Positions 1 to 64,000 of a stretch of DNA of 64,000 bases are shown here, piece after piece; within the stretch, counting starts at the first letter, position 1, and every line of letters starts with the position of its first letter. Source of the DNA: Guyparkeria hydrothermalis (GTDB taxonomy: Bacteria; Pseudomonadota; Gammaproteobacteria; Halothiobacillales; Halothiobacillaceae); NCBI RefSeq assembly GCF_023555385.1, contig NZ_JAJSED010000001.1, positions 310,001 to 374,000 of the forward strand. Direction: 5' to 3'. The notes under the pieces are model-generated. The model had not been told where the DNA came from. It was given only the letters and a program-made list of their open reading frames with translations, and made no database searches. A program made the translations under genes and the position numbers.

Positions 1-97
1 GTGTCTTGAGCCGGGCATCTGCTGCGTTGCCGTCCTTGGAAAGAGAATGACTCTTCCGCGGCGGACGGTCGCCTTGCATCCGCCCGGCTCAAGGCAC
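1..97 (-). other. Long imperfect hairpin at the left edge
   Basis: Bases 1-16 and 82-97 are inverted copies with one mismatch (GTGTCTTGAGCCGGGC against GCCCGGCTCAAGGCAC). Inside them, GGACGG near 63 faces CCGTCC near 31, and a short stem GGAAAGAG/CTCTTCC closes around 38-57. Read on the minus strand this would be a long, branched RNA hairpin downstream of a TATACT box at 144-149. No protein family is recognised in the open frames here. It could be the leader of a gene beyond the left edge, a small RNA, or a REP-like repeat. The structure is seen directly; the role is unknown. Confidence 0.4.
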
Positions 98-143
98 GCA
101 GAGCGGTATGGCATTCGTGCAGAGTTTCCCCTAAAAGCCCGGA

Positions 144-149
144 AGTATA
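144..149 (-). promoter_or_regulatory. Possible -10 box (TATACT) on the minus strand
   Basis: The minus strand reads TTATACT here, five of six bases matching the sigma-70 -10 consensus. It lies just after the end of the DUF2062 gene and just before the left-edge hairpin, so it could start a transcript leaving the window. No convincing -35 box stands 16-18 bases upstream. Confidence 0.3.
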
Positions 150-182
150 ACGCAGGGAAGGCGCGCTCCGGGCGGAGGCGGC

Positions 183-737
183 TCAGCGCCGGTGCTGTGA
201 ATGCGTGCGGCGCAGCCGCAGGCGTCGCTGCGCCTGCCGACGCCGCTTGTGGGCGGCGATATTGAGTCGCCAGAGCAGCCGGATGATGGCGAAGCCGGCG
301 ATCGAGCTGACGAACGCCATGGTCAGCAGGCCGATCCCGAGCGGCAACCAGATATGTGGCAGCTGCCCCATGGCGTAGCCGATGCTCATTTCGCCACCGG
401 CAGGCGGCGGCAGGTGCCAGCCGGTCAGGGTTGCGCCGACCTTGTAGGCAAGCCACAGCAGTGGCGGAATGGTGATCGGGTTGGTCGCCCAGACCATGGC
501 GACGGCCAGCGCAATATTGACCCGCATGAAGATCGCGCCGGTCGCCGCGATCAGCATCTGGCCGGGGAGGGGGATGAAGGCGAGAAACAGGCCGAGTGCC
601 ACGCCGCCGGAGACGGACCGGCGATTGAGATGCCAGAGGTTCGGGTCACCAAGGAACTGGGCGACCGGTCGGAGGAACGGCTGGTTCACGATCCGGTGGC
701 GGTTCGGTGTCAGGCGACGAAAGAACTTTCGTGGCAT
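183..737 (-). CDS. DUF2062 family membrane protein
   Basis: This 184-residue protein matches the DUF2062 family, small integral membrane proteins of unknown function. A basic N-terminus (residues 1-18) precedes hydrophobic segments at about 41-66, 72-103 and 129-157. The family hallmark is the glycine- and proline-containing stretch GLFLAFIPLPGQ followed by the NPIT motif near residue 86. The C-terminal 20 residues are very rich in arginine, lysine and histidine and should stay in the cytoplasm. A MarR-type regulator gene lies upstream on the same strand, separated by 127 bases that hold a 7-bp hairpin (776-794), so co-transcription is uncertain. Family assignment is firm; no function is claimed. 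Confidence 0.8.
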   Translation of the reverse strand: MPRKFFRRLTPNRHRIVNQPFLRPVAQFLGDPNLWHLNRRSVSGGVALGLFLAFIPLPGQMLIAATGAIFMRVNIALAVAMVWATNPITIPPLLWLAYKVGATLTGWHLPPPAGGEMSIGYAMGQLPHIWLPLGIGLLTMAFVSSIAGFAIIRLLWRLNIAAHKRRRQAQRRLRLRRTHSQHRR

Positions 738-864
738 GCAGGCCTCATCGAACGTCGACTCGGGAGAGCGAGTCTAGTCGGCTGGGTGCCGACTCTCATG
801 GAGCGAGGCGGTCCATCGCGTTTGTTCCCGGCGCATCCAGTCGCACCGGGCAGGTGAGCCGAGT

Positions 865-1317
865 CTAGCGGCTCTTGAGCAGATCGCGCAGCTTGCGGCT
901 CAATGTCATGTAGCTCTGCTTTTCCTCGTCGGAAAGCTCGCCGATCACGCCGTGTCGGAAGCGGGCGAGGGCGCGCTCGGCCTCCTCGATGCGTGGTCGC
1001 GCGCCCGGCTTGAGCCAGATGGTCTTGGCCCGCCGATCGGCCTCCGAGACGCGTCGTTCGATCCAGTCTCCCTTTTCCAGCCCGTCAAGCAGCTTGACCA
1101 GCGTCGGGCCCTCGATCGCGAGTTCGCCGGCAAGGTCCTTCTGCGTGCGGCCTTCGCCCTCGTCACGCAGGATGCGCAGCACGGCCCAAGCCGATGCCGT
1201 CAGGTCGAACGCTCCGAGAGTCTCGTTAACCTGGACGCGCCACAGGCGTGACACGTCGAACACCAGTCGAGTGAATTCGTCTTCGCGTTGCTGGATGGAG
1301 TCTTGCGAGTCGGTCAT
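865..1317 (-). CDS. MarR family transcriptional regulator
   Basis: A 150-residue winged helix-turn-helix protein of the MarR family, resembling the HpaR/SlyA-like branch. The DNA-binding region is at about residues 57-102, with recognition helix around EGPTLVKLLDGLEKGDWIER and a wing carrying the family's D-R-R-K pattern (EADRRAKT). Flanking helices would form the dimer interface. The start chosen is ATG 1317; an in-frame ATG at 1338 would add seven residues, and neither has a clear Shine-Dalgarno. The frame stays open far upstream, but that part reads as low-complexity arginine and proline and is not coding. It is divergent from pyrG, and AT-rich DNA at about 1338-1375 probably holds its promoter and operator. 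The ligand cannot be read from the sequence. Confidence 0.85.
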   Translation of the reverse strand: MTDSQDSIQQREDEFTRLVFDVSRLWRVQVNETLGAFDLTASAWAVLRILRDEGEGRTQKDLAGELAIEGPTLVKLLDGLEKGDWIERRVSEADRRAKTIWLKPGARPRIEEAERALARFRHGVIGELSDEEKQSYMTLSRKLRDLLKSR

Positions 1318-1506
1318 TGGGATCGGCGTGGCTGTCATTAAAATCGAATACGCATATGGTCGCATTACACGCGGGTTTTCGCCATCCTGTGGAGTTTGCG
1401 ACCCGCCCCGGGGTGATGGGCACAACCCGGCTCGGCGGTCCGTGGCGGCAGGATCGATTCGCCGTCGCACGGCCGGGCGAGCGCGCGGTCGGGGCGGTTG
1501 TGCAGA

Positions 1507-4096
<2,590 letters not shown>

Positions 4097-4174
4097 GCCG
4101 CGGGCTCGACGAACGAATCATGGGGCCGGCATCCGAACGTGCCGGTTCGCAACCGAAACAATTGAACTGAATAA

Positions 4175-5467
<1,293 letters not shown>

Positions 5468-5483
5468 GGCGAGCGCCGCGACC

Positions 5484-5852
5484 ATGGCCATGCGGCAGCG
5501 GATAGGCGGCATTCGCGGGTTGACCGTGGTGCTGGTCTTGATGCTGGCCGGCCTGCAGTGGCGTGTCTGGTTCGGTGATGCCTCCATGGGCGAGATCAGC
5601 CACAAGGAGGCGCGTCTTGCCCATCTCGAGGCCGAACAGACCCGTCTGGAGCGGCGCAACGAGACCCTGGCCGCCGAAGTCGAGAGTCTCCGGCAGGGGG
5701 TTGACGCGGTCGAAGCGCAGGCCCGTCTCAACCTCGGCCTGGTTCGTCCTGACGAGCATTTCTATCAGGTGATCGAGGCCGTCCGGCCCGACACCATCAT
5801 GCCGCCGACGGTCGCTCCCTCCCGGTCCTCCAGCCCCCTGACCGATGAGTGA
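5484..5852 (+). CDS. ftsB: Cell division protein FtsB
   Basis: FtsB is a small single-pass inner-membrane protein that forms a complex with FtsL and FtsQ at the division septum. The 122-residue product has one transmembrane helix at about residues 11-28 (LTVVLVLMLAGLQWRVWF), a coiled coil at about 38-75 (heptad pattern of Leu, Glu and Arg), and the family C-terminal signature EAQARLNLGLVRPDEHFYQ. The last 25 residues are a proline- and serine-rich tail. Two ATGs lie six bases apart (5484, 5490); the first is used here. Position between eno and ispD is the standard gammaproteobacterial arrangement, and the gene overlaps ispD by eight bases. Confidence 0.92.
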   Translation: MAMRQRIGGIRGLTVVLVLMLAGLQWRVWFGDASMGEISHKEARLAHLEAEQTRLERRNETLAAEVESLRQGVDAVEAQARLNLGLVRPDEHFYQVIEAVRPDTIMPPTVAPSRSSSPLTDE

Positions 5853-6624
5853 AGGGGCGGTGAGCCCGGGCGGGCCGACGCAGGCTGCTATTGGCCGATG
5901 GTGGCTTCTCATTCCTGCGGCGGGTTCGGCGCAGCGGATGAGGAGCGATGTTCCCAAGCAGTATCTGCGACTGGGCGAGCGCTCGGTGCTCGAGCTTGCC
6001 GTGTCGCGATTTGTCGATCTGCCCGGACTGGCTGGCGTGATCCTGGTCACCTCCGGCCCGATCCCGCAGGCGGTCAGCGATGCGCTTTCCGCCCATGGCG
6101 TGCCGGTGCATCGGGTCGACGGCGGGGCGACTCGCGCCGAGAGTGTGCGCAACGGCCTGGCGATGTTCCGGGACCGCTGGACGGAGCTGTCGTCCTCGCC
6201 GGCCCAAAGCGGGCAGGGCGAGTGGGTGATGGTTCACGATGCGGCACGTCCCTGTGTTCGCCCGGAAGATGTCCAGCAGCTGTTGACATTGGTGCGTGCC
6301 CCGGACGGTGGGCTGCTGACCGCGCCGGTGCGTGACACGATCAAGCGCGTCGATCGCGACGGCCGGGTGGCCGAGACGGTTGATCGCAGCCCGTTGATGC
6401 ACGCGCTCACCCCGCAGCTTTTTCCGGCGGGGGTGCTGCTCGAGGCGCTCGAGGGCGCTCTGGCGGCGGGCTTCGAGGTGACCGACGAATCCTCGGCGGT
6501 GGAGCGGGCCGGGCTGCGGCCCCGCGCGGTCGTGGGTGCGGCGGACAACCTCAAGATCACCCACCCGGAGGATTTGACAGTGGCTCGGGCGATTCTCGCC
6601 CGCCAGGGAGTGCTCGATGATTGA
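5845..6624 (+). CDS. ispD: 2-C-methyl-D-erythritol 4-phosphate cytidylyltransferase
   Basis: IspD transfers CMP from CTP to methylerythritol phosphate, the third step of the non-mevalonate isoprenoid pathway. The 259-residue protein has the nucleotidyltransferase signature [17 protein letters not shown] at about residues 28-44 and [10 protein letters not shown] near 132. It is slightly longer than the roughly 230-residue norm, owing to a 20-residue N-terminal lead and a polar serine-rich insert near 115-128. The gene overlaps ftsB upstream by eight bases and ispF downstream by eight, so the three are tightly coupled. Confidence 0.96.
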
Positions 6625-7120
6625 CCCACTATCTCTGCGTGTCGGCCATGGCTTCGACGTGCATGCCTTCGAGGCGGGCGATCACCTCTGCATCGGCGGC
6701 TGCCGGATCCCGTTCGAGCGTGGCTTTCGAGCGCACTCCGACGGCGACGTCCTGCTGCACGCGATCTGCGATGCATTGCTGGGGGCAGCGTCGCTGGGCG
6801 ACATCGGCCAGCACTTCCCGGATTCTGACCCGGCTTATGCCGACGCCGACAGCCGGGAGCTGCTGCGAGAAGTCGTCGCGAAGCTGTTGGCGTCCGGTTG
6901 GTCGGTTGTGAATGTCGATGCAACGGTCATCGCGCAGGCGCCGAAGCTGGCTCCCTGGGTCGTGCCGATGCGTGAGGCGATCGCCGCGGCGAGTGGCTTG
7001 CCGGTCGACCGGGTCAACGTGAAGGCCACTACCTCCGAGCGGCTCGGCTTCACCGGACGAGGCGAGGGTATCGCTGCCGAGGCCGTGGCGATGCTGTGCC
7101 GGTCGGCCGTTTCGGATTGA
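6617..7120 (+). CDS. ispF: 2-C-methyl-D-erythritol 2,4-cyclodiphosphate synthase
   Basis: IspF cyclises CDP-methylerythritol 2-phosphate with release of CMP in the isoprenoid pathway and works as a trimer. The 167 residues include the zinc ligands in GHGFDVHAF near residue 10 and [18 protein letters not shown] near 40, and the C-terminal family motif [18 protein letters not shown]. It overlaps ispD by eight bases, and ispD and ispF act in the same pathway one step apart from each other. Length and motifs are complete. Confidence 0.97.
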
Positions 7121-7232
7121 TTTATGGGGGGCGGCCAAGTAGGCTTGTCGCCCGTTTCCCGGGGTGATCGAGAGGCATCGATCCGGCCCCGGAGATAAGC
7201 AACGCTCTTGAACATTGAAGTGGAACCATCGG

Positions 7233-7997
7233 ATGCGTAAACCGATTGTTGTTGGAAACTGGAAGCTCAACGGGTCGTCGGCAGACAACGAGTCGCTCGT
7301 GCTCGGCGTCATCGACGGCATGCGTGAACTGAACGGGGTCGACGTGGGCGTCTGCCCGCCGTTCGTTTACCTGCCGCAGGTCGAGAAGCTGGCCGAGGCA
7401 ACCGACCTCGGTCTTGGCGCACAGAACTGCTCCGAGCACGACAGCGGCGCGTTCACCGGCGAAGTCGCCCCGCGCATGCTGCACGACATCGGCGCACGCT
7501 ACGTGATTCTCGGTCACTCGGAGCGCCGGGCGATGTACGGCGAGACCGACGAGATGGTCAGCGACAAGGTCAAGGCGGCGCTGTCCGCCGGGCTGACGCC
7601 GATCCTCTGCGTTGGCGAGACGCTCGAGCAGCGCGAGGCCGACGAGACCGAAGCGGTGGTGCGTCAGCAGCTGGCCGCGGTCATCAGCGGCAACGGCATC
7701 CAGGCCTTCGAGCACATCGTGATCGCCTACGAGCCGGTCTGGGCGATCGGCACCGGCCGCACCGCCTCGCCGGAGCAGGCTCAGGAGGTTCATGCCTTCA
7801 TTCGTGGCCAGCTCGCCGACCACGACGCGAACGTCGCGCAGTCGGTGCGCATCCAGTACGGCGGCTCGATGAAGCCGGGCAACGCGGCCGAGCTGCTTGC
7901 GCAGCCGGACATCGACGGCGGCCTGATCGGCGGCGCGTCGCTGAAGTCCGAGGATTTTCTTGGCATCTGTCGCGCAGCGGCAGACACGGTAGGTTAA
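7233..7997 (+). CDS. tpiA: Triosephosphate isomerase
   Basis: TpiA interconverts dihydroxyacetone phosphate and glyceraldehyde 3-phosphate. The 254-residue barrel carries all catalytic signatures: Lys in GNWKLNG (about residue 12), His in ILGHSERR, Glu in [11 protein letters not shown], and the flexible lid that follows, then the phosphate-binding GGSMKPGNA. The ATG at 7233 gives the family N-terminus [11 protein letters not shown]; an in-frame TTG at 7215 would add six residues and is less likely. The gene is followed after three bases by secG, the normal pairing in gamma- and betaproteobacteria. Confidence 0.97.
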
Positions 7998-8000
7998 ACA

Positions 8001-8423
8001 ATGACGACATTCGTGATCATCGTCCACGTGCTGCTGGGCCTGACCCTGATCGGTCTGGTGCTCATTCAGCACGGCAAGGGGGCGGATGCCGGCGCCGCGT
8101 TCGGTTCAGGCGCCTCCGGCACCGTTCATGGGGCTCGTGGGCCGGCAAACACCCTGCAGAAACTGACGGGGTGGCTGGTGGTGGCCTTTTTTGGCACCAG
8201 TCTGTTGCTTGCCTACGTGATTAACACTTCCCAGGAGCCCTCGAGCGTGGTAGATTCTGCACCCGTTTCCGAGAGCGGAAACGTGGCCGAGCAAGACGGA
8301 CGCACCCCGTCCGACAAGCCGGCAGACAAGCCGACCGACGTCCCATCCCCGAACTCGGCGGCACCCTCTGGGCAGGAGGAAGACGGCAGCACCCAATCGC
8401 CGTCGGACGTGCCCGGACAGTAA
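8001..8423 (+). CDS. secG: Protein-export membrane protein SecG
   Basis: SecG is the small third subunit of the SecYEG translocon. The first 75 residues are the conserved part, with transmembrane helices at about 2-22 and 54-74 joined by the loop LIQHGKGADAGAAFGSGASG. The remaining 65 residues form a hydrophilic tail rich in serine, proline, aspartate and glutamine, much longer than in Escherichia coli (110 residues in total). It follows tpiA by three bases and precedes tRNA-Leu. The core assignment is firm; the tail's role is unknown. Confidence 0.93.
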   Translation: MTTFVIIVHVLLGLTLIGLVLIQHGKGADAGAAFGSGASGTVHGARGPANTLQKLTGWLVVAFFGTSLLLAYVINTSQEPSSVVDSAPVSESGNVAEQDGRTPSDKPADKPTDVPSPNSAAPSGQEEDGSTQSPSDVPGQ

Positions 8424-8478
8424 CGACGAGCAATCGCCGTTACGGCCGGGTCAGGCGATGGCTCGGCTGACAATCAAA

Positions 8479-8563
8479 GCGGACGTGGTGGAACTGGTAG
8501 ACACGCTATCTTGAGGGGGTAGTGGCGAAAGCCGTGTGGGTTCGAGTCCCACCGTCCGCACCA
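8479..8563 (+). tRNA. tRNA-Leu (anticodon GAG)
   Basis: An 85-base class II tRNA with acceptor stem GCGGACG/CGTCCGC, discriminator A and encoded CCA at 8561-8563. The D-arm holds GGTAGACACGC, the anticodon stem is CTATC/GGTAG around loop TTGAGGG, which gives anticodon GAG, and the T-arm reads GGGTTCGAGTCCC. A variable arm with the GGCGAAAGCC stem is present, as expected of tRNA-Leu. It closely resembles the E. coli tRNA-Leu(GAG) that also lies after secG. Confidence 0.97.
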
Positions 8564-8656
8564 AACACACTTTTCCGGTTCGATTCGCTATTCTTGTACG
8601 TTGCCGTGGATTTATTGCCCGGCACGCGCAAGGCAGTCGAACGCGCTGAAAAAAGA

Positions 8657-8677
8657 CCGGTCGGGTGGCCCGGCCGG
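8657..8677 (-). terminator. Hairpin in the nuo leader, terminator-like on the minus strand
   Basis: CCGGTCGGG (8657-8665) and CCCGGCCGG (8669-8677) form a 9-bp stem with one G-T pair and a three-base loop. Six adenines precede it, so the minus strand reads as stem plus TCTTTTTTC, a good intrinsic terminator. The plus strand has only GTTT after the stem. It sits 23 bases upstream of nuoA and might stop antisense transcripts or shape the nuo leader. Confidence 0.4.
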
Positions 8678-8699
8678 GTTTCGAGCAAGAGGGTGTCAG

Positions 8700-9056
8700 A
8701 TGCTTGAAGGCTACATTCCCATCCTGATCTTCTTCGGTGTGGCCACCCTGTTCTCTCTGGGGCTCCTGGTCGTCGGTCAGGTCCTGGCACCCAACCGTCC
8801 GGATGCGGCCAAGCTGGATGCGTACGAGTGCGGTTTTGCGCCCTTCGAGGACGCCCGCATGAAGTTCGACATCCGCTACTACCTGGTGGCGATCCTGTTC
8901 ATCATCTTCGATCTCGAGATCGCCTTTCTGTTTCCGTGGGCCGTGGCGCTGGATCACATCGGCGGCTTCGGCTTGGCGGCGATGGCCATCTTCCTTGGCG
9001 TTCTGGTGGTCGGCTTCATTTACGAGTGGAAGAAGGGGGCGCTGGAATGGGAGTAG
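8700..9056 (+). CDS. nuoA: NADH-quinone oxidoreductase subunit A
   Basis: NuoA is a membrane-arm subunit of respiratory complex I. The 118-residue protein has three transmembrane helices (about 4-26, 60-82, 87-109) and the conserved loop [20 protein letters not shown], which lies near the quinone channel. ATG 8700 gives the family start [10 protein letters not shown] and follows a GAGGG Shine-Dalgarno; the open frame upstream is leader and hairpin. It is first of the fourteen-gene nuo operon and overlaps nuoB by ten bases. The 136 bases between tRNA-Leu and this start presumably hold the operon promoter, though no clear box is seen. Confidence 0.96.
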
Positions 9057-9526
9057 AAGGCGTTCTTGAGAAGGGCTTTGTCACCACCTCGGCCGACAAG
9101 CTGATCAACTGGGCGCGCACGGGTTCGCTGTGGCCAATGACCTTTGGTCTGGCCTGCTGTGCCGTCGAGATGATGCATGCCGGCGCGGCGCGCTATGATC
9201 TCGACCGCTTCGGTGTTGTGTTCCGTCCCAGTCCGCGCCAGTCGGACGTCATGATCGTGGCGGGTACGCTGGTCAACAAGATGGCTCCGGCACTGCGTAA
9301 GGTCTACGACCAGATGGCCGAGCCTCGTTGGGTCATCTCGATGGGGTCCTGTGCGAACGGGGGCGGTTACTACCACTATTCCTACTCGGTGGTGCGCGGT
9401 TGCGATCGCATCGTCCCCGTGGATATCTACGTGCCCGGCTGCCCGCCCACGGCGGAGGCGCTGCTGTACGGGATCATCCAGCTGCAAAACAAGATCCGCC
9501 GCACCAACACCATCGCGCGTGCCTGA
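9047..9526 (+). CDS. nuoB: NADH-quinone oxidoreductase subunit B
   Basis: NuoB carries iron-sulfur cluster N2, the last electron carrier before quinone in complex I. The 159-residue product shows the four cluster cysteines: adjacent C37 and C38 in [11 protein letters not shown]102 in [11 protein letters not shown], and C132 in [14 protein letters not shown] 9047 fits the family N-terminus [14 protein letters not shown] and overlaps the end of nuoA by ten bases. Length and ligands are complete. Confidence 0.97.
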
Positions 9527-9560
9527 CGGGTACCGGCAAGCACAGGGGTAGCCTTCATCC

Positions 9561-10256
9561 ATGAACCTGCAAACGGCCCTCAAGGAAACCATCGGCGAGT
9601 ACATCGTCGACCAGACCATCGACCGTGGCGAGCTGACCATCGAGGTCGAGGCGAAGCACTGGCGCGAGGTGGCGGAACGTCTCGAGAAGAGTGAGGCGAC
9701 CCGCTTCGAGCAGTGCGTTGATATCTGCGGTATCGACTACCTGGAATACGGCCGCGACGAGTGGGCCGGTGAAGAGACCGTTTCCTATACCGGTTACAGC
9801 CGGGGCGTGGAGCCCAACACCAGCGGTTGGCTCAAGTTCGGCGACGAGCCGGATACCGGCGACCTTGGTCGGCCGCGTTTCGCCGCCGTGGCGCACCTGC
9901 TTTCCTATACGCACAACTGGCGCCTGCGCGTCCGGATCTATTGCCCGGACGACCAGGCGCCGGCGGTGCCGTCGGTGGTGTCCGTCTGGGCCGGCGTCAA
10001 CTGGTTCGAGCGCGAGGCGTTCGACCTGTTCGGCATCCTGTTCGACGGTCATCCGGACCTGCGCCGGATCCTCACGGACTACGGCTTCGTCGGTCACCCG
10101 TTCCGCAAGGACTTCCCGCTGATCGGGCACGTCGAGGTGCGTTACGACACCGAGAAGGGGCGTGTCGTCTACGAACCGGTGTCGATCGAGCCGCGGGTGC
10201 TGGTGCCGAAGGTGCACCGCGACGACAGCCGCTACATTGACCTCGACGAGGGCTGA
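9561..10256 (+). CDS. nuoC: NADH-quinone oxidoreductase subunit C
   Basis: NuoC is the 30-kDa subunit of the hydrophilic arm of complex I and helps form the quinone pocket with NuoD and NuoB. The 231-residue protein carries the family signature [20 protein letters not shown] at about 150-169 and [15 protein letters not shown] after it. The C-terminus ends with the region that is fused to NuoD in enteric bacteria; here nuoC and nuoD are separate genes three bases apart. Confidence 0.96.
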
Positions 10257-10259
10257 TAG

Positions 10260-11513
10260 ATGCCGGAGATCGCCAACTACACCCTGAATTTCGGTCCTCA
10301 GCACCCGTCGGCTCACGGCGTGCTGCGTCTGGTCCTGGAAATGGACGGCGAGACCGTGGTACGCGCCGATCCGCACATCGGTCTGCTGCACCGTGCGACC
10401 GAAAAGCTCGCCGAGAGCAAGCCCTACAACCAGTCGATCGGTTACATGGACCGGCTCGACTACGTCTCGATGATGTGCAACGAGCACGCTTACGTGCGTG
10501 CCATCGAGCAGCTGCTGGATCTCGAGATCCCCGAGCGGGCGCAATACATCCGCGTGATGTTCGACGAGATCACCCGCATCCTGAACCACCTGCTGTGGCT
10601 GGGCGCGCATGCGCTCGACATCGGTGCGATGGCGGTGTTCCTGTATGCCTTCCGCGAGCGCGAGGACCTGATGGACTGCTACGAGGCGGTCTCCGGGGCG
10701 CGCCTGCACGCGACCTACTACCGTCCGGGCGGCGTAGCGCGCGATCTGCCGGATTCGATGCCCAAGTACCAGGCATCCAAGTGGCACAGCGAGCGCGAAG
10801 TCACTCGGATGAACGAGGCGCGGCAGGGCTCGCTGCTCGACTTCCTCGAGGACTTCACCGACCGATTCCCGAAGTATGTCGACGAATACGAAACCCTGCT
10901 GACCGACAACCGCATCTGGAAGCAGCGTACCGTCGACATCGGCGTCGTCTCCAAGGAGCGCGCGCTGCAGATGGGCTTTACCGGCCCGATGCTCCGCGGT
11001 TCCGGCGTCGAGTGGGATCTGCGCAAGCACCAGCCGTACGCGGTCTACGACCAGCTCGACTTCGACATCCCGGTGGGCGTGAACGGCGATTGCTACGACC
11101 GTTACCTGGTGCGCGTCGAGGAGATGCGCCAGTCCAACCGGATCATCCGCCAGTGCATCGACTGGCTGCGCAAGAACCCGGGCCCGGTCATGGCCGACGA
11201 CCACAAGGTCGCGCCGCCGCGCCGCGAGGAGCTCAAGGCGGACATGGAGTCGCTGATTCACCACTTCAAGCTGTTCACCGAGGGCTACACCTTGCCGCGC
11301 GGCGAGGCCTATGCCGCGGTTGAACACCCGAAGGGCGAGTTCGGCATCTATCTGGTCTCCGACGGGGCCAACAAGCCGTACCGCCTCAAGATCCGTGCGC
11401 CGGGCTTCGCGCACCTGTCGGGTCTCGACGAAATGTCACGCGGTCACATGCTGGCCGACGTCGTGGCGATCATCGGCACCCAGGACATCGTATTCGGAGA
11501 GGTCGACCGCTGA
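10260..11513 (+). CDS. nuoD: NADH-quinone oxidoreductase subunit D
   Basis: NuoD, the 49-kDa subunit, contributes most of the quinone-binding site of complex I. The 417-residue protein begins with the conserved [18 protein letters not shown], which contains the histidine facing the quinone head group. It continues with [27 protein letters not shown] and ends with the family C-terminus DIVFGEVDR. It is a stand-alone NuoD, not a NuoCD fusion. Its stop overlaps nuoE by one base (TGATG). Confidence 0.97.
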
Positions 11514-12010
11514 TGACCGAGAGCAAACTCCACCTGCTGACCGATCACACCCGCGAGGAGATCGACGGCTGGCTGGCTCGTTATCCCGAGGACCAGAAGC
11601 AGTCCGCCTCGCTGGCCGCCCTGCGGATCGTCCAGCACCAGAACGACGGTCACGTCACCGTCGACCTGATGGACGCGATTGCCGAGTACCTCGAGATGGA
11701 GCCGATCTCGATCTACGAGGTGGCATCGTTCTACTCCATGATCGAGACCAAGCCCTGCGGGCGTCATCACGTCTCGGTATGCACCAACATTGCCTGCTCG
11801 CTGATGGGCTCCGACGAGATCGTCGACCACTGCGAGAAGAAACTGGGCATCAAGACCGGCGAATCGACGCCGGACGGCCGAATCCTGCTCAAGAAGGAAG
11901 AGGAATGCCTCGCGGCCTGCGGCGGCGGGCCGATGATGCAGGTCGATCACGTTTACTACGAGAACCTCACCCCGGAGCGGGTCGACGAGATTCTCGACAA
12001 GCTGGATTGA
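11513..12010 (+). CDS. nuoE: NADH-quinone oxidoreductase subunit E
   Basis: NuoE is the 24-kDa thioredoxin-like subunit of the NADH-dehydrogenase module and binds the 2Fe-2S cluster N1a. The 165-residue product has the four ligands at C90 and C95 ([11 protein letters not shown]) and C132 and C136 ([13 protein letters not shown]). The N-terminal helical part has the usual [19 protein letters not shown] region. It starts on the last base of nuoD. Confidence 0.97.
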
Positions 12011-12014
12011 CGCC

Positions 12015-13322
12015 ATGAGTTTCAACTACGCGAGTTCCACTGCGGTCTGCTTCGCCACACTCGGCCACGAGAAGCCCTGGTCGCTCGAGGCCTACCTCGA
12101 GTCCGGCGGCTACCAGGCCTGGAAGAAGATCCTCGAGGAGAAGACCGACCCGGCGCTGATCATCGAGGAGATCAAGACCTCCAACCTGCGTGGTCGCGGC
12201 GGGGCGGGCTTCCCCACCGGCCTCAAGTGGTCGTTCATGCCGCGCAACGCCCCGGGCCAGAAGTACATCGTCTGCAACTCGGACGAATCCGAGCCGGGCA
12301 CCTTCAAGGATCGCCAGATCCTGATGAACAACCCGCACGCGCTGGTCGAGGGCATGGCCATCGCCGGTTACGCCATCGGCGCCACCAAGGGCTACAACTA
12401 CATGCGCGGCGAGTTCTCGGACCTGGTCTTCCAGCGCTTCGAGCAGGCCGTCAAGGAAGCCTACGAGTACGGCATGCTGGGCGAGAACGTCCAGGGCTCG
12501 GGCATCGACTTCGACCTGTGGGGCTCGCTGGGTGCGGGCGCCTACATCTGCGGCGAGGAAACCGCGCTCTTGGAATCGCTCGAGGGCAAGAAGGGCCAGC
12601 CGCGCTTCAAGCCGCCGTTCCCGGCCAACTTCGGCCTCTACGGCCGACCGACCACGGTCAACAACACCGAGACCCTGTCCTCGGTGCCGGCAATCATGCG
12701 CAACGGCGGCCAGTGGTTCGCCGACCTCGGCGTGCCGAACAGCGGTGGCGTGAAGATCTGGTCGGTCTCCGGCCACGTCAAGAAGCCGGGCGTGTTCGAG
12801 ATCCCCATGGGCACCCCGTTCGCCGACCTGCTGGAGATGGCCGGCGGCATGCGCGGCGGCAAGAAGTGCAAGGCCGTGATCCCGGGCGGCACCTCGTCGC
12901 CGGTGATTCCGGGCGAGATCATGCTCGAGACCAACATGGACTACGACGCGATTGCCAAATCGGGCACGTTCCTGGGCTCGGGCGGGCTGATCGTCATGGA
13001 CGAGGACACCTGCATGGTCAAGGCGCTGCGTCGCGTGGCGCAGTTCTACTACAAGGAATCCTGCGGCCAGTGCACGCCGTGCCGTGAAGGCACCGGCTGG
13101 CTGTACCGCATGCTCAACCGCATCATCGACGGCAAGGGCACGTCGGAGGACCTCGATCGCCTCGACGACGTGGCCAGCAAGATCGAGGGACGCACCATCT
13201 GCGCCTTCGGCGATGCGGCAGCGACTCCGGTTCGGAGCTTCATCAAGCACTTCCGACCGGAATTCGAGTACTACATCAAGCACGGCCACAGCATGGTGGA
13301 CCGCACCTCCCAGGCGGCCTGA
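12015..13322 (+). CDS. nuoF: NADH-quinone oxidoreductase subunit F
   Basis: NuoF binds NADH, FMN and the 4Fe-4S cluster N3 and is the entry point for electrons into complex I. The 435 residues contain the FMN/NADH-binding [15 protein letters not shown] near 60-74, [13 protein letters not shown] near 177, and the cluster motif [15 protein letters not shown] near 350. The fourth cysteine is in [10 protein letters not shown] near 396. Complete in length and motifs. Confidence 0.98.
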
Positions 13323-13350
13323 GTCCGGCCATGCGAGCAGGTTTCCCGGT

Positions 13351-15744
13351 ATGAGTGACGAGAAGATTACCTTTGAAGTCGACGGCATGAGCCTCCAGGG
13401 CAGTCCTGGAGACATGCTGATCGAGGTGACCGACAAGGCGGGGATCAACATCCCGCGCTTCTGCTATCACCGCAAGCTCTCGATCGCGGCCAACTGCCGC
13501 ATGTGCCTGGTGGAGGTCGAACGGGCACCCAAGCCGTTGCCGGCCTGCTCGACGCCGATCTCCGAGGGCATGAAGGTCTCCACGCGCAGCCCCAAGGCGA
13601 TCAGCGCCCAGCGTTCGACCATGGAGTTCCTGCTGATCAACCACCCGCTGGACTGCCCGATTTGCGACCAGGGCGGTGAGTGCGAGCTGCAGGACGTGGC
13701 CATGGGCTACGGCGAAGGCGTCGGTCAGTACTCCGAGGCCAAGCGCGTGGTCAAGGACAAGGACATTGGCCCGCTGATCGCGACCGACATGACCCGCTGC
13801 ATCCACTGCACCCGTTGCGTGCGCTTCGGCGAGGAGATCGCCGGCTTGAAGGAGCTGGGGGCAACCGGTCGTTCCGATCAGATGGAGATCGGCACCTACA
13901 TCTCCAAGAGCGTGACCTCCGAGCTTTCGGGGAACGTCATCGACCTGTGCCCGGTCGGTGCGCTGACCGCCAAGCCGTCGCGCTACACCCATCGCCCGTG
14001 GGAGCTGGTGCAGCACAAGCACCTGTCCACGCATGACGCCTTCGGCTCGAACCTCTACGTTCACACCCGTGAAGGGCAGGTGATGCGGACCGTCCCGCGC
14101 GACAACGACGCGGTCAACGAGACCTGGATCGCCGACCGTGATCGCTTTGCGTACACGGGACTGTTCACCGAGGACCGCCTGACCCGTCCGATGGTCAAGC
14201 GTGACGGCGAGTGGGTCACCACCAGCTGGGAAGAGGCGCTGGAAACCGCCGCCCGCGGCATTCAGGAAATCGTCAACCAACAGGGGCCGTCCGCCTTTGG
14301 TGCGCTGGTCTCTCCGAATGCGAGCCTGGAGGAGCAGTACCTTACTGCCCGCATCGTGCGCGGCATGGGGTCTAACAACATCGATCACCGCCTGCGTCAG
14401 GTCGACTTCTCCGGTGACGCCGACGATCCGGTCATGCCGTGGCTTGGCATGGACATCCCGGCGATCGCCGAGCTCGACGCCGGCCTGACGGTCGGTATGG
14501 CTGTCCGCGAGGAGGTGCCGCTGTTCGGTCATCGCCTGCGCCAGGCGGCCCTGAACAAGGGCGCGAAGCTGACGCTGGTGCACCCGTTCGAGCAGGGCCT
14601 GACATTCCCGGCCCGCCAGGTCCCGAGTCGCATGGACGAGGGCGGCGAACTGGGTACGCTGCTGGCGCTGGTCAAGGCGGCCGGCGGCGAGATCCCGGCC
14701 AACCTGGCCGACTACCCGGTGGCGAACGTTGAAGACGCGAGCGCCATCGTGTCCGAACTCAAGGACGGCGAATCGGCAGCGATCTTCCTCGGCGCAGTCG
14801 CGCAGAACGCGCCGGAGTTCGCTGCGATCCGGGCCGTGGCTACCGAACTGGCGCGCCTGGCCGGTGCCCAGCTCGGCCTGGTCGCTCAGGGCGGGAACGC
14901 CGCCGGCGCCTGGCTCGCCGGTGCCGTGCCGCATCGCGCGGCCGGTGGTGCCGAGGCGGTCGGCCAGGGTCGCAATGCCGCGGAACTGTTGGCAGAACCG
15001 TGTCAGGCGATGATCCTCGAAGGGATCGAGCCCGAGCATGATTCCGCCGCTGGCCAGGCGGCACTCGCAAGCCTCGAGAAAGCCGAGTGCGTCATCGCCA
15101 TCACCAGCTACGTGACGCCGGCAATGAAGCGGTATGCGGACGTGCTGCTGCCGATGGGCACGGCCGTCGAGACGGCCGGCACCTGGGTCAACGGCGAGGG
15201 TCGCTGGCAGTCGGTCAACGGCACGGTACGTGCGCTGGGCGAATCCCGTCCGGCGTGGAAGATCCTGCGCGTGCTGGGCAACCTTCTCGACCTCAACGGC
15301 TTCGACTACATGGCCGCAACCGAGGTGCGTCGCGAGATCCAGTCGCATTGCCAGGAAGTCGCACTCGAGAACAAGACAGCAGGCCTCGACAAAGCGCACT
15401 TCAAGCTGCCCGCCAAGCCGGCCGGGCAGGGCGGCTACCAACGCATCGCACCGGTGGCGATGTACGGTATCGATCCGGTCATCCGCCGGTCGGGCGCGCT
15501 GCAGGCCACCGAGAAGGCCGAGCTGCAGCGCCACGTGCTGGTCAACCCGGCCGATGCCGAGCGCGAGGGCTGGGAAGACGACATGACAGCGGCGATCGAG
15601 CAGGATGGCGTACGCGTCGAACTGCCGATCCGCGTCGATTATCGCGTCACGCCGGGCAGCGTGGTGGTCTTCAGTGGCGCGCACGCCGGTGAACTGGCGC
15701 CGCGCGCCGGCAAGGTCGAAATCAACGTGGAGGTCGCCGCATGA
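13351..15744 (+). CDS. nuoG: NADH-quinone oxidoreductase subunit G
   Basis: NuoG is the largest subunit of the complex I hydrophilic arm and relays electrons through clusters N1b, N4 and N5. In the 797-residue product the N-terminal ferredoxin-like part shows [18 protein letters not shown] with a later cysteine in LPACSTP. The His-Cys3 motif is [17 protein letters not shown], and the 4Fe-4S motif is [14 protein letters not shown]. The rest is the molybdopterin-oxidoreductase fold without a cofactor. The extra cysteines that bind cluster N7 in E. coli are absent from the equivalent stretch (about 214-240). ATG 13351 is chosen because it gives the conserved start; the frame is open further upstream within nuoF. 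It overlaps nuoH by four bases. Confidence 0.97.
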
Positions 15745-16796
15745 TCACCGAATGGCTTTCCCCGGTCATCGGCTGGATGTCGCCGGATTGGCAGTACCTC
15801 GTGGTTCACGTGCTGCTGACGCTGGTGATCATGATGCCGATCATCGTCGCGGTGGCCTACCTGACGCTCGCCGAGCGCAAGGTGATCGGCTACATGCACG
15901 TGCGCATCGGCCCCAACCGGGTCGGACCGCGCGGCTTGTTCCAGCCGTTCGCGGATGTCTTCAAGCTGATGTTCAAGGAAGTCATCACGCCGTCAGTCGC
16001 GAACAAGTTCATCTTCTATCTCGCCCCGATCCTGATCCTGGTCGCGGCATTGGTCGCCTGGGCCGTGATTCCGTTCGACGACGGCTGGGTGCTGGCCGAC
16101 ATCAACGCCGGTCTGCTGTACGTGCTGGCGATCGGCGCGGCCGGTGTCTACGGCGTGATACTCGCCGGCTGGGCTTCCAACTCGAAGTACGCGCTGCTCG
16201 GCGGCATGCGCTCGGCAGCACACAAGGTCGCCTACGAGCTGGCGATGGGCTTCGCGCTGGTCGGCGTGCTGATGGCATCCGGCAGCCTGAACCTCTCCGA
16301 GATTGTGCGCGGTCAGGAAGGCAGCATCCTGCACTGGTACTGGTTGCCGCTGTTGCCGATGTTCGTCGTTTACTTCGTCTCCGGCGTGGCCGAGACCAAC
16401 CGGGCGCCGTTCGATATTTCGGAGGGTGAGTCGGAGATCGTCGCCGGTTTCCACGTCGAGTACTCCGGCATCGCGTTTGCGCTGTTCATGCTGGCCGAGT
16501 ACGCGAGCATGATCCTGATCTCAGCTCTCGCTGCGGTGATGTTCCTGGGTGGCTGGCTGTCGCCGTTCCAGGGCACATTCCTCGGCCCGATGTTCTCCTT
16601 CGTGCCGGGGATCGTCTGGTTCCTGCTCAAGATCTCATTCCTGCTGTTCGTGTTCATCTGGTTCCGTGCGACGTTCCCGCGCTTCCGCTACGACCAGATC
16701 ATGCGACTGGGCTGGAAGGTATTCATCCCGGTGACGATCCTGTGGATCGCGGTGGAAGGTGTCTTCCACTATTTCCAAGTCGGTCCGTGGTTCTAA
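15741..16796 (+). CDS. nuoH: NADH-quinone oxidoreductase subunit H
   Basis: NuoH is the membrane subunit that joins the peripheral arm to the proton-pumping arm and lines the quinone tunnel. The 351 residues give eight or so transmembrane helices, with the family signature [19 protein letters not shown] near 47-65 and the acidic loop [19 protein letters not shown] near 212. The gene overlaps the end of nuoG by four bases (ATGA). Confidence 0.97.
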
Positions 16797-16808
16797 GGGG
16801 GCGATGCA

Positions 16809-17297
16809 ATGAACGCCATCAAGCATTTCTTCAAGACCTGGTTCCTCTGGGAGCTGTTCCTCGGTATGTCGGTGACCGGCAAGTACTTCTTCGGTCACAA
16901 GTACACCGTGCAGTACCCGGAAGAGAAGACCCCGCAATCGCCGCGTTTCCGTGGCCTGCACGCCCTGCGTCGCTACGCCAACGGCGAGGAGCGCTGCATC
17001 GCCTGCAAACTGTGCGAGGCGGTCTGCCCGGCACTGGCGATCACGATCGAGTCGGAGCAGCGCGACGACGGTACCCGCCGGACGACCCGCTACGACATCG
17101 ACCTGTTCAAGTGCATTTACTGCGGCTTCTGCGAGGAGGCCTGTCCGGTAGATTCAATTGTCGAAACAAGGGTTTACGAGTACCACTTCGAGAATCGTGG
17201 CGAAAACATCATGACCAAGGACAAGCTCCTCGAGATTGGTGATCGCCTGGAATCGCAGATTGCGGCAGACCGCCTGGCGGACGCTGCCTACCGCTAA
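16809..17297 (+). CDS. nuoI: NADH-quinone oxidoreductase subunit I
   Basis: NuoI carries the 4Fe-4S clusters N6a and N6b that pass electrons towards N2. The 162-residue protein has two complete ferredoxin motifs, [12 protein letters not shown] near residue 60 and [12 protein letters not shown] near 99. Its amphipathic N-terminus lies on the membrane. The C-terminus ends [10 protein letters not shown], as in many proteobacterial NuoI. A 117-base gap with no gene follows before nuoJ, the largest within the operon. Confidence 0.97.
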
Positions 17298-17414
17298 GCA
17301 TCGAGTGGCGCGGCGTGGTAACGTCTCGCCCGCGCTTGCGGCGAAACAATAACGAATGAAACAACGGTCAACCGGCTTTGGGGCGGTGCACCCGCTCCCA
17401 GCAGAAGGATAGTC

Positions 17415-18071
17415 ATGTCGCTCTATCAGATCCTTTTCTACGTGTTCGCCTCGGTCGCGGTGATTGCCGCGATCCGGGTGGTGACGGTCAGGAACCCGGT
17501 GCATGCCGCGCTGTTCCTGGTGCTGACCTTCTTTTCCACCGCGCTCGTCTGGGTGCTGATGGAGGCCGAGTTCCTCGGTATCGTGCTGCTGCTGGTCTAC
17601 GTCGGCGCCGTGATGGTGCTGTTCCTGTTCGTCGTGATGATGCTCGACGTCAATATCGCGCCGCTACGTGAAGGCTTCATCAAGAATCTGCCGGTGGGCG
17701 TGTTCGTCGCGCTCGTCATGATCGTCGAACTGGCGCTGATCCTTGGTCCGGCGAGCTTCGGTCTCGATATCTATCCGGCGCCCGAGGCGGCCCCGGCCGG
17801 TACGGGCAACACGCTGGCGATCGGCCAGGTGCTGTACACCAAGTTCGTCTATCCGTTCGAGATCGCCGCGTTCATCCTGCTGGTGGCGATCGTCGCGGCC
17901 ATCGCGCTGGCCCATCGCCGTCGCCCGGGCGTGCATTACCAGGACATCGACGCGCAGGTGCGGGTCCGTGCCGAGGATCGCGTCCGTATTGCCGAGCTGG
18001 ATGCCGACAAGACCCGTCGTGGCGATCTGTCCGGCGAGACTTCAGACCAACAGGATAAGGAAACGTCATGA
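17415..18071 (+). CDS. nuoJ: NADH-quinone oxidoreductase subunit J
   Basis: NuoJ is a membrane-arm subunit whose third helix changes shape during turnover. The 218-residue product has five transmembrane helices, including the conserved stretch [20 protein letters not shown] at about 56-75. The C-terminal 40 residues are polar. It overlaps nuoK by four bases. Confidence 0.95.
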
Positions 18072-18373
18072 TCAGCCTGTCCGAATTCCTGATCTTCGGC
18101 GGCCTGCTGTTCTCGATCAGCGTCGCCGGCATCTTCCTCAACCGCAAGAACGTGCTCGTGCTGCTGATGGCGATCGAGCTGATGCTTCTGGCGGTGAACG
18201 TGAACTTCGTGGCGTTCTCGCATTTCTCCGGCGACATCGACGGTCAGGCGTTCGTCTTCTTCGTCCTGACCGTGGCCGCGGCCGAAGCGGCCATCGGCCT
18301 GGCGATCCTGGTAACGCTGTTCCGCAACCGGCGCACGATCAACGTCGAAGACCTGACCGAGATGAAGGGCTGA
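18068..18373 (+). CDS. nuoK: NADH-quinone oxidoreductase subunit K
   Basis: NuoK is a three-helix membrane-arm subunit related to MrpC antiporter proteins. The 101 residues include the two conserved buried glutamates, in [16 protein letters not shown] (near 37) and [14 protein letters not shown] (near 73). It starts four bases before the end of nuoJ and is followed by nuoL after four bases. Confidence 0.97.
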
Positions 18374-18377
18374 TTCA

Positions 18378-20339
18378 ATGGAAAAGGTTTATCTTGCCGT
18401 CGTACTTGCCCCGCTGATCGCCTCGATCATCGCGGGCCTGTTCGGACGACAGATCGGTCGGTCCGGTGCTCACTGGGTAACCATCATCGGCGTGGCGATT
18501 GCGCTGGCCGCGTCCGCCTACGCGTTCTACATGCATGTCTTCGGTGGGCTGCCGACCTTCGATGGGGCGGTGTACACCTGGATCGCTTCCGACATGTTCA
18601 CCTTCGAGATCGGTTTCCTGATCGACCATCTCACGGTGATGATGATGCTGGTGGTGACCGCCGTCTCGCTGATGGTGCACATCTACACCATCGGCTACAT
18701 GCACGATGATCCCGGTTACCAGCGCTTCTTCAGCTACATCTCGCTGTTCACCTTCTCCATGCTGATGCTGGTGATGTCGAACAACCTGTTGCAGCTGTTC
18801 TTCGGCTGGGAAGCGGTCGGCCTGGTCTCCTACCTGCTGATCGGCTTCTGGTACAAGCGCGAGTCGGCGATCTTCGCCAACCTCAAGGCGTTCCTGGTCA
18901 ACCGCGTGGGCGACTTCGGCTTCCTGCTCGGGATTGCCGCGATCCTGATGTACGCCGACACGCTCGACTACGCCACGTTCTTTGAGCGGCTGCCGGAGCT
19001 GGCCGACATCAAGGTCGAGTACTGGCCGGGCGTGGAGTGGTCGCTGGTCACCGTGATCTCGATCCTGCTGTTCATCGGCGCGATGGGCAAGTCGGCGCAG
19101 GTGCCGCTGCACGTGTGGCTACCGGACTCGATGGAAGGCCCGACGCCGATCTCCGCGCTGATCCACGCGGCCACCATGGTGACCGCTGGCATCTTCATGG
19201 TCGCGCGCTTCTCGCCGCTGTTTGAGCTCTCCGATGCCGCGCTGTCGTTCATCCTCGTCATCGGTGCGGTCACCGCGCTGTCGATGGGCCTGCTGGGTAT
19301 CGTCCAGCACGACATCAAGCGAGTCGTGGCCTACTCGACGCTCTCGCAGCTCGGTTACATGACCGTTGCACTGGGCGTGTCGGCCTACAGCCCGGCGCTG
19401 TTCCACCTGATGACTCACGCCTTCTTCAAGGCACTGCTGTTCCTCGCGGCCGGCTCGGTGATCATCGCGATGCATCACGAGCAGGACATCCGCAAGATGG
19501 GCGGCCTGGCGAAGAAGATGCCGATCACCTTCATCACATTCCTGATCGGGGCACTGGCGTTGATCGGCTTCCCGGGTACCGCCGGTTTCTACTCCAAGGA
19601 GTCGATCATCTACGCGGTGCAGGCCTCGACGCTGCCGGGTGCGACCTTCGCCTACTGGGCCGTGTTCGCCGGCGTGTTCGTGACCGCCTTCTACACCTTC
19701 CGCATGTTCTTCCTGGTGTTCTTCGGCGAGCCGCGGATGAGCCAGAAGGAGTACGACCACGTCAAGGAAACGCCGAAGGTGGTCACCGTGCCGCTGATGC
19801 TGCTGGCCGTGCCGTCCCTGATCGTGGGCTTTATCGTGATCGAGCCGATGCTTTACGGCACGTTCTTCGACGACTCGCTGCGCGTGTTGGCAACCCACGG
19901 CGCCATGGCGGCGATCGAAGCGAAGTTCAACGGCGCCTGGGCGATGTTCACCCACGGCTGGGTCACGCCGGTGGTCTGGATGGCGCTGGGCGGTGTCGCG
20001 CTCGCGGCGGTCATGTATCTCGCCATGCCGAAGGTGCTGCCGCCGCTGTTCGCCCGCGTCTTCGCCTGGCCCAAGCGGATCATGGAGCAGGGCTACGGCT
20101 TCGATGGGTTCAACAATGCCGTGATTGCCGGTGGCTCGCGCCTGCTGGGGCGTGGCCTGTGGCAGGTCGGTGACGTGCGTGCCATCGACGGACTCGTCGT
20201 CAACGGGTCGGCTGCCGTGGTGGGTTATCTGGCGCGCACCTGGCGGCTGATCCAGACCGGCTACCTGTACCACTATGCGTTCGTCATGATCCTCGGACTG
20301 ATCGGGCTGTTGACCTGGATCGTGTTCGTCGGCGCGTAA
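18378..20339 (+). CDS. nuoL: NADH-quinone oxidoreductase subunit L
   Basis: NuoL is the distal antiporter-like proton-pumping subunit of complex I and contains the long lateral helix. The 653-residue protein has about 16 transmembrane segments. Conserved features include FFGWEAVGLVSYLLIGFWY with the key glutamate near 144, the lysine in GAMGKSAQVPLHVWLPDSM near 229, and HAFFKALLFLAAGSVI near 349. The C-terminal part after about 480 would form the lateral helix and final anchor. Complete. Confidence 0.97.
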   Translation: MEKVYLAVVLAPLIASIIAGLFGRQIGRSGAHWVTIIGVAIALAASAYAFYMHVFGGLPTFDGAVYTWIASDMFTFEIGFLIDHLTVMMMLVVTAVSLMVHIYTIGYMHDDPGYQRFFSYISLFTFSMLMLVMSNNLLQLFFGWEAVGLVSYLLIGFWYKRESAIFANLKAFLVNRVGDFGFLLGIAAILMYADTLDYATFFERLPELADIKVEYWPGVEWSLVTVISILLFIGAMGKSAQVPLHVWLPDSMEGPTPISALIHAATMVTAGIFMVARFSPLFELSDAALSFILVIGAVTALSMGLLGIVQHDIKRVVAYSTLSQLGYMTVALGVSAYSPALFHLMTHAFFKALLFLAAGSVIIAMHHEQDIRKMGGLAKKMPITFITFLIGALALIGFPGTAGFYSKESIIYAVQASTLPGATFAYWAVFAGVFVTAFYTFRMFFLVFFGEPRMSQKEYDHVKETPKVVTVPLMLLAVPSLIVGFIVIEPMLYGTFFDDSLRVLATHGAMAAIEAKFNGAWAMFTHGWVTPVVWMALGGVALAAVMYLAMPKVLPPLFARVFAWPKRIMEQGYGFDGFNNAVIAGGSRLLGRGLWQVGDVRAIDGLVVNGSAAVVGYLARTWRLIQTGYLYHYAFVMILGLIGLLTWIVFVGA

Positions 20340-20374
20340 CACCCCATAGATAACAAGCGAAGGATAACGGTTCG

Positions 20375-21895
20375 ATGCTGACCTCCTGGCCGATACTGAG
20401 CCTGCTCGTCTGGTTGCCGATCGCGGCAGGCCTTGCCGTGATGCTGTTCGGCGAGCGGCGTGCGGATTCCGCCCGCTGGTTCGCCCTGATCGTGTCCGTG
20501 GCGGTCTTCGTGATCAGCCTGGGCCTGATCCTGGGCTTCAACACGCAGACCGCGGCGATGCAGTTCGTCGAGCACGTGCCCTGGATCCCGGCGTTCGGCA
20601 TCAACTACGCACTGGGGATCGACGGCATTTCCATGCCGCTGATCGTGCTGACCACCTTCACCACCATCCTGGTCGTCGTTGCCGCCTGGGAAGTGATCAA
20701 GGACAAGGCGCACCAGTACCTCGCGGCCTTCCTGATCATGGAAGGGATGATGAACGGCACCTTCGCCGCAATGGACGCCATCGTCTTCTACTTCTTCTTC
20801 GAAGGCATGCTGATCCCGATGTTCATCATCATCGGTATCTGGGGCGGTCCGCGCCGGGTGTACGCGACGATCAAGTTCTTCCTGTACACCTTCCTCGGCT
20901 CGGTGTTCATGCTGGTCGCGCTGATCTACATGTACTTCCAGTCGGGCAGCTTCGCCATTCCGGTGCTCCACGATCTGCCGCTGACCCTGACCGAGCAGAT
21001 CCTGATCTTCCTGGCGTTCCTGATTGCCTTCGCGGTCAAGATCCCGATGTGGCCGGTGCACACCTGGCTGCCGGATGCCCACGTCGAGGCGCCGACCGGC
21101 GGTTCGGTGATCCTGGCGGCGATCATGCTCAAGATCGGCGGTTACGGCTTCCTGCGCTTTTCGCTGCCGATGACGCCAGACGCGGCCGCCGAGCTCGACT
21201 GGCTGATGATCTTCCTGTCCCTGGTCGCGATCGTCTACATCGGCTTCGTCGCCATGGTCCAGTCCGACATGAAGAAGCTGGTCGCCTACTCGTCGATCTC
21301 GCACATGGGCTTCGTCACGCTCGGCATATTCGTGATCTTCATGATCGTCGCCAACCCGGCCAACACCTCGGCCAGCGGCGTGACCCTGGCGCTGGAAGGC
21401 GCGATGGTGCAGATGATCTCGCACGGCCTGATCTCGGCGGCGATGTTCCTCTCGATCGGCGTCCTGTATGACCGCCTGCATAGTCGCGAGATCTCCGCCT
21501 ATGGCGGCGTGGTCAACACCATGCCGTGGTTCGGCGCGCTGGTCGTGGTGTTCGCCATGGCCAACGTCGGCCTGCCGGGCACCTCGGGCTTCGTCGGCGA
21601 GTTCATGGTGATCCTCGCCTCGTTCAAGGCGAGCTTCTGGATCGCCCTGATCGCGGCGCTGACCCTGATCATCGGCGCGGCCTACACGCTGTGGATGGTC
21701 AAGCGCGTCATCTTCGGCGAGGTGAAGAACGAGGGCGTCAAGACGCTCGACGACCTCAACTTCCGCGAGGCCTGGGTGCTGGGCGTGCTCGCCTTCCTGA
21801 TCGTCCTGATCGGCGTCTGGCCGAACCCGCTGGTCGAGGTCATGCATGCCTCGATCGAGAACCTGGCGCAACAGGCGCTGACCACCAAGTTGTAA
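20375..21895 (+). CDS. nuoM: NADH-quinone oxidoreductase subunit M
   Basis: NuoM is an antiporter-like pump subunit of complex I. The 506 residues show about 14 transmembrane helices, the glutamate in FFFEGMLIPMFIIIGIWGG near 144, the lysine in AFAVKIPMWPVHTWLPDAH near 229, and VQSDMKKLVAYSSISHMGF near 300. It lies 35 bases after nuoL, with AAGCGAAGGA as the ribosome-binding region. Confidence 0.97.
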   Translation: MLTSWPILSLLVWLPIAAGLAVMLFGERRADSARWFALIVSVAVFVISLGLILGFNTQTAAMQFVEHVPWIPAFGINYALGIDGISMPLIVLTTFTTILVVVAAWEVIKDKAHQYLAAFLIMEGMMNGTFAAMDAIVFYFFFEGMLIPMFIIIGIWGGPRRVYATIKFFLYTFLGSVFMLVALIYMYFQSGSFAIPVLHDLPLTLTEQILIFLAFLIAFAVKIPMWPVHTWLPDAHVEAPTGGSVILAAIMLKIGGYGFLRFSLPMTPDAAAELDWLMIFLSLVAIVYIGFVAMVQSDMKKLVAYSSISHMGFVTLGIFVIFMIVANPANTSASGVTLALEGAMVQMISHGLISAAMFLSIGVLYDRLHSREISAYGGVVNTMPWFGALVVVFAMANVGLPGTSGFVGEFMVILASFKASFWIALIAALTLIIGAAYTLWMVKRVIFGEVKNEGVKTLDDLNFREAWVLGVLAFLIVLIGVWPNPLVEVMHASIENLAQQALTTKL

Positions 21896-21905
21896 GACGT
21901 TCCCT

Positions 21906-23342
21906 ATGACACTCGCCTCACTGAACCTGCAACCGGTCCTGCCCGAAATCGTCCTCGCGGCGATGGCCTGCCTGATTCTGCTCGTCGACCCGTTTCTGCC
22001 CAAGCGCGGTCCTACGGTCAGCTATGCACTGTCGCTGCTGACGCTCGTCGCCCTGTTCGTCATCACGCTGCTGCAGATGGACGACAGCGTGCGGATGAGT
22101 TTCGGCGGCATGGTGGTCAACGATCCGATGGCCGACGTGATGAAGCTCGCGATCTACGTGCTGGTTGCCGCCGTGCTGGTCATGTCTCGCACCTACCTGC
22201 GCCAGCGCGGCATCGACAAGGGCGAGTACTACATGCTCGGCCTGTTCGGCGTGCTGGGAATGATGATCACCATCTCCTCGAATCACCTGCTGCTGCTCTA
22301 CCTCGGCCTCGAGCTGCTCTCGCTGGCGATGTACGCGATGACGGCCTTCAAGCGCGACGATGGCCGTGCCTCCGAGGCGGCGATGAAGTACTTCGTCCTC
22401 GGCGCGCTGGCGTCGGGCATCCTGCTGTACGGCATGTCGCTGCTCTACGGCGTCACCGGTGACCTCACCCTGACCGCCATCGCCGACAGTGTAGCCGGCG
22501 GCGAGGACTCGATGGCGCTGAAGGCCGCCGTGGTGCTGATCGTGGTGGGTGCGGTGTTCAAGATGGGTATCGCTCCGTTCCACATGTGGCTGCCGGACGT
22601 CTACGAGGGCGCGCCGACCGCGGTGACGCTCTACCTGGCCGCCGCACCGAAGATTGCCGCCCTGGCGCTGGTCATGCGCCTGCTGGTCGATGGCATGGGG
22701 CCGCTGTTCAGTGACTGGCAGCCGATGCTGATCGTGGTGGCGATGCTGTCGATGGCGATCGGCAACGTGGTCGCGATCGCGCAGACCAGCTTCAAGCGGA
22801 TGCTGACCTACTCGACCATCGGTCACGTCGGCTTCATCCTGCTGGGCGTGCTCGCCGGCACCAACGAGGGCTACGCTGCGGCGCTGTTCTACACCATCGC
22901 CTACGCGGTGATGACCATCGGCGGCTTCGGCATCATCCTGCTGCTCGCTCGCCAGGGCTTCGAGGCCGAGAGCCTCGAGGACCTCAAGGGCCTGAACGAC
23001 CGCAGCCCGGTGATGGCGTTCGTCTTCCTGCTGCTGATGTTCTCCATGGCCGGCATCCCGTTCACCTTCGGCTTCTGGGCCAAGCTTGCGGTGCTGCAGT
23101 CGATTGTGGGTATCGGTCTGTGGTGGCTTGCGATTTTCGCGGTGATTACCGCGGTCATCGGGGCGTTCTACTACCTGCGTGCCGTGAAGATGGTCTATTT
23201 CGACCAGCCCGCCGATACCAGCCCGATCCAGGCCGATGCCAACGTGCGTGGTGTTCTGGCGCTGAGCGGGGCGTCCATGCTCATCTTCGGCCTCTATCCG
23301 ACCGGCCTGACGGCGCTGACTGCCGGCGCTTTCGGGCTCTGA
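21906..23342 (+). CDS. nuoN: NADH-quinone oxidoreductase subunit N
   Basis: NuoN is the antiporter-like subunit nearest the peripheral arm. The 478-residue product has about 14 transmembrane helices. Recognisable motifs are YLGLELLSLAMYAMTAFKR (glutamate near 133), FKMGIAPFHMWLPDVYEGAP near 218, and TSFKRMLTYSTIGHVGFI near 297. It is the last canonical nuo gene and is followed by a DUF2818 gene after 28 bases. Confidence 0.97.
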   Translation: MTLASLNLQPVLPEIVLAAMACLILLVDPFLPKRGPTVSYALSLLTLVALFVITLLQMDDSVRMSFGGMVVNDPMADVMKLAIYVLVAAVLVMSRTYLRQRGIDKGEYYMLGLFGVLGMMITISSNHLLLLYLGLELLSLAMYAMTAFKRDDGRASEAAMKYFVLGALASGILLYGMSLLYGVTGDLTLTAIADSVAGGEDSMALKAAVVLIVVGAVFKMGIAPFHMWLPDVYEGAPTAVTLYLAAAPKIAALALVMRLLVDGMGPLFSDWQPMLIVVAMLSMAIGNVVAIAQTSFKRMLTYSTIGHVGFILLGVLAGTNEGYAAALFYTIAYAVMTIGGFGIILLLARQGFEAESLEDLKGLNDRSPVMAFVFLLLMFSMAGIPFTFGFWAKLAVLQSIVGIGLWWLAIFAVITAVIGAFYYLRAVKMVYFDQPADTSPIQADANVRGVLALSGASMLIFGLYPTGLTALTAGAFGL

Positions 23343-23370
23343 TTCACCGCGCAAACGCGACGAGGTTCCC

Positions 23371-23688
23371 ATGATTGCCGACTCGATCGTCATCAGCTAT
23401 CTGATCGGGCTGTTCGTGTTGGCGAACCTGCCGTTCGTCAACCAGCGCCTGTTCCTGGTTATCCGTGTCGCCGAACCGGGCCGGCAGAAGTCGTTCTGGT
23501 GGCGCATCGTCGAGTGGCTGATCTACTTCGTGCTGGGCATGAGCGCCGGCCTGTATATCGAGTACACCATCGGTGGCATCGAGCCGAAAGGCTGGGAGTT
23601 CTGGGCGATCTCCTCCTGCATCTTCGCGGTGTTCTCGGTGGTGGGCTTCATCTGGCAGTACCAGCTACGAAAGCACCTGCAGATCTAG
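23371..23688 (+). CDS. DUF2818 family membrane protein
   Basis: A 105-residue membrane protein of the DUF2818 family, which in beta- and some gammaproteobacteria is encoded just after nuoN. Hydrophobic segments lie at about 5-24, 46-65 and 76-95; the stretch LPFVNQRLF is typical. It is 28 bases from nuoN and followed by a strong terminator, so it very probably belongs to the nuo transcript. A link to complex I assembly or stability is an inference from position only. Confidence 0.85.
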   Translation: MIADSIVISYLIGLFVLANLPFVNQRLFLVIRVAEPGRQKSFWWRIVEWLIYFVLGMSAGLYIEYTIGGIEPKGWEFWAISSCIFAVFSVVGFIWQYQLRKHLQI

Positions 23689-23710
23689 ATTTCCAGGGGA
23701 GCGAGCAACG

Positions 23711-23747
23711 AAAAAGGCGGCCGACGCATGACGCGGGCCGCCTTTTT
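23711..23747. terminator. Bidirectional intrinsic terminator
   Basis: A perfect 12-bp stem, AAAAAGGCGGCC (23711-23722) with GGCCGCCTTTTT (23736-23747), surrounds a 13-base loop. Read either way it gives a GC stem followed by a U tract. It ends the nuo-DUF2818 transcript on the plus strand and the mutS-nudJ-mnmA-hflD side on the minus strand. Confidence 0.9.
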
Positions 23748-23765
23748 GCTGTCCGAGTGGGGGCG

Positions 23766-24392
23766 TCAGGCCTGTCGCAACAGCCGCTGCGCGCCCTCGA
23801 CGTACTTGCCGCGCTGGAACAGCAGGCGCCAGCGACGTCCGCCCACCTGGTCGAACAGGATGGTCGCCCGTACGCCGGCGAGCAGCAGGGCGCGAACGCT
23901 GGATGAGACCTGCATGTCCTCGAGGTGGTGCTTCTCGCCGTTGATGACGAACTTCTGTGGCAACTGGCTGAGCGTCGACCGATAGAGGTTGTTCAGGTCG
24001 GAAAGCAGGCCCGTGTCCGCGCCGTGCTCGCGGTAGCTCGGCTCAAGCTCTTCGAGCCGCTGGAACAGCTTCCCGCCCATCTCGGCGTCGTTACGGAATG
24101 CCTTGGTCACCGCGAACAGGGTGACGACGTAACGTGTCAGCTCGAGGTCACGCGGCGCGCGCGAATTGCCGGCGAGCAGTTCGGCCAGCCGTTTCAGGCC
24201 GAAGCGCACGCCCGAGAGGCCGCCGTAGATGCTGGCCGTGTCCGGTGCATCGAAGGCGAACAGCGAGCCGATACTGGCTTCCAACGCATCGCGGTCGGCG
24301 ACGCGCCCCTCGTAGGCGAGCGTCTGGATCAGCTGGACGGCCTGTGTCATTCCGGCCATCGCGATGATGTGGTCGTCGATATTTCGCGCCAT
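23766..24392 (-). CDS. hflD: High frequency lysogenization protein HflD
   Basis: HflD is a helical, membrane-associated protein known in E. coli for countering the lambda CII activator; its general cellular role is not settled. The 208-residue product matches the family along its length, with GMTQAVQLIQTLAYEGRV near residue 14 and SSVRALLLAGVRATILFDQVGGRRWRLLF near the C-terminus. ATG 24392 gives MARNIDDHII, the normal start. It lies 29 bases after mnmA, as in E. coli (nudJ-mnmA-hflD), but purB, which follows in enterics, is absent here and a terminator comes instead. Confidence 0.93.
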   Translation of the reverse strand: MARNIDDHIIAMAGMTQAVQLIQTLAYEGRVADRDALEASIGSLFAFDAPDTASIYGGLSGVRFGLKRLAELLAGNSRAPRDLELTRYVVTLFAVTKAFRNDAEMGGKLFQRLEELEPSYREHGADTGLLSDLNNLYRSTLSQLPQKFVINGEKHHLEDMQVSSSVRALLLAGVRATILFDQVGGRRWRLLFQRGKYVEGAQRLLRQA

Positions 24393-24421
24393 CGATTCGG
24401 TTCGTGTCGTGGGGAATGAAT

Positions 24422-25549
24422 TCAGCCGTCGGGCAGGGCGCGGGTGATCACCGCGCCGCCGAGGCACACCGGCCCATCATAGAACACCACGGACTGGCCG
24501 GGGGTGATCGCCCGCTGCGCCTGCTCGAACGTGGCGACCAGGCGGTCGCCTTGTTGCTCGAAGCTCACCGCCTGGTCGGGCTGCCGGTAGCGGATTTTGG
24601 CAGTCAGCGGACGGTCGTTCGGCGGGGGCTCGATCCAGTGCACTTGTTCGGCCTCGAGCCGGTGGGCGAACAGGGCTGGGTGATTCTTGCCCTGCACGAC
24701 CAGCAGGGTGTTGCTGTCGAGATCCTTGCCGGACACGTACCAGGGCGCGTCGCCGTGGCTCTTGGTGCCGCCGATGCCCAGGCCCTGGCGCTGACCGATG
24801 GTGTGGTACATCAGCCCCTGATGGGTGCCGAGACGCTCGCCGTTGAGTGTCTCGATCGGTCCCGGCTGAGCAGGCAGGTAGTTCTTAAGGAAATCGGCGA
24901 AACGCCGCTCGCCGATGAAGCAGATCCCGGTCGAGTCCTTCTTGCCCGCCGTGATCAGGTCGTGCTCGGCGGCGATCTCGCGCACGCGGGGCTTTTCCAG
25001 TTCGCCCACCGGGAAATAGGCCGATCCGACCTGTTCGCGGGTCAGGGCGTGCAGGAAGTAGCTCTGGTCCTTGTTCTCGTCCAGGCCGCGGCCCAGGCGC
25101 GGGCCGGCCGGGCCTTCGAGCCGCCGGGCGTAGTGGCCGGTAGCGATGGCATCGGCGCCCAGCGATCGCGCATGGTCGAGGAAGGCGCGGAACTTGATCT
25201 CGCGGTTGCAGAGGATGTCCGGGTTGGGCGTGCGCCCGGCCTGGTATTCGTGGAGGAAATGCTCGAATACCCGGTCCCAGTACTCGCTGGCGAAGTTGAC
25301 GTAGTGGAACTCGATGCCGAGCTTGTCGGCCACCGCCATGGCATCGAGCATGTCCTCCTTGGCCGCGCAGTACTCGTCATCGTCGTCGCCCTCCCAGTTC
25401 TTCATGAACAGGCCCTCGACGCGGTAGCCGGCCTCCTTGAGGAGCAGGGCGGCCACGGAGGAATCCACGCCGCCAGACATGCCCACCATGATGCGCGGGG
25501 CGTCGGCCGGGGCCGGCGGGATGAGGTTTTCCAGAGTCGTGTCGGTCAT
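24422..25549 (-). CDS. mnmA: tRNA-specific 2-thiouridylase MnmA
   Basis: MnmA puts sulfur on U34 of tRNAs for Glu, Gln and Lys, using ATP and sulfur relayed by Tus proteins. The 375-residue protein has the PP-loop [15 protein letters not shown] at about 23-37, the first active-site cysteine in [14 protein letters not shown], and the second in [11 protein letters not shown]. The N-terminus is about 15 residues longer than in E. coli. The start overlaps the end of nudJ by four bases, so translation is probably coupled. Confidence 0.97.
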
Positions 25550-26001
25550 CGGATCGAGTGCAGCAGGTCGAGGGGGTAGCGGCGCCCCTGTTCGAAGTCG
25601 CGGATTGCCGCGGTGACGAACGGCGAGCGATGCGGCAGGGCCGAGCGCTCGATCGCCTCGCGTCCCATGAAGTGGGCAGCGAGGATGCCCTCGTCGAGCG
25701 GCTCGTCGTCCGCCTCGCCGATCTCGCCGACGATGGCCACGCGCAGCACGCGTCGCCCCTCCCCGGGGTTGTCGTGGTACAGCCCGAGCAGTTCGGTCGG
25801 CTCGAAGGCAAAGCGGGTCTCTTCGCGTACCTCGCGGATTACCGCCTCGATCAGGGTCTCGCCGGGCTCGACGTGGCCGGCGGGCTGGTTGAGGTAGCGC
25901 TGGCCACGGACGGTCTCCTCGACGATCAGGTATTCGTCGTCGCGGCGGGCGATGCCGGCGACGGTTAGCGAGACGAGCGGGCGGTCGGCGGATACAGGCA
26001 T
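25546..26001 (-). CDS. nudJ: NUDIX phosphatase NudJ
   Basis: A NUDIX hydrolase placed as NudJ (thiamine pyrophosphate and nucleotide phosphatase) by its position before mnmA and its sequence. The 151-residue protein contains a full NUDIX box, [20 protein letters not shown], at about 42-61, preceded by RYLNQPA. It ends [11 protein letters not shown], like NudJ of other gammaproteobacteria. It overlaps mnmA by four bases. A TATACT box stands seven bases before the start with no Shine-Dalgarno between, so the message may be leaderless. Substrate is inferred from the family. Confidence 0.9.
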
Positions 26002-26007
26002 GAGATC

Positions 26008-26013
26008 AGTATA
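26008..26013 (-). promoter_or_regulatory. Possible -10 box for nudJ (TATACT)
   Basis: The minus strand reads GATATACTGATCTC directly before the nudJ ATG at 26001. TATACT matches the -10 consensus at five of six bases. A weak -35 (CTGACC) lies 19 bases further upstream. Transcription would begin at or next to the start codon. Confidence 0.35.
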
Positions 26014-26034
26014 TCGTCCGGGGAAGAGGGCGGG

Positions 26035-28692
26035 TCAGAGGTCCTGCTCGCGGCGGGCCTTCCAGTCGTAGAGCAGGTCCAGTGCCGCCTTCGGGGTCAG
26101 ACCGTCCGGATCCAACTCGTCCAGCGCCTCGAGCAAGGGGTCGGGTTCCGGCTCGACGGTCTCCGCGACCGGCTCGGCGGCGAACAGGTCGAGTTGCGGC
26201 GCCTCGGTCCCGGCATGGGACTGCCATTCCAGTTTTTCAAGCAGCCCGCGCGCCCGGCGGATGGTGGGACGGGGCAGCCCGGCGAGCTTGGCGACATCGA
26301 TGCCGTAGCTCTGGTTTGCCGGGCCGTCCTTCACCCCGTGCAGGAACACCAGCTCGCCCTGGTGGGTGATCGCCTCCAGATGCACGTTCACCAGTGTCTC
26401 GAACTGCTCGGCCAGTGTGGTCAGCTCGAAGTAGTGGGTAGCGAACAGCGTCATCGCCCGGTTCTTGTTGAGCAGGTGCTCGGCGACCGCCCAGGCGAGC
26501 GCCAGCCCGTCGAAGGTCGAGGTGCCGCGGCCGATCTCGTCGATCAACACCAGTGAGCGATCGGTGGCGTGATGCAGGATCTCGGCGGTCTCGGTCATCT
26601 CGACCATGAAGGTCGATCGTCCCGAGGCCAGATCGTCCGAGGCACCGATGCGGGTGAAGATCCGGTCGATCGGACCGATGGTCGCCGATTGGGCCGGCAC
26701 GTGGGCGCCGGCATGCGCCAGCAGCACGATCAGCGCGGTCTGGCGCATGTAGGTCGACTTGCCGCCCATGTTCGGGCCGGTGATCAACAGCATGCGCCGG
26801 TCGGGGCCCAGACCCGCATCGTTGGGGACGAACACGGCGTCGCTGTTGGCCTCGACCACCGGGTGACGGCCCTGCACGATCTCGATGCCGACCTCGTCCC
26901 AGAAGCGTGGCGCGGTCCACTGCTGGCGCTCGGCGACATCGCTCAGCGCGGCGAGCGTGTCGAGGTCGGCCAGGGCATCCGCGCGACGGCGTAGCTCGGC
27001 CTGGCAGGTGGTCAGTCGGTGAAGCAGATCGTTGAAGCACTCGCGCTCGCGGGCCAGCGCCTTGTCGCGGGCGGTCAGTACTTCCTGCTCGAAGGTCTTG
27101 AGGGTCTCGTTGGTGTAGCGCTCGACCGATTTGAGCGTCTGGCGGCGGGTGAAGGTCTCGGGCATGCGCGCCGACTGGCTGCGCGGCACCTCGAAGTAGT
27201 AGCCGTGAACGCGGTTGTAGGCGAGCTTGAGGTTCTCGATGCCGGACTGGCGGCGGGCATCCTCCTCCATGGCCGTGAGCGTCGTGTCGGCGCGTTCCGA
27301 CAGCCCGCGCAGCCGGTCGAGCTCCTCGTCGAAGCCGCTGGCGATCACCCCACCGTCGCGCAGCCACACCGAGGGCTTCTCGGCGATGGCGGCATCCAGC
27401 AGTTCGCGCACCTCCGGCAGATCGGCGAGGTTCTCCACCAGTCCGGTCAGGAGCGGCTGTTGGCAGGCCGACAGGGTGGCGGTCAGTTCGGGAAGCTGGT
27501 GCAGCGAGTCGCGCAGGGCGGCCAAGTCCCGGGGGCGGGCGGTGCCGAGCACGATGCGGGTGGTGATCCGCTCGATGTCGTTGACCTGGCGCAGCGCCTC
27601 GAACAACGGGGCGGGCAGGTCGCGCTCGCGCAGTTCGGTGATCGCCTGGTGGCGGGCGGCCAGCCGGCCGTGCTCGCGCAGCGGCCTGGCGAGCCATTCG
27701 CGCAGCCGCCGGGCACCCATGCCGGTGGCAGTGCGGTCGAGCAGGCCGATCAGCGCGCCCTCGGGGCGCCCCTGGCTGTCCTCGAACAGCTCCAGGTGCC
27801 GGCGGGTGTGCACGTCGAGCAGCAGCGCATCGTTGGTCTGTTCGACGGACAGCCCGTTTATATGGCCGATGCGGGTCTTTTGCGTGTCGTTGACGTACTG
27901 CCACAGGGCACCGGCGGCCCCGAGCGCGGCATCAAGCGCCTCGCGGTTGTCGGCGTGCACGCCGAAGCCGGCGAGATCGCGCGTGCCGAACTGGGCGCAG
28001 AGCTGCTCCACAGCCGTGTCGGCGGCGAAGTGCCAGACCGGGCGTTGGCGCGACAGTCCGCGATCGGCAAACAGGCTGTCGGTCAGGGTCTCGAGGTTCA
28101 GCCCTTCGGCCAGCAACAGCTCGCGCGGATCGACCCGGGCGAGTTCGGTGGCCAGTTCGTCGGGCCCGGCCGGCGCCATGATGGCAAAGCGTCCGCTGGA
28201 CAGATCGAGGTGCGCGAGCCCGAGGCGTTCGCGACCGCGCTTTCGCTGGCGGTGGACGGCCACCAGCCGGTGCGCCTGGCGTTGCTCGAGCAGCGCCTCG
28301 TCGGTGACCGTGCCCGGGGTGACCACCTTGACCACTTCGCGCTTCATCGGCCCCTTGGCCTGCACGTCGCCGACCTGCTCGCAGATGGCGACCGACTCGC
28401 CGGCCTTGAGCAGTCGGGCGAGATAGGACTCGTAGGCATGCACGGGCACACCGGCCATCGGGATGGGTTCGCCGGCGGAGGTCCCGCGCTGTGTCAGGGT
28501 CAGGTCGAGCAGCCGTGCTGCATGACGCGCATCCTCGAAGAACAGCTCGTAGAAGTCCCCCATGCGGTAGAACAGCAGCACGTCCGGGTATTCTTGTTTG
28601 ATCCGGAGAAACTGCTGCATCATGGGCGTATGTGCGGCAAAGGCGTCGGTTTCGCCGGTCCGGTCCGGGCGGGTTTGAGGCTGCGTCGTCAT
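26035..28692 (-). CDS. mutS: DNA mismatch repair protein MutS
   Basis: MutS recognises mismatched bases and starts mismatch repair with MutL. The 885-residue protein has all domains. The mismatch-reading Phe-X-Glu is in [14 protein letters not shown] near residue 45. A connector and lever region follow, then the ATPase domain with Walker [18 protein letters not shown], Walker [17 protein letters not shown], and the helix-turn-helix dimer region near the end. Two in-frame ATGs, 28692 and 28701, are both possible; neither has a Shine-Dalgarno, and a TACAAT box ends just upstream at 28700-28705. It is divergent from pncC. The long open frame on the opposite strand is a codon-bias shadow. Confidence 0.97.
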
Positions 28693-28836
28693 GGGCCGCA
28701 TTGTAACCAAAAGCGGGCTTTCGACGGGGAGCCGTGGGGAGCTCGGGGCAGGGAGCACCGCCGAATGAGTCAACGCGATACCGGGGCGGGGGAGACACCA
28801 CCAAGCTGGTCGACCGAGCGAATGACCGAGGTAGGC

Positions 28837-29421
28837 ATGGACCGCACGACTCGCGTGGCTCGTCTGGGTGATGCCCTCGAGGCGCGCGGCCGGCGGCTGG
28901 CCGTCGCGGAGTCCTGCACCGGCGGTCTGCTGGCGGCGACCCTGACAGAACAGTCCGGCAGCTCGGGCTGGTTCGAGGGCGGCTGGGTTACCTACAGCAA
29001 TCGCGCCAAGCAGCGTGACCTGAATGTGCCCGGCGCGCTGTTCTCCGAGGTGGGCGCGGTCTCTCGTGAGGTAGTCACCGCGATGGCCGTCGGGGCGATC
29101 CGTCGGGCGGATGTGTCCTACTCGGTGGCGATCAGCGGCGTGGCCGGCCCCTCGGGCGGCAGCGAGGCCAAGCCGGTCGGCACCGTCTGGATCGGCTGGG
29201 GCTACTGGTCGCCGGCCGCTGCCGACGGGGGGCATCGGGAACCGCTGAGCACGTTCGCGGCCCGTTTCCGTTTCGATGGCGATCGTGCTGCCGTGCGCGA
29301 GTCCGCCGTGGACGTGGCGCTTCGCGGCCTGTGCGCACACCTTTCCGGCGAGACATGGGACGAGGCGGCGGCCGCTCGCTGGTCGAAAGCGTTCTGGCCC
29401 ACCGCCGGCCTGAAAATGTAG
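28837..29421 (+). CDS. pncC: Nicotinamide-nucleotide amidase PncC (CinA C-terminal family)
   Basis: PncC deamidates nicotinamide mononucleotide to recycle NAD. The 194-residue protein is a stand-alone CinA C-terminal domain, with catalytic-site motifs [15 protein letters not shown] near 23-37, [11 protein letters not shown] near 53, and [12 protein letters not shown] near 99. ATG 28837 has GAGG five to six bases upstream and matches where the family begins; in-frame ATGs at 28822 and 28765 are alternatives. The last 30 residues run past the usual end of about 165. In many gammaproteobacteria this gene stands between mutS and recA; here mutS is divergent and recA is not seen. Confidence 0.92.
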
Positions 29422-29462
29422 GAGCTCGGCCCTAGGCAGGCCCTGGTCCGGTAGGCTGAGGA

Positions 29463-30029
29463 ATGGACATGAATATCGATCTCGCGACCAATCGGCTGGA
29501 CTCGGTGCCGTATATCGCCTCGCCGAACTGCGATGCCCGTCCACGCGACGAGCGGATTGAGCTGGTCGTGGTGCATGCCATGTCGCTGCCGCCGGGGGAA
29601 TTCGGCGGCACGGCGATCGAGCGCTTCTTCACCAACAGCCTCGACCCCGCCGAGCACCCGTACTTCGAGACCATTCGTGACTTGCGGGTTTCCGCGCACG
29701 TGGTGATCTACCGTGATGGCGTGATCAAGCAGTTTGTGCCGTTCGATCGACGAGCGTGGCACGCGGGCGAATCGCGATTTGGTGAGCGGACCCGCTGCAA
29801 CGATTTTTCCATCGGTATCGAGCTGGAGGGCACCGATACCGAGCCGTTCACCAGCGTCCAGTACGAGGCGCTTGGCAAGGTGCTGGCTGCAATCCGGCAG
29901 GCCTATCCCACCGTGCATGCCGTGCGCGGGCACAGCGATATCGCGCCGGGGCGCAAGACCGACCCCGGCCCGGCATTCGACTGGGGCCACCTGGCTTCCC
30001 GGTTGCCCGATGGCATGTCGACGGCCTGA
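29463..30029 (+). CDS. ampD: 1,6-anhydro-N-acetylmuramyl-L-alanine amidase AmpD
   Basis: AmpD is a cytoplasmic zinc amidase that removes the peptide from anhydro-muropeptides during cell-wall recycling; its loss raises AmpC beta-lactamase in bacteria with AmpR. The 188-residue product has the first zinc histidine in [17 protein letters not shown] near residue 38, the central [17 protein letters not shown], and the other ligands in [19 protein letters not shown] near 158-170. A second ATG at 29469 is better placed behind TGAGG, so the true start may be two residues later. It is followed by ampE after 40 bases, a conserved pair. Confidence 0.95.
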
Positions 30030-30069
30030 GCATGCCGATTCCACCACGACAGACAGGGGCGTATCCGAG

Positions 30070-30972
30070 ATGAAACTGTTGGCATTGGTGCTGGTGATCG
30101 CCTTCGACCGCTTCCTGGAGTTCTTCCAGCAATGGCGCGCGGACTGTTGGCCCCATCGCGTCACCACCGAGATCTTCGAGACGCTTTCCGGGATGGTGGG
30201 ATCGACAGCGGCCCGCCTGCTGGTGTGGCTGCTCGTGCCCGCGGTACTGTTTGTCTGGCTGGGGTTTGGCAGTGACGGCATCATCGGCTGGCTGGTTGCC
30301 GTGCTGGTTCTGCTGCTCGTGATCACGCCGCGCAATACCTCGGAAATCAATCGCCAACTCCTTGATGCCGCCGCCCAGGAAGACCGGGAAACCGTGGAAT
30401 CAGCACGGCGCGTGCTGTTTCAGGGCACATCGATCGATCCGGCCAAGGCCACCACGCGACAGACCGGCGAGCGCATTATCGTGCTGGCCTTCAGCGAGTG
30501 GTTCCTGGTGCTGTTCTGGTTCGTGCTGGCTGGACCGGCCGGGGCGCTCTTATATCGCCTCACCGAGTGGCTCGCCGAGATTCCCGACCCGGAAGAGCAG
30601 GAAATGTCCCGCTTGCGGAGCTGGCAACGTCGGCTGCACGCGATTCTGGTCGTGCCGGCTGCGCCGGTGTACACGGTGCTCATGTTGCTGGCCGGATCGT
30701 TTCAACGTGGGTTGAATGTCTGGCGCGGTGATGAGGCGTTGGGGCGTGAACACGGTGCGATCGACCCTTGGGAGGCGGCGTCCATCGGCCTGATCGCGCG
30801 GGTGGGGCACGCGGTGATCGACGTCGAGCGTGCCGACGAGTGTCTCGACGAAGCCGCCTGCCTGGCCGATCAGCGTATCTGGTACCGGGCCGCGCATGCG
30901 ATCGTCCTGCGGGCACTGTTGTTCGGCCTCGCGCTGGTCGCGATCCTCACGATGATCGGCTGGATTCCTTGA
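30070..30972 (+). CDS. ampE: AmpE-like regulatory membrane protein
   Basis: A 300-residue integral membrane protein assigned as AmpE from its place directly after ampD and its similarity to that family. It begins MKLLALVLVIAFDRF and has hydrophobic segments at about 47-66, 68-88, 140-165, 199-217 and 278-297. AmpE is a putative sensor or modulator linked to beta-lactamase induction, but its biochemical activity is unknown. The ATG at 30070 is chosen because the preceding open frame runs through ampD in another frame. Confidence 0.82.
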   Translation: MKLLALVLVIAFDRFLEFFQQWRADCWPHRVTTEIFETLSGMVGSTAARLLVWLLVPAVLFVWLGFGSDGIIGWLVAVLVLLLVITPRNTSEINRQLLDAAAQEDRETVESARRVLFQGTSIDPAKATTRQTGERIIVLAFSEWFLVLFWFVLAGPAGALLYRLTEWLAEIPDPEEQEMSRLRSWQRRLHAILVVPAAPVYTVLMLLAGSFQRGLNVWRGDEALGREHGAIDPWEAASIGLIARVGHAVIDVERADECLDEAACLADQRIWYRAAHAIVLRALLFGLALVAILTMIGWIP

Positions 30973-31028
30973 GCCATACTCGACCGGCCAGAACACGTTT
31001 CGTGACAATCAACAAGGAGACGACAGGG

Positions 31029-31235
31029 ATGAAAGGACAACAACTGATCGGTATCGGGTTGCTGGTGCTGGGGCTGCTTCTGCTGTATTTCGGCTACGAA
31101 TCCTCGCAGGGACTTGATGACCAGCTCTCCAAGGAGTTCACGGGGGAATACACCGAGAACACGATGCTCTATATGATCGGTGGGGGCGTCAGCGCTGTCG
31201 TCGGGCTGGTGATGTTGGTGGCGGGCAAGAAGTGA
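31029..31235 (+). CDS. DUF3185 family small membrane protein
   Basis: A 68-residue protein with two transmembrane helices (about 4-22 and 46-66) joined by a short polar loop. It resembles the DUF3185 family, in which an N-terminal QLIGIGLLVLGLLLLYFGY-type helix is typical. A good Shine-Dalgarno (AAGGAG) lies upstream. It stands alone 56 bases after ampE. Function unknown. Confidence 0.75.
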   Translation: MKGQQLIGIGLLVLGLLLLYFGYESSQGLDDQLSKEFTGEYTENTMLYMIGGGVSAVVGLVMLVAGKK

Positions 31236-31324
31236 TCCCCGGCTGAGGTCGCACCGTCGGTGGCCGCTCACCGCATCCGGATCGACTGTTAGAATCCCGC
31301 CTCGAATTCGATCCGCGAGTTGCC

Positions 31325-31954
31325 ATGACCCCCCAGACCACCCGACTCGACCTCATCCGCCACGGCGAGCCCGTGGGCGGCCGCCGCTTTCGCGGCGACG
31401 CCGTGGACGACCCTCTGAGTGATATCGGTTGGCAGCAGCTCGAGCGGCGCCTGCGGTTGCTCGAGGAGCAGGGCCTGGCCGACTGGGACGTGATTGCCAC
31501 CTCGCCGATGGCACGGTGCCGTACGTTCGCCGCCGAGGTGGCCGACCGGCGAGGGCTAGAGCTGGTCGTCGACCCCGACCTGCGTGAGATCGGCTTTGGC
31601 CCTTGGGAGGGGCTGCGTCACGCGGAGATCCCCGAGCGTTATCCGGAACAGCACGCCGCTTTCCTGGCGGACCCCGTCTACGGTCGGCCGCCGGGGAGCG
31701 AGCCGATGGACGCGTTCTTCGACCGCGTCATCCAAGGGCTGGAGCGACTGGAACGTAACCACGCCGGGCAGTCGGTGCTGCTGCTGTCGCATGCCATCGT
31801 GATGCGCGCGGCTGCCGCCTGGGTGATGGGCGCACCGATGGCCGCCGTGGCCCGCGTCGAGACCGAATACGCTGCCTTTCTCTCGATTCGTCACAACGCT
31901 CGTGGTCGTCGTCTGCTCGCGCTGGACAACGGCCTGCCGGGCGAGGGCGCCTGA
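31325..31954 (+). CDS. Histidine phosphatase family protein
   Basis: A 209-residue member of the phosphoglycerate-mutase-like histidine phosphatase family. The catalytic motif LIRHGEP is at residues 10-16, the second arginine in IATSPMARCRTFAAE, the glutamate in LREIGFGPWEG, and the second histidine in LLLSHAIVMRAAA. It could be a broad sugar or nucleotide phosphatase or a CobC-type alpha-ribazole phosphatase; no cobalamin genes are near. The stop overlaps the next start by one base, so it begins a three-gene unit ending in recJ. Confidence 0.85.
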   Translation: MTPQTTRLDLIRHGEPVGGRRFRGDAVDDPLSDIGWQQLERRLRLLEEQGLADWDVIATSPMARCRTFAAEVADRRGLELVVDPDLREIGFGPWEGLRHAEIPERYPEQHAAFLADPVYGRPPGSEPMDAFFDRVIQGLERLERNHAGQSVLLLSHAIVMRAAAAWVMGAPMAAVARVETEYAAFLSIRHNARGRRLLALDNGLPGEGA

Positions 31955-33111
31955 TGGCGGACACGACGCGCCCCGAAATCGATCTTTACGTCCTCGGTCT
32001 GCAGCCACGCGACGCCCGACCGGATAATGGCAGCGGTTTTTCCACGCCCACCTGGACCTGGCCCGATGTCGAAGGGAGCACCGAACGGCCGTTGGCCCGG
32101 CTGCTGGCCGGGCGCCATATGGGCCCGGTTGCCGGCCAGCCGCGGGAGGCGGACTGTCATGACGATGATCCGGATCGACAGGCTCTGACCGTACTCGAGG
32201 CGCAGCCCCCGGCCGAGGTCGATGCCCTGAGCCGTGCCTTGGGCGACTGGCGCCTCGGCGGCGGAACACGCAACGGCTTTGCCGAGCACGTCCGCCAATG
32301 GCGGGAAGACGGCTTTGCGAGAGTGCTGTGTTTCGACCCCGTCCACCTCAAGGCCGAGACCGATCACGCGATCACGCTCGGACCGCGTTTTCTGGGACTG
32401 ACCACCGAGGAACTGGATGATCTGCTCGGCGAGCTGAATGCCTGGCTGGCGCACGACGGCATGCGGGTCGACCGCATCGGCCGGCAGTTGTATTTGCTAG
32501 CGCGAGTCAGCGAAGCCGGTGTCGGCCCCGCAAACGTCGGCCTCAGTCGGTCTGGCGCACCGCTCGCCTGCCTGCTCAACCGCAATGCCGGCGTGTTTCT
32601 CGACGAGCATCACAGTGAGCCGCTCCTGCGGCAGTGGTTGACCGAGGTGCAGATGTGGCTCTACCCGCAGTCGCTCAACGACGAGCGGGCCGCTCACGGG
32701 CAGCCGACTCTCAACAGCTTCTGGCCGCACGGCATGACCGAGCTCACGGATTGCCCGGCTTACGAAGAGTCTGAGGCCGCGCTGATCATCAGTGATTCGC
32801 CTGCAGTGCTCGCCCGCCACGACTCGCTTGCTTTCGGGGAGGCACCCGTCGAGCTCGTGCGAGAAGCGCTCGCCGCTGGCCGACAGCCGCGCGTGGTGTT
32901 GACCGAGGCCGCCTGGTGTCGACTGGAAGGGGACCTGGGCGGCTTTCAACGCGAACTGGTCCGCATCGATGAGTGGCTTTCGGCGCTGCAGGAATGCGCA
33001 CCGGAGCTTTCCGTCTCCCTACGGGACGGTCAGGGCGGTGAATGGCGGCGCGAGGGTCTTCTGGGGCGCCTGTGGCAACGCATGGCATCCAGTTGGCGTC
33101 GGCACTCATGA
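31954..33111 (+). CDS. RpfE-like protein (COG4255 family) upstream of recJ
   Basis: A 385-residue cytoplasmic protein of the family named after RpfE of Xanthomonas, which is also encoded next to recJ. The family is distantly related to cofactor-independent phosphoglycerate mutase folds. Visible features are an N-terminal LYVLGLQPRD, the central CFDPVHLKAETDHAITLGPR, and QMWLYPQSLNDERAAHGQP followed by LNSFWPHG. The activity is not known. The gene overlaps the phosphatase upstream by one base and recJ downstream by four, so the three are probably co-translated. Confidence 0.72.
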   Translation: MADTTRPEIDLYVLGLQPRDARPDNGSGFSTPTWTWPDVEGSTERPLARLLAGRHMGPVAGQPREADCHDDDPDRQALTVLEAQPPAEVDALSRALGDWRLGGGTRNGFAEHVRQWREDGFARVLCFDPVHLKAETDHAITLGPRFLGLTTEELDDLLGELNAWLAHDGMRVDRIGRQLYLLARVSEAGVGPANVGLSRSGAPLACLLNRNAGVFLDEHHSEPLLRQWLTEVQMWLYPQSLNDERAAHGQPTLNSFWPHGMTELTDCPAYEESEAALIISDSPAVLARHDSLAFGEAPVELVREALAAGRQPRVVLTEAAWCRLEGDLGGFQRELVRIDEWLSALQECAPELSVSLRDGQGGEWRREGLLGRLWQRMASSWRRHS

Positions 33112-34892
33112 CGATTGCCAACCTTGATCAGAGCCGCCGGCAGCTGGGCCTCGCCAGCATCCGCCGTCGGGCGGCACCCGAGCCTCCAGTCGGGCTGGCG
33201 CACCTGAACCCGAGACTGGCGCGTGTGCTCGCCGCTCGAGGGGTAAGCGATCCCTCACAGCTCGATCACGAGCTTGCCGCGATCCTGCCGCCGACCGGCA
33301 TGCCCGATCTCGAACGGGCGGCCGAACTCGTCGCCGATGCGATCGAGGCGGGGGATGAGATCGTCGTGATTGGGGACTTCGACGCGGACGGGGCGACTGC
33401 CACGGCCTTGTGCCTTCGGGCGTTGAGAGCCATGGGGGCGACTCGTGTCGATTTCCGCATTCCGGACCGGCAACGCCACGGCTACGGACTGAGCCCGGCA
33501 CTGGTGGCGGAACTGGAACGCGTCCCGGGGCTTGTGCTGACCGTGGATAACGGTGTTTCGGCCCACTCCGGTGTCGCTGCCGCGAAGGCACTCGGCTGCC
33601 GGGTGGTTGTTACCGATCATCACCTGCCGGGTGACACGCTTCCGGATGCCGAAGCCATAGTCAATCCCAACCGAACCGAGGCGACATTCGGGTCACGGGC
33701 GTTGGCCGGGGTGGGCGTCGCGTTCTACCTGCTCGCTGCCGTGCGAGCCGAGCTCGATCGCCGAGGCCAATTTGCCGATCGAGGCCGTCCCAATCTTGCC
33801 AACTGGCTTGATCTGGTGGCTCTGGGCACCGTTGCCGACGTGGTGGAGCTGGACGACAACAACCGGCGCCTGGTTGCCCAGGGGCTCGCCCGCATCCGCG
33901 CCCAGCAGTGCGCTCCGGGAATTCTGGCGCTGTTTGCCGAGTCGGGGCGTGACCCGCGCGAAGCCCAGTCCCGAGATCTCGGCTTTGCCATCGGACCCCG
34001 CCTCAATGCCGCCGGCCGGCTGGAGAACATGCGCCTTGGCGTGGAGTGCCTGCTGGCGGATGACCCCGCCGAGGCACGCCGGTTGGCCGCAGAACTCGAC
34101 CGCATCAACCGTGAACGCCGTTCGGTCGAGCGCGACATGCTGGATACGGTGGCAATGGATCTAGAGCGTGCGCTGGGCGGGCAGGGCGATGTGCCGCCGG
34201 AGCAGGCGGCAGAGTGGGTACGCTACGATCCGGGTTTCCATCCGGGTGTGATCGGGATCGTGGCCGGCCGACTGAAGACCCGCTGGGCGCGTCCGGTGTT
34301 CGTCTTTGCTCCGGCCGAGGTCGGGGTCGACAACGGCCTTCTCAAAGGCTCGGGGCGTTCGATTCCCGGCATTCACCTGCGCGACCTGCTGGTGGAGATC
34401 GATGCGCGACACCCCGGTCTGATCGAGGGCTTCGGCGGCCATGCCATGGCGGCGGGGCTGTCGCTGGGCACCGGCCGGCTCGAGGCGTTCCGCCACGCAT
34501 TCGCCGATGCCGTCGCGCGTTTCGATGAACGCCTGCCCGAAGGTCGCGAAGTGCTGACCGACGGGCCGCTTGCCACCGAGGACTTTCACCTCGACTTCGT
34601 CTCCCTGCTTGACCGACACGGCCCGTGGGGAACGGGTTTCCCCGAGCCTCTGTTCGACAACGTCTTCGACGTGCTCGAGAAAACTGCGCTCAAGGACGGC
34701 AAGCACTGGCGCCTCGTCGTGCGGCCGGTGGATGCCGCGGACCGCCGGTCGATGGATGCTATCTGGTTCCATGCCCCCGACGCGCTGCCGCCCGGCCGGC
34801 GCTGGCAGATTGCTTACCGCCCCGTTATCGACACCTTTCGAGGACAGCGACGCCTGAAGCTGTTCGTCGAGACGGCGTTGCCGGTGACGTAA
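33108..34892 (+). CDS. recJ: Single-stranded-DNA-specific exonuclease RecJ
   Basis: RecJ degrades single-stranded DNA 5' to 3' in recombination and mismatch repair. The 594-residue protein shows the DHH phosphoesterase motifs: VVIGDFDADGATATALCL near residue 85, TVDNGVSAHSGV, and the name-giving VVVTDHHLPGD near 170. It also has the DHHA1 motif GFGGHAMAAGLSLG near 445 and a C-terminal OB-like region. ATG 33108 overlaps the preceding stop by four bases; upstream in-frame starts would extend into the neighbour. Length is close to the E. coli enzyme (577). Confidence 0.96.
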   Translation: MTIANLDQSRRQLGLASIRRRAAPEPPVGLAHLNPRLARVLAARGVSDPSQLDHELAAILPPTGMPDLERAAELVADAIEAGDEIVVIGDFDADGATATALCLRALRAMGATRVDFRIPDRQRHGYGLSPALVAELERVPGLVLTVDNGVSAHSGVAAAKALGCRVVVTDHHLPGDTLPDAEAIVNPNRTEATFGSRALAGVGVAFYLLAAVRAELDRRGQFADRGRPNLANWLDLVALGTVADVVELDDNNRRLVAQGLARIRAQQCAPGILALFAESGRDPREAQSRDLGFAIGPRLNAAGRLENMRLGVECLLADDPAEARRLAAELDRINRERRSVERDMLDTVAMDLERALGGQGDVPPEQAAEWVRYDPGFHPGVIGIVAGRLKTRWARPVFVFAPAEVGVDNGLLKGSGRSIPGIHLRDLLVEIDARHPGLIEGFGGHAMAAGLSLGTGRLEAFRHAFADAVARFDERLPEGREVLTDGPLATEDFHLDFVSLLDRHGPWGTGFPEPLFDNVFDVLEKTALKDGKHWRLVVRPVDAADRRSMDAIWFHAPDALPPGRRWQIAYRPVIDTFRGQRRLKLFVETALPVT

Positions 34893-35050
34893 CCGACTGA
34901 CCCTCGGGGAAGTGTGGGGCTGTGCGACCTGAGGCCTTGTCAGTTGGGGCGTCGACGGGAGGCGGGAAATCGCTATGTGTCGCCCGATAAGTACTACCTT
35001 TGCGATACAATCAAACGCCAATTACTCAGAGCGCAACGGGAAACGGATTC

Positions 35051-36904
35051 ATGTGCGGAATCGTCGCAGCGGTCGCAGAGCGGCAGGTCGGTCCGATCCT
35101 TCTTGAAGGATTGCGGCGGCTGGAATATCGCGGCTACGACTCGGCCGGTCTGGCACTCCTGGACGAGGAGCGTGGCCTTGCCTCCGTGCGCGCGGTCGGA
35201 AAGGTCGCCGCTCTGGCGGACAAGCTGGATGCGGCACCGATCTCTGGGCAACTGGGCATCGCGCATACCCGTTGGGCGACTCACGGGGTCCCGGTCGAAC
35301 GCAATGCGCACCCCCATCTCGCCCCGAGCCTTGAACAGGGACGCGTTGCGGTGGTGCACAACGGCATCATCGAGAATTTCAGTGCCCTGAAGGATGAGTT
35401 GGCGAACGCGGGCTGCGCCTTTGCCTCGGATACCGATACCGAGGTCATCGCTCACCTCATTGATCGGGAGCTGCAGAAGGGGCGGTCCCCTGACGAAGCC
35501 TTCGGGATGGCAGTGGATCGACTCGAGGGTGCATTCGCCCTTGCCGTAATCATTGTCGATGCCCCGGAAACATTGTTTGTCGCACGACAGGGCAGTCCGC
35601 TGGTGATTGGGGTTGGCATCGGTGAGCACTTTGCCGCCTCGGACGCCCTGGCATTGCTGCCGGTCACCCAATCGTTCATCTACCTGGAGGAGGGTGATCG
35701 GGCGGTGATCACTCGGGATTCGCTCGCGATAACTGACGTGTCAGGAAAGACCGCGGAGCGCCCCGTTCGCCAGTCCGCACAGCGAGCGGAAAGTGCCGAC
35801 CGAGGACGGTTCCGCCACTTCATGCTCAAGGAAATCCACGAGCAGCCCCAGGCGATCGCCGACACCCTCGAGGCGCGGATCGCGCACGGACATATTCTGC
35901 CGGCGGCGTTCGGCGTTGGCGCGGACGAGATCTTTGCCGCCGTCGAGCGGGTGCAGATCATCGCTTGCGGCACCAGCTATCACGCCGGGCTGGTAGCGCG
36001 ATACTGGTTCGAGGACATCCTGAGACTCCCCTGCGAGGTGGAGGTGGCCTCGGAGTTTCACTACCGCCATCCGGTGGTCAGCCCGAATACCCTGATCGTT
36101 GCGTTATCTCAGTCCGGGGAGACGGCCGATACGTTGGCCGCGATCCGTATGCTCAAGCGCGAGAATCCCGCCCGACCAGTGCTCGCGATCTGTAATGCCC
36201 CGGAGTCCTCTCTGGTGCGTGAGTCCGACCTCGTGCTGATGACCCGGGCCGGCCCCGAGATCTCCGTGGCGTCGACCAAGGCATTCTCCACGCAGTTGGT
36301 CTCGCTGGCCTTGCTGTTGCTCGCGGTGGGACGCGCCAGCGGCCGCATGGACGAGGACGAGGAACAGCGCATCGTCGCCGGTCTGGAGAAGGTGCCCGGC
36401 CGCATCCAGAACGCACTGGATCATGGAGACGGAGTGCGTGATCTGGCTCAGCTTCTGGTGGAGAAGGAGCATGCCCTGTTCCTTGGCCGCGGGCCGATGT
36501 ACCCCATCGCGATGGAAGGTGCGCTCAAGCTCAAGGAAATCAGCTACATCCACGCCGAGGCTTACCCGGCTGGCGAGCTCAAGCATGGACCGTTGGCACT
36601 AATCGACGAGACCATGCCCGTGATCACCATCGCTCCGCAGAACGAATTGCTGGATAAGCTCAAATCCAACATCGCCGAGGTCAGCGCCCGCGGTGCAGAG
36701 TTGTTCGTGTTTGCTGACGAGCGAGCCGGTCTGCAATCGGCAGATTTCACACACGTGCTGCCGGTCACCTCAAATGTGGGGCGCATCAGTGCGCCAATCA
36801 TCTTCAATATCCCGCTGCAGCTGTTGGCCTATCACGTGGCCGTACTCAAGGGCACGGACGTGGACCAGCCACGCAACCTGGCCAAGTCGGTCACGGTGGA
36901 ATAG
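35051..36904 (+). CDS. glmS: Glutamine--fructose-6-phosphate aminotransferase (isomerizing)
   Basis: GlmS makes glucosamine 6-phosphate, the first step to UDP-GlcNAc for cell wall and polysaccharide. The 617-residue product has the N-terminal nucleophile Cys2 (MCGIVAAV) and the glutaminase domain to about residue 225. Two SIS isomerase domains follow, with CGTSYHAG, SQSGETADTL, STKAFSTQLVSL, and the C-terminal NLAKSVTVE. The start must be ATG 35051 because the cysteine has to follow it. A TACAAT box at 35006-35011 may belong to its promoter, though no -35 is clear. It sits at the edge of the polysaccharide locus, supplying its amino sugars. Confidence 0.97.
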   Translation: MCGIVAAVAERQVGPILLEGLRRLEYRGYDSAGLALLDEERGLASVRAVGKVAALADKLDAAPISGQLGIAHTRWATHGVPVERNAHPHLAPSLEQGRVAVVHNGIIENFSALKDELANAGCAFASDTDTEVIAHLIDRELQKGRSPDEAFGMAVDRLEGAFALAVIIVDAPETLFVARQGSPLVIGVGIGEHFAASDALALLPVTQSFIYLEEGDRAVITRDSLAITDVSGKTAERPVRQSAQRAESADRGRFRHFMLKEIHEQPQAIADTLEARIAHGHILPAAFGVGADEIFAAVERVQIIACGTSYHAGLVARYWFEDILRLPCEVEVASEFHYRHPVVSPNTLIVALSQSGETADTLAAIRMLKRENPARPVLAICNAPESSLVRESDLVLMTRAGPEISVASTKAFSTQLVSLALLLLAVGRASGRMDEDEEQRIVAGLEKVPGRIQNALDHGDGVRDLAQLLVEKEHALFLGRGPMYPIAMEGALKLKEISYIHAEAYPAGELKHGPLALIDETMPVITIAPQNELLDKLKSNIAEVSARGAELFVFADERAGLQSADFTHVLPVTSNVGRISAPIIFNIPLQLLAYHVAVLKGTDVDQPRNLAKSVTVE

Positions 36905-36934
36905 AACTCAACGATCAAGCAAGAGATACCCTGG

Positions 36935-37783
36935 ATGAACGAAATCCGGCATAGCGAGCCCGCAGCATTCAACCCGCCACGGTTTAATGATGAGATTGAC
37001 CTAATCGACCTGGCCATCGCGCTCTGGCGGCGGAAATGGGTGGTGATTGTCGTGATGGTATTCATCACGGCCCTGACTGCGCTCTATGCCTTTGGACGCG
37101 GAGAAGTGGCAGTGCCCACGTCATACGCTTCGATCTACAACTTGCCCAAGGTTTCCGTCGATAGTGGCGATGAAAAGCCGGTCATCGCACCAAGTGCGGT
37201 GATGGAGTTGAGTCAGCGGGTCTTCGTACCGCAGGCATTGGCGCGAGATCGGGAGGCGAATGCGGAGAAGGATGCCGAGAAGCTCGAAGTGGATCTCGAA
37301 CAGCCGAAAGGCACGGCACTGATCGTCGTTGAGACAGAGGCCAACCAGGCGCAGGCCGAGCGCGTTAACGCACTGCATCAGTCCATCATGGGTCGGATCG
37401 AGAAGCTGGTCGAGTCGGAAGTGGATGACCTGCGAGTAAGGCTCGATCAGCGAGTCGAGATGCTGCAGACCCGTTTGGCAAACGCCGAGTCACTGGCCGA
37501 CTCCTTGGCACAGACCGAAGGTGACCTCGCTGATATCTCATCGGAAATTGCTGAAGTGAAGACCGACTTGCTGCTGGCCGAACTGCAAAAAGCCTCCCTC
37601 AGTACCGGTCGCTTGGTGGAACTGGGGCAACAGCGTGAAATGGAAAAAGGGCTGTCGAGTGCGCTGATGCTCGCCCTTGGCGTCACCCTCGGCCTGTTCG
37701 CCGGCCTGTTCGCTGCTCTGATGGTTGGATTTGTCTCTGCTGCCCGCGAACGCTTGCACGAAACCGAATCCTTGGAAGACTGA
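36935..37783 (+). CDS. Wzz-family polysaccharide chain-length regulator
   Basis: A 282-residue inner-membrane protein with the Wzz arrangement: a short cytoplasmic N-terminus with [18 protein letters not shown], transmembrane helix 1 at about 35-54, and a large periplasmic part rich in coiled coil (about 150-215). Transmembrane helix 2 is at about 246-270. Such proteins set the number of repeats added by Wzy. It is short for the family, and the proline-rich motif usually found before the second helix is not visible. It lies 30 bases after glmS and seven before the next gene, opening the polysaccharide cluster. Confidence 0.82.
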
Positions 37784-37790
37784 TCTGGAA

Positions 37791-39083
37791 ATGACGACAC
37801 CTACGTTCATCACGCCCCAAGAGACCCGCATCGCCATGATCGGTTTGGGCTATGTCGGTCTGCCGCTGGCGGTGGCTTTTGGTCGCGTCCAGCCGGTAGT
37901 GGGCTTCGACATCAATGCCAAGCGTATCGCCGAGTTGAAAGAGGGCACCGATCACACCCGTGAGGTTGAGCCAGACGAACTGGCTGAGGCAACACAACTT
38001 TCGTATACCGATCGGGTCAAGGATATCGCTGACTGCAATGTCTATATCGTCACCGTTCCTACGCCGATTGACCGTTACAAGCGACCGGACCTGAGCCCTC
38101 TCATTTCGGCATCGAGAACCGTCGGGCAGGTGCTCAAGAAGGGTGACGTGGTCATCTACGAGTCCACCGTTTACCCCGGCGCGACGGAAGACGATTGCGT
38201 GCCGATGCTAGAAGCTACAAGCGGGCTGGTCTTTAACCGAGACTTCTTCGCCGGCTACAGCCCGGAGCGCATCAACCCTGGGGATAAAGAACACCGGGTT
38301 GCCGACATCATGAAGGTGACGTCCGGCTCCACACCCGAAGCCGCCGCGTTCATCGATGGCCTCTATCGCCGCGTCATCAAGGCCGGCACTCACCTGGCAC
38401 CTGCCATGCGCGTTGCCGAGGCTGCGAAGGTGATCGAGAACACCCAGCGTGACGTGAATATCGCCTTGGTCAACGAACTGGCCATGTTGTTCAACAAGAT
38501 GGGCGTGGATACTCAGGCCGTCCTCGAGGCCGCCGCCACCAAGTGGAACTTTTTGCCCTTCAAGCCAGGGCTTGTGGGCGGGCACTGCATCGGTGTCGAC
38601 CCGTACTACCTCACTCAAAAGGCCCAGGAAATCGGCTATCACCCCGAGATGATCCTCGCCGGCCGGCGCACCAACGACGGCATGGGCGAATACGTCGCCG
38701 CCCAGATCGTGCAGTTGATGACCAAGCATCGGGTACAGGTGGTCGACTCCAAGGTGCTTATCCTCGGTCTGACCTTCAAGGAAAATTGCCCGGACCTGCG
38801 CAACACGCGCGTGGTGGACGTGGTCCATCACCTCGAGCAGTACAACGTCGACGTGCACATCCACGACCCCTGGGCCGATGCCGATGCTGCGCGCGAGGAA
38901 TACGGCCTCGAACTCGATCCCGCCCCGGCGCCGGGCACCTTCGATGCCGTTGTTCTTGCCGTCGCCCACGACGACTTCCGTCAACTGGGCGCCGACGGAA
39001 TCCGCGCCCTGACCCAGGACAACGGCATCGTCTACGACATCAAGCACTTGTTGGGGCGAGACGAAGTTGACGGGCGGCTGTAA
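37791..39083 (+). CDS. tviB: UDP-N-acetylglucosamine 6-dehydrogenase type (TviB/WbpO family)
   Basis: A nucleotide-sugar dehydrogenase that oxidises C6 of an N-acetylhexosamine carried on UDP, giving a uronic acid. The 430 residues include the NAD-binding [14 protein letters not shown] near 18-31, [16 protein letters not shown], and the catalytic cysteine C266 in [14 protein letters not shown]. Close likeness to Vi-antigen TviB and to WbpO suggests UDP-GlcNAc or UDP-GalNAc as substrate; which of them cannot be read here. ATG 37791 follows the wzz gene by seven bases. A C4 epimerase often paired with TviB is not seen beside it. Confidence 0.88.
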
Positions 39084-39147
39084 TTTCGTTTCGAGCGGCG
39101 AGTCATACTCGCCGATTGCGGAATACAACGCCGCAGTCCCATACCCT

Positions 39148-39224
39148 GTCATTCCCGCGAATCCGGGAACCGATGGTGTTTTCAGGCGGCGCTGTGCGTA
39201 GATTCCCGCTTTCGCGAGAATGAC
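39148..39224. repeat. Short interspersed inverted repeat (GTCATTCCCGCG type)
   Basis: The 77-base element has 22-base ends, GTCATTCCCGCGAATCCGGG.. at 39148-39169 and its inverted copy at 39203-39224, matching at 19 of 22 positions. The sequence ATTCCCGC..GCGAATGAC belongs to a type of small palindromic repeat scattered through many proteobacterial genomes. It lies in the 265-base gap between tviB and ugd, where no gene is visible. Confidence 0.75.
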
Positions 39225-39348
39225 GGCAGAAGAACGAAGTCGAAGCGCCGGGGGCACTGCAAGACGGCATTCGGAACGACGACCTAGTGGCAAACAATTT
39301 ATTACCTGCGGCCACATGCCTGCATCGACAAAGACAACGCGGCGTTAA

Positions 39349-40536
39349 ATGACCCAACGCACCACCAAAACCAAAATCGCCATCGCTGGCACCGGCTACG
39401 TCGGCCTCTCCAACGCCGTACTGCTCGCCCAGCACAACCAGGTCACGGCGCTGGATATCGTTTCGGAGAAGGTCGGGGCCATTAATGCTCGGCGCTCGCC
39501 CATCGTCGATTCGGACATCGAGGACTTTCTCGCCAACCGCGAGTTAGACCTCACCGCCACGCTGGACAAGCAGGCGGCTTACGAAGACGCCGATTTCGTC
39601 GTCATCGCCACACCGACGGACTACGACCCCGAGACCAATTACTTCAACACCACTTCGGTTGAGGCCGTGATCCGCGACGTCATGGCCATCAACCCGCACG
39701 CGGTCATGGTGATCAAGTCCACCGTGTCGGTGGGCTACACCCGCGAGATCAAGGCGCGGATGGAAACAGACAACATCCTCTTCTCGCCGGAATTCTTGCG
39801 CGAAGGCAGGGCGTTGCACGACAACCTCTATCCCTCGCGGATCATAGTCGGCGAGCATTCCGACCGCGCCGAACGATTTGCCGGCCTGCTGGTCCAGGGC
39901 GCGGCCACCGAGGATGTGCCGGTGCTTTATACCCAGCCCACCGAAGCCGAGGCGATCAAGCTGTTTGCTAACACGTATCTCGCCATGCGGGTGGCCTACT
40001 TCAACGAGCTGGACACCTACGCGGAGACCCATGGCTTGGACACGCGCCAGATCATCGACGGCGTCTGCCTCGACCCGCGCATCGGCAGCCACTACAACAA
40101 TCCGTCCTTCGGCTACGGCGGCTACTGCCTGCCCAAGGACACCAAGCAGCTGCTGGCCAACTACGACGAGGTGCCCAACAACCTCATTGGCGCCATCGTG
40201 GATGCCAACCGCACCCGCAAGGACTTCATCGCCGACTCGATTATCAAGCGCAACCCGAAAGTCGTCGGCATCTACCGCCTAGTGATGAAAAACGGGTCCG
40301 ACAACTTCCGCGCCTCGGCCATCCAGGGCGTGATGAAACGCATCAAGGCCAAGGGCATCGAGGTGGTCGTCCACGAGCCGGTGCTGGAAGAAGACACCTT
40401 CTACAACTCACGCGTCATCCGCGATCTCGACGAGTTCAAGCGGACCTGCGACGTCATCGTCGCCAACCGTCCCTCGGGGGCACTCGAGGATGTCATGGAC
40501 AAGGTGTATACGCGGGATCTGTTTGGGGCAGATTGA
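39349..40536 (+). CDS. ugd: UDP-glucose 6-dehydrogenase
   Basis: Ugd oxidises UDP-glucose to UDP-glucuronic acid with two NAD. The 395-residue product has the NAD fold [19 protein letters not shown] near residue 10, [31 protein letters not shown], and the catalytic cysteine C260 in [13 protein letters not shown]. It is the single-domain type common next to polysaccharide genes. It starts after a repeat-bearing intergenic gap and is followed by 75 bases without a gene before rfbB. Confidence 0.95.
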
Positions 40537-40611
40537 AGATCTAGGGCGTTTAAACATCCCGCCGGAAGTGACGCATGCTACTCATAACACTTGTTAGAAA
40601 TTGAATAACTA

Positions 40612-41682
40612 ATGGCAATGAAAATATTGGTAACCGGTGGTGCCGGCTTTATCGGCTCGGCCGTCATACGTCATATCATCGCTAACACCACCGACGAGGT
40701 GGTGAACGTCGACAAGCTCACCTACGCGGGCAACCTCGAATCGCTGGCGTCGGTAGCCGGCGATCCCCGCTATCATTTCGAACAGGTGGACATTGTCGAT
40801 CGTGACGCGTTGGTACGGGTGTTCGCCGAGCACCAGCCCGACGCGGTCATGCACCTGGCCGCGGAAAGCCACGTCGACCGCTCCATTGACGGCCCGGCGG
40901 CTTTTATCGAGACCAACATCGTCGGCACTTACACCTTGCTCGAGGTGGCACGGGCCTACTGGAACGAGCTGGATCGCGCGGGCCGTGCCCGCTTTCGTTT
41001 CCACCACGTCTCCACGGACGAGGTCTACGGCGACTTGGAAGGGCCGGAAGGCCTGTTCCGGGAAGACACCGCCTACGCGCCGAGCTCGCCTTACTCGGCC
41101 AGCAAGGCCAGCTCCGACCACTTGGTGCGCGCGTGGCAGCGCACTTACGGCCTGCCGACGCTGGTGACCAACTGTTCAAACAACTACGGGCCGTACCACT
41201 TTCCGGAAAAGCTCATCCCGCTGATGATCCTCAATGCCCTGGAAGGCAAGCCGCTGCCGGTTTACGGCAAGGGCGAGCAGATACGTGACTGGCTCTACGT
41301 GGAAGACCACGCCCGCGCACTCCATAAGGTGATCACGGCGGGTGAAGTAGGGGAGACCTACAACATCGGTGGTCACAACGAGAAGCGAAATATCGACGTC
41401 GTTCAGAAGATCTGTGTGCTGATCGATGAGTTACGCCCCGACTCATCCACCTTCCGGCAGCCGGCTTCGAGCCTGATCACCTTCGTCGCCGACCGCCCCG
41501 GTCACGATCTTCGCTACGCCATTGATGCCGGCAAGATAGAGCGCGAGCTCGGCTGGCGCCCTGATGAAACCTTCGAGACCGGTATTCGCAAGACCGTGGC
41601 CTGGTATCTCGACAATCTCGACTGGTGCCGCCGTGTGCAGGACGGCAGCTACCAGCGCGAACGATTGGGAGTGAACGCATGA
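40612..41682 (+). CDS. rfbB: dTDP-glucose 4,6-dehydratase
   Basis: RfbB converts dTDP-glucose to dTDP-4-keto-6-deoxyglucose, the branch point for rhamnose and several amino sugars. The 356-residue SDR protein has [10 protein letters not shown] near residue 9, [12 protein letters not shown] near 83, the catalytic Thr-Asp-Glu in STDEVYGDL, Tyr-Lys in [11 protein letters not shown], and [15 protein letters not shown]. The stop overlaps rfbD by four bases. Its product may be shared between RfbC/RfbD and the aminotransferase at 44503. Confidence 0.97.
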
Positions 41683-42566
41683 AGACGCTGCTGTTTGGCG
41701 CGTCGGGACAGGTGGGGCGCGAGCTTTCTCGCACGTTGTTGCCCCATGGCCCGCTGGTCTCAAAGAACAGTGAAGCCGTGGATCTGGCACAACAAGGTTC
41801 GGTCACCGAATGTCTCGAGGCAGTGCGTCCCAAGGTCATCGTGAACGCTGCCGCCTACACAGCCGTTGACAAAGCCGAGTCGGACGAGGAACGGGCTCGG
41901 TCGATCAACGCGGCGGCCGTCCGTGAGATGGCCGAGTACGCAGCGCGAAACGATGCGCTGCTGATCCACTACTCGACCGACTACGTGTTCGACGGAGACA
42001 AGGACGGGGCGTACCTGCCCGACGACACACCGAATCCCGCGAGCGTCTACGGCCAAACCAAGCTGGAGGGAGAAGAGGCGATCCGGGAGAGCGGCTGCGA
42101 CCACCTAATCTTTCGAACCAGTTGGGTGTATTCCGCGAATGGGCACAACTTCATCAAGACCATGCTGCGCCTGGCCGAAGAGCGTGACGAGCTGAAGGTG
42201 GTGACCGACCAGATCGGCGCGCCAACCTCGGCGGAGCTGATCGCCGACGTCACCTCGCTCGCCCTGGCAGGCTACCGCCACGGTCATCTACCGGTCGGCA
42301 CCTACCACCTGACCGCCAACGGGGCGACTAGTTGGCACGGATTGGCATCCAGGGCTGTCGACCGGGCAATTGCCAACGGCCGTGAGCTCAGGCTGCGCGG
42401 CGGTGACATCCAGGCGATCGGCACGGCGGACTTCCCGACCCCGGCGACCCGGCCGGCGAACTCGCGCATGGACTCGAGCAGTCTTGAAGAGGCACTGTTG
42501 CTCGAGTTGCCCGACTGGACCATTCACGTCGACCGCATGGTGGACCAGGTGACGGGTAACAAGTGA
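41679..42566 (+). CDS. rfbD: dTDP-4-dehydrorhamnose reductase
   Basis: RfbD carries out the last step to dTDP-L-rhamnose. The 295 residues include the NADPH-binding [13 protein letters not shown] near 4-16, [12 protein letters not shown], the active-site [12 protein letters not shown] and the YGQTKLEGE motif. ATG 41679 overlaps rfbB by four bases. The last codons and the stop fall inside the left array of heptanucleotide repeats (from 42549), so the final residues VTGNK are repeat-encoded. Confidence 0.96.
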
Positions 42567-42619
42567 CAGGTGACAGAATGTTGCGTCACCCGTCACCCGT
42601 CACCCGTCACCCGTCACCC
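42549..42619. repeat. Heptanucleotide repeats arranged as an inverted repeat
   Basis: Four heptads of the form GTRACRR (GTGACGG, GTAACAA, GTGACAG, GTGACAG; 42549-42576) are followed by AATGTTGC and then five exact copies of GTCACCC (42585-42619). The second block is the reverse complement of the first type, so the whole can fold into a stem of about 27 bp with few mismatches. The left arm contains the rfbD stop codon. A related same-orientation array lies at 43034-43061, on the other side of a small gene. Confidence 0.92.
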
Positions 42620-42698
42620 ACAACGGGAGTCATCGCTCATGGAAGAGCAGGCCGGTATTATCCGTGGCCATCGTGACCTCGAGGCATGGTAAGTAGCC

Positions 42699-43025
42699 AT
42701 GCAGCTGGCACTCAACGTATATGAGGCAACCCGAGACTTTCCAGCTGAAGAGCGATTCGGCCTCGTGTCACAAATGCGCCGGGCCGCTGTCTCCATACCG
42801 TCCAACATTGCGGAGGGAGCGGGGCGGGATGGCCGAAAAGAGTTTGCACATTTTCTCGGTATGGCACGTGGCTCACTGAGCGAACTCGAGACACAGTGCA
42901 TGCTCGCTTATCGCTTGGGATTTCTGAGAGATCAGCAACTGGTCTCGGAACAAATTTCTCGCACGTTCCGCCTGATCGGCGGCCTGCAAAACAAACTACG
43001 AAACGACCAAAAACAGAAAGCATGA
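42699..43025 (+). CDS. Four-helix-bundle protein (23S intervening-sequence type), 5' end interrupted
   Basis: The 108-residue product matches the four helix bundle / 23S rRNA intervening-sequence protein family, with [19 protein letters not shown], the family's most conserved stretch, at about 25-43. The usual N-terminus, ending DLEAW-x-x-A-M, is encoded just upstream from ATG 42639, but codon 18 there is TAA (42690-42692), where the family has lysine or similar. Translation from 42639 therefore stops, and the ATG nine bases on (42699) could restart it. The family's role is unknown; members occur in rRNA inserts and, commonly, inside polysaccharide loci. It is bracketed by GTCACNN heptads and overlaps rfbA by four bases. 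Confidence 0.85.
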
Positions 43026-43936
43026 ATCAACCCGTCACTAGTCACTCGTCACCTGTCACCCGCAAAGGGATCATCCTCGCGGGCGGCTCCGGCACCCGGC
43101 TGCACCCGGCAACGCTGTCGGTCAGCAAGCAGCTGCTACCCGTTTACGACAAGCCGATGATCTACTACCCGCTCACCACGCTCATGCTGGCGGGCATTCG
43201 TGACATCCTCATCATCTCCACGCCGCAGGACACGCCGCGCTTCGAGCAACTGCTCGGAAGCGGCGAGCGGTGGGGGCTGAACCTGCAATATGCCGTTCAG
43301 CCCTCACCGGATGGCCTTGCGCAGGCCTTCGTCATCGGCGAGAACTTCATTGGCAACGATCCTTGCGCGCTCGTGCTGGGTGACAACATCTTCTACGGTC
43401 ATCACTTCGATGCATTGCTGGGCAATGCCACGACCCGCGAAGACGGCGCCTCGGTATTTGCCTACCACGTCCACGATCCGGAGCGCTACGGCGTGGCCGA
43501 GTTCGATGCGGACGGCAAGGTGCTCTCTCTCGAAGAGAAGCCTCAGGAGCCGAGGTCGAATTACGCGGTGACCGGGCTGTACTTCTACGACAACGACGTG
43601 GTCGAGATGGCCAAGGGCCTCAAGCCCTCCGCCCGAGGGGAGCTGGAGATCACCGACATTAATTGCCGCTACATGGAGGCCGGAAAGCTTAATGTCGAGA
43701 TCATGGGAAGGGGGTACGCTTGGCTCGATACCGGCACGCACGACTCGTTGCTCGACGCCAGCCAATTCATTGCCACGCTCGAGCAACGACAGGGCCTTAA
43801 GGTGGCTTGCCCGGAAGAGATCGCCTACCGCCGGGGCTGGATCACAGCCGGGCAATTGGAAGACTTGGCCCAGCCCCTGATGAAGAATGGCTACGGCCAA
43901 TATCTCACGCGCGTTCTCGAAGAGAGGGTCTTTTGA
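43022..43936 (+). CDS. rfbA: Glucose-1-phosphate thymidylyltransferase
   Basis: RfbA makes dTDP-glucose from dTTP and glucose 1-phosphate, the first step of the rhamnose pathway. The 304-residue product has [20 protein letters not shown] near residue 16, [25 protein letters not shown] and the C-terminal family part. Conserved family members start at about KGIILAGG. Here 13 extra residues ([13 protein letters not shown]) precede it, encoded by heptad repeats, and no start codon lies between ATG 43022 and the conserved core. The start overlaps the four-helix-bundle gene by four bases. Confidence 0.95.
43034..43061 (+). repeat. Four GTCACNN heptads inside the start of rfbA
   Basis: GTCACTA, GTCACTC, GTCACCT and GTCACCC follow one another without gaps at 43034-43061. 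They are in the same orientation as the five GTCACCC units at 42585-42619. They fall in the rfbA reading frame and encode part of its first residues. Confidence 0.9.
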
Positions 43937-43938
43937 AC

Positions 43939-44502
43939 ATGAAAGCTATCCCGCTTGCGATCCCCGAGGTACTGCTCATTGAGCCTCGTGTATTTGGAGA
44001 CGAGCGTGGCTTCTTCTACGAGAGCTACAACCAGAAGGCGTTCGATGCCGCCGTCGGCTATCCGGTCACCTTCGTGCAGGACAACCACAGCCGTTCGGTG
44101 AAGGGCACCCTGCGCGGGCTGCACTACCAGTTGCCCCCGCACGCCCAGGGCAAGCTGGTACGCGTGACGGCAGGCGAGGTCTTCGACGTGGCCGTGGATA
44201 TCCGCGAGGGTTCGCCCACCTTCGGCCAGTGGGTCGGTGAAACGCTGTCCGCGGAAAACAAGCGCCAGCTCTGGATCCCTCCCGGCTTCGCGCACGGCTT
44301 CCTGGTGACCAGCGACGTCGCCGAGTTCCAGTACAAGTGCACCGATTTCTATGCCCCCGACTGCGAAGCCTGCATCCGCTGGGACGATCCGACTCTGGAT
44401 ATTCATTGGGGCGTAGACAATCCCTCCCCGCTGCTTTCCGAGAAAGACCGGCAAGGGAAAACCCTGCATCAGGCACAGGCAGAAACGGGACGGAACGATT
44501 GA
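43939..44502 (+). CDS. rfbC: dTDP-4-dehydrorhamnose 3,5-epimerase
   Basis: RfbC epimerises C3 and C5 of dTDP-4-keto-6-deoxyglucose on the way to dTDP-L-rhamnose. The 187-residue cupin has RGFFYESYNQKAFD near 28, the catalytic histidine in LRGLHYQLPPHAQGKLVR near 63, and FAHGFLVTSDVAEFQYKCTD. It starts two bases after rfbA and ends directly before the aminotransferase gene, completing the rfbBDAC set. Confidence 0.96.
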   Translation: MKAIPLAIPEVLLIEPRVFGDERGFFYESYNQKAFDAAVGYPVTFVQDNHSRSVKGTLRGLHYQLPPHAQGKLVRVTAGEVFDVAVDIREGSPTFGQWVGETLSAENKRQLWIPPGFAHGFLVTSDVAEFQYKCTDFYAPDCEACIRWDDPTLDIHWGVDNPSPLLSEKDRQGKTLHQAQAETGRND

Positions 44503-45603
44503 ATGATACCGGTCACGAAACCCTATCTCCCCAGCCGGGAAAGGCTCGACCACTACCTGGATGGGATCTACGAACGCGAGTGGCTCACCAATAACGGCCA
44601 GCTGGTGCAGGAGCTCACCCGGCGTCTGGAAGAGTACCTGGGCGTGGAAAACCTACTATTGGTTGCCAACGGAACCCTGGCCCTGCAGATCGCCTACCGG
44701 GCGCTCGGCGTGAGCGACGCCCAGCCTGACCGGCGTCCGCAAGCCATCACCACACCCTTCACCTTCGTGGCCACGGCCAGTTCCCTGAAGTGGGATGGAG
44801 TCGAACCCTTATTCGCCGATATCGATCCGCACACCTGGTGCTTGGACCCGCGCAACGTCGAGGCCGCCATCACGCCCGACACCCGTGCCATTGTGCCGGT
44901 GCACGTGTTCGGCAACGCCTGCGACGTTGGGGCCATCGATACCATCGCCCGAAAGCACAACCTCAAGGTTATATACGATGCCTCCCATGCGTTCGGCGTG
45001 AAATACCAGGGGGACAGCCTGCTCAGGCACGGCGATGCCGCCACACTCAGCTTTCATGCGACCAAGCTGTTCCACACCGGTGAGGGTGGCGCGATCGTCT
45101 TTAAGCGCAAGGGAGACCTCGAACGAGCCAAGAAGATGATCAACTTCGGCATTACGGGACCCGAGACCATCGAGGAGCTTGGCATCAACGCTAAGATGAA
45201 CGAGTTCCAGGCGGCGATGGGGCTCTGCGTGCTGGACGAGATGGAAGAAAACCTGAAAGCACGAGCCGAGGTCTGGCACCGGTATGAGCAGGCGCTGGCC
45301 ACCACCCTGCAACTGCAGGCCCAACCCGAGGCGCTTGATTACAACTACGCCTATTTCCCTGTGGTTTTTGAAAGCGAAGAGCAGGCCCTGCGTGTGGCCA
45401 CCACGCTCAAGGAAAATGGTGTGCTGGCAAGGCGGTATTTTTACCCATCACTCGAATCGGTAGCGTGTTTGGGGATTAACGGTGGCCAGCCCATATCCAA
45501 AGATATTGCCAGCAGAATACTGTGCTTGCCAATCTTTGATCAGCTCGCCCAGCGCGAACAGAATAATATTATTAATCTGATCGAAACGGAGCTTGTGGCA
45601 TGA
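44503..45603 (+). CDS. DegT/DnrJ/EryC1 aminotransferase, likely on a dTDP-4-keto sugar
   Basis: A 366-residue PLP-dependent sugar aminotransferase. The cofactor lysine is K188 in TLSFHATKLFHTGEGGA, with the pyridoxal-binding aspartate D159 in VIYDASHAFGV and the N-terminal EREWLTNNGQLVQELTRRLE typical of the family. It resembles VioA-type enzymes that make dTDP-4-amino-4,6-dideoxyglucose from the RfbB product. Since rfbB and rfbA are present, that substrate would be available; a 3-amino product is the alternative. It begins right after rfbC and overlaps the WbqC gene by four bases. Confidence 0.85.
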   Translation: MIPVTKPYLPSRERLDHYLDGIYEREWLTNNGQLVQELTRRLEEYLGVENLLLVANGTLALQIAYRALGVSDAQPDRRPQAITTPFTFVATASSLKWDGVEPLFADIDPHTWCLDPRNVEAAITPDTRAIVPVHVFGNACDVGAIDTIARKHNLKVIYDASHAFGVKYQGDSLLRHGDAATLSFHATKLFHTGEGGAIVFKRKGDLERAKKMINFGITGPETIEELGINAKMNEFQAAMGLCVLDEMEENLKARAEVWHRYEQALATTLQLQAQPEALDYNYAYFPVVFESEEQALRVATTLKENGVLARRYFYPSLESVACLGINGGQPISKDIASRILCLPIFDQLAQREQNNIINLIETELVA

Positions 45604-46289
45604 GGCTGGCGGTCATGCAGCCCTACCTGTTTCCATACATCGGCTATTTTCAGCTCATTTATTCGGCAGATCTGTTTCTGATTTACGATGATGTTTCCTA
45701 TATCAAGCAAGGATATATAAATCGGAATTCCATACTGTCGCCGAACGGACCCGTGCGGATTACTATTCCGGTGCCGGGAGCTTCATCTAACAAGCTCATA
45801 TCGGAACTGCAGTTCTCCGTAGACGTAGTGAAGGTGCTCAAGACCATCGAGCAAAGTTATTGCAAGGCCCCTTATTTTGATGCTGTCTTTCCTATGATCC
45901 GGAAACTTTTGGAACAGGGAGACCGCTCAATCGCCTCACTTTGCTTGAACAGTTATCAAGTCATTTTTTCGTATCTTGGTATCAATCAGCAGTTCAAGAA
46001 GACGAGCGAACTTGACTACGACCGTACCTTATCAGCACAAGATCGTTTGATCGCGTTTTGCCATAAATTTGGTGCTGATTGCTATATTAACGCGCCCGGG
46101 GGAAGGTCGCTTTACTCTGAGAGCGACTTTGCAGAGCAAGGTGTGGATCTAAAGTTTGTTGATTCATTGCCGGTGGAATACCCGCAGGGTAATCATAAGT
46201 TTGTGGCAAATCTTTCAATCATCGATATGTTGATGAATTGTTCGCCTAAGGAATCAATAAATCTGCTGAAGCAGTATGAACTTAGTTAA
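45600..46289 (+). CDS. WbqC family protein
   Basis: A 229-residue protein of the WbqC family, found in O-antigen loci beside sugar aminotransferases. The N-terminal AVMQPYLFPYIGYFQLIYSAD and YIKQGYINRNSIL are the family's signature. WbqC proteins are thought to help put an acyl or aminoacyl group on an amino sugar, but the chemistry is not established. It overlaps the preceding aminotransferase by four bases, which supports a joint role. From here the DNA becomes clearly richer in A and T than the upstream genes. Confidence 0.82.
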   Translation: MRLAVMQPYLFPYIGYFQLIYSADLFLIYDDVSYIKQGYINRNSILSPNGPVRITIPVPGASSNKLISELQFSVDVVKVLKTIEQSYCKAPYFDAVFPMIRKLLEQGDRSIASLCLNSYQVIFSYLGINQQFKKTSELDYDRTLSAQDRLIAFCHKFGADCYINAPGGRSLYSESDFAEQGVDLKFVDSLPVEYPQGNHKFVANLSIIDMLMNCSPKESINLLKQYELS

Positions 46290-46316
46290 CGTTGCGATAA
46301 GCGATAAAGAAATCAA

Positions 46317-47312
46317 GTGGGAAGCCTTGTGACGAAAATTCAACCAGAGATCTCGATTGGTGGATACCAAGCGCTGGAGCTTCCGTTATTTAAAGCGAAC
46401 CTTAATCATTTAACGGTGAAGACAAACTCGGCCAGATCCGCCCTCAAAATCGCACTGAAAGCCGTTAGCGTTCAAAAAATCTGGCTGCCATTCTACACCT
46501 GTGATGCGGTAGTCGAGGCGGTTAAGGATTTGGGTATTGAGTTGGAGTATTATCGAGTCAATTCAACCTTTGACGTAGACGCCTCCCTGAGCTTGGGCGA
46601 GGGAGAGTTTATATTGGTAATTGATTACTTTGGCATGTCGAGCGATTCGGTGCATCGAAGTCTTCGCAGGTTTGGGCACGCCAATACGATAGTAGATTGC
46701 TCTCAAGCTTATTTCTCTGAGCATACTAATGCTTTGGCTACAGTCTGGTCACCCCGAAAGTTCTTTGGCCTCCCGGACGGCGGATTATTGTACTCGGACG
46801 ATCCCCGCATCAAACAACCAAAGGATCGAGACACAACCTCGACAACCCGAATGGGCCATCTTATCAGCCGGCTCACCAATAGTCCGGAGATGGCCTATCA
46901 GCAATATAAGGAAGCCGAGCAGGCAATCGGCGCGTCGCCCGTTCTGGGGATGTCCAAATTAACCGAGCGGCTTTTACATTCCGTAGATCGCGAGGCTGCC
47001 AAAGCGGCAAGAAATATGAATGCACGCTACCTGCATGAGCAGCTACGAGAATATAACCAGTTAAATCTGGACTTCGGCACTGATCCAGCGCCGCTTTGCT
47101 ACCCGCTCCTTCCGAATGTAAAGACGGCCAGCAGGGCAGACTTGATTAAAAATCGAGTATTTGTGCCCAGCTACTGGCCCGAAGTGTTAACGCGGGTAGA
47201 GGAAGGAAGCTTTGAATGGAACCTGGTCAATAACGGGCTGTTCCTTCCCTGCGACCAGCGTTACACAAAAAAGGACATGGACAGGCTCGTCGGCCTGTTG
47301 GGGATCCAGTAA
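46317..47312 (+). CDS. Divergent DegT-like PLP-dependent protein
   Basis: A 331-residue protein with a reduced aminotransferase fold. A candidate PLP lysine is K148 in VWSPRKFFGLPDGGLLY, and the aspartate that would pair with the cofactor is D127 in TIVDCSQAYFSEH. Overall likeness to DegT enzymes is low, and it often accompanies WbqC genes. The start is uncertain: GTG 46317 is used, and GTG 46329 is an alternative with GGGAAG just upstream. It may transfer or activate an amino group donor for the neighbouring amino sugar, which is inference only. Base composition is AT-rich like its neighbours. Confidence 0.65.
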   Translation: MGSLVTKIQPEISIGGYQALELPLFKANLNHLTVKTNSARSALKIALKAVSVQKIWLPFYTCDAVVEAVKDLGIELEYYRVNSTFDVDASLSLGEGEFILVIDYFGMSSDSVHRSLRRFGHANTIVDCSQAYFSEHTNALATVWSPRKFFGLPDGGLLYSDDPRIKQPKDRDTTSTTRMGHLISRLTNSPEMAYQQYKEAEQAIGASPVLGMSKLTERLLHSVDREAAKAARNMNARYLHEQLREYNQLNLDFGTDPAPLCYPLLPNVKTASRADLIKNRVFVPSYWPEVLTRVEEGSFEWNLVNNGLFLPCDQRYTKKDMDRLVGLLGIQ

Positions 47313-47325
47313 AAGGTTTTGACAT

Positions 47326-48345
47326 ATGGCTGCTCCTGAAAACCGGACTAAAAAATACGCTCGCGTATCCGAGCTGGAAGCGTTGTTGAAAGAGCTTAAT
47401 GGCAAGCTGGCTGGTGCGAACGAAAAGTACCTTGAAGATTGCTCGGAACGATTTCCAAAAATTTTTCTCATGGGGGCTCACCGTTCTGGCAGCACGCTGT
47501 TCATGCAATGGCTCGCCGACTCCGGCCTGGTCGCCTATCCAACCAACATGCTATCCCGCTTCTTCGGAGCACCGCTGGTAGGCGCGAAAATTCAACAGCT
47601 ATTGACCGATCCCCGCTACAACTTCCGTAACGAAATTTTGGACTTCAACTCCGAAATCAACTTCAGCTCCGACAACGGCAAGACCCGGGGTGCTCTGGCT
47701 CCCAACGAGTTCTGGTACTTCTGGCGGCGCTTCTTGCCGTTCGACAAACTCGACTACCTGCCACCAGTGGAACTCCGGGAGAAGGCGGACCTCATCGGAT
47801 TACGGGATGAGCTTAATGCGTTGACGAACATCTTCGGCAAGCCGTTCGCCATGAAAGCCATGATCATGAACCAGAATATCCCCGAACTGGCCGAGCAGTT
47901 CGACAAGGCCCTGTTCATCTGGATTCGGCGAGATCCGGTCTTCAACATCCAGTCCGCCTTGGAAGCCCGCAAACGACAATACGGGGATATCCATACTTGG
48001 TACTCCTTCAAGATCAAGGAATACCCCGAGCTCAAGGAGCTCGACCCACTGCAATCCGTGGCCGGCCAGATTGCTTCCATCAACGAATCCGTAGACCAGG
48101 GGCTTGCCGGTCTGCCGGACCAGAAGAAGCTGGTCATTCAATACGAAGACTTCTGTCAGCGCCCAGAACATTACTTTGAGGAAATCAAGGACAGGCTTTT
48201 AGCACAGGATGGTATCGGTGACGGAGAGTCGCTCGGCTATACCGGGGAGACGAGTTTTCACAGTACGAATTCCTGGCGGTTGGACGAATATCGCCAAGAG
48301 GACGCCGTGAGAGCCTATGCATCGATTCGCGACAGTCGGGACTAG
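47326..48345 (+). CDS. Sulfotransferase family protein
   Basis: A 339-residue PAPS-dependent sulfotransferase. The 5'-phosphosulfate loop is G50-A-H-R-S-G-S-T in LMGAHRSGSTLFMQWL, and the 3'-phosphate-binding region is ALFIWIRRDPVFNIQSALEA near 203-222. YEDFCQRPEHYFEEI near the C-terminus is also typical. Within a polysaccharide locus it would most simply add sulfate to a sugar of the repeat unit, though no sulfated product is known from the sequence. It follows the DegT-like gene after 13 bases. A 176-base gap with no gene and a C7 tract separates it from wzx. Confidence 0.85.
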   Translation: MAAPENRTKKYARVSELEALLKELNGKLAGANEKYLEDCSERFPKIFLMGAHRSGSTLFMQWLADSGLVAYPTNMLSRFFGAPLVGAKIQQLLTDPRYNFRNEILDFNSEINFSSDNGKTRGALAPNEFWYFWRRFLPFDKLDYLPPVELREKADLIGLRDELNALTNIFGKPFAMKAMIMNQNIPELAEQFDKALFIWIRRDPVFNIQSALEARKRQYGDIHTWYSFKIKEYPELKELDPLQSVAGQIASINESVDQGLAGLPDQKKLVIQYEDFCQRPEHYFEEIKDRLLAQDGIGDGESLGYTGETSFHSTNSWRLDEYRQEDAVRAYASIRDSRD

Positions 48346-48521
48346 TTCACGCCAGATGTTCGGCAAGTACGGCGATATGTCCACTGATAAACGATCGAAG
48401 GCACACACCTACGTGTGGCCCGGATTCATGCACACCGTAACTTTCCGCGGATTATTCGCGTTTTTCCCCCCCTATGAAGGGCTCGCTTGGGAGGACCGCA
48501 TGTGAGTACGTGCGCTGATCA

Positions 48522-49979
48522 ATGAGGTCGATGAACCGAAAGATTGGGGTTGGGGTTCTGTGGAATCTGGTAGGTCTATTCCTCACACGCGGTGCAAATA
48601 CCGTGTTCATGTTGATCCTTGCCCAGTTCCTGGCGCCCGAGGCATTTGGTCTCGTGGCGATGGCTGCTGTCGTATTTGAGTTGGGGAACGCCTTTGTTAA
48701 CTCGGGACTGGGTCAGGCATTGATTCGTAGCAAGACAGTCTCAGACCTGGATCTCAACACAGTCTTCTACAGCAATCTGCTGCTCAGTGCGGTTGCATAC
48801 TCCGTTTTGTTTGCCGGGGCACCTTTCGTAGCTGATTTCTACAGCCAGCCCGAACTTACTGCTCTTGTGCAGATGATGGGGCTTGTGGTGTTGATCAATG
48901 CGGCCAAGATTGTGCAGACGGCCGTTTTCAGCCGAGAGATGGACTTCAAGTCTCAAATGAAGGCAAACGCGTTAGGCGCTGCGATATCTGGTGTCTTGGC
49001 GGTGGTAGCCGCGTGGTATGGCTGGGGCGTGTGGAGCTTGGCAGTGCAAATGTTGAGTGCGGCGACCGTTTCCGCGCTAGTGCTGTGGCTGATCAGCCAT
49101 TGGCGTCCGTCGTTCCAGTTCAGCGGTGAGTCCTTTGGGCGACTGTTTCGCTTCGGTAGGCATCTGCTAGCAGAGGGATTGCTTGATATCGCCTACCAAA
49201 ACTCGTATGTGCTGGTGGTTGGTAGGTTTTTTAGTGCGGAAGCCACTGGTCTCTATTTTATTGCTAAAAAGTTCAATGATCTACTATCTCAGCAACTAAC
49301 AAATGCTATTCAGCAGTCTACGTTTCCGGCTCTGTCCACACTTCAAGACGATAATGGCCATTTGAGACACAAATACCGGCAGATTATGCAGGTTTCGGTA
49401 TTTATAATTGCGCCCGTTATGGCGATTATTGCGGGATTGGCGACACCTCTGTTTCGTTTGTTATTTGATGAAAGCTGGCAGGGCGCATCGTTCTATTTAC
49501 AACTTTTCTGTGCGGTGGGTGTGCTTTATCCTCTTCATGCGTTAAATATTAATTTGCTAAACGTTAAGGGCAGGTCTGATCTTGTTTTACGTGTCGGTGT
49601 GTTAAAGAAATCAATTAACGCCGCGCTCCTGATTGCATCGATTCCTTTTGGTGTGGTTGGGATCATCATGAGCCAGATCATCGGTTCGCTCTTAGCATTG
49701 GTTCCAAATGCATACTATTCAGCTCATTTGGTGGGTTACCCCCTGTTAGCGCAACTTATTGACGTGTCTAAGCCGATTTTCGCGGCATCCGTAGCCGGCA
49801 TGGTCGCCTGGTTGGTGTCTGGGTCAATTAGCCATGAACTGTTGTCAGTGTTGTGTGGCGGGTTAGCAGGCACTTTGGCGTATTTAGTGATGAGTGGCTT
49901 CATTCGGGCGGAGGGCTTTGTATTGTTGTTTCGAAAGGCCAAGAAGGTTTTCGGAGGGCGTCGCCGTAACGACGATTGA
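48522..49979 (+). CDS. wzx: Oligosaccharide flippase (Wzx family)
   Basis: Wzx moves the lipid-linked repeat unit across the inner membrane. The 485-residue product has 12-14 predicted transmembrane helices and the family start VLWNLVGLFLTRGANTVFML, then AEATGLYFIAKKFNDLL in the middle, as in WzxC/MOP-type exporters. A second ATG at 48531 is possible; GAGG lies between the two. Together with Wzy and Wzz it shows that this locus uses the Wzy-dependent route and not an ABC exporter. Confidence 0.88.
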   Translation: MRSMNRKIGVGVLWNLVGLFLTRGANTVFMLILAQFLAPEAFGLVAMAAVVFELGNAFVNSGLGQALIRSKTVSDLDLNTVFYSNLLLSAVAYSVLFAGAPFVADFYSQPELTALVQMMGLVVLINAAKIVQTAVFSREMDFKSQMKANALGAAISGVLAVVAAWYGWGVWSLAVQMLSAATVSALVLWLISHWRPSFQFSGESFGRLFRFGRHLLAEGLLDIAYQNSYVLVVGRFFSAEATGLYFIAKKFNDLLSQQLTNAIQQSTFPALSTLQDDNGHLRHKYRQIMQVSVFIIAPVMAIIAGLATPLFRLLFDESWQGASFYLQLFCAVGVLYPLHALNINLLNVKGRSDLVLRVGVLKKSINAALLIASIPFGVVGIIMSQIIGSLLALVPNAYYSAHLVGYPLLAQLIDVSKPIFAASVAGMVAWLVSGSISHELLSVLCGGLAGTLAYLVMSGFIRAEGFVLLFRKAKKVFGGRRRNDD

Positions 49980-50019
49980 GCGATTGGAATAATTTATCTT
50001 AAGAATTTAGGGATTTGAC

Positions 50020-50958
50020 ATGATGCTTACACGACCAAGTGAACCGAAATCTCAGGCTGAAATTATGTCAACCTGGGGGGCGGACAGTGATCAGGTTGTG
50101 GTCAGCATCAGCTGTGCAACATATAATCACGAACAGTATATCGGGGATGCATTAAATGGTTTTCTAAACCAAAAGACGGACTTCCCGTTCGAAGTTATTG
50201 TATATGATGATTGTTCGAGTGATCGAACTGCCGAAATCATTAAACGTTATTGGGGCAAGTATCCCCAAATAATAAAGCCCATTTTCGCGACTGAGAATCA
50301 GTATTCGCAGGGAGTGAGAGTTAATCCTGAAATCATCTTCCCTCATGCTAAAGGTCGATATATCGCTTTGTGCGAGGGTGATGATTTTTGGATCGATGAC
50401 GTAAAGTTGCAACGTCAAAAAGATTTTTTGGATGCTAATCCAGAATATGTTGTATGCTACACTGACATACAGTCTTTCGACGAGAACGGGTTGGTTGATA
50501 AGGATTTTGGTGGTGCAAGGAGGGACGTCACTAAAAAAGACCTTCAGTGCGGTGTATCGCTGTTCACCCTAACCACATGTTTTAGGAATATATTAGGGGA
50601 ATGGCCGCGGGAGTTATGTAATGTTAAGTACGGTGACATTGCAATCTGGAGTCAGTTGGGCGATTATGGAAAAGGCGCCTATCTTAGGGATGTTAGGCCG
50701 TCCTTTTATCGCGTACATAATGGTGGCGTGCATTCGATGACAAGTCGGATCGTTCAAAATAGAATGAGGCTTGAAACCATGATGTCATTGTATTCTTTTA
50801 GGATAAAAAAGGGTGATTTTACGCTGGCAGAGAAAAATCTTGAAGATGTTGTGATGTTGGCGCTAAAAGGTCTAGGCTGGCGTTTGGTTTCAGTTCTCGT
50901 AAAAAGGTTGTTTTTAGCGTCGACTAGGCGTTTTGTAAGGATGGTAAGGAGAGGTTAA
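50020..50958 (+). CDS. Glycosyltransferase family 2 protein
   Basis: A 312-residue GT-A fold glycosyltransferase. The N-terminal half shows VSISCATYNHEQYIGDAL near 28-45, the nucleotide-binding VIVYDDCSSDRTAEII near 58, and the metal-binding acidic motif in LCEGDDFWIDD near 117. It is cytoplasmic with a basic amphipathic C-terminus. It lies 40 bases after wzx. Donor and acceptor cannot be told; the gene is markedly AT-rich. Confidence 0.87.
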   Translation: MMLTRPSEPKSQAEIMSTWGADSDQVVVSISCATYNHEQYIGDALNGFLNQKTDFPFEVIVYDDCSSDRTAEIIKRYWGKYPQIIKPIFATENQYSQGVRVNPEIIFPHAKGRYIALCEGDDFWIDDVKLQRQKDFLDANPEYVVCYTDIQSFDENGLVDKDFGGARRDVTKKDLQCGVSLFTLTTCFRNILGEWPRELCNVKYGDIAIWSQLGDYGKGAYLRDVRPSFYRVHNGGVHSMTSRIVQNRMRLETMMSLYSFRIKKGDFTLAEKNLEDVVMLALKGLGWRLVSVLVKRLFLASTRRFVRMVRRG

Positions 50959-50976
50959 TGACTCTGGTTTAGTTGA

Positions 50977-51001
50977 GGAGACCGAGTTCTCGCTGGTCTC
51001 C
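50977..51001. other. Stem-loop after the glycosyltransferase gene
   Basis: GGAGACC (50977-50983) and GGTCTCC (50995-51001) form a perfect 7-bp inverted repeat with an 11-base loop. No T tract follows, so it is only a weak terminator candidate. It lies at the start of a 252-base stretch between two genes in which no convincing coding sequence is seen. Confidence 0.5.
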
Positions 51002-51210
51002 CCGGTGTTCGATTCCAAACTTCGAGGGTCGTCGGCGTGTTTCCCCCGTTTGGATAGGATTTAGCACATGAAAGGATTCTGGGTCGCATTGATTAGTGTG
51101 GTCCGTGAGTGGATGCATGATGCTGTAATAATGCCTCGGGTCGTGATTGTGTCGGGAATGTTTTAGGGGCCCATGAGTCGGAGAAAATTGTAGCATGTCC
51201 TCAATTTTTA

Positions 51211-51612
51211 ATGCAGAACGAAGTGCGCAGCATGTGGTCTGAACCAAAAAGCCACGGGGCGAGAGCTCGTAGGCTTGCTCTTTTCTTAACGTTATTCGGT
51301 TTCATTGTTCCGGTCCAGCTGAATCTGTTTTCGCACACGTTTAAGATCACCCTTGTCTGTGCGGCGGTTTTGTCGGTGTATTTTGTGCTTAAGGTGATTA
51401 AGTCAGCGAGCATAGATAAAGGGGTATACGTGGCGGTTATTTATCTGCTTTTTCTCCTTCTGTTCTCTCTTCACGTGCTTTATAGAAACAACTTGTTGGA
51501 TTATAGCTATCAAAAGGAGGTTTTTTTTGCCATTTTGCAGATATTTTCCGCATATGTGCTGGTTTATTTTTTTACTTACTCTACAAAGAGAGCTTTGTCG
51601 AGAATTTGCTGA
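51211..51612 (+). CDS. wzy: O-antigen polymerase Wzy, N-terminal part (frame disrupted)
   Basis: The 133-residue open frame is a run of hydrophobic helices (about 21-40, 46-62, 71-88, 101-121) with short basic loops, as at the N-terminus of a Wzy polymerase. It ends abruptly with STKRALSRIC. The next frame continues smoothly as KESFVENLLSQ and then as more helices in the gene at 51618. A T7 run at 51567-51573 lies just before the point where sense passes from one frame to the other, so a single-base loss there is the simplest explanation. An in-frame ATG at 51232 is an alternative start. No other polymerase is seen in the locus. Confidence 0.7.
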   Translation: MQNEVRSMWSEPKSHGARARRLALFLTLFGFIVPVQLNLFSHTFKITLVCAAVLSVYFVLKVIKSASIDKGVYVAVIYLLFLLLFSLHVLYRNNLLDYSYQKEVFFAILQIFSAYVLVYFFTYSTKRALSRIC

Positions 51613-51617
51613 GCCAG

Positions 51618-52541
51618 ATGGCCTTGGTCGGCGCGCTGAACGCAGTTGTCATGCTGATTGTGTTTCTGAGGCCCGAGGTTTCACAGTCTCTTTACGAAAT
51701 TGTTTTGATCGATGAAAAGTATGAGCACTCCATCGAGATGGGTATGAGGAATCCCGGGCTGTTTTATACTGGGTTTTCCATTTTGTCGCTCGTTTATTCG
51801 TTGTTGTTCATTATTCAGCTTGCTCTGATCGTCAACTGGCGGGACAGAGTGAGGCTGTTTGATTTGCTTGTGCTCGTGTTGCTTTTTATGGGAATGTTTT
51901 TCTCCGGACGTGCGGGTTTCGTGGTGGCCTTGTTTGGGGTTGTTTTGTTTCTCCTCCTGTATTTCGTACACGGCCAGGCGGTCCAATTTGTTCGTTCGGT
52001 GCGGGTCGGCTTTTATTTCCTTTTTCTGGGTTTTGGTTTCTCTCTGGTTCTCTCCTTGTCTGGGTACGCGTACTATCTTGATTGGTTTTTCGAGTTATTC
52101 ATCAATTTTTATGAGGAAGGCAGGCTAGCCTCTAAAACTACAGATACCTTGCTGTCACAGCATTATTTCTTGCCCGGCTCCGCGTCTGGTGTTCTGTTTG
52201 GTGTAGCAAATTTTGGTAGACAGTATGGACTTGAATATATACCGTCGGACGTTGGGTACGTTTTGTTTATCCATGGCTTGGGCGTTGTGGGCCTCGTGTT
52301 CTCGTTTGGATTCTTTTTGCTGCTGTCGTTTTTGGTGTTTAGTAAAGGCGCTTGCCTAACAATGAGGTGGCTATTTCTATTCGTGGTTCTTGGGATATTA
52401 ATTGGCTCTTTTAAAGACTATTATTTTTTGAGCCATATGGGTTATACGCAAATTTTGTTTTTACTTTTTTTTGCGGCTAGATTTATTGGTGAGAGAGCGG
52501 GTGGTACTATGAAAATCACAGGTCCACGTGGTGCGTTATAA
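51618..52541 (+). CDS. wzy: O-antigen polymerase Wzy, C-terminal part (frame disrupted)
   Basis: A hydrophobic protein of 307 residues with six to eight transmembrane helices. It has a long loop (about 175-215) containing LPGSASGVLFGVANFGRQYG, the kind of periplasmic loop that polymerases use. The open frame extends upstream of ATG 51618 and its sense joins the preceding open frame near 51570. Together they would give a polymerase of about 440 residues, the normal Wzy size. As annotated, function depends on frameshifting or on a sequencing error. Confidence 0.72.
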   Translation: MALVGALNAVVMLIVFLRPEVSQSLYEIVLIDEKYEHSIEMGMRNPGLFYTGFSILSLVYSLLFIIQLALIVNWRDRVRLFDLLVLVLLFMGMFFSGRAGFVVALFGVVLFLLLYFVHGQAVQFVRSVRVGFYFLFLGFGFSLVLSLSGYAYYLDWFFELFINFYEEGRLASKTTDTLLSQHYFLPGSASGVLFGVANFGRQYGLEYIPSDVGYVLFIHGLGVVGLVFSFGFFLLLSFLVFSKGACLTMRWLFLFVVLGILIGSFKDYYFLSHMGYTQILFLLFFAARFIGERAGGTMKITGPRGAL

Positions 52542-52605
52542 GGCTGTGCACATGGAGGCTTCGTAATTTTCAATGGAAATGAGTTAAGGCGGGGAGGGCG
52601 TCTTG

Positions 52606-52618
52606 CCCCCCCCCCCCC
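52606..52618 (+). repeat. Poly-C tract of 13
   Basis: Thirteen cytosines in a row lie in the 141-base gap between wzy and the next glycosyltransferase, 64 bases upstream of its start. The preceding GGGGAGGGC could pair with part of the tract to form a hairpin. Such tracts are prone to slipped-strand length change. No reading frame of note runs through it. Confidence 0.95.
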
Positions 52619-52682
52619 TGCTACGGTTGTTGTTCTGTCTATGATGATTATCTTGTGTGTATTTACGGTGATATGATAAAAA

Positions 52683-53618
52683 ATGATTGATGTCGTGATC
52701 GTCAACTGGAATTCCGGGTTGCAGTTAATGCAGTGCTTGAGGTCTGTTCTGGGCTGTGGTGGCAACCAGGTGGCTCGTGTGATTGTCGTGGACAATAACT
52801 CGGCAGACGGATCTGCTGCTGAGGTTGATGGTATTCCTGGAGTTGAAGTGTTTTTTTTGGAAGCCAATGTTGGCTTTGGCGCAGCTTGCAATAAAGGGGC
52901 TCAACTGTGCAGTGCGCCTTATCTATTGTTTTTAAATCCGGATACCGTGGTTGAGCCCGATTCATTTTCAGTTGCTTTAAATTTTATGAATGGATCCGAA
53001 AATGAGTCGGTGGGCGTTTGCGGGATTCAGCTGGTCGATGAAAACGCAATGGTTGCCCGGACCTGTGCGCGATACCCAAATCTACTGCGATTTTTTTCGT
53101 CGGCCACTGGTATAGAGAAAATTCGCGCGTTCAGATGGTCCGGCGTGATTATGCACGATTGGGACCACCAGAGCACACGGCAGGTGGACCATGTGATCGG
53201 TGCGTTTTATTTGATCCGGAGAAATGTTTTTGAAGACCTTAAAGGGTTTGACGAACGGTTTTTCGTTTATCTAGAGGATCTCGATTTGTCGTATCGAGTT
53301 CACGACGCGGGCTGGGATATTTGGTACCTCGCTAATGCGCGCGCCTTCCACGCCGGAGGTGGTACGTCTCGGCAGATCAAAGCCAAACGGCTTTTCTACT
53401 CACTGCGCAGTCGGTTGTTGTACGGCTTCAAATATTTTCCGCGCTGGCAAGCCTGGGCGCTGGTTGGGGTGACGGTGGTATTCGAGCCGATCAGCCGCGT
53501 TGTTTGGTGTGTGGCCCGGGGAGATGTCGCGGGTATCCGACAAACTGGTGCAGCCTATAGAATGCTCTGGCGGGGCATGGGTCGAATCGTCCGTGGTGAG
53601 GGAAGATTTGAGCCATGA
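52683..53618 (+). CDS. Glycosyltransferase family 2, rhamnosyltransferase-like
   Basis: The 311-residue protein has the GT2 motifs VVIVNWNSGLQLMQCL near 4-19, VVDNNSADGSAAEVD, FLNPDTVVEPD, and the catalytic-region FDERFFVYLEDLDLSYR near 198-214. This pattern is shared with WbbL-like rhamnosyltransferases, and dTDP-L-rhamnose can be made by rfbBDAC, so rhamnose transfer is a reasonable guess. It overlaps the next glycosyltransferase by four bases. Confidence 0.87.
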   Translation: MIDVVIVNWNSGLQLMQCLRSVLGCGGNQVARVIVVDNNSADGSAAEVDGIPGVEVFFLEANVGFGAACNKGAQLCSAPYLLFLNPDTVVEPDSFSVALNFMNGSENESVGVCGIQLVDENAMVARTCARYPNLLRFFSSATGIEKIRAFRWSGVIMHDWDHQSTRQVDHVIGAFYLIRRNVFEDLKGFDERFFVYLEDLDLSYRVHDAGWDIWYLANARAFHAGGGTSRQIKAKRLFYSLRSRLLYGFKYFPRWQAWALVGVTVVFEPISRVVWCVARGDVAGIRQTGAAYRMLWRGMGRIVRGEGRFEP

Positions 53619-54706
53619 AGGTGTTGCTTCTGTCTCGTTACGGGCCGATGGGCGCCAGTTCCCGTGTGCGTTATCTCCAGTATTTGCCGTATCTACGCTC
53701 GCACGGGATGGATGTGTCGGTCGTGCCGCTGTTTTCCGATGCGTATTTGCGTTCTCTGTATGAAGGGAGGGCGCGTTGGCGAGATGTGATTGCCGGCTAT
53801 ATGCGGCGGGTGAGGGCGTTGTTGCAAGCCCGGCGGTTCGACGCGGTGATCATCGAGAAGGAGCTTTTTCCCTTTCTTCCGGCGTTTGCGGAACGTCTGC
53901 TTCGCGCAGCCGGCGTGCCCTATGTCGTCGACTACGACGATGCGCTGTTTCATCGCTACGACCTTCATTCGAGTAAATTGGTGCGCGGCGTGCTGGGTCG
54001 AAAGATCGATGTGGTGATGCGTGACGCTGCCGTCGTAGTGGCGGGTAATGACTACCTGGCCGATCGCGCCCGCGGTGCGGGGGCGAGTAGTGTCGAGCTG
54101 ATTCCCACTGTAGTCGACACGGAGCGATATCAGCCGCGCCAAACGCCTCCAAACGAGACACCGGTGATCGGTTGGATTGGCACGCCGAAGACCAGTCGGT
54201 ATCTCCAACCCCTGTTGCCGGTATTCGAAGCGCTGCAAGCCAGGATGCCGGTGCGCGTGGTTGCGGTGGGCGCGCGTCCCGAAGACTTCGCCGGAACCCC
54301 CGTCGAAACACGTCCGTGGTCGGAGGAGACCGAGGTACAGTCCATCCAGCAGTTCGACATCGGCATCATGCCGCTCACCGATTCATCTTGGGAGCGGGGT
54401 AAGTGTGGGTACAAGCTCATCCAGTACATGGCTTGTGGCGTACCGGTCGTCGCGTCGCCGGTGGGTGTCAACTCCGTAATCGTCAAACCGGGTGAGAACG
54501 GTCTGCTGGCGTGCGACGACGAGTGGGAGAAACAACTGACGACTCTGATTCAGGATGCAGAATTGCGCCGATCTTTTGGTTCGCGTGGGCGAAAGGATGT
54601 GGAGGATTGGTATTCGTTGGAGGTACAGGCGCCGCGATTGCTGGAAGTTCTCTCATCGACACGCCCGAGTAAGCCAGATAGTCAGAAAGCTTTGAAGAAC
54701 GATTGA
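53615..54706 (+). CDS. Glycosyltransferase family 4 protein
   Basis: A 363-residue GT-B glycosyltransferase. The N-terminal part starts MKVLLLSRYGPMGASSRVRYL, with VVDYDDALFHRYDLHSS near 108. The C-terminal nucleotide-sugar domain has VIGWIGTPKTSRYL and RGKCGYKLIQYMACGVPVV near 262-280. It retains the donor domain and so should be active. It begins four bases before the end of the previous gene. Specificity unknown. Confidence 0.87.
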   Translation: MKVLLLSRYGPMGASSRVRYLQYLPYLRSHGMDVSVVPLFSDAYLRSLYEGRARWRDVIAGYMRRVRALLQARRFDAVIIEKELFPFLPAFAERLLRAAGVPYVVDYDDALFHRYDLHSSKLVRGVLGRKIDVVMRDAAVVVAGNDYLADRARGAGASSVELIPTVVDTERYQPRQTPPNETPVIGWIGTPKTSRYLQPLLPVFEALQARMPVRVVAVGARPEDFAGTPVETRPWSEETEVQSIQQFDIGIMPLTDSSWERGKCGYKLIQYMACGVPVVASPVGVNSVIVKPGENGLLACDDEWEKQLTTLIQDAELRRSFGSRGRKDVEDWYSLEVQAPRLLEVLSSTRPSKPDSQKALKND

Positions 54707-54799
54707 TGGGGCAGCCTAAGGGGGGCTCAGGTTTTTGGGCCGAGCAGGTTCACTTGACCGCTATGCCAACCGTCGTTGTCCGTTAAAACGAGGGATTTT

Positions 54800-55936
54800 G
54801 TGACCAAGCGCCTTCTTTTCGTGGTGAACTCTCCGGAATTTTTCCTCTCGCATCGACTTCCTGTTGCACTTGCCGCGAAGGATTCCGGCTATGAGGTGCA
54901 CGTGGCGACAGCGCCGGGGTTGGCGGTAGAGAGGATTAGGCAATTTGGGCTGGAGCACCATGCCGTGCGGTTATCGCGCTGCGGCAAGAACCCGTTCCGA
55001 GAGCTCGCCAGCCTTTGGGCGCTGTGGCGCTTGATGCGGCATTTGCGCCCGTCACTAGTGCATACAGTAACCATAAAGCCGGTTTTATACGGCGGTCTCG
55101 CGGCGCGCCTCGCAGGAGTGCCGGCGATGGTGGCCGCGGTATCTGGGCTGGGTTCAGTATTTGGTTCCGGAGACCGGAAAGCTGGGCTTGTTCGGAGGCT
55201 GGTCCAAACACTCTATCGGTCGGCGTTGGGTCACTCCAACAGCGCCGTGATTTTCCAGAACCCGGACGACAAGAACACCCTGTTGCAAATTGGGGCGGTC
55301 AGGCAGGGCCAGGCGCGGTTAGTCCGCGGCTCGGGTGTAGATCCGGGCGAGTACCCGTTTTTGCCTGAGCCCGAAGGTACCCCGGTGGTCACCATGGCGG
55401 CTCGCTTGCTCATAGACAAGGGCGTTCGGGAGTTTGTGCAGGCGGCACGTTTGCTTCTTCAACGAGGGGTAAAGGCGGAATTTCGGTTGATCGGTGATCC
55501 CGATCCGGGTAATCCGGCCACGGTGACCCATGCGGAATTGGAGGAATGGCGCGCAGAAGGGCTAGTGCGGTTGCTCGGCTTTTGTCGTGATATTGCTGAG
55601 CGATATGCACAGTCTCACGTTATATGTTTGCCGTCATTTTACGGAGAGGGGCTGCCCAAGAGCCTTGTGGAAGCGGCCGCCTGTGGGCGGGCGGTGGTAA
55701 CCACGGATATGCCAGGATGTAGAGATGCGATCGAACCGGGCAAGTCCGGTCTGCTGATCCCAGCAAAAGACGCCGACTCTCTCGCCGACGCGATTGCCTA
55801 TTTGATCGACCATCCAGCAGAGCGACGTGCCATGGGCGCCGCTGGCCGGGCACTCGCCAAACGCGAGTTCGCCATCGAGAAGATTGTTGAACAGCATCTG
55901 GCGATATATCGAGAACTCGAGGGAGCCGATGCCTGA
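54800..55936 (+). CDS. Glycosyltransferase family 4 protein
   Basis: A 378-residue GT-B glycosyltransferase. It begins MTKRLLFVVNSPEFFLSHR from GTG 54800, which has GAGGG upstream; a TTG at 54776 is a poorer start. The acceptor half has HTVTIKPVLYGGLAARLAG near 88. The donor half has MAARLLIDKGVREFVQAARL and the conserved PSFYGEGLPKSLVEAAACG near 276. It resembles transferases placed just before the WbpV-L-M type genes in Pseudomonas O-antigen loci and may add the second sugar. It overlaps the epimerase gene by eight bases. Confidence 0.88.
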   Translation: MTKRLLFVVNSPEFFLSHRLPVALAAKDSGYEVHVATAPGLAVERIRQFGLEHHAVRLSRCGKNPFRELASLWALWRLMRHLRPSLVHTVTIKPVLYGGLAARLAGVPAMVAAVSGLGSVFGSGDRKAGLVRRLVQTLYRSALGHSNSAVIFQNPDDKNTLLQIGAVRQGQARLVRGSGVDPGEYPFLPEPEGTPVVTMAARLLIDKGVREFVQAARLLLQRGVKAEFRLIGDPDPGNPATVTHAELEEWRAEGLVRLLGFCRDIAERYAQSHVICLPSFYGEGLPKSLVEAAACGRAVVTTDMPGCRDAIEPGKSGLLIPAKDADSLADAIAYLIDHPAERRAMGAAGRALAKREFAIEKIVEQHLAIYRELEGADA

Positions 55937-56894
55937 TACACAACATGTTCTGGTGACAGGAGCCAACGGTTTCGTTGGCTCACGGCTGATTGAAAGGTTG
56001 GGTGCGGTGCCGACTTACACGGTATCAGGTGCGGTACGTCAGGTAACGGAACAGAGCGCCGAGGGGGGGCGACGATATGCCGTCGGGAGCCTGAACGCAC
56101 AAACCGATTGGCGCTCCGCGCTGGCGGGAACGGACGTTGTGGTGCACACGGCTGCTCGCGCCCACGTCATGGCGGATGCCACCACCGATCCCTTGTCGGA
56201 GTACCGACGGGTGAATGTAGACGGCACGCGGGTGCTGGCGCGTCAGGCTGCCGAGCAGGGTGTGCGGCGTTTCGTGTTCATCAGCTCGGTGAAAGTGAAC
56301 GGTGAGCGAACGGAAACGGACGCGCGCTTTTCTGCCGACGACGAGCCGTCACCCAGAGATGCCTACGGGGTTTCGAAGTTCGAGGCGGAACAGGCACTGC
56401 GTGAGATCTGTTCGGAAACCGGCATGGAGATCGTCATCATTCGTCCGCCACTGGTCTACGGCCCCGGGGTAAAGGGCAACTTCGCCTCGATGATGCGGTG
56501 GGTGCAGAAAGGTGTGCCGCTGCCGCTAGGTGCTGTGAACAATCGCCGCAGCCTGGTTGCGCTGGATAACGTGGTTGATCTGGTAACCACTTGTATCGAC
56601 CATCCGGCGGCCGCCAATGAAGTCTTTCTGGTGTCGGATGGTGAAGACCTTTCCACGACTGATCTGCTGCGTCGCGTGGGTAAAGCGATGAACAGGCCGG
56701 CGCGCCTGATTTCCGTGCCGACGCGTCTGCTTGCGGGCGCGGCGGCGATGTTGGGCAAGCGCGACGTGGCGCGGCGTCTGCTGGGGTCGTTGCAGGTGGA
56801 TATCTCGAAGACAAGGGATGTGCTGGGCTGGGAGCCGCCGATCTCTGTGGATGAAGGGTTGCGGCGGGCAGTCGAACCCTTGACGAGGCTGTAG
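55929..56894 (+). CDS. NAD-dependent epimerase/reductase, WbpV/WreQ-like
   Basis: A 321-residue extended SDR protein with VLVTGANGFVGSRLIERLG near 6-24, HTAARAHVMADATTDPLSEY near 72-91, and the catalytic Ser in FISSVKVNGER and Tyr-Lys in YGVSKFEAEQAL. Its place directly before a sugar-phosphate transferase and a WbpM-like dehydratase fits a 4-keto reductase making UDP-QuiNAc or UDP-FucNAc. A 4-epimerase is the alternative. The start overlaps the previous gene by eight bases, and the stop lies inside a REP-like repeat. Confidence 0.82.
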   Translation: MPDTQHVLVTGANGFVGSRLIERLGAVPTYTVSGAVRQVTEQSAEGGRRYAVGSLNAQTDWRSALAGTDVVVHTAARAHVMADATTDPLSEYRRVNVDGTRVLARQAAEQGVRRFVFISSVKVNGERTETDARFSADDEPSPRDAYGVSKFEAEQALREICSETGMEIVIIRPPLVYGPGVKGNFASMMRWVQKGVPLPLGAVNNRRSLVALDNVVDLVTTCIDHPAAANEVFLVSDGEDLSTTDLLRRVGKAMNRPARLISVPTRLLAGAAAMLGKRDVARRLLGSLQVDISKTRDVLGWEPPISVDEGLRRAVEPLTRL

Positions 56895-56967
56895 GAGTGG
56901 CCGTGGCCGCGAACGGGTTTGGTGCCATGGTACGGGCGTGGCCTGTTCGCGCTTGAAGGCGCTCCTA
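56892..56967. repeat. REP-like element (TAGGAG...CTCCTA)
   Basis: TAGGAGTGGCCGTGGCCGCGAAC (arm 56892-56914) faces GTTCGCGC...GCGCTCCTA (arm 56945-56967). The outer six and inner seven bases pair, with mismatches between. The outer sequence TAGGAGYG is that of the extragenic palindromes common in Pseudomonas-like and related gammaproteobacteria. The TAG at its left edge is the stop codon of the epimerase gene. Confidence 0.65.
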
Positions 56968-56994
56968 AATTTGGCTCAGGAGCGGCGTTTTTTT
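56960..56994 (+). terminator. Intrinsic terminator candidate
   Basis: CGCTCCT (56960-56966) pairs with AGGAGCG (56978-56984) across an 11-base loop, and a T7 run follows at 56988-56994. It shares its left arm with the REP-like element. It would end or weaken transcription between the epimerase and the sugar-phosphate transferase genes, which otherwise look like one pathway. Confidence 0.55.
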
Positions 56995-57013
56995 CTAATT
57001 TTTTGGAGCTTTC

Positions 57014-57568
57014 GTGTTCCGTTTCTTTGATGTTGTTTTGTCCTTTCTTGGACTGGTCGTTGGCCTTCCCCTGCTGCTTCTCCTGACGGTGATCGGCTGG
57101 TTCGACACCCGTTCGCCGTTATTCCGCCAGGAGCGGGTAGGGCGTGGGCGCAAACCGTTCACACTGGTGAAGTTTCGAACCATGCGGCCTGACACCGCTT
57201 CCGTAGCCACTCACCTGGCCAGTGCCTCGGCCATTACGCCGTTCGGGCGGTTTCTCCGCCGGTCCAAGCTTGATGAACTGCCGCAGTTGTGGAACGTGCT
57301 CAAGGGCGAGATGAGCCTGGTCGGCCCGCGCCCCTGCCTGCCGAACCAGGAAGAGCTTATGGCCGAGCGGGAGCGGCGGGGCGTGTTCGACGTGCGCCCG
57401 GGGATCACCGGGCTGGCGCAGGTCAATGGCATCGACATGTCCGATCCGGAGCGACTGGCGGAGGTGGATGAACAGATGGTCAAGCAACTGTCGTTGAGGG
57501 GCTACTTCCGTTACCTGCTCCTGACTGCTACCGGCAAGGGGGCGGGGGATCGGGTGCGCGGCTCTTGA
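57014..57568 (+). CDS. Sugar-phosphate transferase initiating repeat-unit synthesis
   Basis: A 184-residue bacterial sugar transferase (small polyprenyl-phosphate hexose-1-phosphate transferase type) that loads the first sugar onto undecaprenyl phosphate. One membrane-embedded helix at about 4-25 is followed by RQERVGRGRKPFTLVKFRTM, then FLRRSKLDELPQLWNVLKG near 78 and MSLVGPRPCLP near 99. RPGITGLAQVNG is near 130. It is the short, catalytic-core-only form, like PglC and WreU. It starts at GTG 57014 behind GGAG. Together with its neighbours it would use a UDP-6-deoxy-N-acetylhexosamine. Confidence 0.92.
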   Translation: MFRFFDVVLSFLGLVVGLPLLLLLTVIGWFDTRSPLFRQERVGRGRKPFTLVKFRTMRPDTASVATHLASASAITPFGRFLRRSKLDELPQLWNVLKGEMSLVGPRPCLPNQEELMAERERRGVFDVRPGITGLAQVNGIDMSDPERLAEVDEQMVKQLSLRGYFRYLLLTATGKGAGDRVRGS

Positions 57569-57708
57569 TACTCATTTTGAGATCTTTGGAACGCGGTTCG
57601 AGCTTCGTGCATTCGAGAGCGCAACTCGCGGCTCATGCCCGTGACAAAATGCCGTCTAAATCTTGTCGGCCGCCAGGCCGTCGCACTTGTTTGCATGGAT
57701 GACGTTCA

Positions 57709-59625
57709 GTGTCTCTGATCGCACGTTTTAAGCATTTCCTTCGAGAGTTGCCTTCTGTTTACAAGCGCGGCCTGATGGTCGCACTGGATCTTTTGTTGAT
57801 TCCGTTCGCTCTTTGGGCAGCGTTGTCGTTGCGCTACGGGGAGTGGTTCACGGATTTCAATCGTGCCGCGCTGGCTTTTTTGGGACTGGTGTCCTTCACC
57901 ATTCTGGTATTCGTTCGGCTCGGCCTGTACCGGGCGGTGATGCGTTTTCTGGGGTGGAAGGCGTTTGAACAGATAGCGATGGGCGTGGCCGGCTCAACGT
58001 TGGTGCTGTTAGCGATTCTCTTGCTGCACCCGGAGGCCCAGTTGCCCCGGTCGACGTTCGTGATCTATGGCCTTCTCTTGTTTGTGCTGGTGGGGGGCTC
58101 TCGTTTTCTTGCGAGGCGTGTGCTTGGTGCGACGCCCGCTAGCAGAGGGCGTGAGCGAGTTGCTGTCTACGGAGCGGGCGCCAGCGGTCAGCAAGTCGTG
58201 GGCATGCTCAGCAAGGGCATCGACTATCAGCCGGTTGTTTTTCTCGACGATGCGGAGGATATCGAGGGGCGCGAGATCGATGGCCTGCGGGTAGTCAACC
58301 CGAAACAGCCGGGTCTGGTGCGCATTCTTGAGCGGATGGGGGTGAAATCGATCCTGCTGTCGGTGCCTTCAGCCGATGCGGCCACACGGCGTTCGATCCT
58401 CAATTTCCTTGAGCCGTTGCCGTTTCATGTGCGCACGGTGCCGGGTATTGAGGACATCCTTTCGGGACGGGCATCACTGGATCAGGTTCGAGAGGTTGAT
58501 ATCGAGGACCTGCTTGGCCGAGAGCCGGTTGCGCCTCGACCGGAGCTGCTTGGTAAGTGCATCACTGGCAAAACCGTGCTAGTTACCGGGGCGGGCGGCT
58601 CGATCGGCGCAGAGCTGTGCCGTCAAGTGGTGGCTCAAGGGGCATCTCGACTCATCCTGTTCGAAGTGTCGGAGTACGGCCTCTACTCGATCGATCAGGA
58701 ATTACGTGGCATGCCGGCTGTAGCGAACGGTGATGTGGAGGTGGTTGCTGCCCTAGGTAGTGTGCTGGACGAGCGCCGCCTGGTTCGCCTGTTTGCTCGT
58801 TTCTCCGTGGATACCGTCTATCATGCCGCGGCCTACAAGCATGTGCCGTTGGTCGAGCACAACCCGATTGAGGGGCTATCGAACAATGCGTTGGGCACCT
58901 TGATCACAGCGCGGCTTGCCGCGGCGGCGAGCGTGTCTCATTTCGTTCTGATTTCCACCGACAAGGCGGTGCGGCCGACTAATATCATGGGCGCGAGCAA
59001 GCGCCTCGCCGAGATGGCATTGCAGGCACTCCAGCCCGATTCACCCGATACCGTGTTCAGCATGGTGCGCTTCGGCAATGTGCTGGGATCCAGTGGCTCG
59101 GTCGTGCCACTGTTCCGTCGGCAGATTGCCGAGGGCGGGCCGATCACCGTGACGCATCCGGACATCACTCGCTACTTCATGACCATCCCGGAGGCCGTCG
59201 AACTGGTCATCCAGGCGGGCAGCATGGCCCAGGGGGGAGACGTATTCGTGCTCGACATGGGTGAGCCGGTCAAGATCGCGCAGCTTGCCCGCCGGATGGT
59301 TCACCTTAGCGGCCTGGAGGTGCGCGACGAGGCTCACCCGGACGGCGATGTCGAAATCATCTACACCGGTCTGCGCCCCGGGGAAAAGCTGTTCGAGGAA
59401 TTGTTGATCGGTGAGGCGGTCAGTGGCACTGAACACCCCCGCATATTGCGCGCCAGTGAAGATTGCCTTACATGGGTCGTATTCGAGAAACGGCTCGCCC
59501 GTCTGCGCAAGGACATGGATCGTTTCGATCTTCCTGCTGTGCGTTCCCATCTCGCCGACGTGGTGAGCGGGTACGAGCCGCATCACCGGATTGAGGATTA
59601 CTGTTGGTTGGATAAATCGGGTTGA
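57709..59625 (+). CDS. UDP-GlcNAc 4,6-dehydratase, WbpM/PglF-like membrane protein
   Basis: A 638-residue polysaccharide biosynthesis protein with four N-terminal transmembrane helices (about 18-38, 47-70, 83-107, 112-132). Next come a CoA-binding-like Rossmann part (VAVYGAGASGQQVVGML near 153) and a C-terminal SDR dehydratase domain. That domain starts VLVTGAGGSIGAELCRQV near 289 and contains STDKAVRPTNIMGASKR near 415. In this motif methionine replaces the usual SDR tyrosine, the hallmark of the WbpM group. It makes the 4-keto-6-deoxy intermediate for QuiNAc or FucNAc. Start is GTG 57709; 140 bases without a gene precede it. Confidence 0.92.
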   Translation: MSLIARFKHFLRELPSVYKRGLMVALDLLLIPFALWAALSLRYGEWFTDFNRAALAFLGLVSFTILVFVRLGLYRAVMRFLGWKAFEQIAMGVAGSTLVLLAILLLHPEAQLPRSTFVIYGLLLFVLVGGSRFLARRVLGATPASRGRERVAVYGAGASGQQVVGMLSKGIDYQPVVFLDDAEDIEGREIDGLRVVNPKQPGLVRILERMGVKSILLSVPSADAATRRSILNFLEPLPFHVRTVPGIEDILSGRASLDQVREVDIEDLLGREPVAPRPELLGKCITGKTVLVTGAGGSIGAELCRQVVAQGASRLILFEVSEYGLYSIDQELRGMPAVANGDVEVVAALGSVLDERRLVRLFARFSVDTVYHAAAYKHVPLVEHNPIEGLSNNALGTLITARLAAAASVSHFVLISTDKAVRPTNIMGASKRLAEMALQALQPDSPDTVFSMVRFGNVLGSSGSVVPLFRRQIAEGGPITVTHPDITRYFMTIPEAVELVIQAGSMAQGGDVFVLDMGEPVKIAQLARRMVHLSGLEVRDEAHPDGDVEIIYTGLRPGEKLFEELLIGEAVSGTEHPRILRASEDCLTWVVFEKRLARLRKDMDRFDLPAVRSHLADVVSGYEPHHRIEDYCWLDKSG

Positions 59626-59715
59626 TTCTGGCCGCGGACGTGTCGAGATGTTCGCCGGGAGGCTGGTGCCTCGCCCAATGATGCCTGCCAAGTCCCGTCC
59701 CGGTATAGCGCGCGC

Positions 59716-59721
59716 TACAAT
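59716..59721 (+). promoter_or_regulatory. Possible -10 box before the ligase gene (TACAAT)
   Basis: GCTACAATGG lies 35 bases before the ligase start, matching the -10 consensus at five of six bases. No good -35 is visible 16-18 bases upstream, so this is weak evidence for a separate promoter. Confidence 0.3.
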
Positions 59722-59755
59722 GGCGCGCCCCATTGTTCACGGACGACTCAGATTC

Positions 59756-61018
59756 ATGCCCTTTCTTCCCAAAACCGACGTTCGGATCTCACCCAAGTGG
59801 GATGGCTGGTCATGGAGTATCGTCGGGCTTTTCACGTTGGTGATCGTGACACTGCCGTTTGGGCGCAGTGTCAATGCGCCGCTGGCATTGCTGGCCCTGG
59901 TTGCCATCTGGCTATTGGCGACTCGCTGGAAGGAGGTGCTTGGCCGCCCGGCGATTCGCTGGTTGCTCGTCCTGATTGCGGCCATCTGGGCGCCGCAGCT
60001 GCTGGCGCTTCTCGGGGCGGAAAATTTCGACCGGGCCTTGAACACGGCCGCCTATTATCCTTTCTACGGCCTCGCCGCATTGCCGGTGGTCTGGGCTGCC
60101 ACTCGGCATGACGTCACGCCCGTCCTTCTGAATATCGTGCTGGCCGCTTCGCTGTTCTGGGCGATTGACGGCTTGATCCAGTTTTTCCTTGGCTCCAACC
60201 TGCTTGGCTTCCCCTACAACGAGCGGCGTCTGACCGGGATGTTCCACCCGAACCTGACCATGGGCGTGGTGATGGCGCAGTTACTGCCGCTCGTGCTGGA
60301 GGCGACCCGACGCCTTATGCATCGCCACTGGGCGTGGGGGGTGGCGTTACTGCCTATCCTGATGACGATCGTGCTCACCGGCTCGCGGTCGGCCATGTTG
60401 GTCATGGGTCTTGCCGTGCTCGCCTATGGTGGTCTGGTTGTCTGGCGTTACCGTGTTCGTTGGCAATGGATCGCGGCGGCAGTGCTTGGCGTGGTTCTCG
60501 CCATCAGCGCCGTGCTTGCCGTATCGCCGCAGACCCGTGACCGGGTAATGGTGACGGCCAAGGTGTTCGACATGGATCGCGAGGCGTTCAATGCTGCGAC
60601 GGCCATGCGTGGAGATGTCTGGATCGCAGGCTGGCAGCTGGTCCAGGATGCTCCGTGGACCGGCGTGGGCGTGCGTGGCTTCGAGGCCCTCGCGGTCGAT
60701 CGTGGCTATAGCGAGGTGCGCTACACGCATCTTCACCTCTTTGCCATGGATGTTCAGGTCAGCACCGGGCTGGTCGGCCTTGCGGCGTACCTGCTGGGCT
60801 ACCTCCTGTTTGTTGCGTTCCTGTGGCGGTCGGGAGGTGATCGAATGGTCGGCGGCGCGTCGGTGATTGCGGTCGGGCTGGCATTGTGGCCACTGAATAC
60901 CCATTTCGGCTTCTATGCGTCCTACACGCTGGCGGTCGTGTGGCCCATCATTGGTCTCGCGACCGCGCTCGTGGTGCGCAGGGAATCGGGGAAGAGGGTG
61001 GGCGACCAGGTCGATTGA
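59756..61018 (+). CDS. O-antigen ligase family protein
   Basis: A 420-residue membrane protein with about 11 transmembrane helices and a large periplasmic loop near 250-350. That loop contains TGVGVRGFEAL and YTHLHLFAMDVQVSTGLVGL, typical of the Wzy_C/WaaL ligase superfamily. Ligases of this type attach finished O-antigen to lipid A-core. GFPYNERRLTGMFHPNLTMG near 150 is also typical. ATG 59756 is chosen as start since upstream codons overlap the WbpM-like gene and are not membrane-like. It closes the polysaccharide locus. Confidence 0.85.
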   Translation: MPFLPKTDVRISPKWDGWSWSIVGLFTLVIVTLPFGRSVNAPLALLALVAIWLLATRWKEVLGRPAIRWLLVLIAAIWAPQLLALLGAENFDRALNTAAYYPFYGLAALPVVWAATRHDVTPVLLNIVLAASLFWAIDGLIQFFLGSNLLGFPYNERRLTGMFHPNLTMGVVMAQLLPLVLEATRRLMHRHWAWGVALLPILMTIVLTGSRSAMLVMGLAVLAYGGLVVWRYRVRWQWIAAAVLGVVLAISAVLAVSPQTRDRVMVTAKVFDMDREAFNAATAMRGDVWIAGWQLVQDAPWTGVGVRGFEALAVDRGYSEVRYTHLHLFAMDVQVSTGLVGLAAYLLGYLLFVAFLWRSGGDRMVGGASVIAVGLALWPLNTHFGFYASYTLAVVWPIIGLATALVVRRESGKRVGDQVD

Positions 61019-61156
61019 CCCAGTCGGGAACTGTGTTTTTGCGCCAACGATCGGCCAGAGAGGGCCATCGCCTGCTATCCTCTCGTCAGATTTGAACCTC
61101 CCGGCTCCGGTCGGGAGGATGTCTTTTTGTTGACCAACCAAGAAGGAGATCTCGAT

Positions 61157-61765
61157 ATGGCTTTCCAACTGCCTGATCTGCCGTACGGCTACGGTGACCT
61201 TGAGAAGTCCATCGACGCTCAGACGATGGAACTGCACCACTCCAAGCACCACAACACCTACGTCACCAAGCTGAACGACGCCATCAAGGACACCGAGTGG
61301 GACGACAAGTCCATCGACGAGATCATCGCGAACGTCTCCAAGCTGCCGACTGCCGTACGCAACAATGGTGGTGGTCACTTCAACCACGACATGTTCTGGA
61401 AGATGATGTCGCCGAACGGCGGTGGCAAGCCGAGCGGTGCGCTGGCGGACGACATCGCCTCGACCTTCGGTTCGTTCGACGACTTCGTCGAGAAGTTCAA
61501 CAACGCCGCGCTGACCCGTTTCGGTTCCGGCTGGGCCTGGCTGGTCGTCGACGGCAGCGGCAAGCTGCAGGTCACCTCCACGCCGAACCAGGACAACCCG
61601 GCGATGGACATCGCCGAGGTCAAGGGTAGTCCGATCCTGGGGCTGGACGTATGGGAGCACGCCTACTACCTGCGTTACCAGAACCGCCGCCCGGACTACG
61701 TCAACGCGTTCTGGGACGTCGTCAACTGGGACGAGGTGGTCAAGCGTTACGACGCGGCGAAGTAA
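61157..61765 (+). CDS. sodA: Superoxide dismutase, Mn-type
   Basis: A 202-residue iron/manganese superoxide dismutase, cytoplasmic, converting superoxide to hydrogen peroxide and oxygen. Metal ligands are the histidines in [12 protein letters not shown] and [14 protein letters not shown] and the Asp and His in [20 protein letters not shown]. The Gly-Gly-His pattern and the glutamine in TPNQDNPAM are Mn-type features, as in E. coli SodA. ATG 61157 has a strong AAGGAG site; the frame is open a little upstream. A terminator follows, so it is a single-gene unit. Confidence 0.95.
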
Positions 61766-61787
61766 GCGGGCCTTTAGCCACAACGAG

Positions 61788-61816
61788 AAAAGCCGGGCAA
61801 TGGGCCCGGCTTTTTT
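61788..61816 (+). terminator. Intrinsic terminator after sodA
   Basis: AAAAGCCGGGC (61788-61798) and GCCCGGCTTTT (61804-61814) form an 11-bp stem around a five-base loop, ending in T6. Read from the plus strand it ends the sodA transcript. Confidence 0.92.
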
Positions 61817-61840
61817 GTGTCTACCACGATTTGATCAGGC

Positions 61841-61863
61841 AAAAAAACCGCCCGGGAGGGCGG
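61841..61863 (-). terminator. Intrinsic terminator after the FadL-type gene
   Basis: On the minus strand CCGCCC and GGGCGG form a 6-bp stem with a four-base loop, followed by seven T's (A7 at 61841-61847 on the plus strand). It lies 30 bases after the end of the porin gene. Confidence 0.85.
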
Positions 61864-61893
61864 CTTTCAATCATCTCTTACGGCCGTGGTCGT

Positions 61894-63198
61894 TTAGAAT
61901 TTATATCCAAGGTTAACCACGATGGCCGACTCTTCCAGCGAGATCTCTTGCTCGTTGTTCATGTCGCCTTGTTGTCCGCTGTTTGCCGGAGCAGTGAAGG
62001 TCTCTTTCGGCGCGTACATGTACGAAGCACCAATGTTCCAGTGGTTGTTGATCTCGTAGGTAAAGCCTGCAGTGTAATGCTGCTCAACAACTGCCGGGAA
62101 GATCAGGTTGTTTGCTACCTGCTCACTTTGGACAGGAGATTTGCCGTAGTTGAAGCCTGCGCGTACGGCCAACTTCGGAGTGACCTGATAGTCCGCGGCA
62201 ATGGCATATACCACCTGGTCATCCCAGTCCGGCCCGAGATCCATCTCGAAACCGTTCGGGCCGGAGACAACAAAGCTGTCCATGGTTCCTGCCCAGTTGA
62301 TCCACTTTACGTCACCCGAGATTTCGAGGCCTTCCATCGGGCGGATGGTGCCGCCGACAGAGAACTGCTGCGGGAGATCCATGGATGCTGTGTAGCGGCC
62401 TGCGGGCATCTGATTGCCCTGTACTTCAATCTGACCGTGAGACAGATTGTATTCTAGATCTTGGAATTTTTGCTCCGTCCGGTATGACGCACCAACGGTG
62501 ACCATGTCATTGACGTCGTAGATCACACCGAGGGTCGCGCCAAGGCCGAAGGCGTTGGCGGACTGTGACATGTCTACGTAAGCCGGAGGAAGCGGTTGTC
62601 CCGGGATATCGCCGGCGGTCAGAGCCGATCCATCCGCGTTGGATGTAATGCCCTGCTTGAAACCGAGCTGCATGTAACCGATGTTGAGTGCGCCACCAAT
62701 GGTGAGTCGGTTATCAACTTTTACAGCGAGAGCCGGCGACATCTGGAAAACACCCAGCTGCGAGTAACCCTGGAAGGTGGTGTTCCCCGCATCGTCGGCT
62801 GGGAACAGGTAGTCCACGCCGAGACCGGAGGTGGCGTACATGCCGCCCCCGAAATAGACGTTAGAGCCTTCGCTCACAGGTGCCGACCAACCGATCGACG
62901 GTACGCCATACAGATCAGTTTCACTGTCCTGGGCCGGGGCTCCGCCACCGAGACTTACGGAGCGTTCGGGCATGAACGCTTCCATGGAGAAATCGGCGCC
63001 CGGCTGAACAACGCCGATGCCTGCCGGGTTACTGGTGGCCGTCATAGCGGAACCCGGGTTGGACGTGACCGCACCGGCCATGCCCATTTGGTAGCCGCCC
63101 ACACCGATCAGTTGGTAGCCATTGGTTGCGTAAGCTGCGCTGCTAGCGAAAGTCGCGCCGGCGATCGCGGTTGCCAGAAGTGTCCTTTTGAAGGTCAT
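61894..63198 (-). CDS. FadL/OMPP1/TodX family outer membrane transporter
   Basis: A 434-residue outer membrane beta-barrel protein. The N-terminus is a signal peptide (MTFKRTLLATAIAGATFASS) with cleavage expected after AYA near residue 25. NGYQLIGVGGYQMGMAGAVT follows, with the NPA motif (TSNPAGIG) of the FadL hatch domain. The chain ends in phenylalanine (LGYKF), as barrel proteins do. FadL proteins carry long-chain fatty acids or other hydrophobic molecules across the outer membrane; the substrate here is unknown. ATG 63198 is used because it directly precedes the signal peptide. The gene stands alone between two terminators and a long leader region. Confidence 0.92.
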   Translation of the reverse strand: MTFKRTLLATAIAGATFASSAAYATNGYQLIGVGGYQMGMAGAVTSNPGSAMTATSNPAGIGVVQPGADFSMEAFMPERSVSLGGGAPAQDSETDLYGVPSIGWSAPVSEGSNVYFGGGMYATSGLGVDYLFPADDAGNTTFQGYSQLGVFQMSPALAVKVDNRLTIGGALNIGYMQLGFKQGITSNADGSALTAGDIPGQPLPPAYVDMSQSANAFGLGATLGVIYDVNDMVTVGASYRTEQKFQDLEYNLSHGQIEVQGNQMPAGRYTASMDLPQQFSVGGTIRPMEGLEISGDVKWINWAGTMDSFVVSGPNGFEMDLGPDWDDQVVYAIAADYQVTPKLAVRAGFNYGKSPVQSEQVANNLIFPAVVEQHYTAGFTYEINNHWNIGASYMYAPKETFTAPANSGQQGDMNNEQEISLEESAIVVNLGYKF

Positions 63199-63258
63199 TC
63201 CTCTTTCCTCTCCTGTCGTCAATTCCATTGCCTGAAATTGTTGTTTTTAGTCCATGTC

Positions 63259-63276
63259 GCCGACAGTCCTGTCGGC
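63259..63276. promoter_or_regulatory. Perfect palindrome in the porin leader
   Basis: GCCGACAG and CTGTCGGC are perfect inverted copies with a two-base gap, 61 bases upstream of the porin start. It could be an operator for a dimeric regulator or a hairpin in the messenger leader. Confidence 0.5.
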
Positions 63277-63378
63277 TTGCAGAGCACGTTGATCGGGTCT
63301 GGCTATCCCTGCCAAGGAAATCCTTGCGGCCGTCTGCGTCGGCCCGCCCGGATCAGCGACGACAGCCAACCTATCAGA

Positions 63379-63417
63379 AAGTGGTAATTTTCCTATTCAA
63401 AAACATTAAGTGGTAAT
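63379..63417. promoter_or_regulatory. Direct repeat AAGTGGTAAT
   Basis: The ten-base sequence occurs at 63379-63388 and 63408-63417, start points 29 bases apart, close to three helical turns. The surrounding DNA is AT-rich. This is the layout of a regulator site with two half-sites on one face of DNA, but no known consensus is recognised. Confidence 0.4.
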
Positions 63418-63676
63418 CAAAATTTCCTACCGCTATGCGCAGGTATGTTTTCCATATATTAGAGACGACTAATAAGAGTAACGATTTAGTGTTGTAAGTG
63501 TATGTATGCACGTAGAAAACGTGTGTTTGCGTTTGGCGTGAGTGCTCGTCAGCTGGGGTTTTCTGGAAAACCCAATGCGTGCTGCGCCGTTGTTTTTTCG
63601 AAAACGGGTGGCAGTGATCAGGCTGCGGGCCTCGTGAATTGGCGGACAAGAGCGGGGCAAAGGAGGAAGAGAAAAC

Positions 63677-63733
63677 ATGGCAGTAGCCCGGTTGACGGCG
63701 TGGCGGCGCCAGCATCGGTCGGATTTGGGCTAG
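63677..63733 (+). CDS. Possible 18-residue leader peptide
   Basis: ATG 63677 follows a very strong ribosome-binding sequence (AAAGGAGGAAG) and opens an 18-codon frame, MAVARLTAWRRQHRSDLG, that stops at 63733. It lies 53 bases before the fumarylacetoacetate-hydrolase family gene on the same strand. No codon cluster typical of amino-acid attenuation is present. It may be a true small gene or a chance frame. Confidence 0.3.
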   Translation: MAVARLTAWRRQHRSDLG

Positions 63734-63785
63734 GGTCGTGGTAGGGCGAAACTTACTGCGTAGACAACACGGCGTGGAGGCACGG

Positions 63786-64000
63786 ATGAAGCTGATGACA
63801 TGCTCGATCGATGGTCGACAGCGGATCGCCATGCACATGGGCGGCGCGACGGTAGCGGATCTGGGAGCGGTGTCGGATGAGGTTCCCGAGACGATGATCG
63901 CGTTGATCGAGCAGTGGGACGATTGGTCCGGTTCACTGGAGCGTCTTGCCGAACAGGCCCCGCGTCGGTCGCTGTCGGATGTCAGGGTCGAGGCGCCGAT
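63786..64000 (+). CDS. Fumarylacetoacetate hydrolase family protein, N-terminal part
   Basis: The first 71 codons of a gene that runs off the right edge. ATG 63786 has GGAGG six bases upstream. The peptide starts MKLMTCSIDGRQRIAMHMGG and continues DLGAVSDEVPETMIALIEQW and RRSLSDVRVEAPI. This layout (short beta N-domain, then an acidic helix, then the LSDVRVEAPI entry to the catalytic domain) is typical of FAH-family hydrolases. The catalytic domain is outside the window, so the substrate cannot be suggested. Confidence 0.7.
   Translation, partial: MKLMTCSIDGRQRIAMHMGGATVADLGAVSDEVPETMIALIEQWDDWSGSLERLAEQAPRRSLSDVRVEAP

Follow-up and report, generated by a model that had tools for sequence, protein, structure and literature searches.

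The S23 four-helix-bundle gene (PF05635/TIGR02436) between rfbD and rfbA in the window, by which we mean the whole 64-kb stretch of DNA analysed here, is bracketed by tandem heptanucleotides, GTRACRR (four units) and GTCACCC (five) on its left and GTCACNN (four) on its right (Table 1), and similar arrays accompany most of the S23 genes that we surveyed elsewhere. We put at roughly 55% the reading that this cassette exemplifies a two-part element, made up of an S23 gene and inverted tandem arrays, mostly of 7-base units, whose spelling is tied to the S23 subfamily; the protein would recognise the arrays, and RNase III could excise the cassette from the transcript.

Table 1. Features of the cassette and its neighbours (positions in the window).
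Feature	Positions	Strand	Basis
rfbD/rmlD, dTDP-4-dehydrorhamnose reductase	41679..42566	+	TIGR01214 322.5 bits, cut-off 224; sequence
Outer array, GTRACRR x4: GTGACGG GTAACAA GTGACAG GTGACAG	42549..42576	+	Sequence reading, TRF, motif scan
Apical part of predicted hairpin, outer-inner array junction	42577..42584	+	RNA fold; 42575-42584 10/10 identical in G003 orthologue
Inner array, perfect GTCACCC x5, predicted to pair with outer array	42585..42619	+	Sequence, TRF, fold
S23 four-helix-bundle gene (PF05635, TIGR02436), 129 codons including stop, from ATG 42639	42639..43025	+	Interrupted by TAA 42690-42692
Uninterrupted 108-codon remainder, internal ATG	42699..43025	+	PF05635 109.8 bits
Downstream array, GTCACNN x4: GTCACTA GTCACTC GTCACCT GTCACCC	43034..43061	+	Sequence, TRF, motif scan
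rfbA/rmlA, glucose-1-phosphate thymidylyltransferase	43022..43936	+	TIGR01207 522 bits on 43064-43933; start predicted from sequence

The bracketing heptads, which were the core of the original prediction, proved real by direct reading, by TRF and by shuffling. The three arrays are the sole period-7 rows that TRF returned for the window (minimum score 30), and GTCACNNGTCACNNGTCAC, allowing up to two mismatches, gave seven matches, every one at the cassette, where 0.21 were expected and none of 100 shuffles reached seven. Across the whole 2.39-Mb genome, exact heptad triples gave five overlapping matches, all at the cassette, and none dispersed beyond it; the backwards control gave 0. The repeats were also rightly said to enter both neighbours. 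The RfbD stop codon (42564-42566) falls inside an outer heptad, and the likely RfbA start, an ATG at 43022 chosen from the sequence, overlaps the S23 stop (ATGA), so that the right heptads would encode an in-frame N-terminal extension of RfbA.

The polarity of the outer array is that usually found upstream of S23 genes (consensus GTGANNN). Stop triplets were observed at 0.104 per position in the upstream sense and 0.031 in the downstream sense, a bias that the GTGA consensus may be enough to explain. The doubled array on the left, likewise predicted, is present, but the usual layout is a single array on each side, inverted, and the second, inner block of GTCACCC is a local variation. In folding, the left part of the cassette forms a hairpin (-45.3 kcal/mol, z -5.2) that lies some 20 bases ahead of the S23 start and takes the place of pairing between the two gene flanks, for which the window copy gave 0 pairs. 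Rfam (E<=1) returned no rRNA match on 42400-43200; its matches on the hairpin, to families of microRNA precursors and well short of the cut-offs, were set aside as generic hairpins.

The gene had been described as one of 108 codons. Its family assignment stands, at 109.8 bits against a curated cut-off of 33.8 for PF05635 and 111.1 against 24 for TIGR02436, but the frame described covers only the 3' portion of a longer gene, because the family match extends across the in-frame TAA and reaches profile position 1 only when the frame is opened at the upstream ATG. The orthologue in G003 (L007) has no in-frame stop. Given arms that form an upstream hairpin and a stop within the gene, the window copy is probably decaying or restarting at the internal ATG. 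Its inner array is nevertheless identical to that of G003 at 35 of 35 bases, and inner block plus leader at 53 of 54, while the flanking coding DNA is 85-90% identical. Judged from coding sequence, purifying selection acts on the S23 protein (dN/dS 0.06-0.30 in six close pairs with finite dS). The window gene contained no Pfam family other than PF05635 at E<=0.001, and so no Y1 tyrosine transposase. Each of the two solved relatives (2gsc and 2rld) contains five chains; the notion of five heptads per array, one for each subunit of a pentamer, was not supported, the arrays having medians of 4.6 and 4.4 units and a mode of 4.

Gene and heptads were expected to recur as a unit, and they do: a 7- or 8-base tandem array lies within 250 bp of the gene at 168 of 217 S23 loci. 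Homologues lacking phased heptads also exist, since 49 of the 217 have no array at threshold, several of these showing imperfect arrays by eye. Among 30 HepT control genes a single one had an array, and it itself adjoins an S23 gene. The 7-base phasing holds for most loci; of the 73 gammaproteobacterial loci, 57 had lag-7 arrays scoring at least 10, whereas other lags (4-6, 8-13 and 15-20) gave 0-3, the harmonic lag of 14 gave 53, and shuffled flanks gave a mean of 0.2. The unit is not always 7, however, as 10 of 80 named-genome loci reach the threshold at lag 8. Period 7 or 8 was present at 62 of these 80 loci, which span many phyla, at 15 of 18 viral contigs (including the near-identical sets L193-L195 and L208; L196, L197 and L201; and L206 and L207), at 16 of 16 plasmid loci (flanks were analysed for 16 of 40 plasmid records), and at 18 of 30 Xanthomonadaceae loci, these being 30 of the listed places. 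The collection scan was seeded with an 8-protein S23 alignment; cyanobacteria were sampled through their plasmids. Outside the counts stand a second G003 copy (split frame, L010/L011) seen by eye, the partial class-search places G120, G228 and G316, and all places worse than E 1.2e-24; six of the latter had heptads in two cases (L247, L250) and none in four, two of which are Avd genes.

Polymerase slippage in a neutral spacer, unconnected with S23, is the explanation given for the excess of heptamers in bacteria (Mrazek 2007, cited in passages of PMC4679880 and PMC4692102), and the copy number of the Coxiella heptamer does vary among strains (from a passage of PMC4990558). Slippage was rejected on the controls, and with the HepT result and the private, inverted and covarying arms and subfamily-matched heptads described below we consider it very improbable.

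O-antigen loci, the setting originally named, are one class of site, but S23 genes are also found at rpsI-tRNA-Gln, cysD, leuC and nuoC, in cas and conjugation operons, and in 23S rRNA, with two survey loci inside the latter (L062, L078; RF02541). The heptad is particular to each locus, and the arrays on the two sides of the gene are as a rule inverted relative to each other. The similarity of a locus's upstream flank to its reverse-complemented downstream flank exceeded the 95th percentile of cross-locus pairs at 121 of 164 loci. At the shared rpsI-tRNA-Gln site, occupied in 15 gammaproteobacteria, each of whose S23s has a closer relative within the group than at any of the other 58 loci (15 of 15), the arms change together between loci (own arms median 14.5 against 7.0 when swapped; permutation p 5e-5), the own arm ranking first in just 7 of 15 rows. 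Across 118 loci, protein identity correlated only weakly with heptad similarity (r 0.12), and high similarity was confined to pairs above 70% identity, of which there were 12; outside close kin, heptads thus turn over faster than proteins.

RNA folds gave at least 10 pairs between the flanks at 122 of 147 S23 loci (median 29), against 13 of 29 controls (median 7). This pairing would also suit a passive, processed insert whose RNA hairpin alone matters, after the pattern of 23S rRNA intervening sequences; the protein would then be a passenger and the dispersed heptads unrelated. Residence within 23S rRNA and the conserved inner hairpin arm beside an interrupted gene point the same way. So does Coxiella: GACAGAT heptamers precede the S23 gene of its intervening sequence, RNase III cleaves that sequence, and the S23 protein has been suggested not to be made in vivo (passages of PMC4990558, the last from its abstract). 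The low dN/dS and the dispersed arrays that match the S23 subfamily argue otherwise, and we regard a purely passive insert as unlikely.

These dispersed arrays were counted in 119 Xanthomonadaceae genomes, in which clade A S23 goes with GGGAWTN and clade C with GGGACYC. At least 30 GGGAWTN triples per genome occur in 27 of 32 clade A genomes against 7 of 87 others, and at least 20 GGGACYC triples in 7 of 9 clade C genomes against 4 of 110 others, in related genomes uncorrected for phylogeny and with both thresholds set after the counts were seen. The clade A link was first noticed in a 20-genome subset and then counted in all 119, while the GGGACYC and GAGTTCT patterns were picked from S23 flanks before counts were seen; the clades are one average-linkage cut of matched protein stretches (single linkage at 55% identity lumped 60 genes). 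Exceptions include five clade A and two clade C genomes below the thresholds, three S23-positive genomes without clade A that hold at least 30 GGGAWTN triples (G412, G419, G473), seven S23-negative genomes with at least 20 triples (G400, G407, G423, G431, G438, G491, G500), and at least 20 GGGACYC triples in 3 of 29 clade-A-only genomes. Within the gene's own flanks of 300 bp, two GGGAWTN units are present for just 10 of 34 clade A genes. GAGTTCT triples were found in 3 of 370 gammaproteobacterial genomes, exactly those with GAGTTCT at their fetched S23 loci, which are also the only three of 73 loci with two adjacent units; each of the three proteins has the other two as its best matches within the 73. 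In G133 (44 hits) and G351 (33) the triples also occur away from the S23 locus. For two of seven sampled dispersed arrays listed without an opposite-strand partner, an inverted partner was present in the printed stretch (L348, L352).

Dispersed arrays could also be regulatory targets on other messages, with S23 an oligomeric post-transcriptional regulator that is autoregulated through its flanking heptads; the TRAP ring, which binds tandem triplets, offers a model. Purifying selection, the long residence at rpsI-tRNA-Gln in 15 gammaproteobacteria, and the window's hairpin just ahead of the start, with its leader conserved in G003, are in keeping with a regulon of this kind, as is MacGregor's suggestion of post-transcriptional regulation for TAACTGA repeats (in a passage of PMC4679880). 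However, S23 sites and operons are diverse and unrelated, both arms covary, which autoregulation by one array would not need, and the window's genome has no dispersed triples, so that we find regulation somewhat unlikely.

The claim that the unit sits within an operon was borne out, and the rfbD-rfbA junction of that operon is short and empty in the same-genus genome G004. The accompanying suggestion of repeat-dependent insertion was not supported, no target duplication being visible at the one junction compared. S23 might still drive mobility itself, or assist a reverse transcriptase or nuclease of the host in the way that Avd does in retroelements, with active copying of the cassette and its gene-less derivatives. 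The empty site, the gene-less inverted arrays, the presence of S23 on plasmids, on viral contigs and at many sites, and a weak but real similarity of S23 to the Avd family phrog_3206 (4.8e-8 and 7.2e-8) would suit such a role; the Avd model NF033474 was not matched by the window protein. Against it, S23 copies within 14 multi-copy genomes are 17-48% identical, none near-identical, so that recent gene copying is not seen, the sole junction compared is without target duplication, no enzyme recurs beside S23 at 15 annotated plasmid loci, and two genuine Avd genes inspected in G309 (PF22296) lacked heptads. We consider this role improbable.

To return to the two-part element, we envisage an oligomer of S23 that recognises the heptad arrays belonging to it, probably as a hairpin of RNA or single-stranded DNA. 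Such recognition would keep the bracketed gene and would allow gene-less arrays with the matching heptad to multiply in some genomes. Since the arms usually pair around the reading frame in the transcript, RNase III could cut the cassette out of mRNAs, just as it excises S23-bearing intervening sequences from 23S rRNA, and this would explain its harmless residence in operons and rRNA. The S23 family was rightly singled out as a good candidate for an undescribed system, and our literature searches found no general report of S23-heptad pairing. Were the reading correct, two old puzzles, the function of S23/IVP and the bacterial excess of heptanucleotides, would become one question. The family, whose only annotation is 'four helix bundle protein', would gain a substrate, the origin of rRNA intervening sequences would be broadened, and small protein-repeat pairs that differ naturally in specificity would be available as a set for study.

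Among known systems, heptanucleotide simple repeats, named STRR in Calothrix, share the 7-base unit, the mostly intergenic location and, in Xanthomonas, inverted pairs, and the window arrays are likewise tandem 7-base units beyond chance; the repeats here differ in going with an S23 subfamily. Described examples are GGGAATC in Xanthomonas and GGGGA(C/T)T in Nostoc (passages of PMC4692102) and TAACTGA in Beggiatoaceae (passages of PMC4679880); the terms 's23', '23s' and 'four helix' have 0 occurrences in the main texts of both. The Avd protein of diversity-generating retroelements is a distant S23 homologue (phrog_3206), whereas the direct neighbours of the window gene are rml genes. The 23S rRNA intervening sequences of Salmonella, Leptospira and Coxiella share the S23 family, complementary ends and, in Coxiella, heptamers before the gene. 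The window cassette departs from them in lying in a protein operon, between rmlD and rmlA, and in having no complementary ends that enclose the reading frame, and the survey loci in their locus-specific, subfamily-linked heptads and, in some genomes, dispersed gene-less arrays.

RAYT genes and their REP sequences (REPtrons) combine a low-copy gene, inverted short flanking sequences and gene-less copies elsewhere. S23 genes are similarly low-copy and flanked by inverted repeats, with gene-less copies of the resident type in some genomes (Xanthomonadaceae, G133 and G351, unlike the window's). They differ from RAYT genes in having no Y1 transposase and in being flanked by tandem arrays of heptads where RAYT genes have REP palindromes; the parallel is one of organisation, any cutting or joining being hypothetical. 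It is possible, at somewhat under even odds, that S23 subfamilies are sequence-specific partners of heptads, in cis beside the gene and in trans on gene-less arrays, in a transposase-free REPtron-like system that includes 23S rRNA intervening sequences and explains the heptanucleotide excess in Xanthomonas and possibly in Nostoc and Calothrix. Our best reading is that S23 and its heptads form one element of RAYT-REP-like organisation without a transposase, in which the protein would bind the heptads and the cassette would be processed and might move, and of which the 23S rRNA intervening sequences are a case.

As the original prediction had placed them, heptads (7-base tandem repeat units) were read on both sides of the S23 gene, which encodes a small four-helix-bundle protein (PF05635/TIGR02436), between rfbD (rmlD) and rfbA (rmlA), neighbours assigned by family match. 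With up to two mismatches allowed, three consecutive heptads (a triple) matched seven times in the window, always at the cassette, against an expectation of 0.21. The exact triple is confined to the cassette within the 2.39-Mb genome, in which one PF05635 gene was found. This gene had been described as 108 codons long; the frame is present and belongs to the S23 family, but is only the remainder of a 129-codon gene in which codon 18 is TAA. The repeats had also been said to reach into both neighbours. The end of RfbD does fall within heptads, while on the other side the likely start codon of RfbA shares bases with the S23 stop, so that the right heptads probably encode an N-terminal extension of RfbA.

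Heptad arrays of the rfbD-rfbA cassette (window coordinates)
Feature	Position	Placement
Four heptads GTRACRR	42549-42576	Outer array, overlapping the end of rfbD
Five perfect GTCACCC	42585-42619	Inner array, 5' of the S23 gene
Four heptads GTCACNN	43034-43061	3' of the S23 gene

Filled and empty states of this junction, whose comparison had been proposed, both occur within the genus. In one genome (G003), the rfbD-rfbA junction holds an orthologous cassette whose S23 frame is open; in another (G004), where a PF05635 gene was not found, the junction is short and normal. Target duplication was not visible at this single junction. Between the window and G003, 63 of 64 bases agree across loop, inner heptads and leader (10/10, 35/35 and 18/19, respectively), and coding DNA identity is 85.5% for rfbD, 87.1% for S23 and 89.9% for rfbA. 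The outer arrays differ by a gap of 13 bases; downstream, 31/37 array bases match. Purifying selection acts on S23: dN/dS is 0.13 for this pair (stop left out) and 0.06-0.30 in the six close S23 pairs with finite dS.

Period-7 arrays, quite unlike one another in sequence, already accompanied the first related genes inspected. Flanking repeats were scored across the family as tandem self-similarity within 250 bp of each side of the gene, a score of at least 10 denoting an array. The predicted association was borne out at 168 of 217 S23 loci over all sets (7- or 8-base arrays), the remaining loci falling below threshold. The gammaproteobacterial set comprised 73 loci, four from an order search and 69 from a class search in which PF05635 was found in 79 of 370 genomes. 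Lag 7 reached threshold at 57 of these loci and its harmonic, lag 14, at 53, while lags 4-6, 8-13 and 15-20 did so at 0-3 loci each. Shuffled flanks gave a mean of 0.2/73, and the control family HepT, in the same class, 1/30, that locus adjoining an S23 gene. For named organisms of many phyla, the threshold was reached at lag 7 in 52/80 loci, at lag 8 in 10/80 and at either in 62/80; 1000 bp away from the gene, lag 7 was found in 8/80. Arrays also accompany viral contigs (7 or 8 in 15/18, some contigs being near-identical), plasmid loci (16/16; 15/16 records cyanobacterial) and Xanthomonadaceae loci (18/30). By eye, octad arrays (L134, L139, L141, L145 and L173), a 9-mer array (L126) and a 15-base period, i.e. 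7+8 (L191), lie inverted across their S23 genes.

The heptad is private to its locus: at 121 of 164 loci, the upstream flank matched its own reverse-complemented downstream flank above the 95th percentile of cross-locus pairs. Among the 164, inverted matches exceeded direct ones in 121, and direct exceeded inverted in 34, including the window and G003. In upstream orientation, the unit is rich in G and poor in C, with a consensus of GTGA followed by a purine, T and any base (2.64 bits, against no more than 2.14 in the permuted null). The median array length is 4.6 units upstream and 4.4 downstream. In 14 genomes with more than one S23 gene, the copies share 17-48% identity, and wherever arrays could be made out clearly, their heptads differed by eye. 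RNA folding joined the flanks by 10 or more base pairs in 122/147 S23 loci (median 29) and in 13/29 controls (median 7); the window's cassette is an exception among S23 loci, its outer and inner arrays pairing together 5' of the gene.

By crude ORF calls, among 130 loci with the two neighbouring genes no more than 400 bp off, 87 were co-directional with both and 11 opposed both. Cassettes occur at an rpsI-tRNA-Gln site (15 loci, identified through the C-terminal motif of S9, with S9 confirmed at 4/4 tested and tRNA-Gln present at 15/15), downstream of cysD (three loci), leuC and nuoC, in conjugation operons, within 23S rRNA (L062, L078) and in CRISPR-cas operons of cyanobacterial plasmids (L231, L233, L237; flanked by cas6 and cas4 in two cases and by cas10 and a cmr3-type gene in one). 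At the rpsI site, every S23 gene (15/15) is nearer to a group member than to any locus of the 73 outside the group, and heptads differ among loci despite this relatedness. Own arms there match at a median of 14.5 versus 7.0 for swapped arms (p 5e-5, 15 loci), the own arm ranking top in 7/15 rows.

S23 subfamily and heptad also correspond in trans. GAGTTCT was picked, before the result was known, from S23 flanks of G145 and G351 and, as its complement, G133. Kinship ignored, its triple occurs in exactly these three among 370 genomes, and two adjacent units at their loci only among the 73 fetched. Their S23 proteins, from three bacterial families, are mutually the two best matches among the 73 (48-62% identity). 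All four matches in G145 lie within the flank of its S23 gene. Of the 33 matches in G351 and the 44 in G133, those listed lie either on a different contig or at a distance of over 15 kb from the S23 gene in question.

Abundant, unexplained heptamer arrays are described in Xanthomonas (PMC4692102). We found S23 in 51 of 119 Xanthomonadaceae genomes. At least 30 GGGAWTN triples occur in 30/51 S23-positive versus 4/68 S23-negative genomes (kinship ignored), and at least 100 in 23 versus none. With S23 genes sorted into clades by sequence, the lower threshold is reached by 27/32 clade A genomes versus 7/87 others (119 genomes, kinship ignored), or 3/19 others among S23-positive genomes. Reciprocally, at least 20 triples of GGGACYC, which had been noted next to clade C genes, occur in 7/9 clade C genomes versus 4/110 others (kinship ignored), or 3/42 among S23-positive genomes. 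In each of the three genomes where clades A and C coexist, both heptads are present (GGGAWTN and GGGACYC, respectively: G417, 100 and 158; G433, 195 and 25; G505, 21 and 64). The backwards control of GGGACYC matched, by accident, G424 alone (69 matches), whose own S23 carries AGGGCTY heptads similar to the backwards pattern.

Exceptions include seven S23-negative genomes with at least 20 triples (G400, G407, G423, G431, G438, G491 and G500; one or other of the tested heptads at 24-80 triples), whose arrays may be relics after gene loss, or whose gene may have been missed. Three genomes (G412, G419, G473) have GGGAWTN without clade A, three clade-A-only genomes have GGGACYC, five clade A genomes have fewer than 30 GGGAWTN triples, and GGGACYC stays under 20 in two clade C genomes. 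Of 34 clade A genes, only 10 have flanks containing two GGGAWTN units. The 2.3-Mb Xanthomonadaceae genome G425 has five divergent S23 genes and zero GGGAWTN triples.

Arrays dispersed away from S23 genes were often two inverted arrays with a short spacer and no gene (20 sampled, 13 selected as inverted pairs); an inverted partner lay in the stretch inspected for 2/7 not so selected. GCC precedes the first heptad in L339, L343, L350, L351 and L354, and GGCT follows the last in L335, L336, L340 and L345, as if the arrays shared a short terminal cap beyond the heptads. The arrays may have spread with the help of S23; regulation and passive RNA processing are the other main alternatives. In our preferred reading, an S23 oligomer would recognise tandem heptads of its own kind; both solved relatives have five chains. 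Bracketing, period, privacy, inversion, covariation, the subfamily match in trans and purifying selection are direct observations.

Heptamers have been described at the S23 gene of Coxiella (PMC4990558), and the main texts of two heptamer studies (PMC4692102, PMC4679880) mention neither S23 nor four helix. A general link was not found in the open-access papers searched, most subscription papers and bioRxiv preprints lying outside the search. Ten near-identical weak PF05635 matches occur in the 1.5-Mb genome G309 (L245, L246); the L245 copy proved to be Avd (PF22296), and this genome therefore apparently holds about ten diversity-generating retroelement copies. The frame beside that gene, by eye a suspected reverse transcriptase, gave no family match, and a YxDD-type motif was not found. 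The window cassette is not such a retroelement, and heptads are absent from the two true Avd genes that were examined. From the intervening sequence of 23S rRNA the window cassette differs in both location and structure. RAYT-REP pairs include a transposase, and the cassette differs from them in having none.
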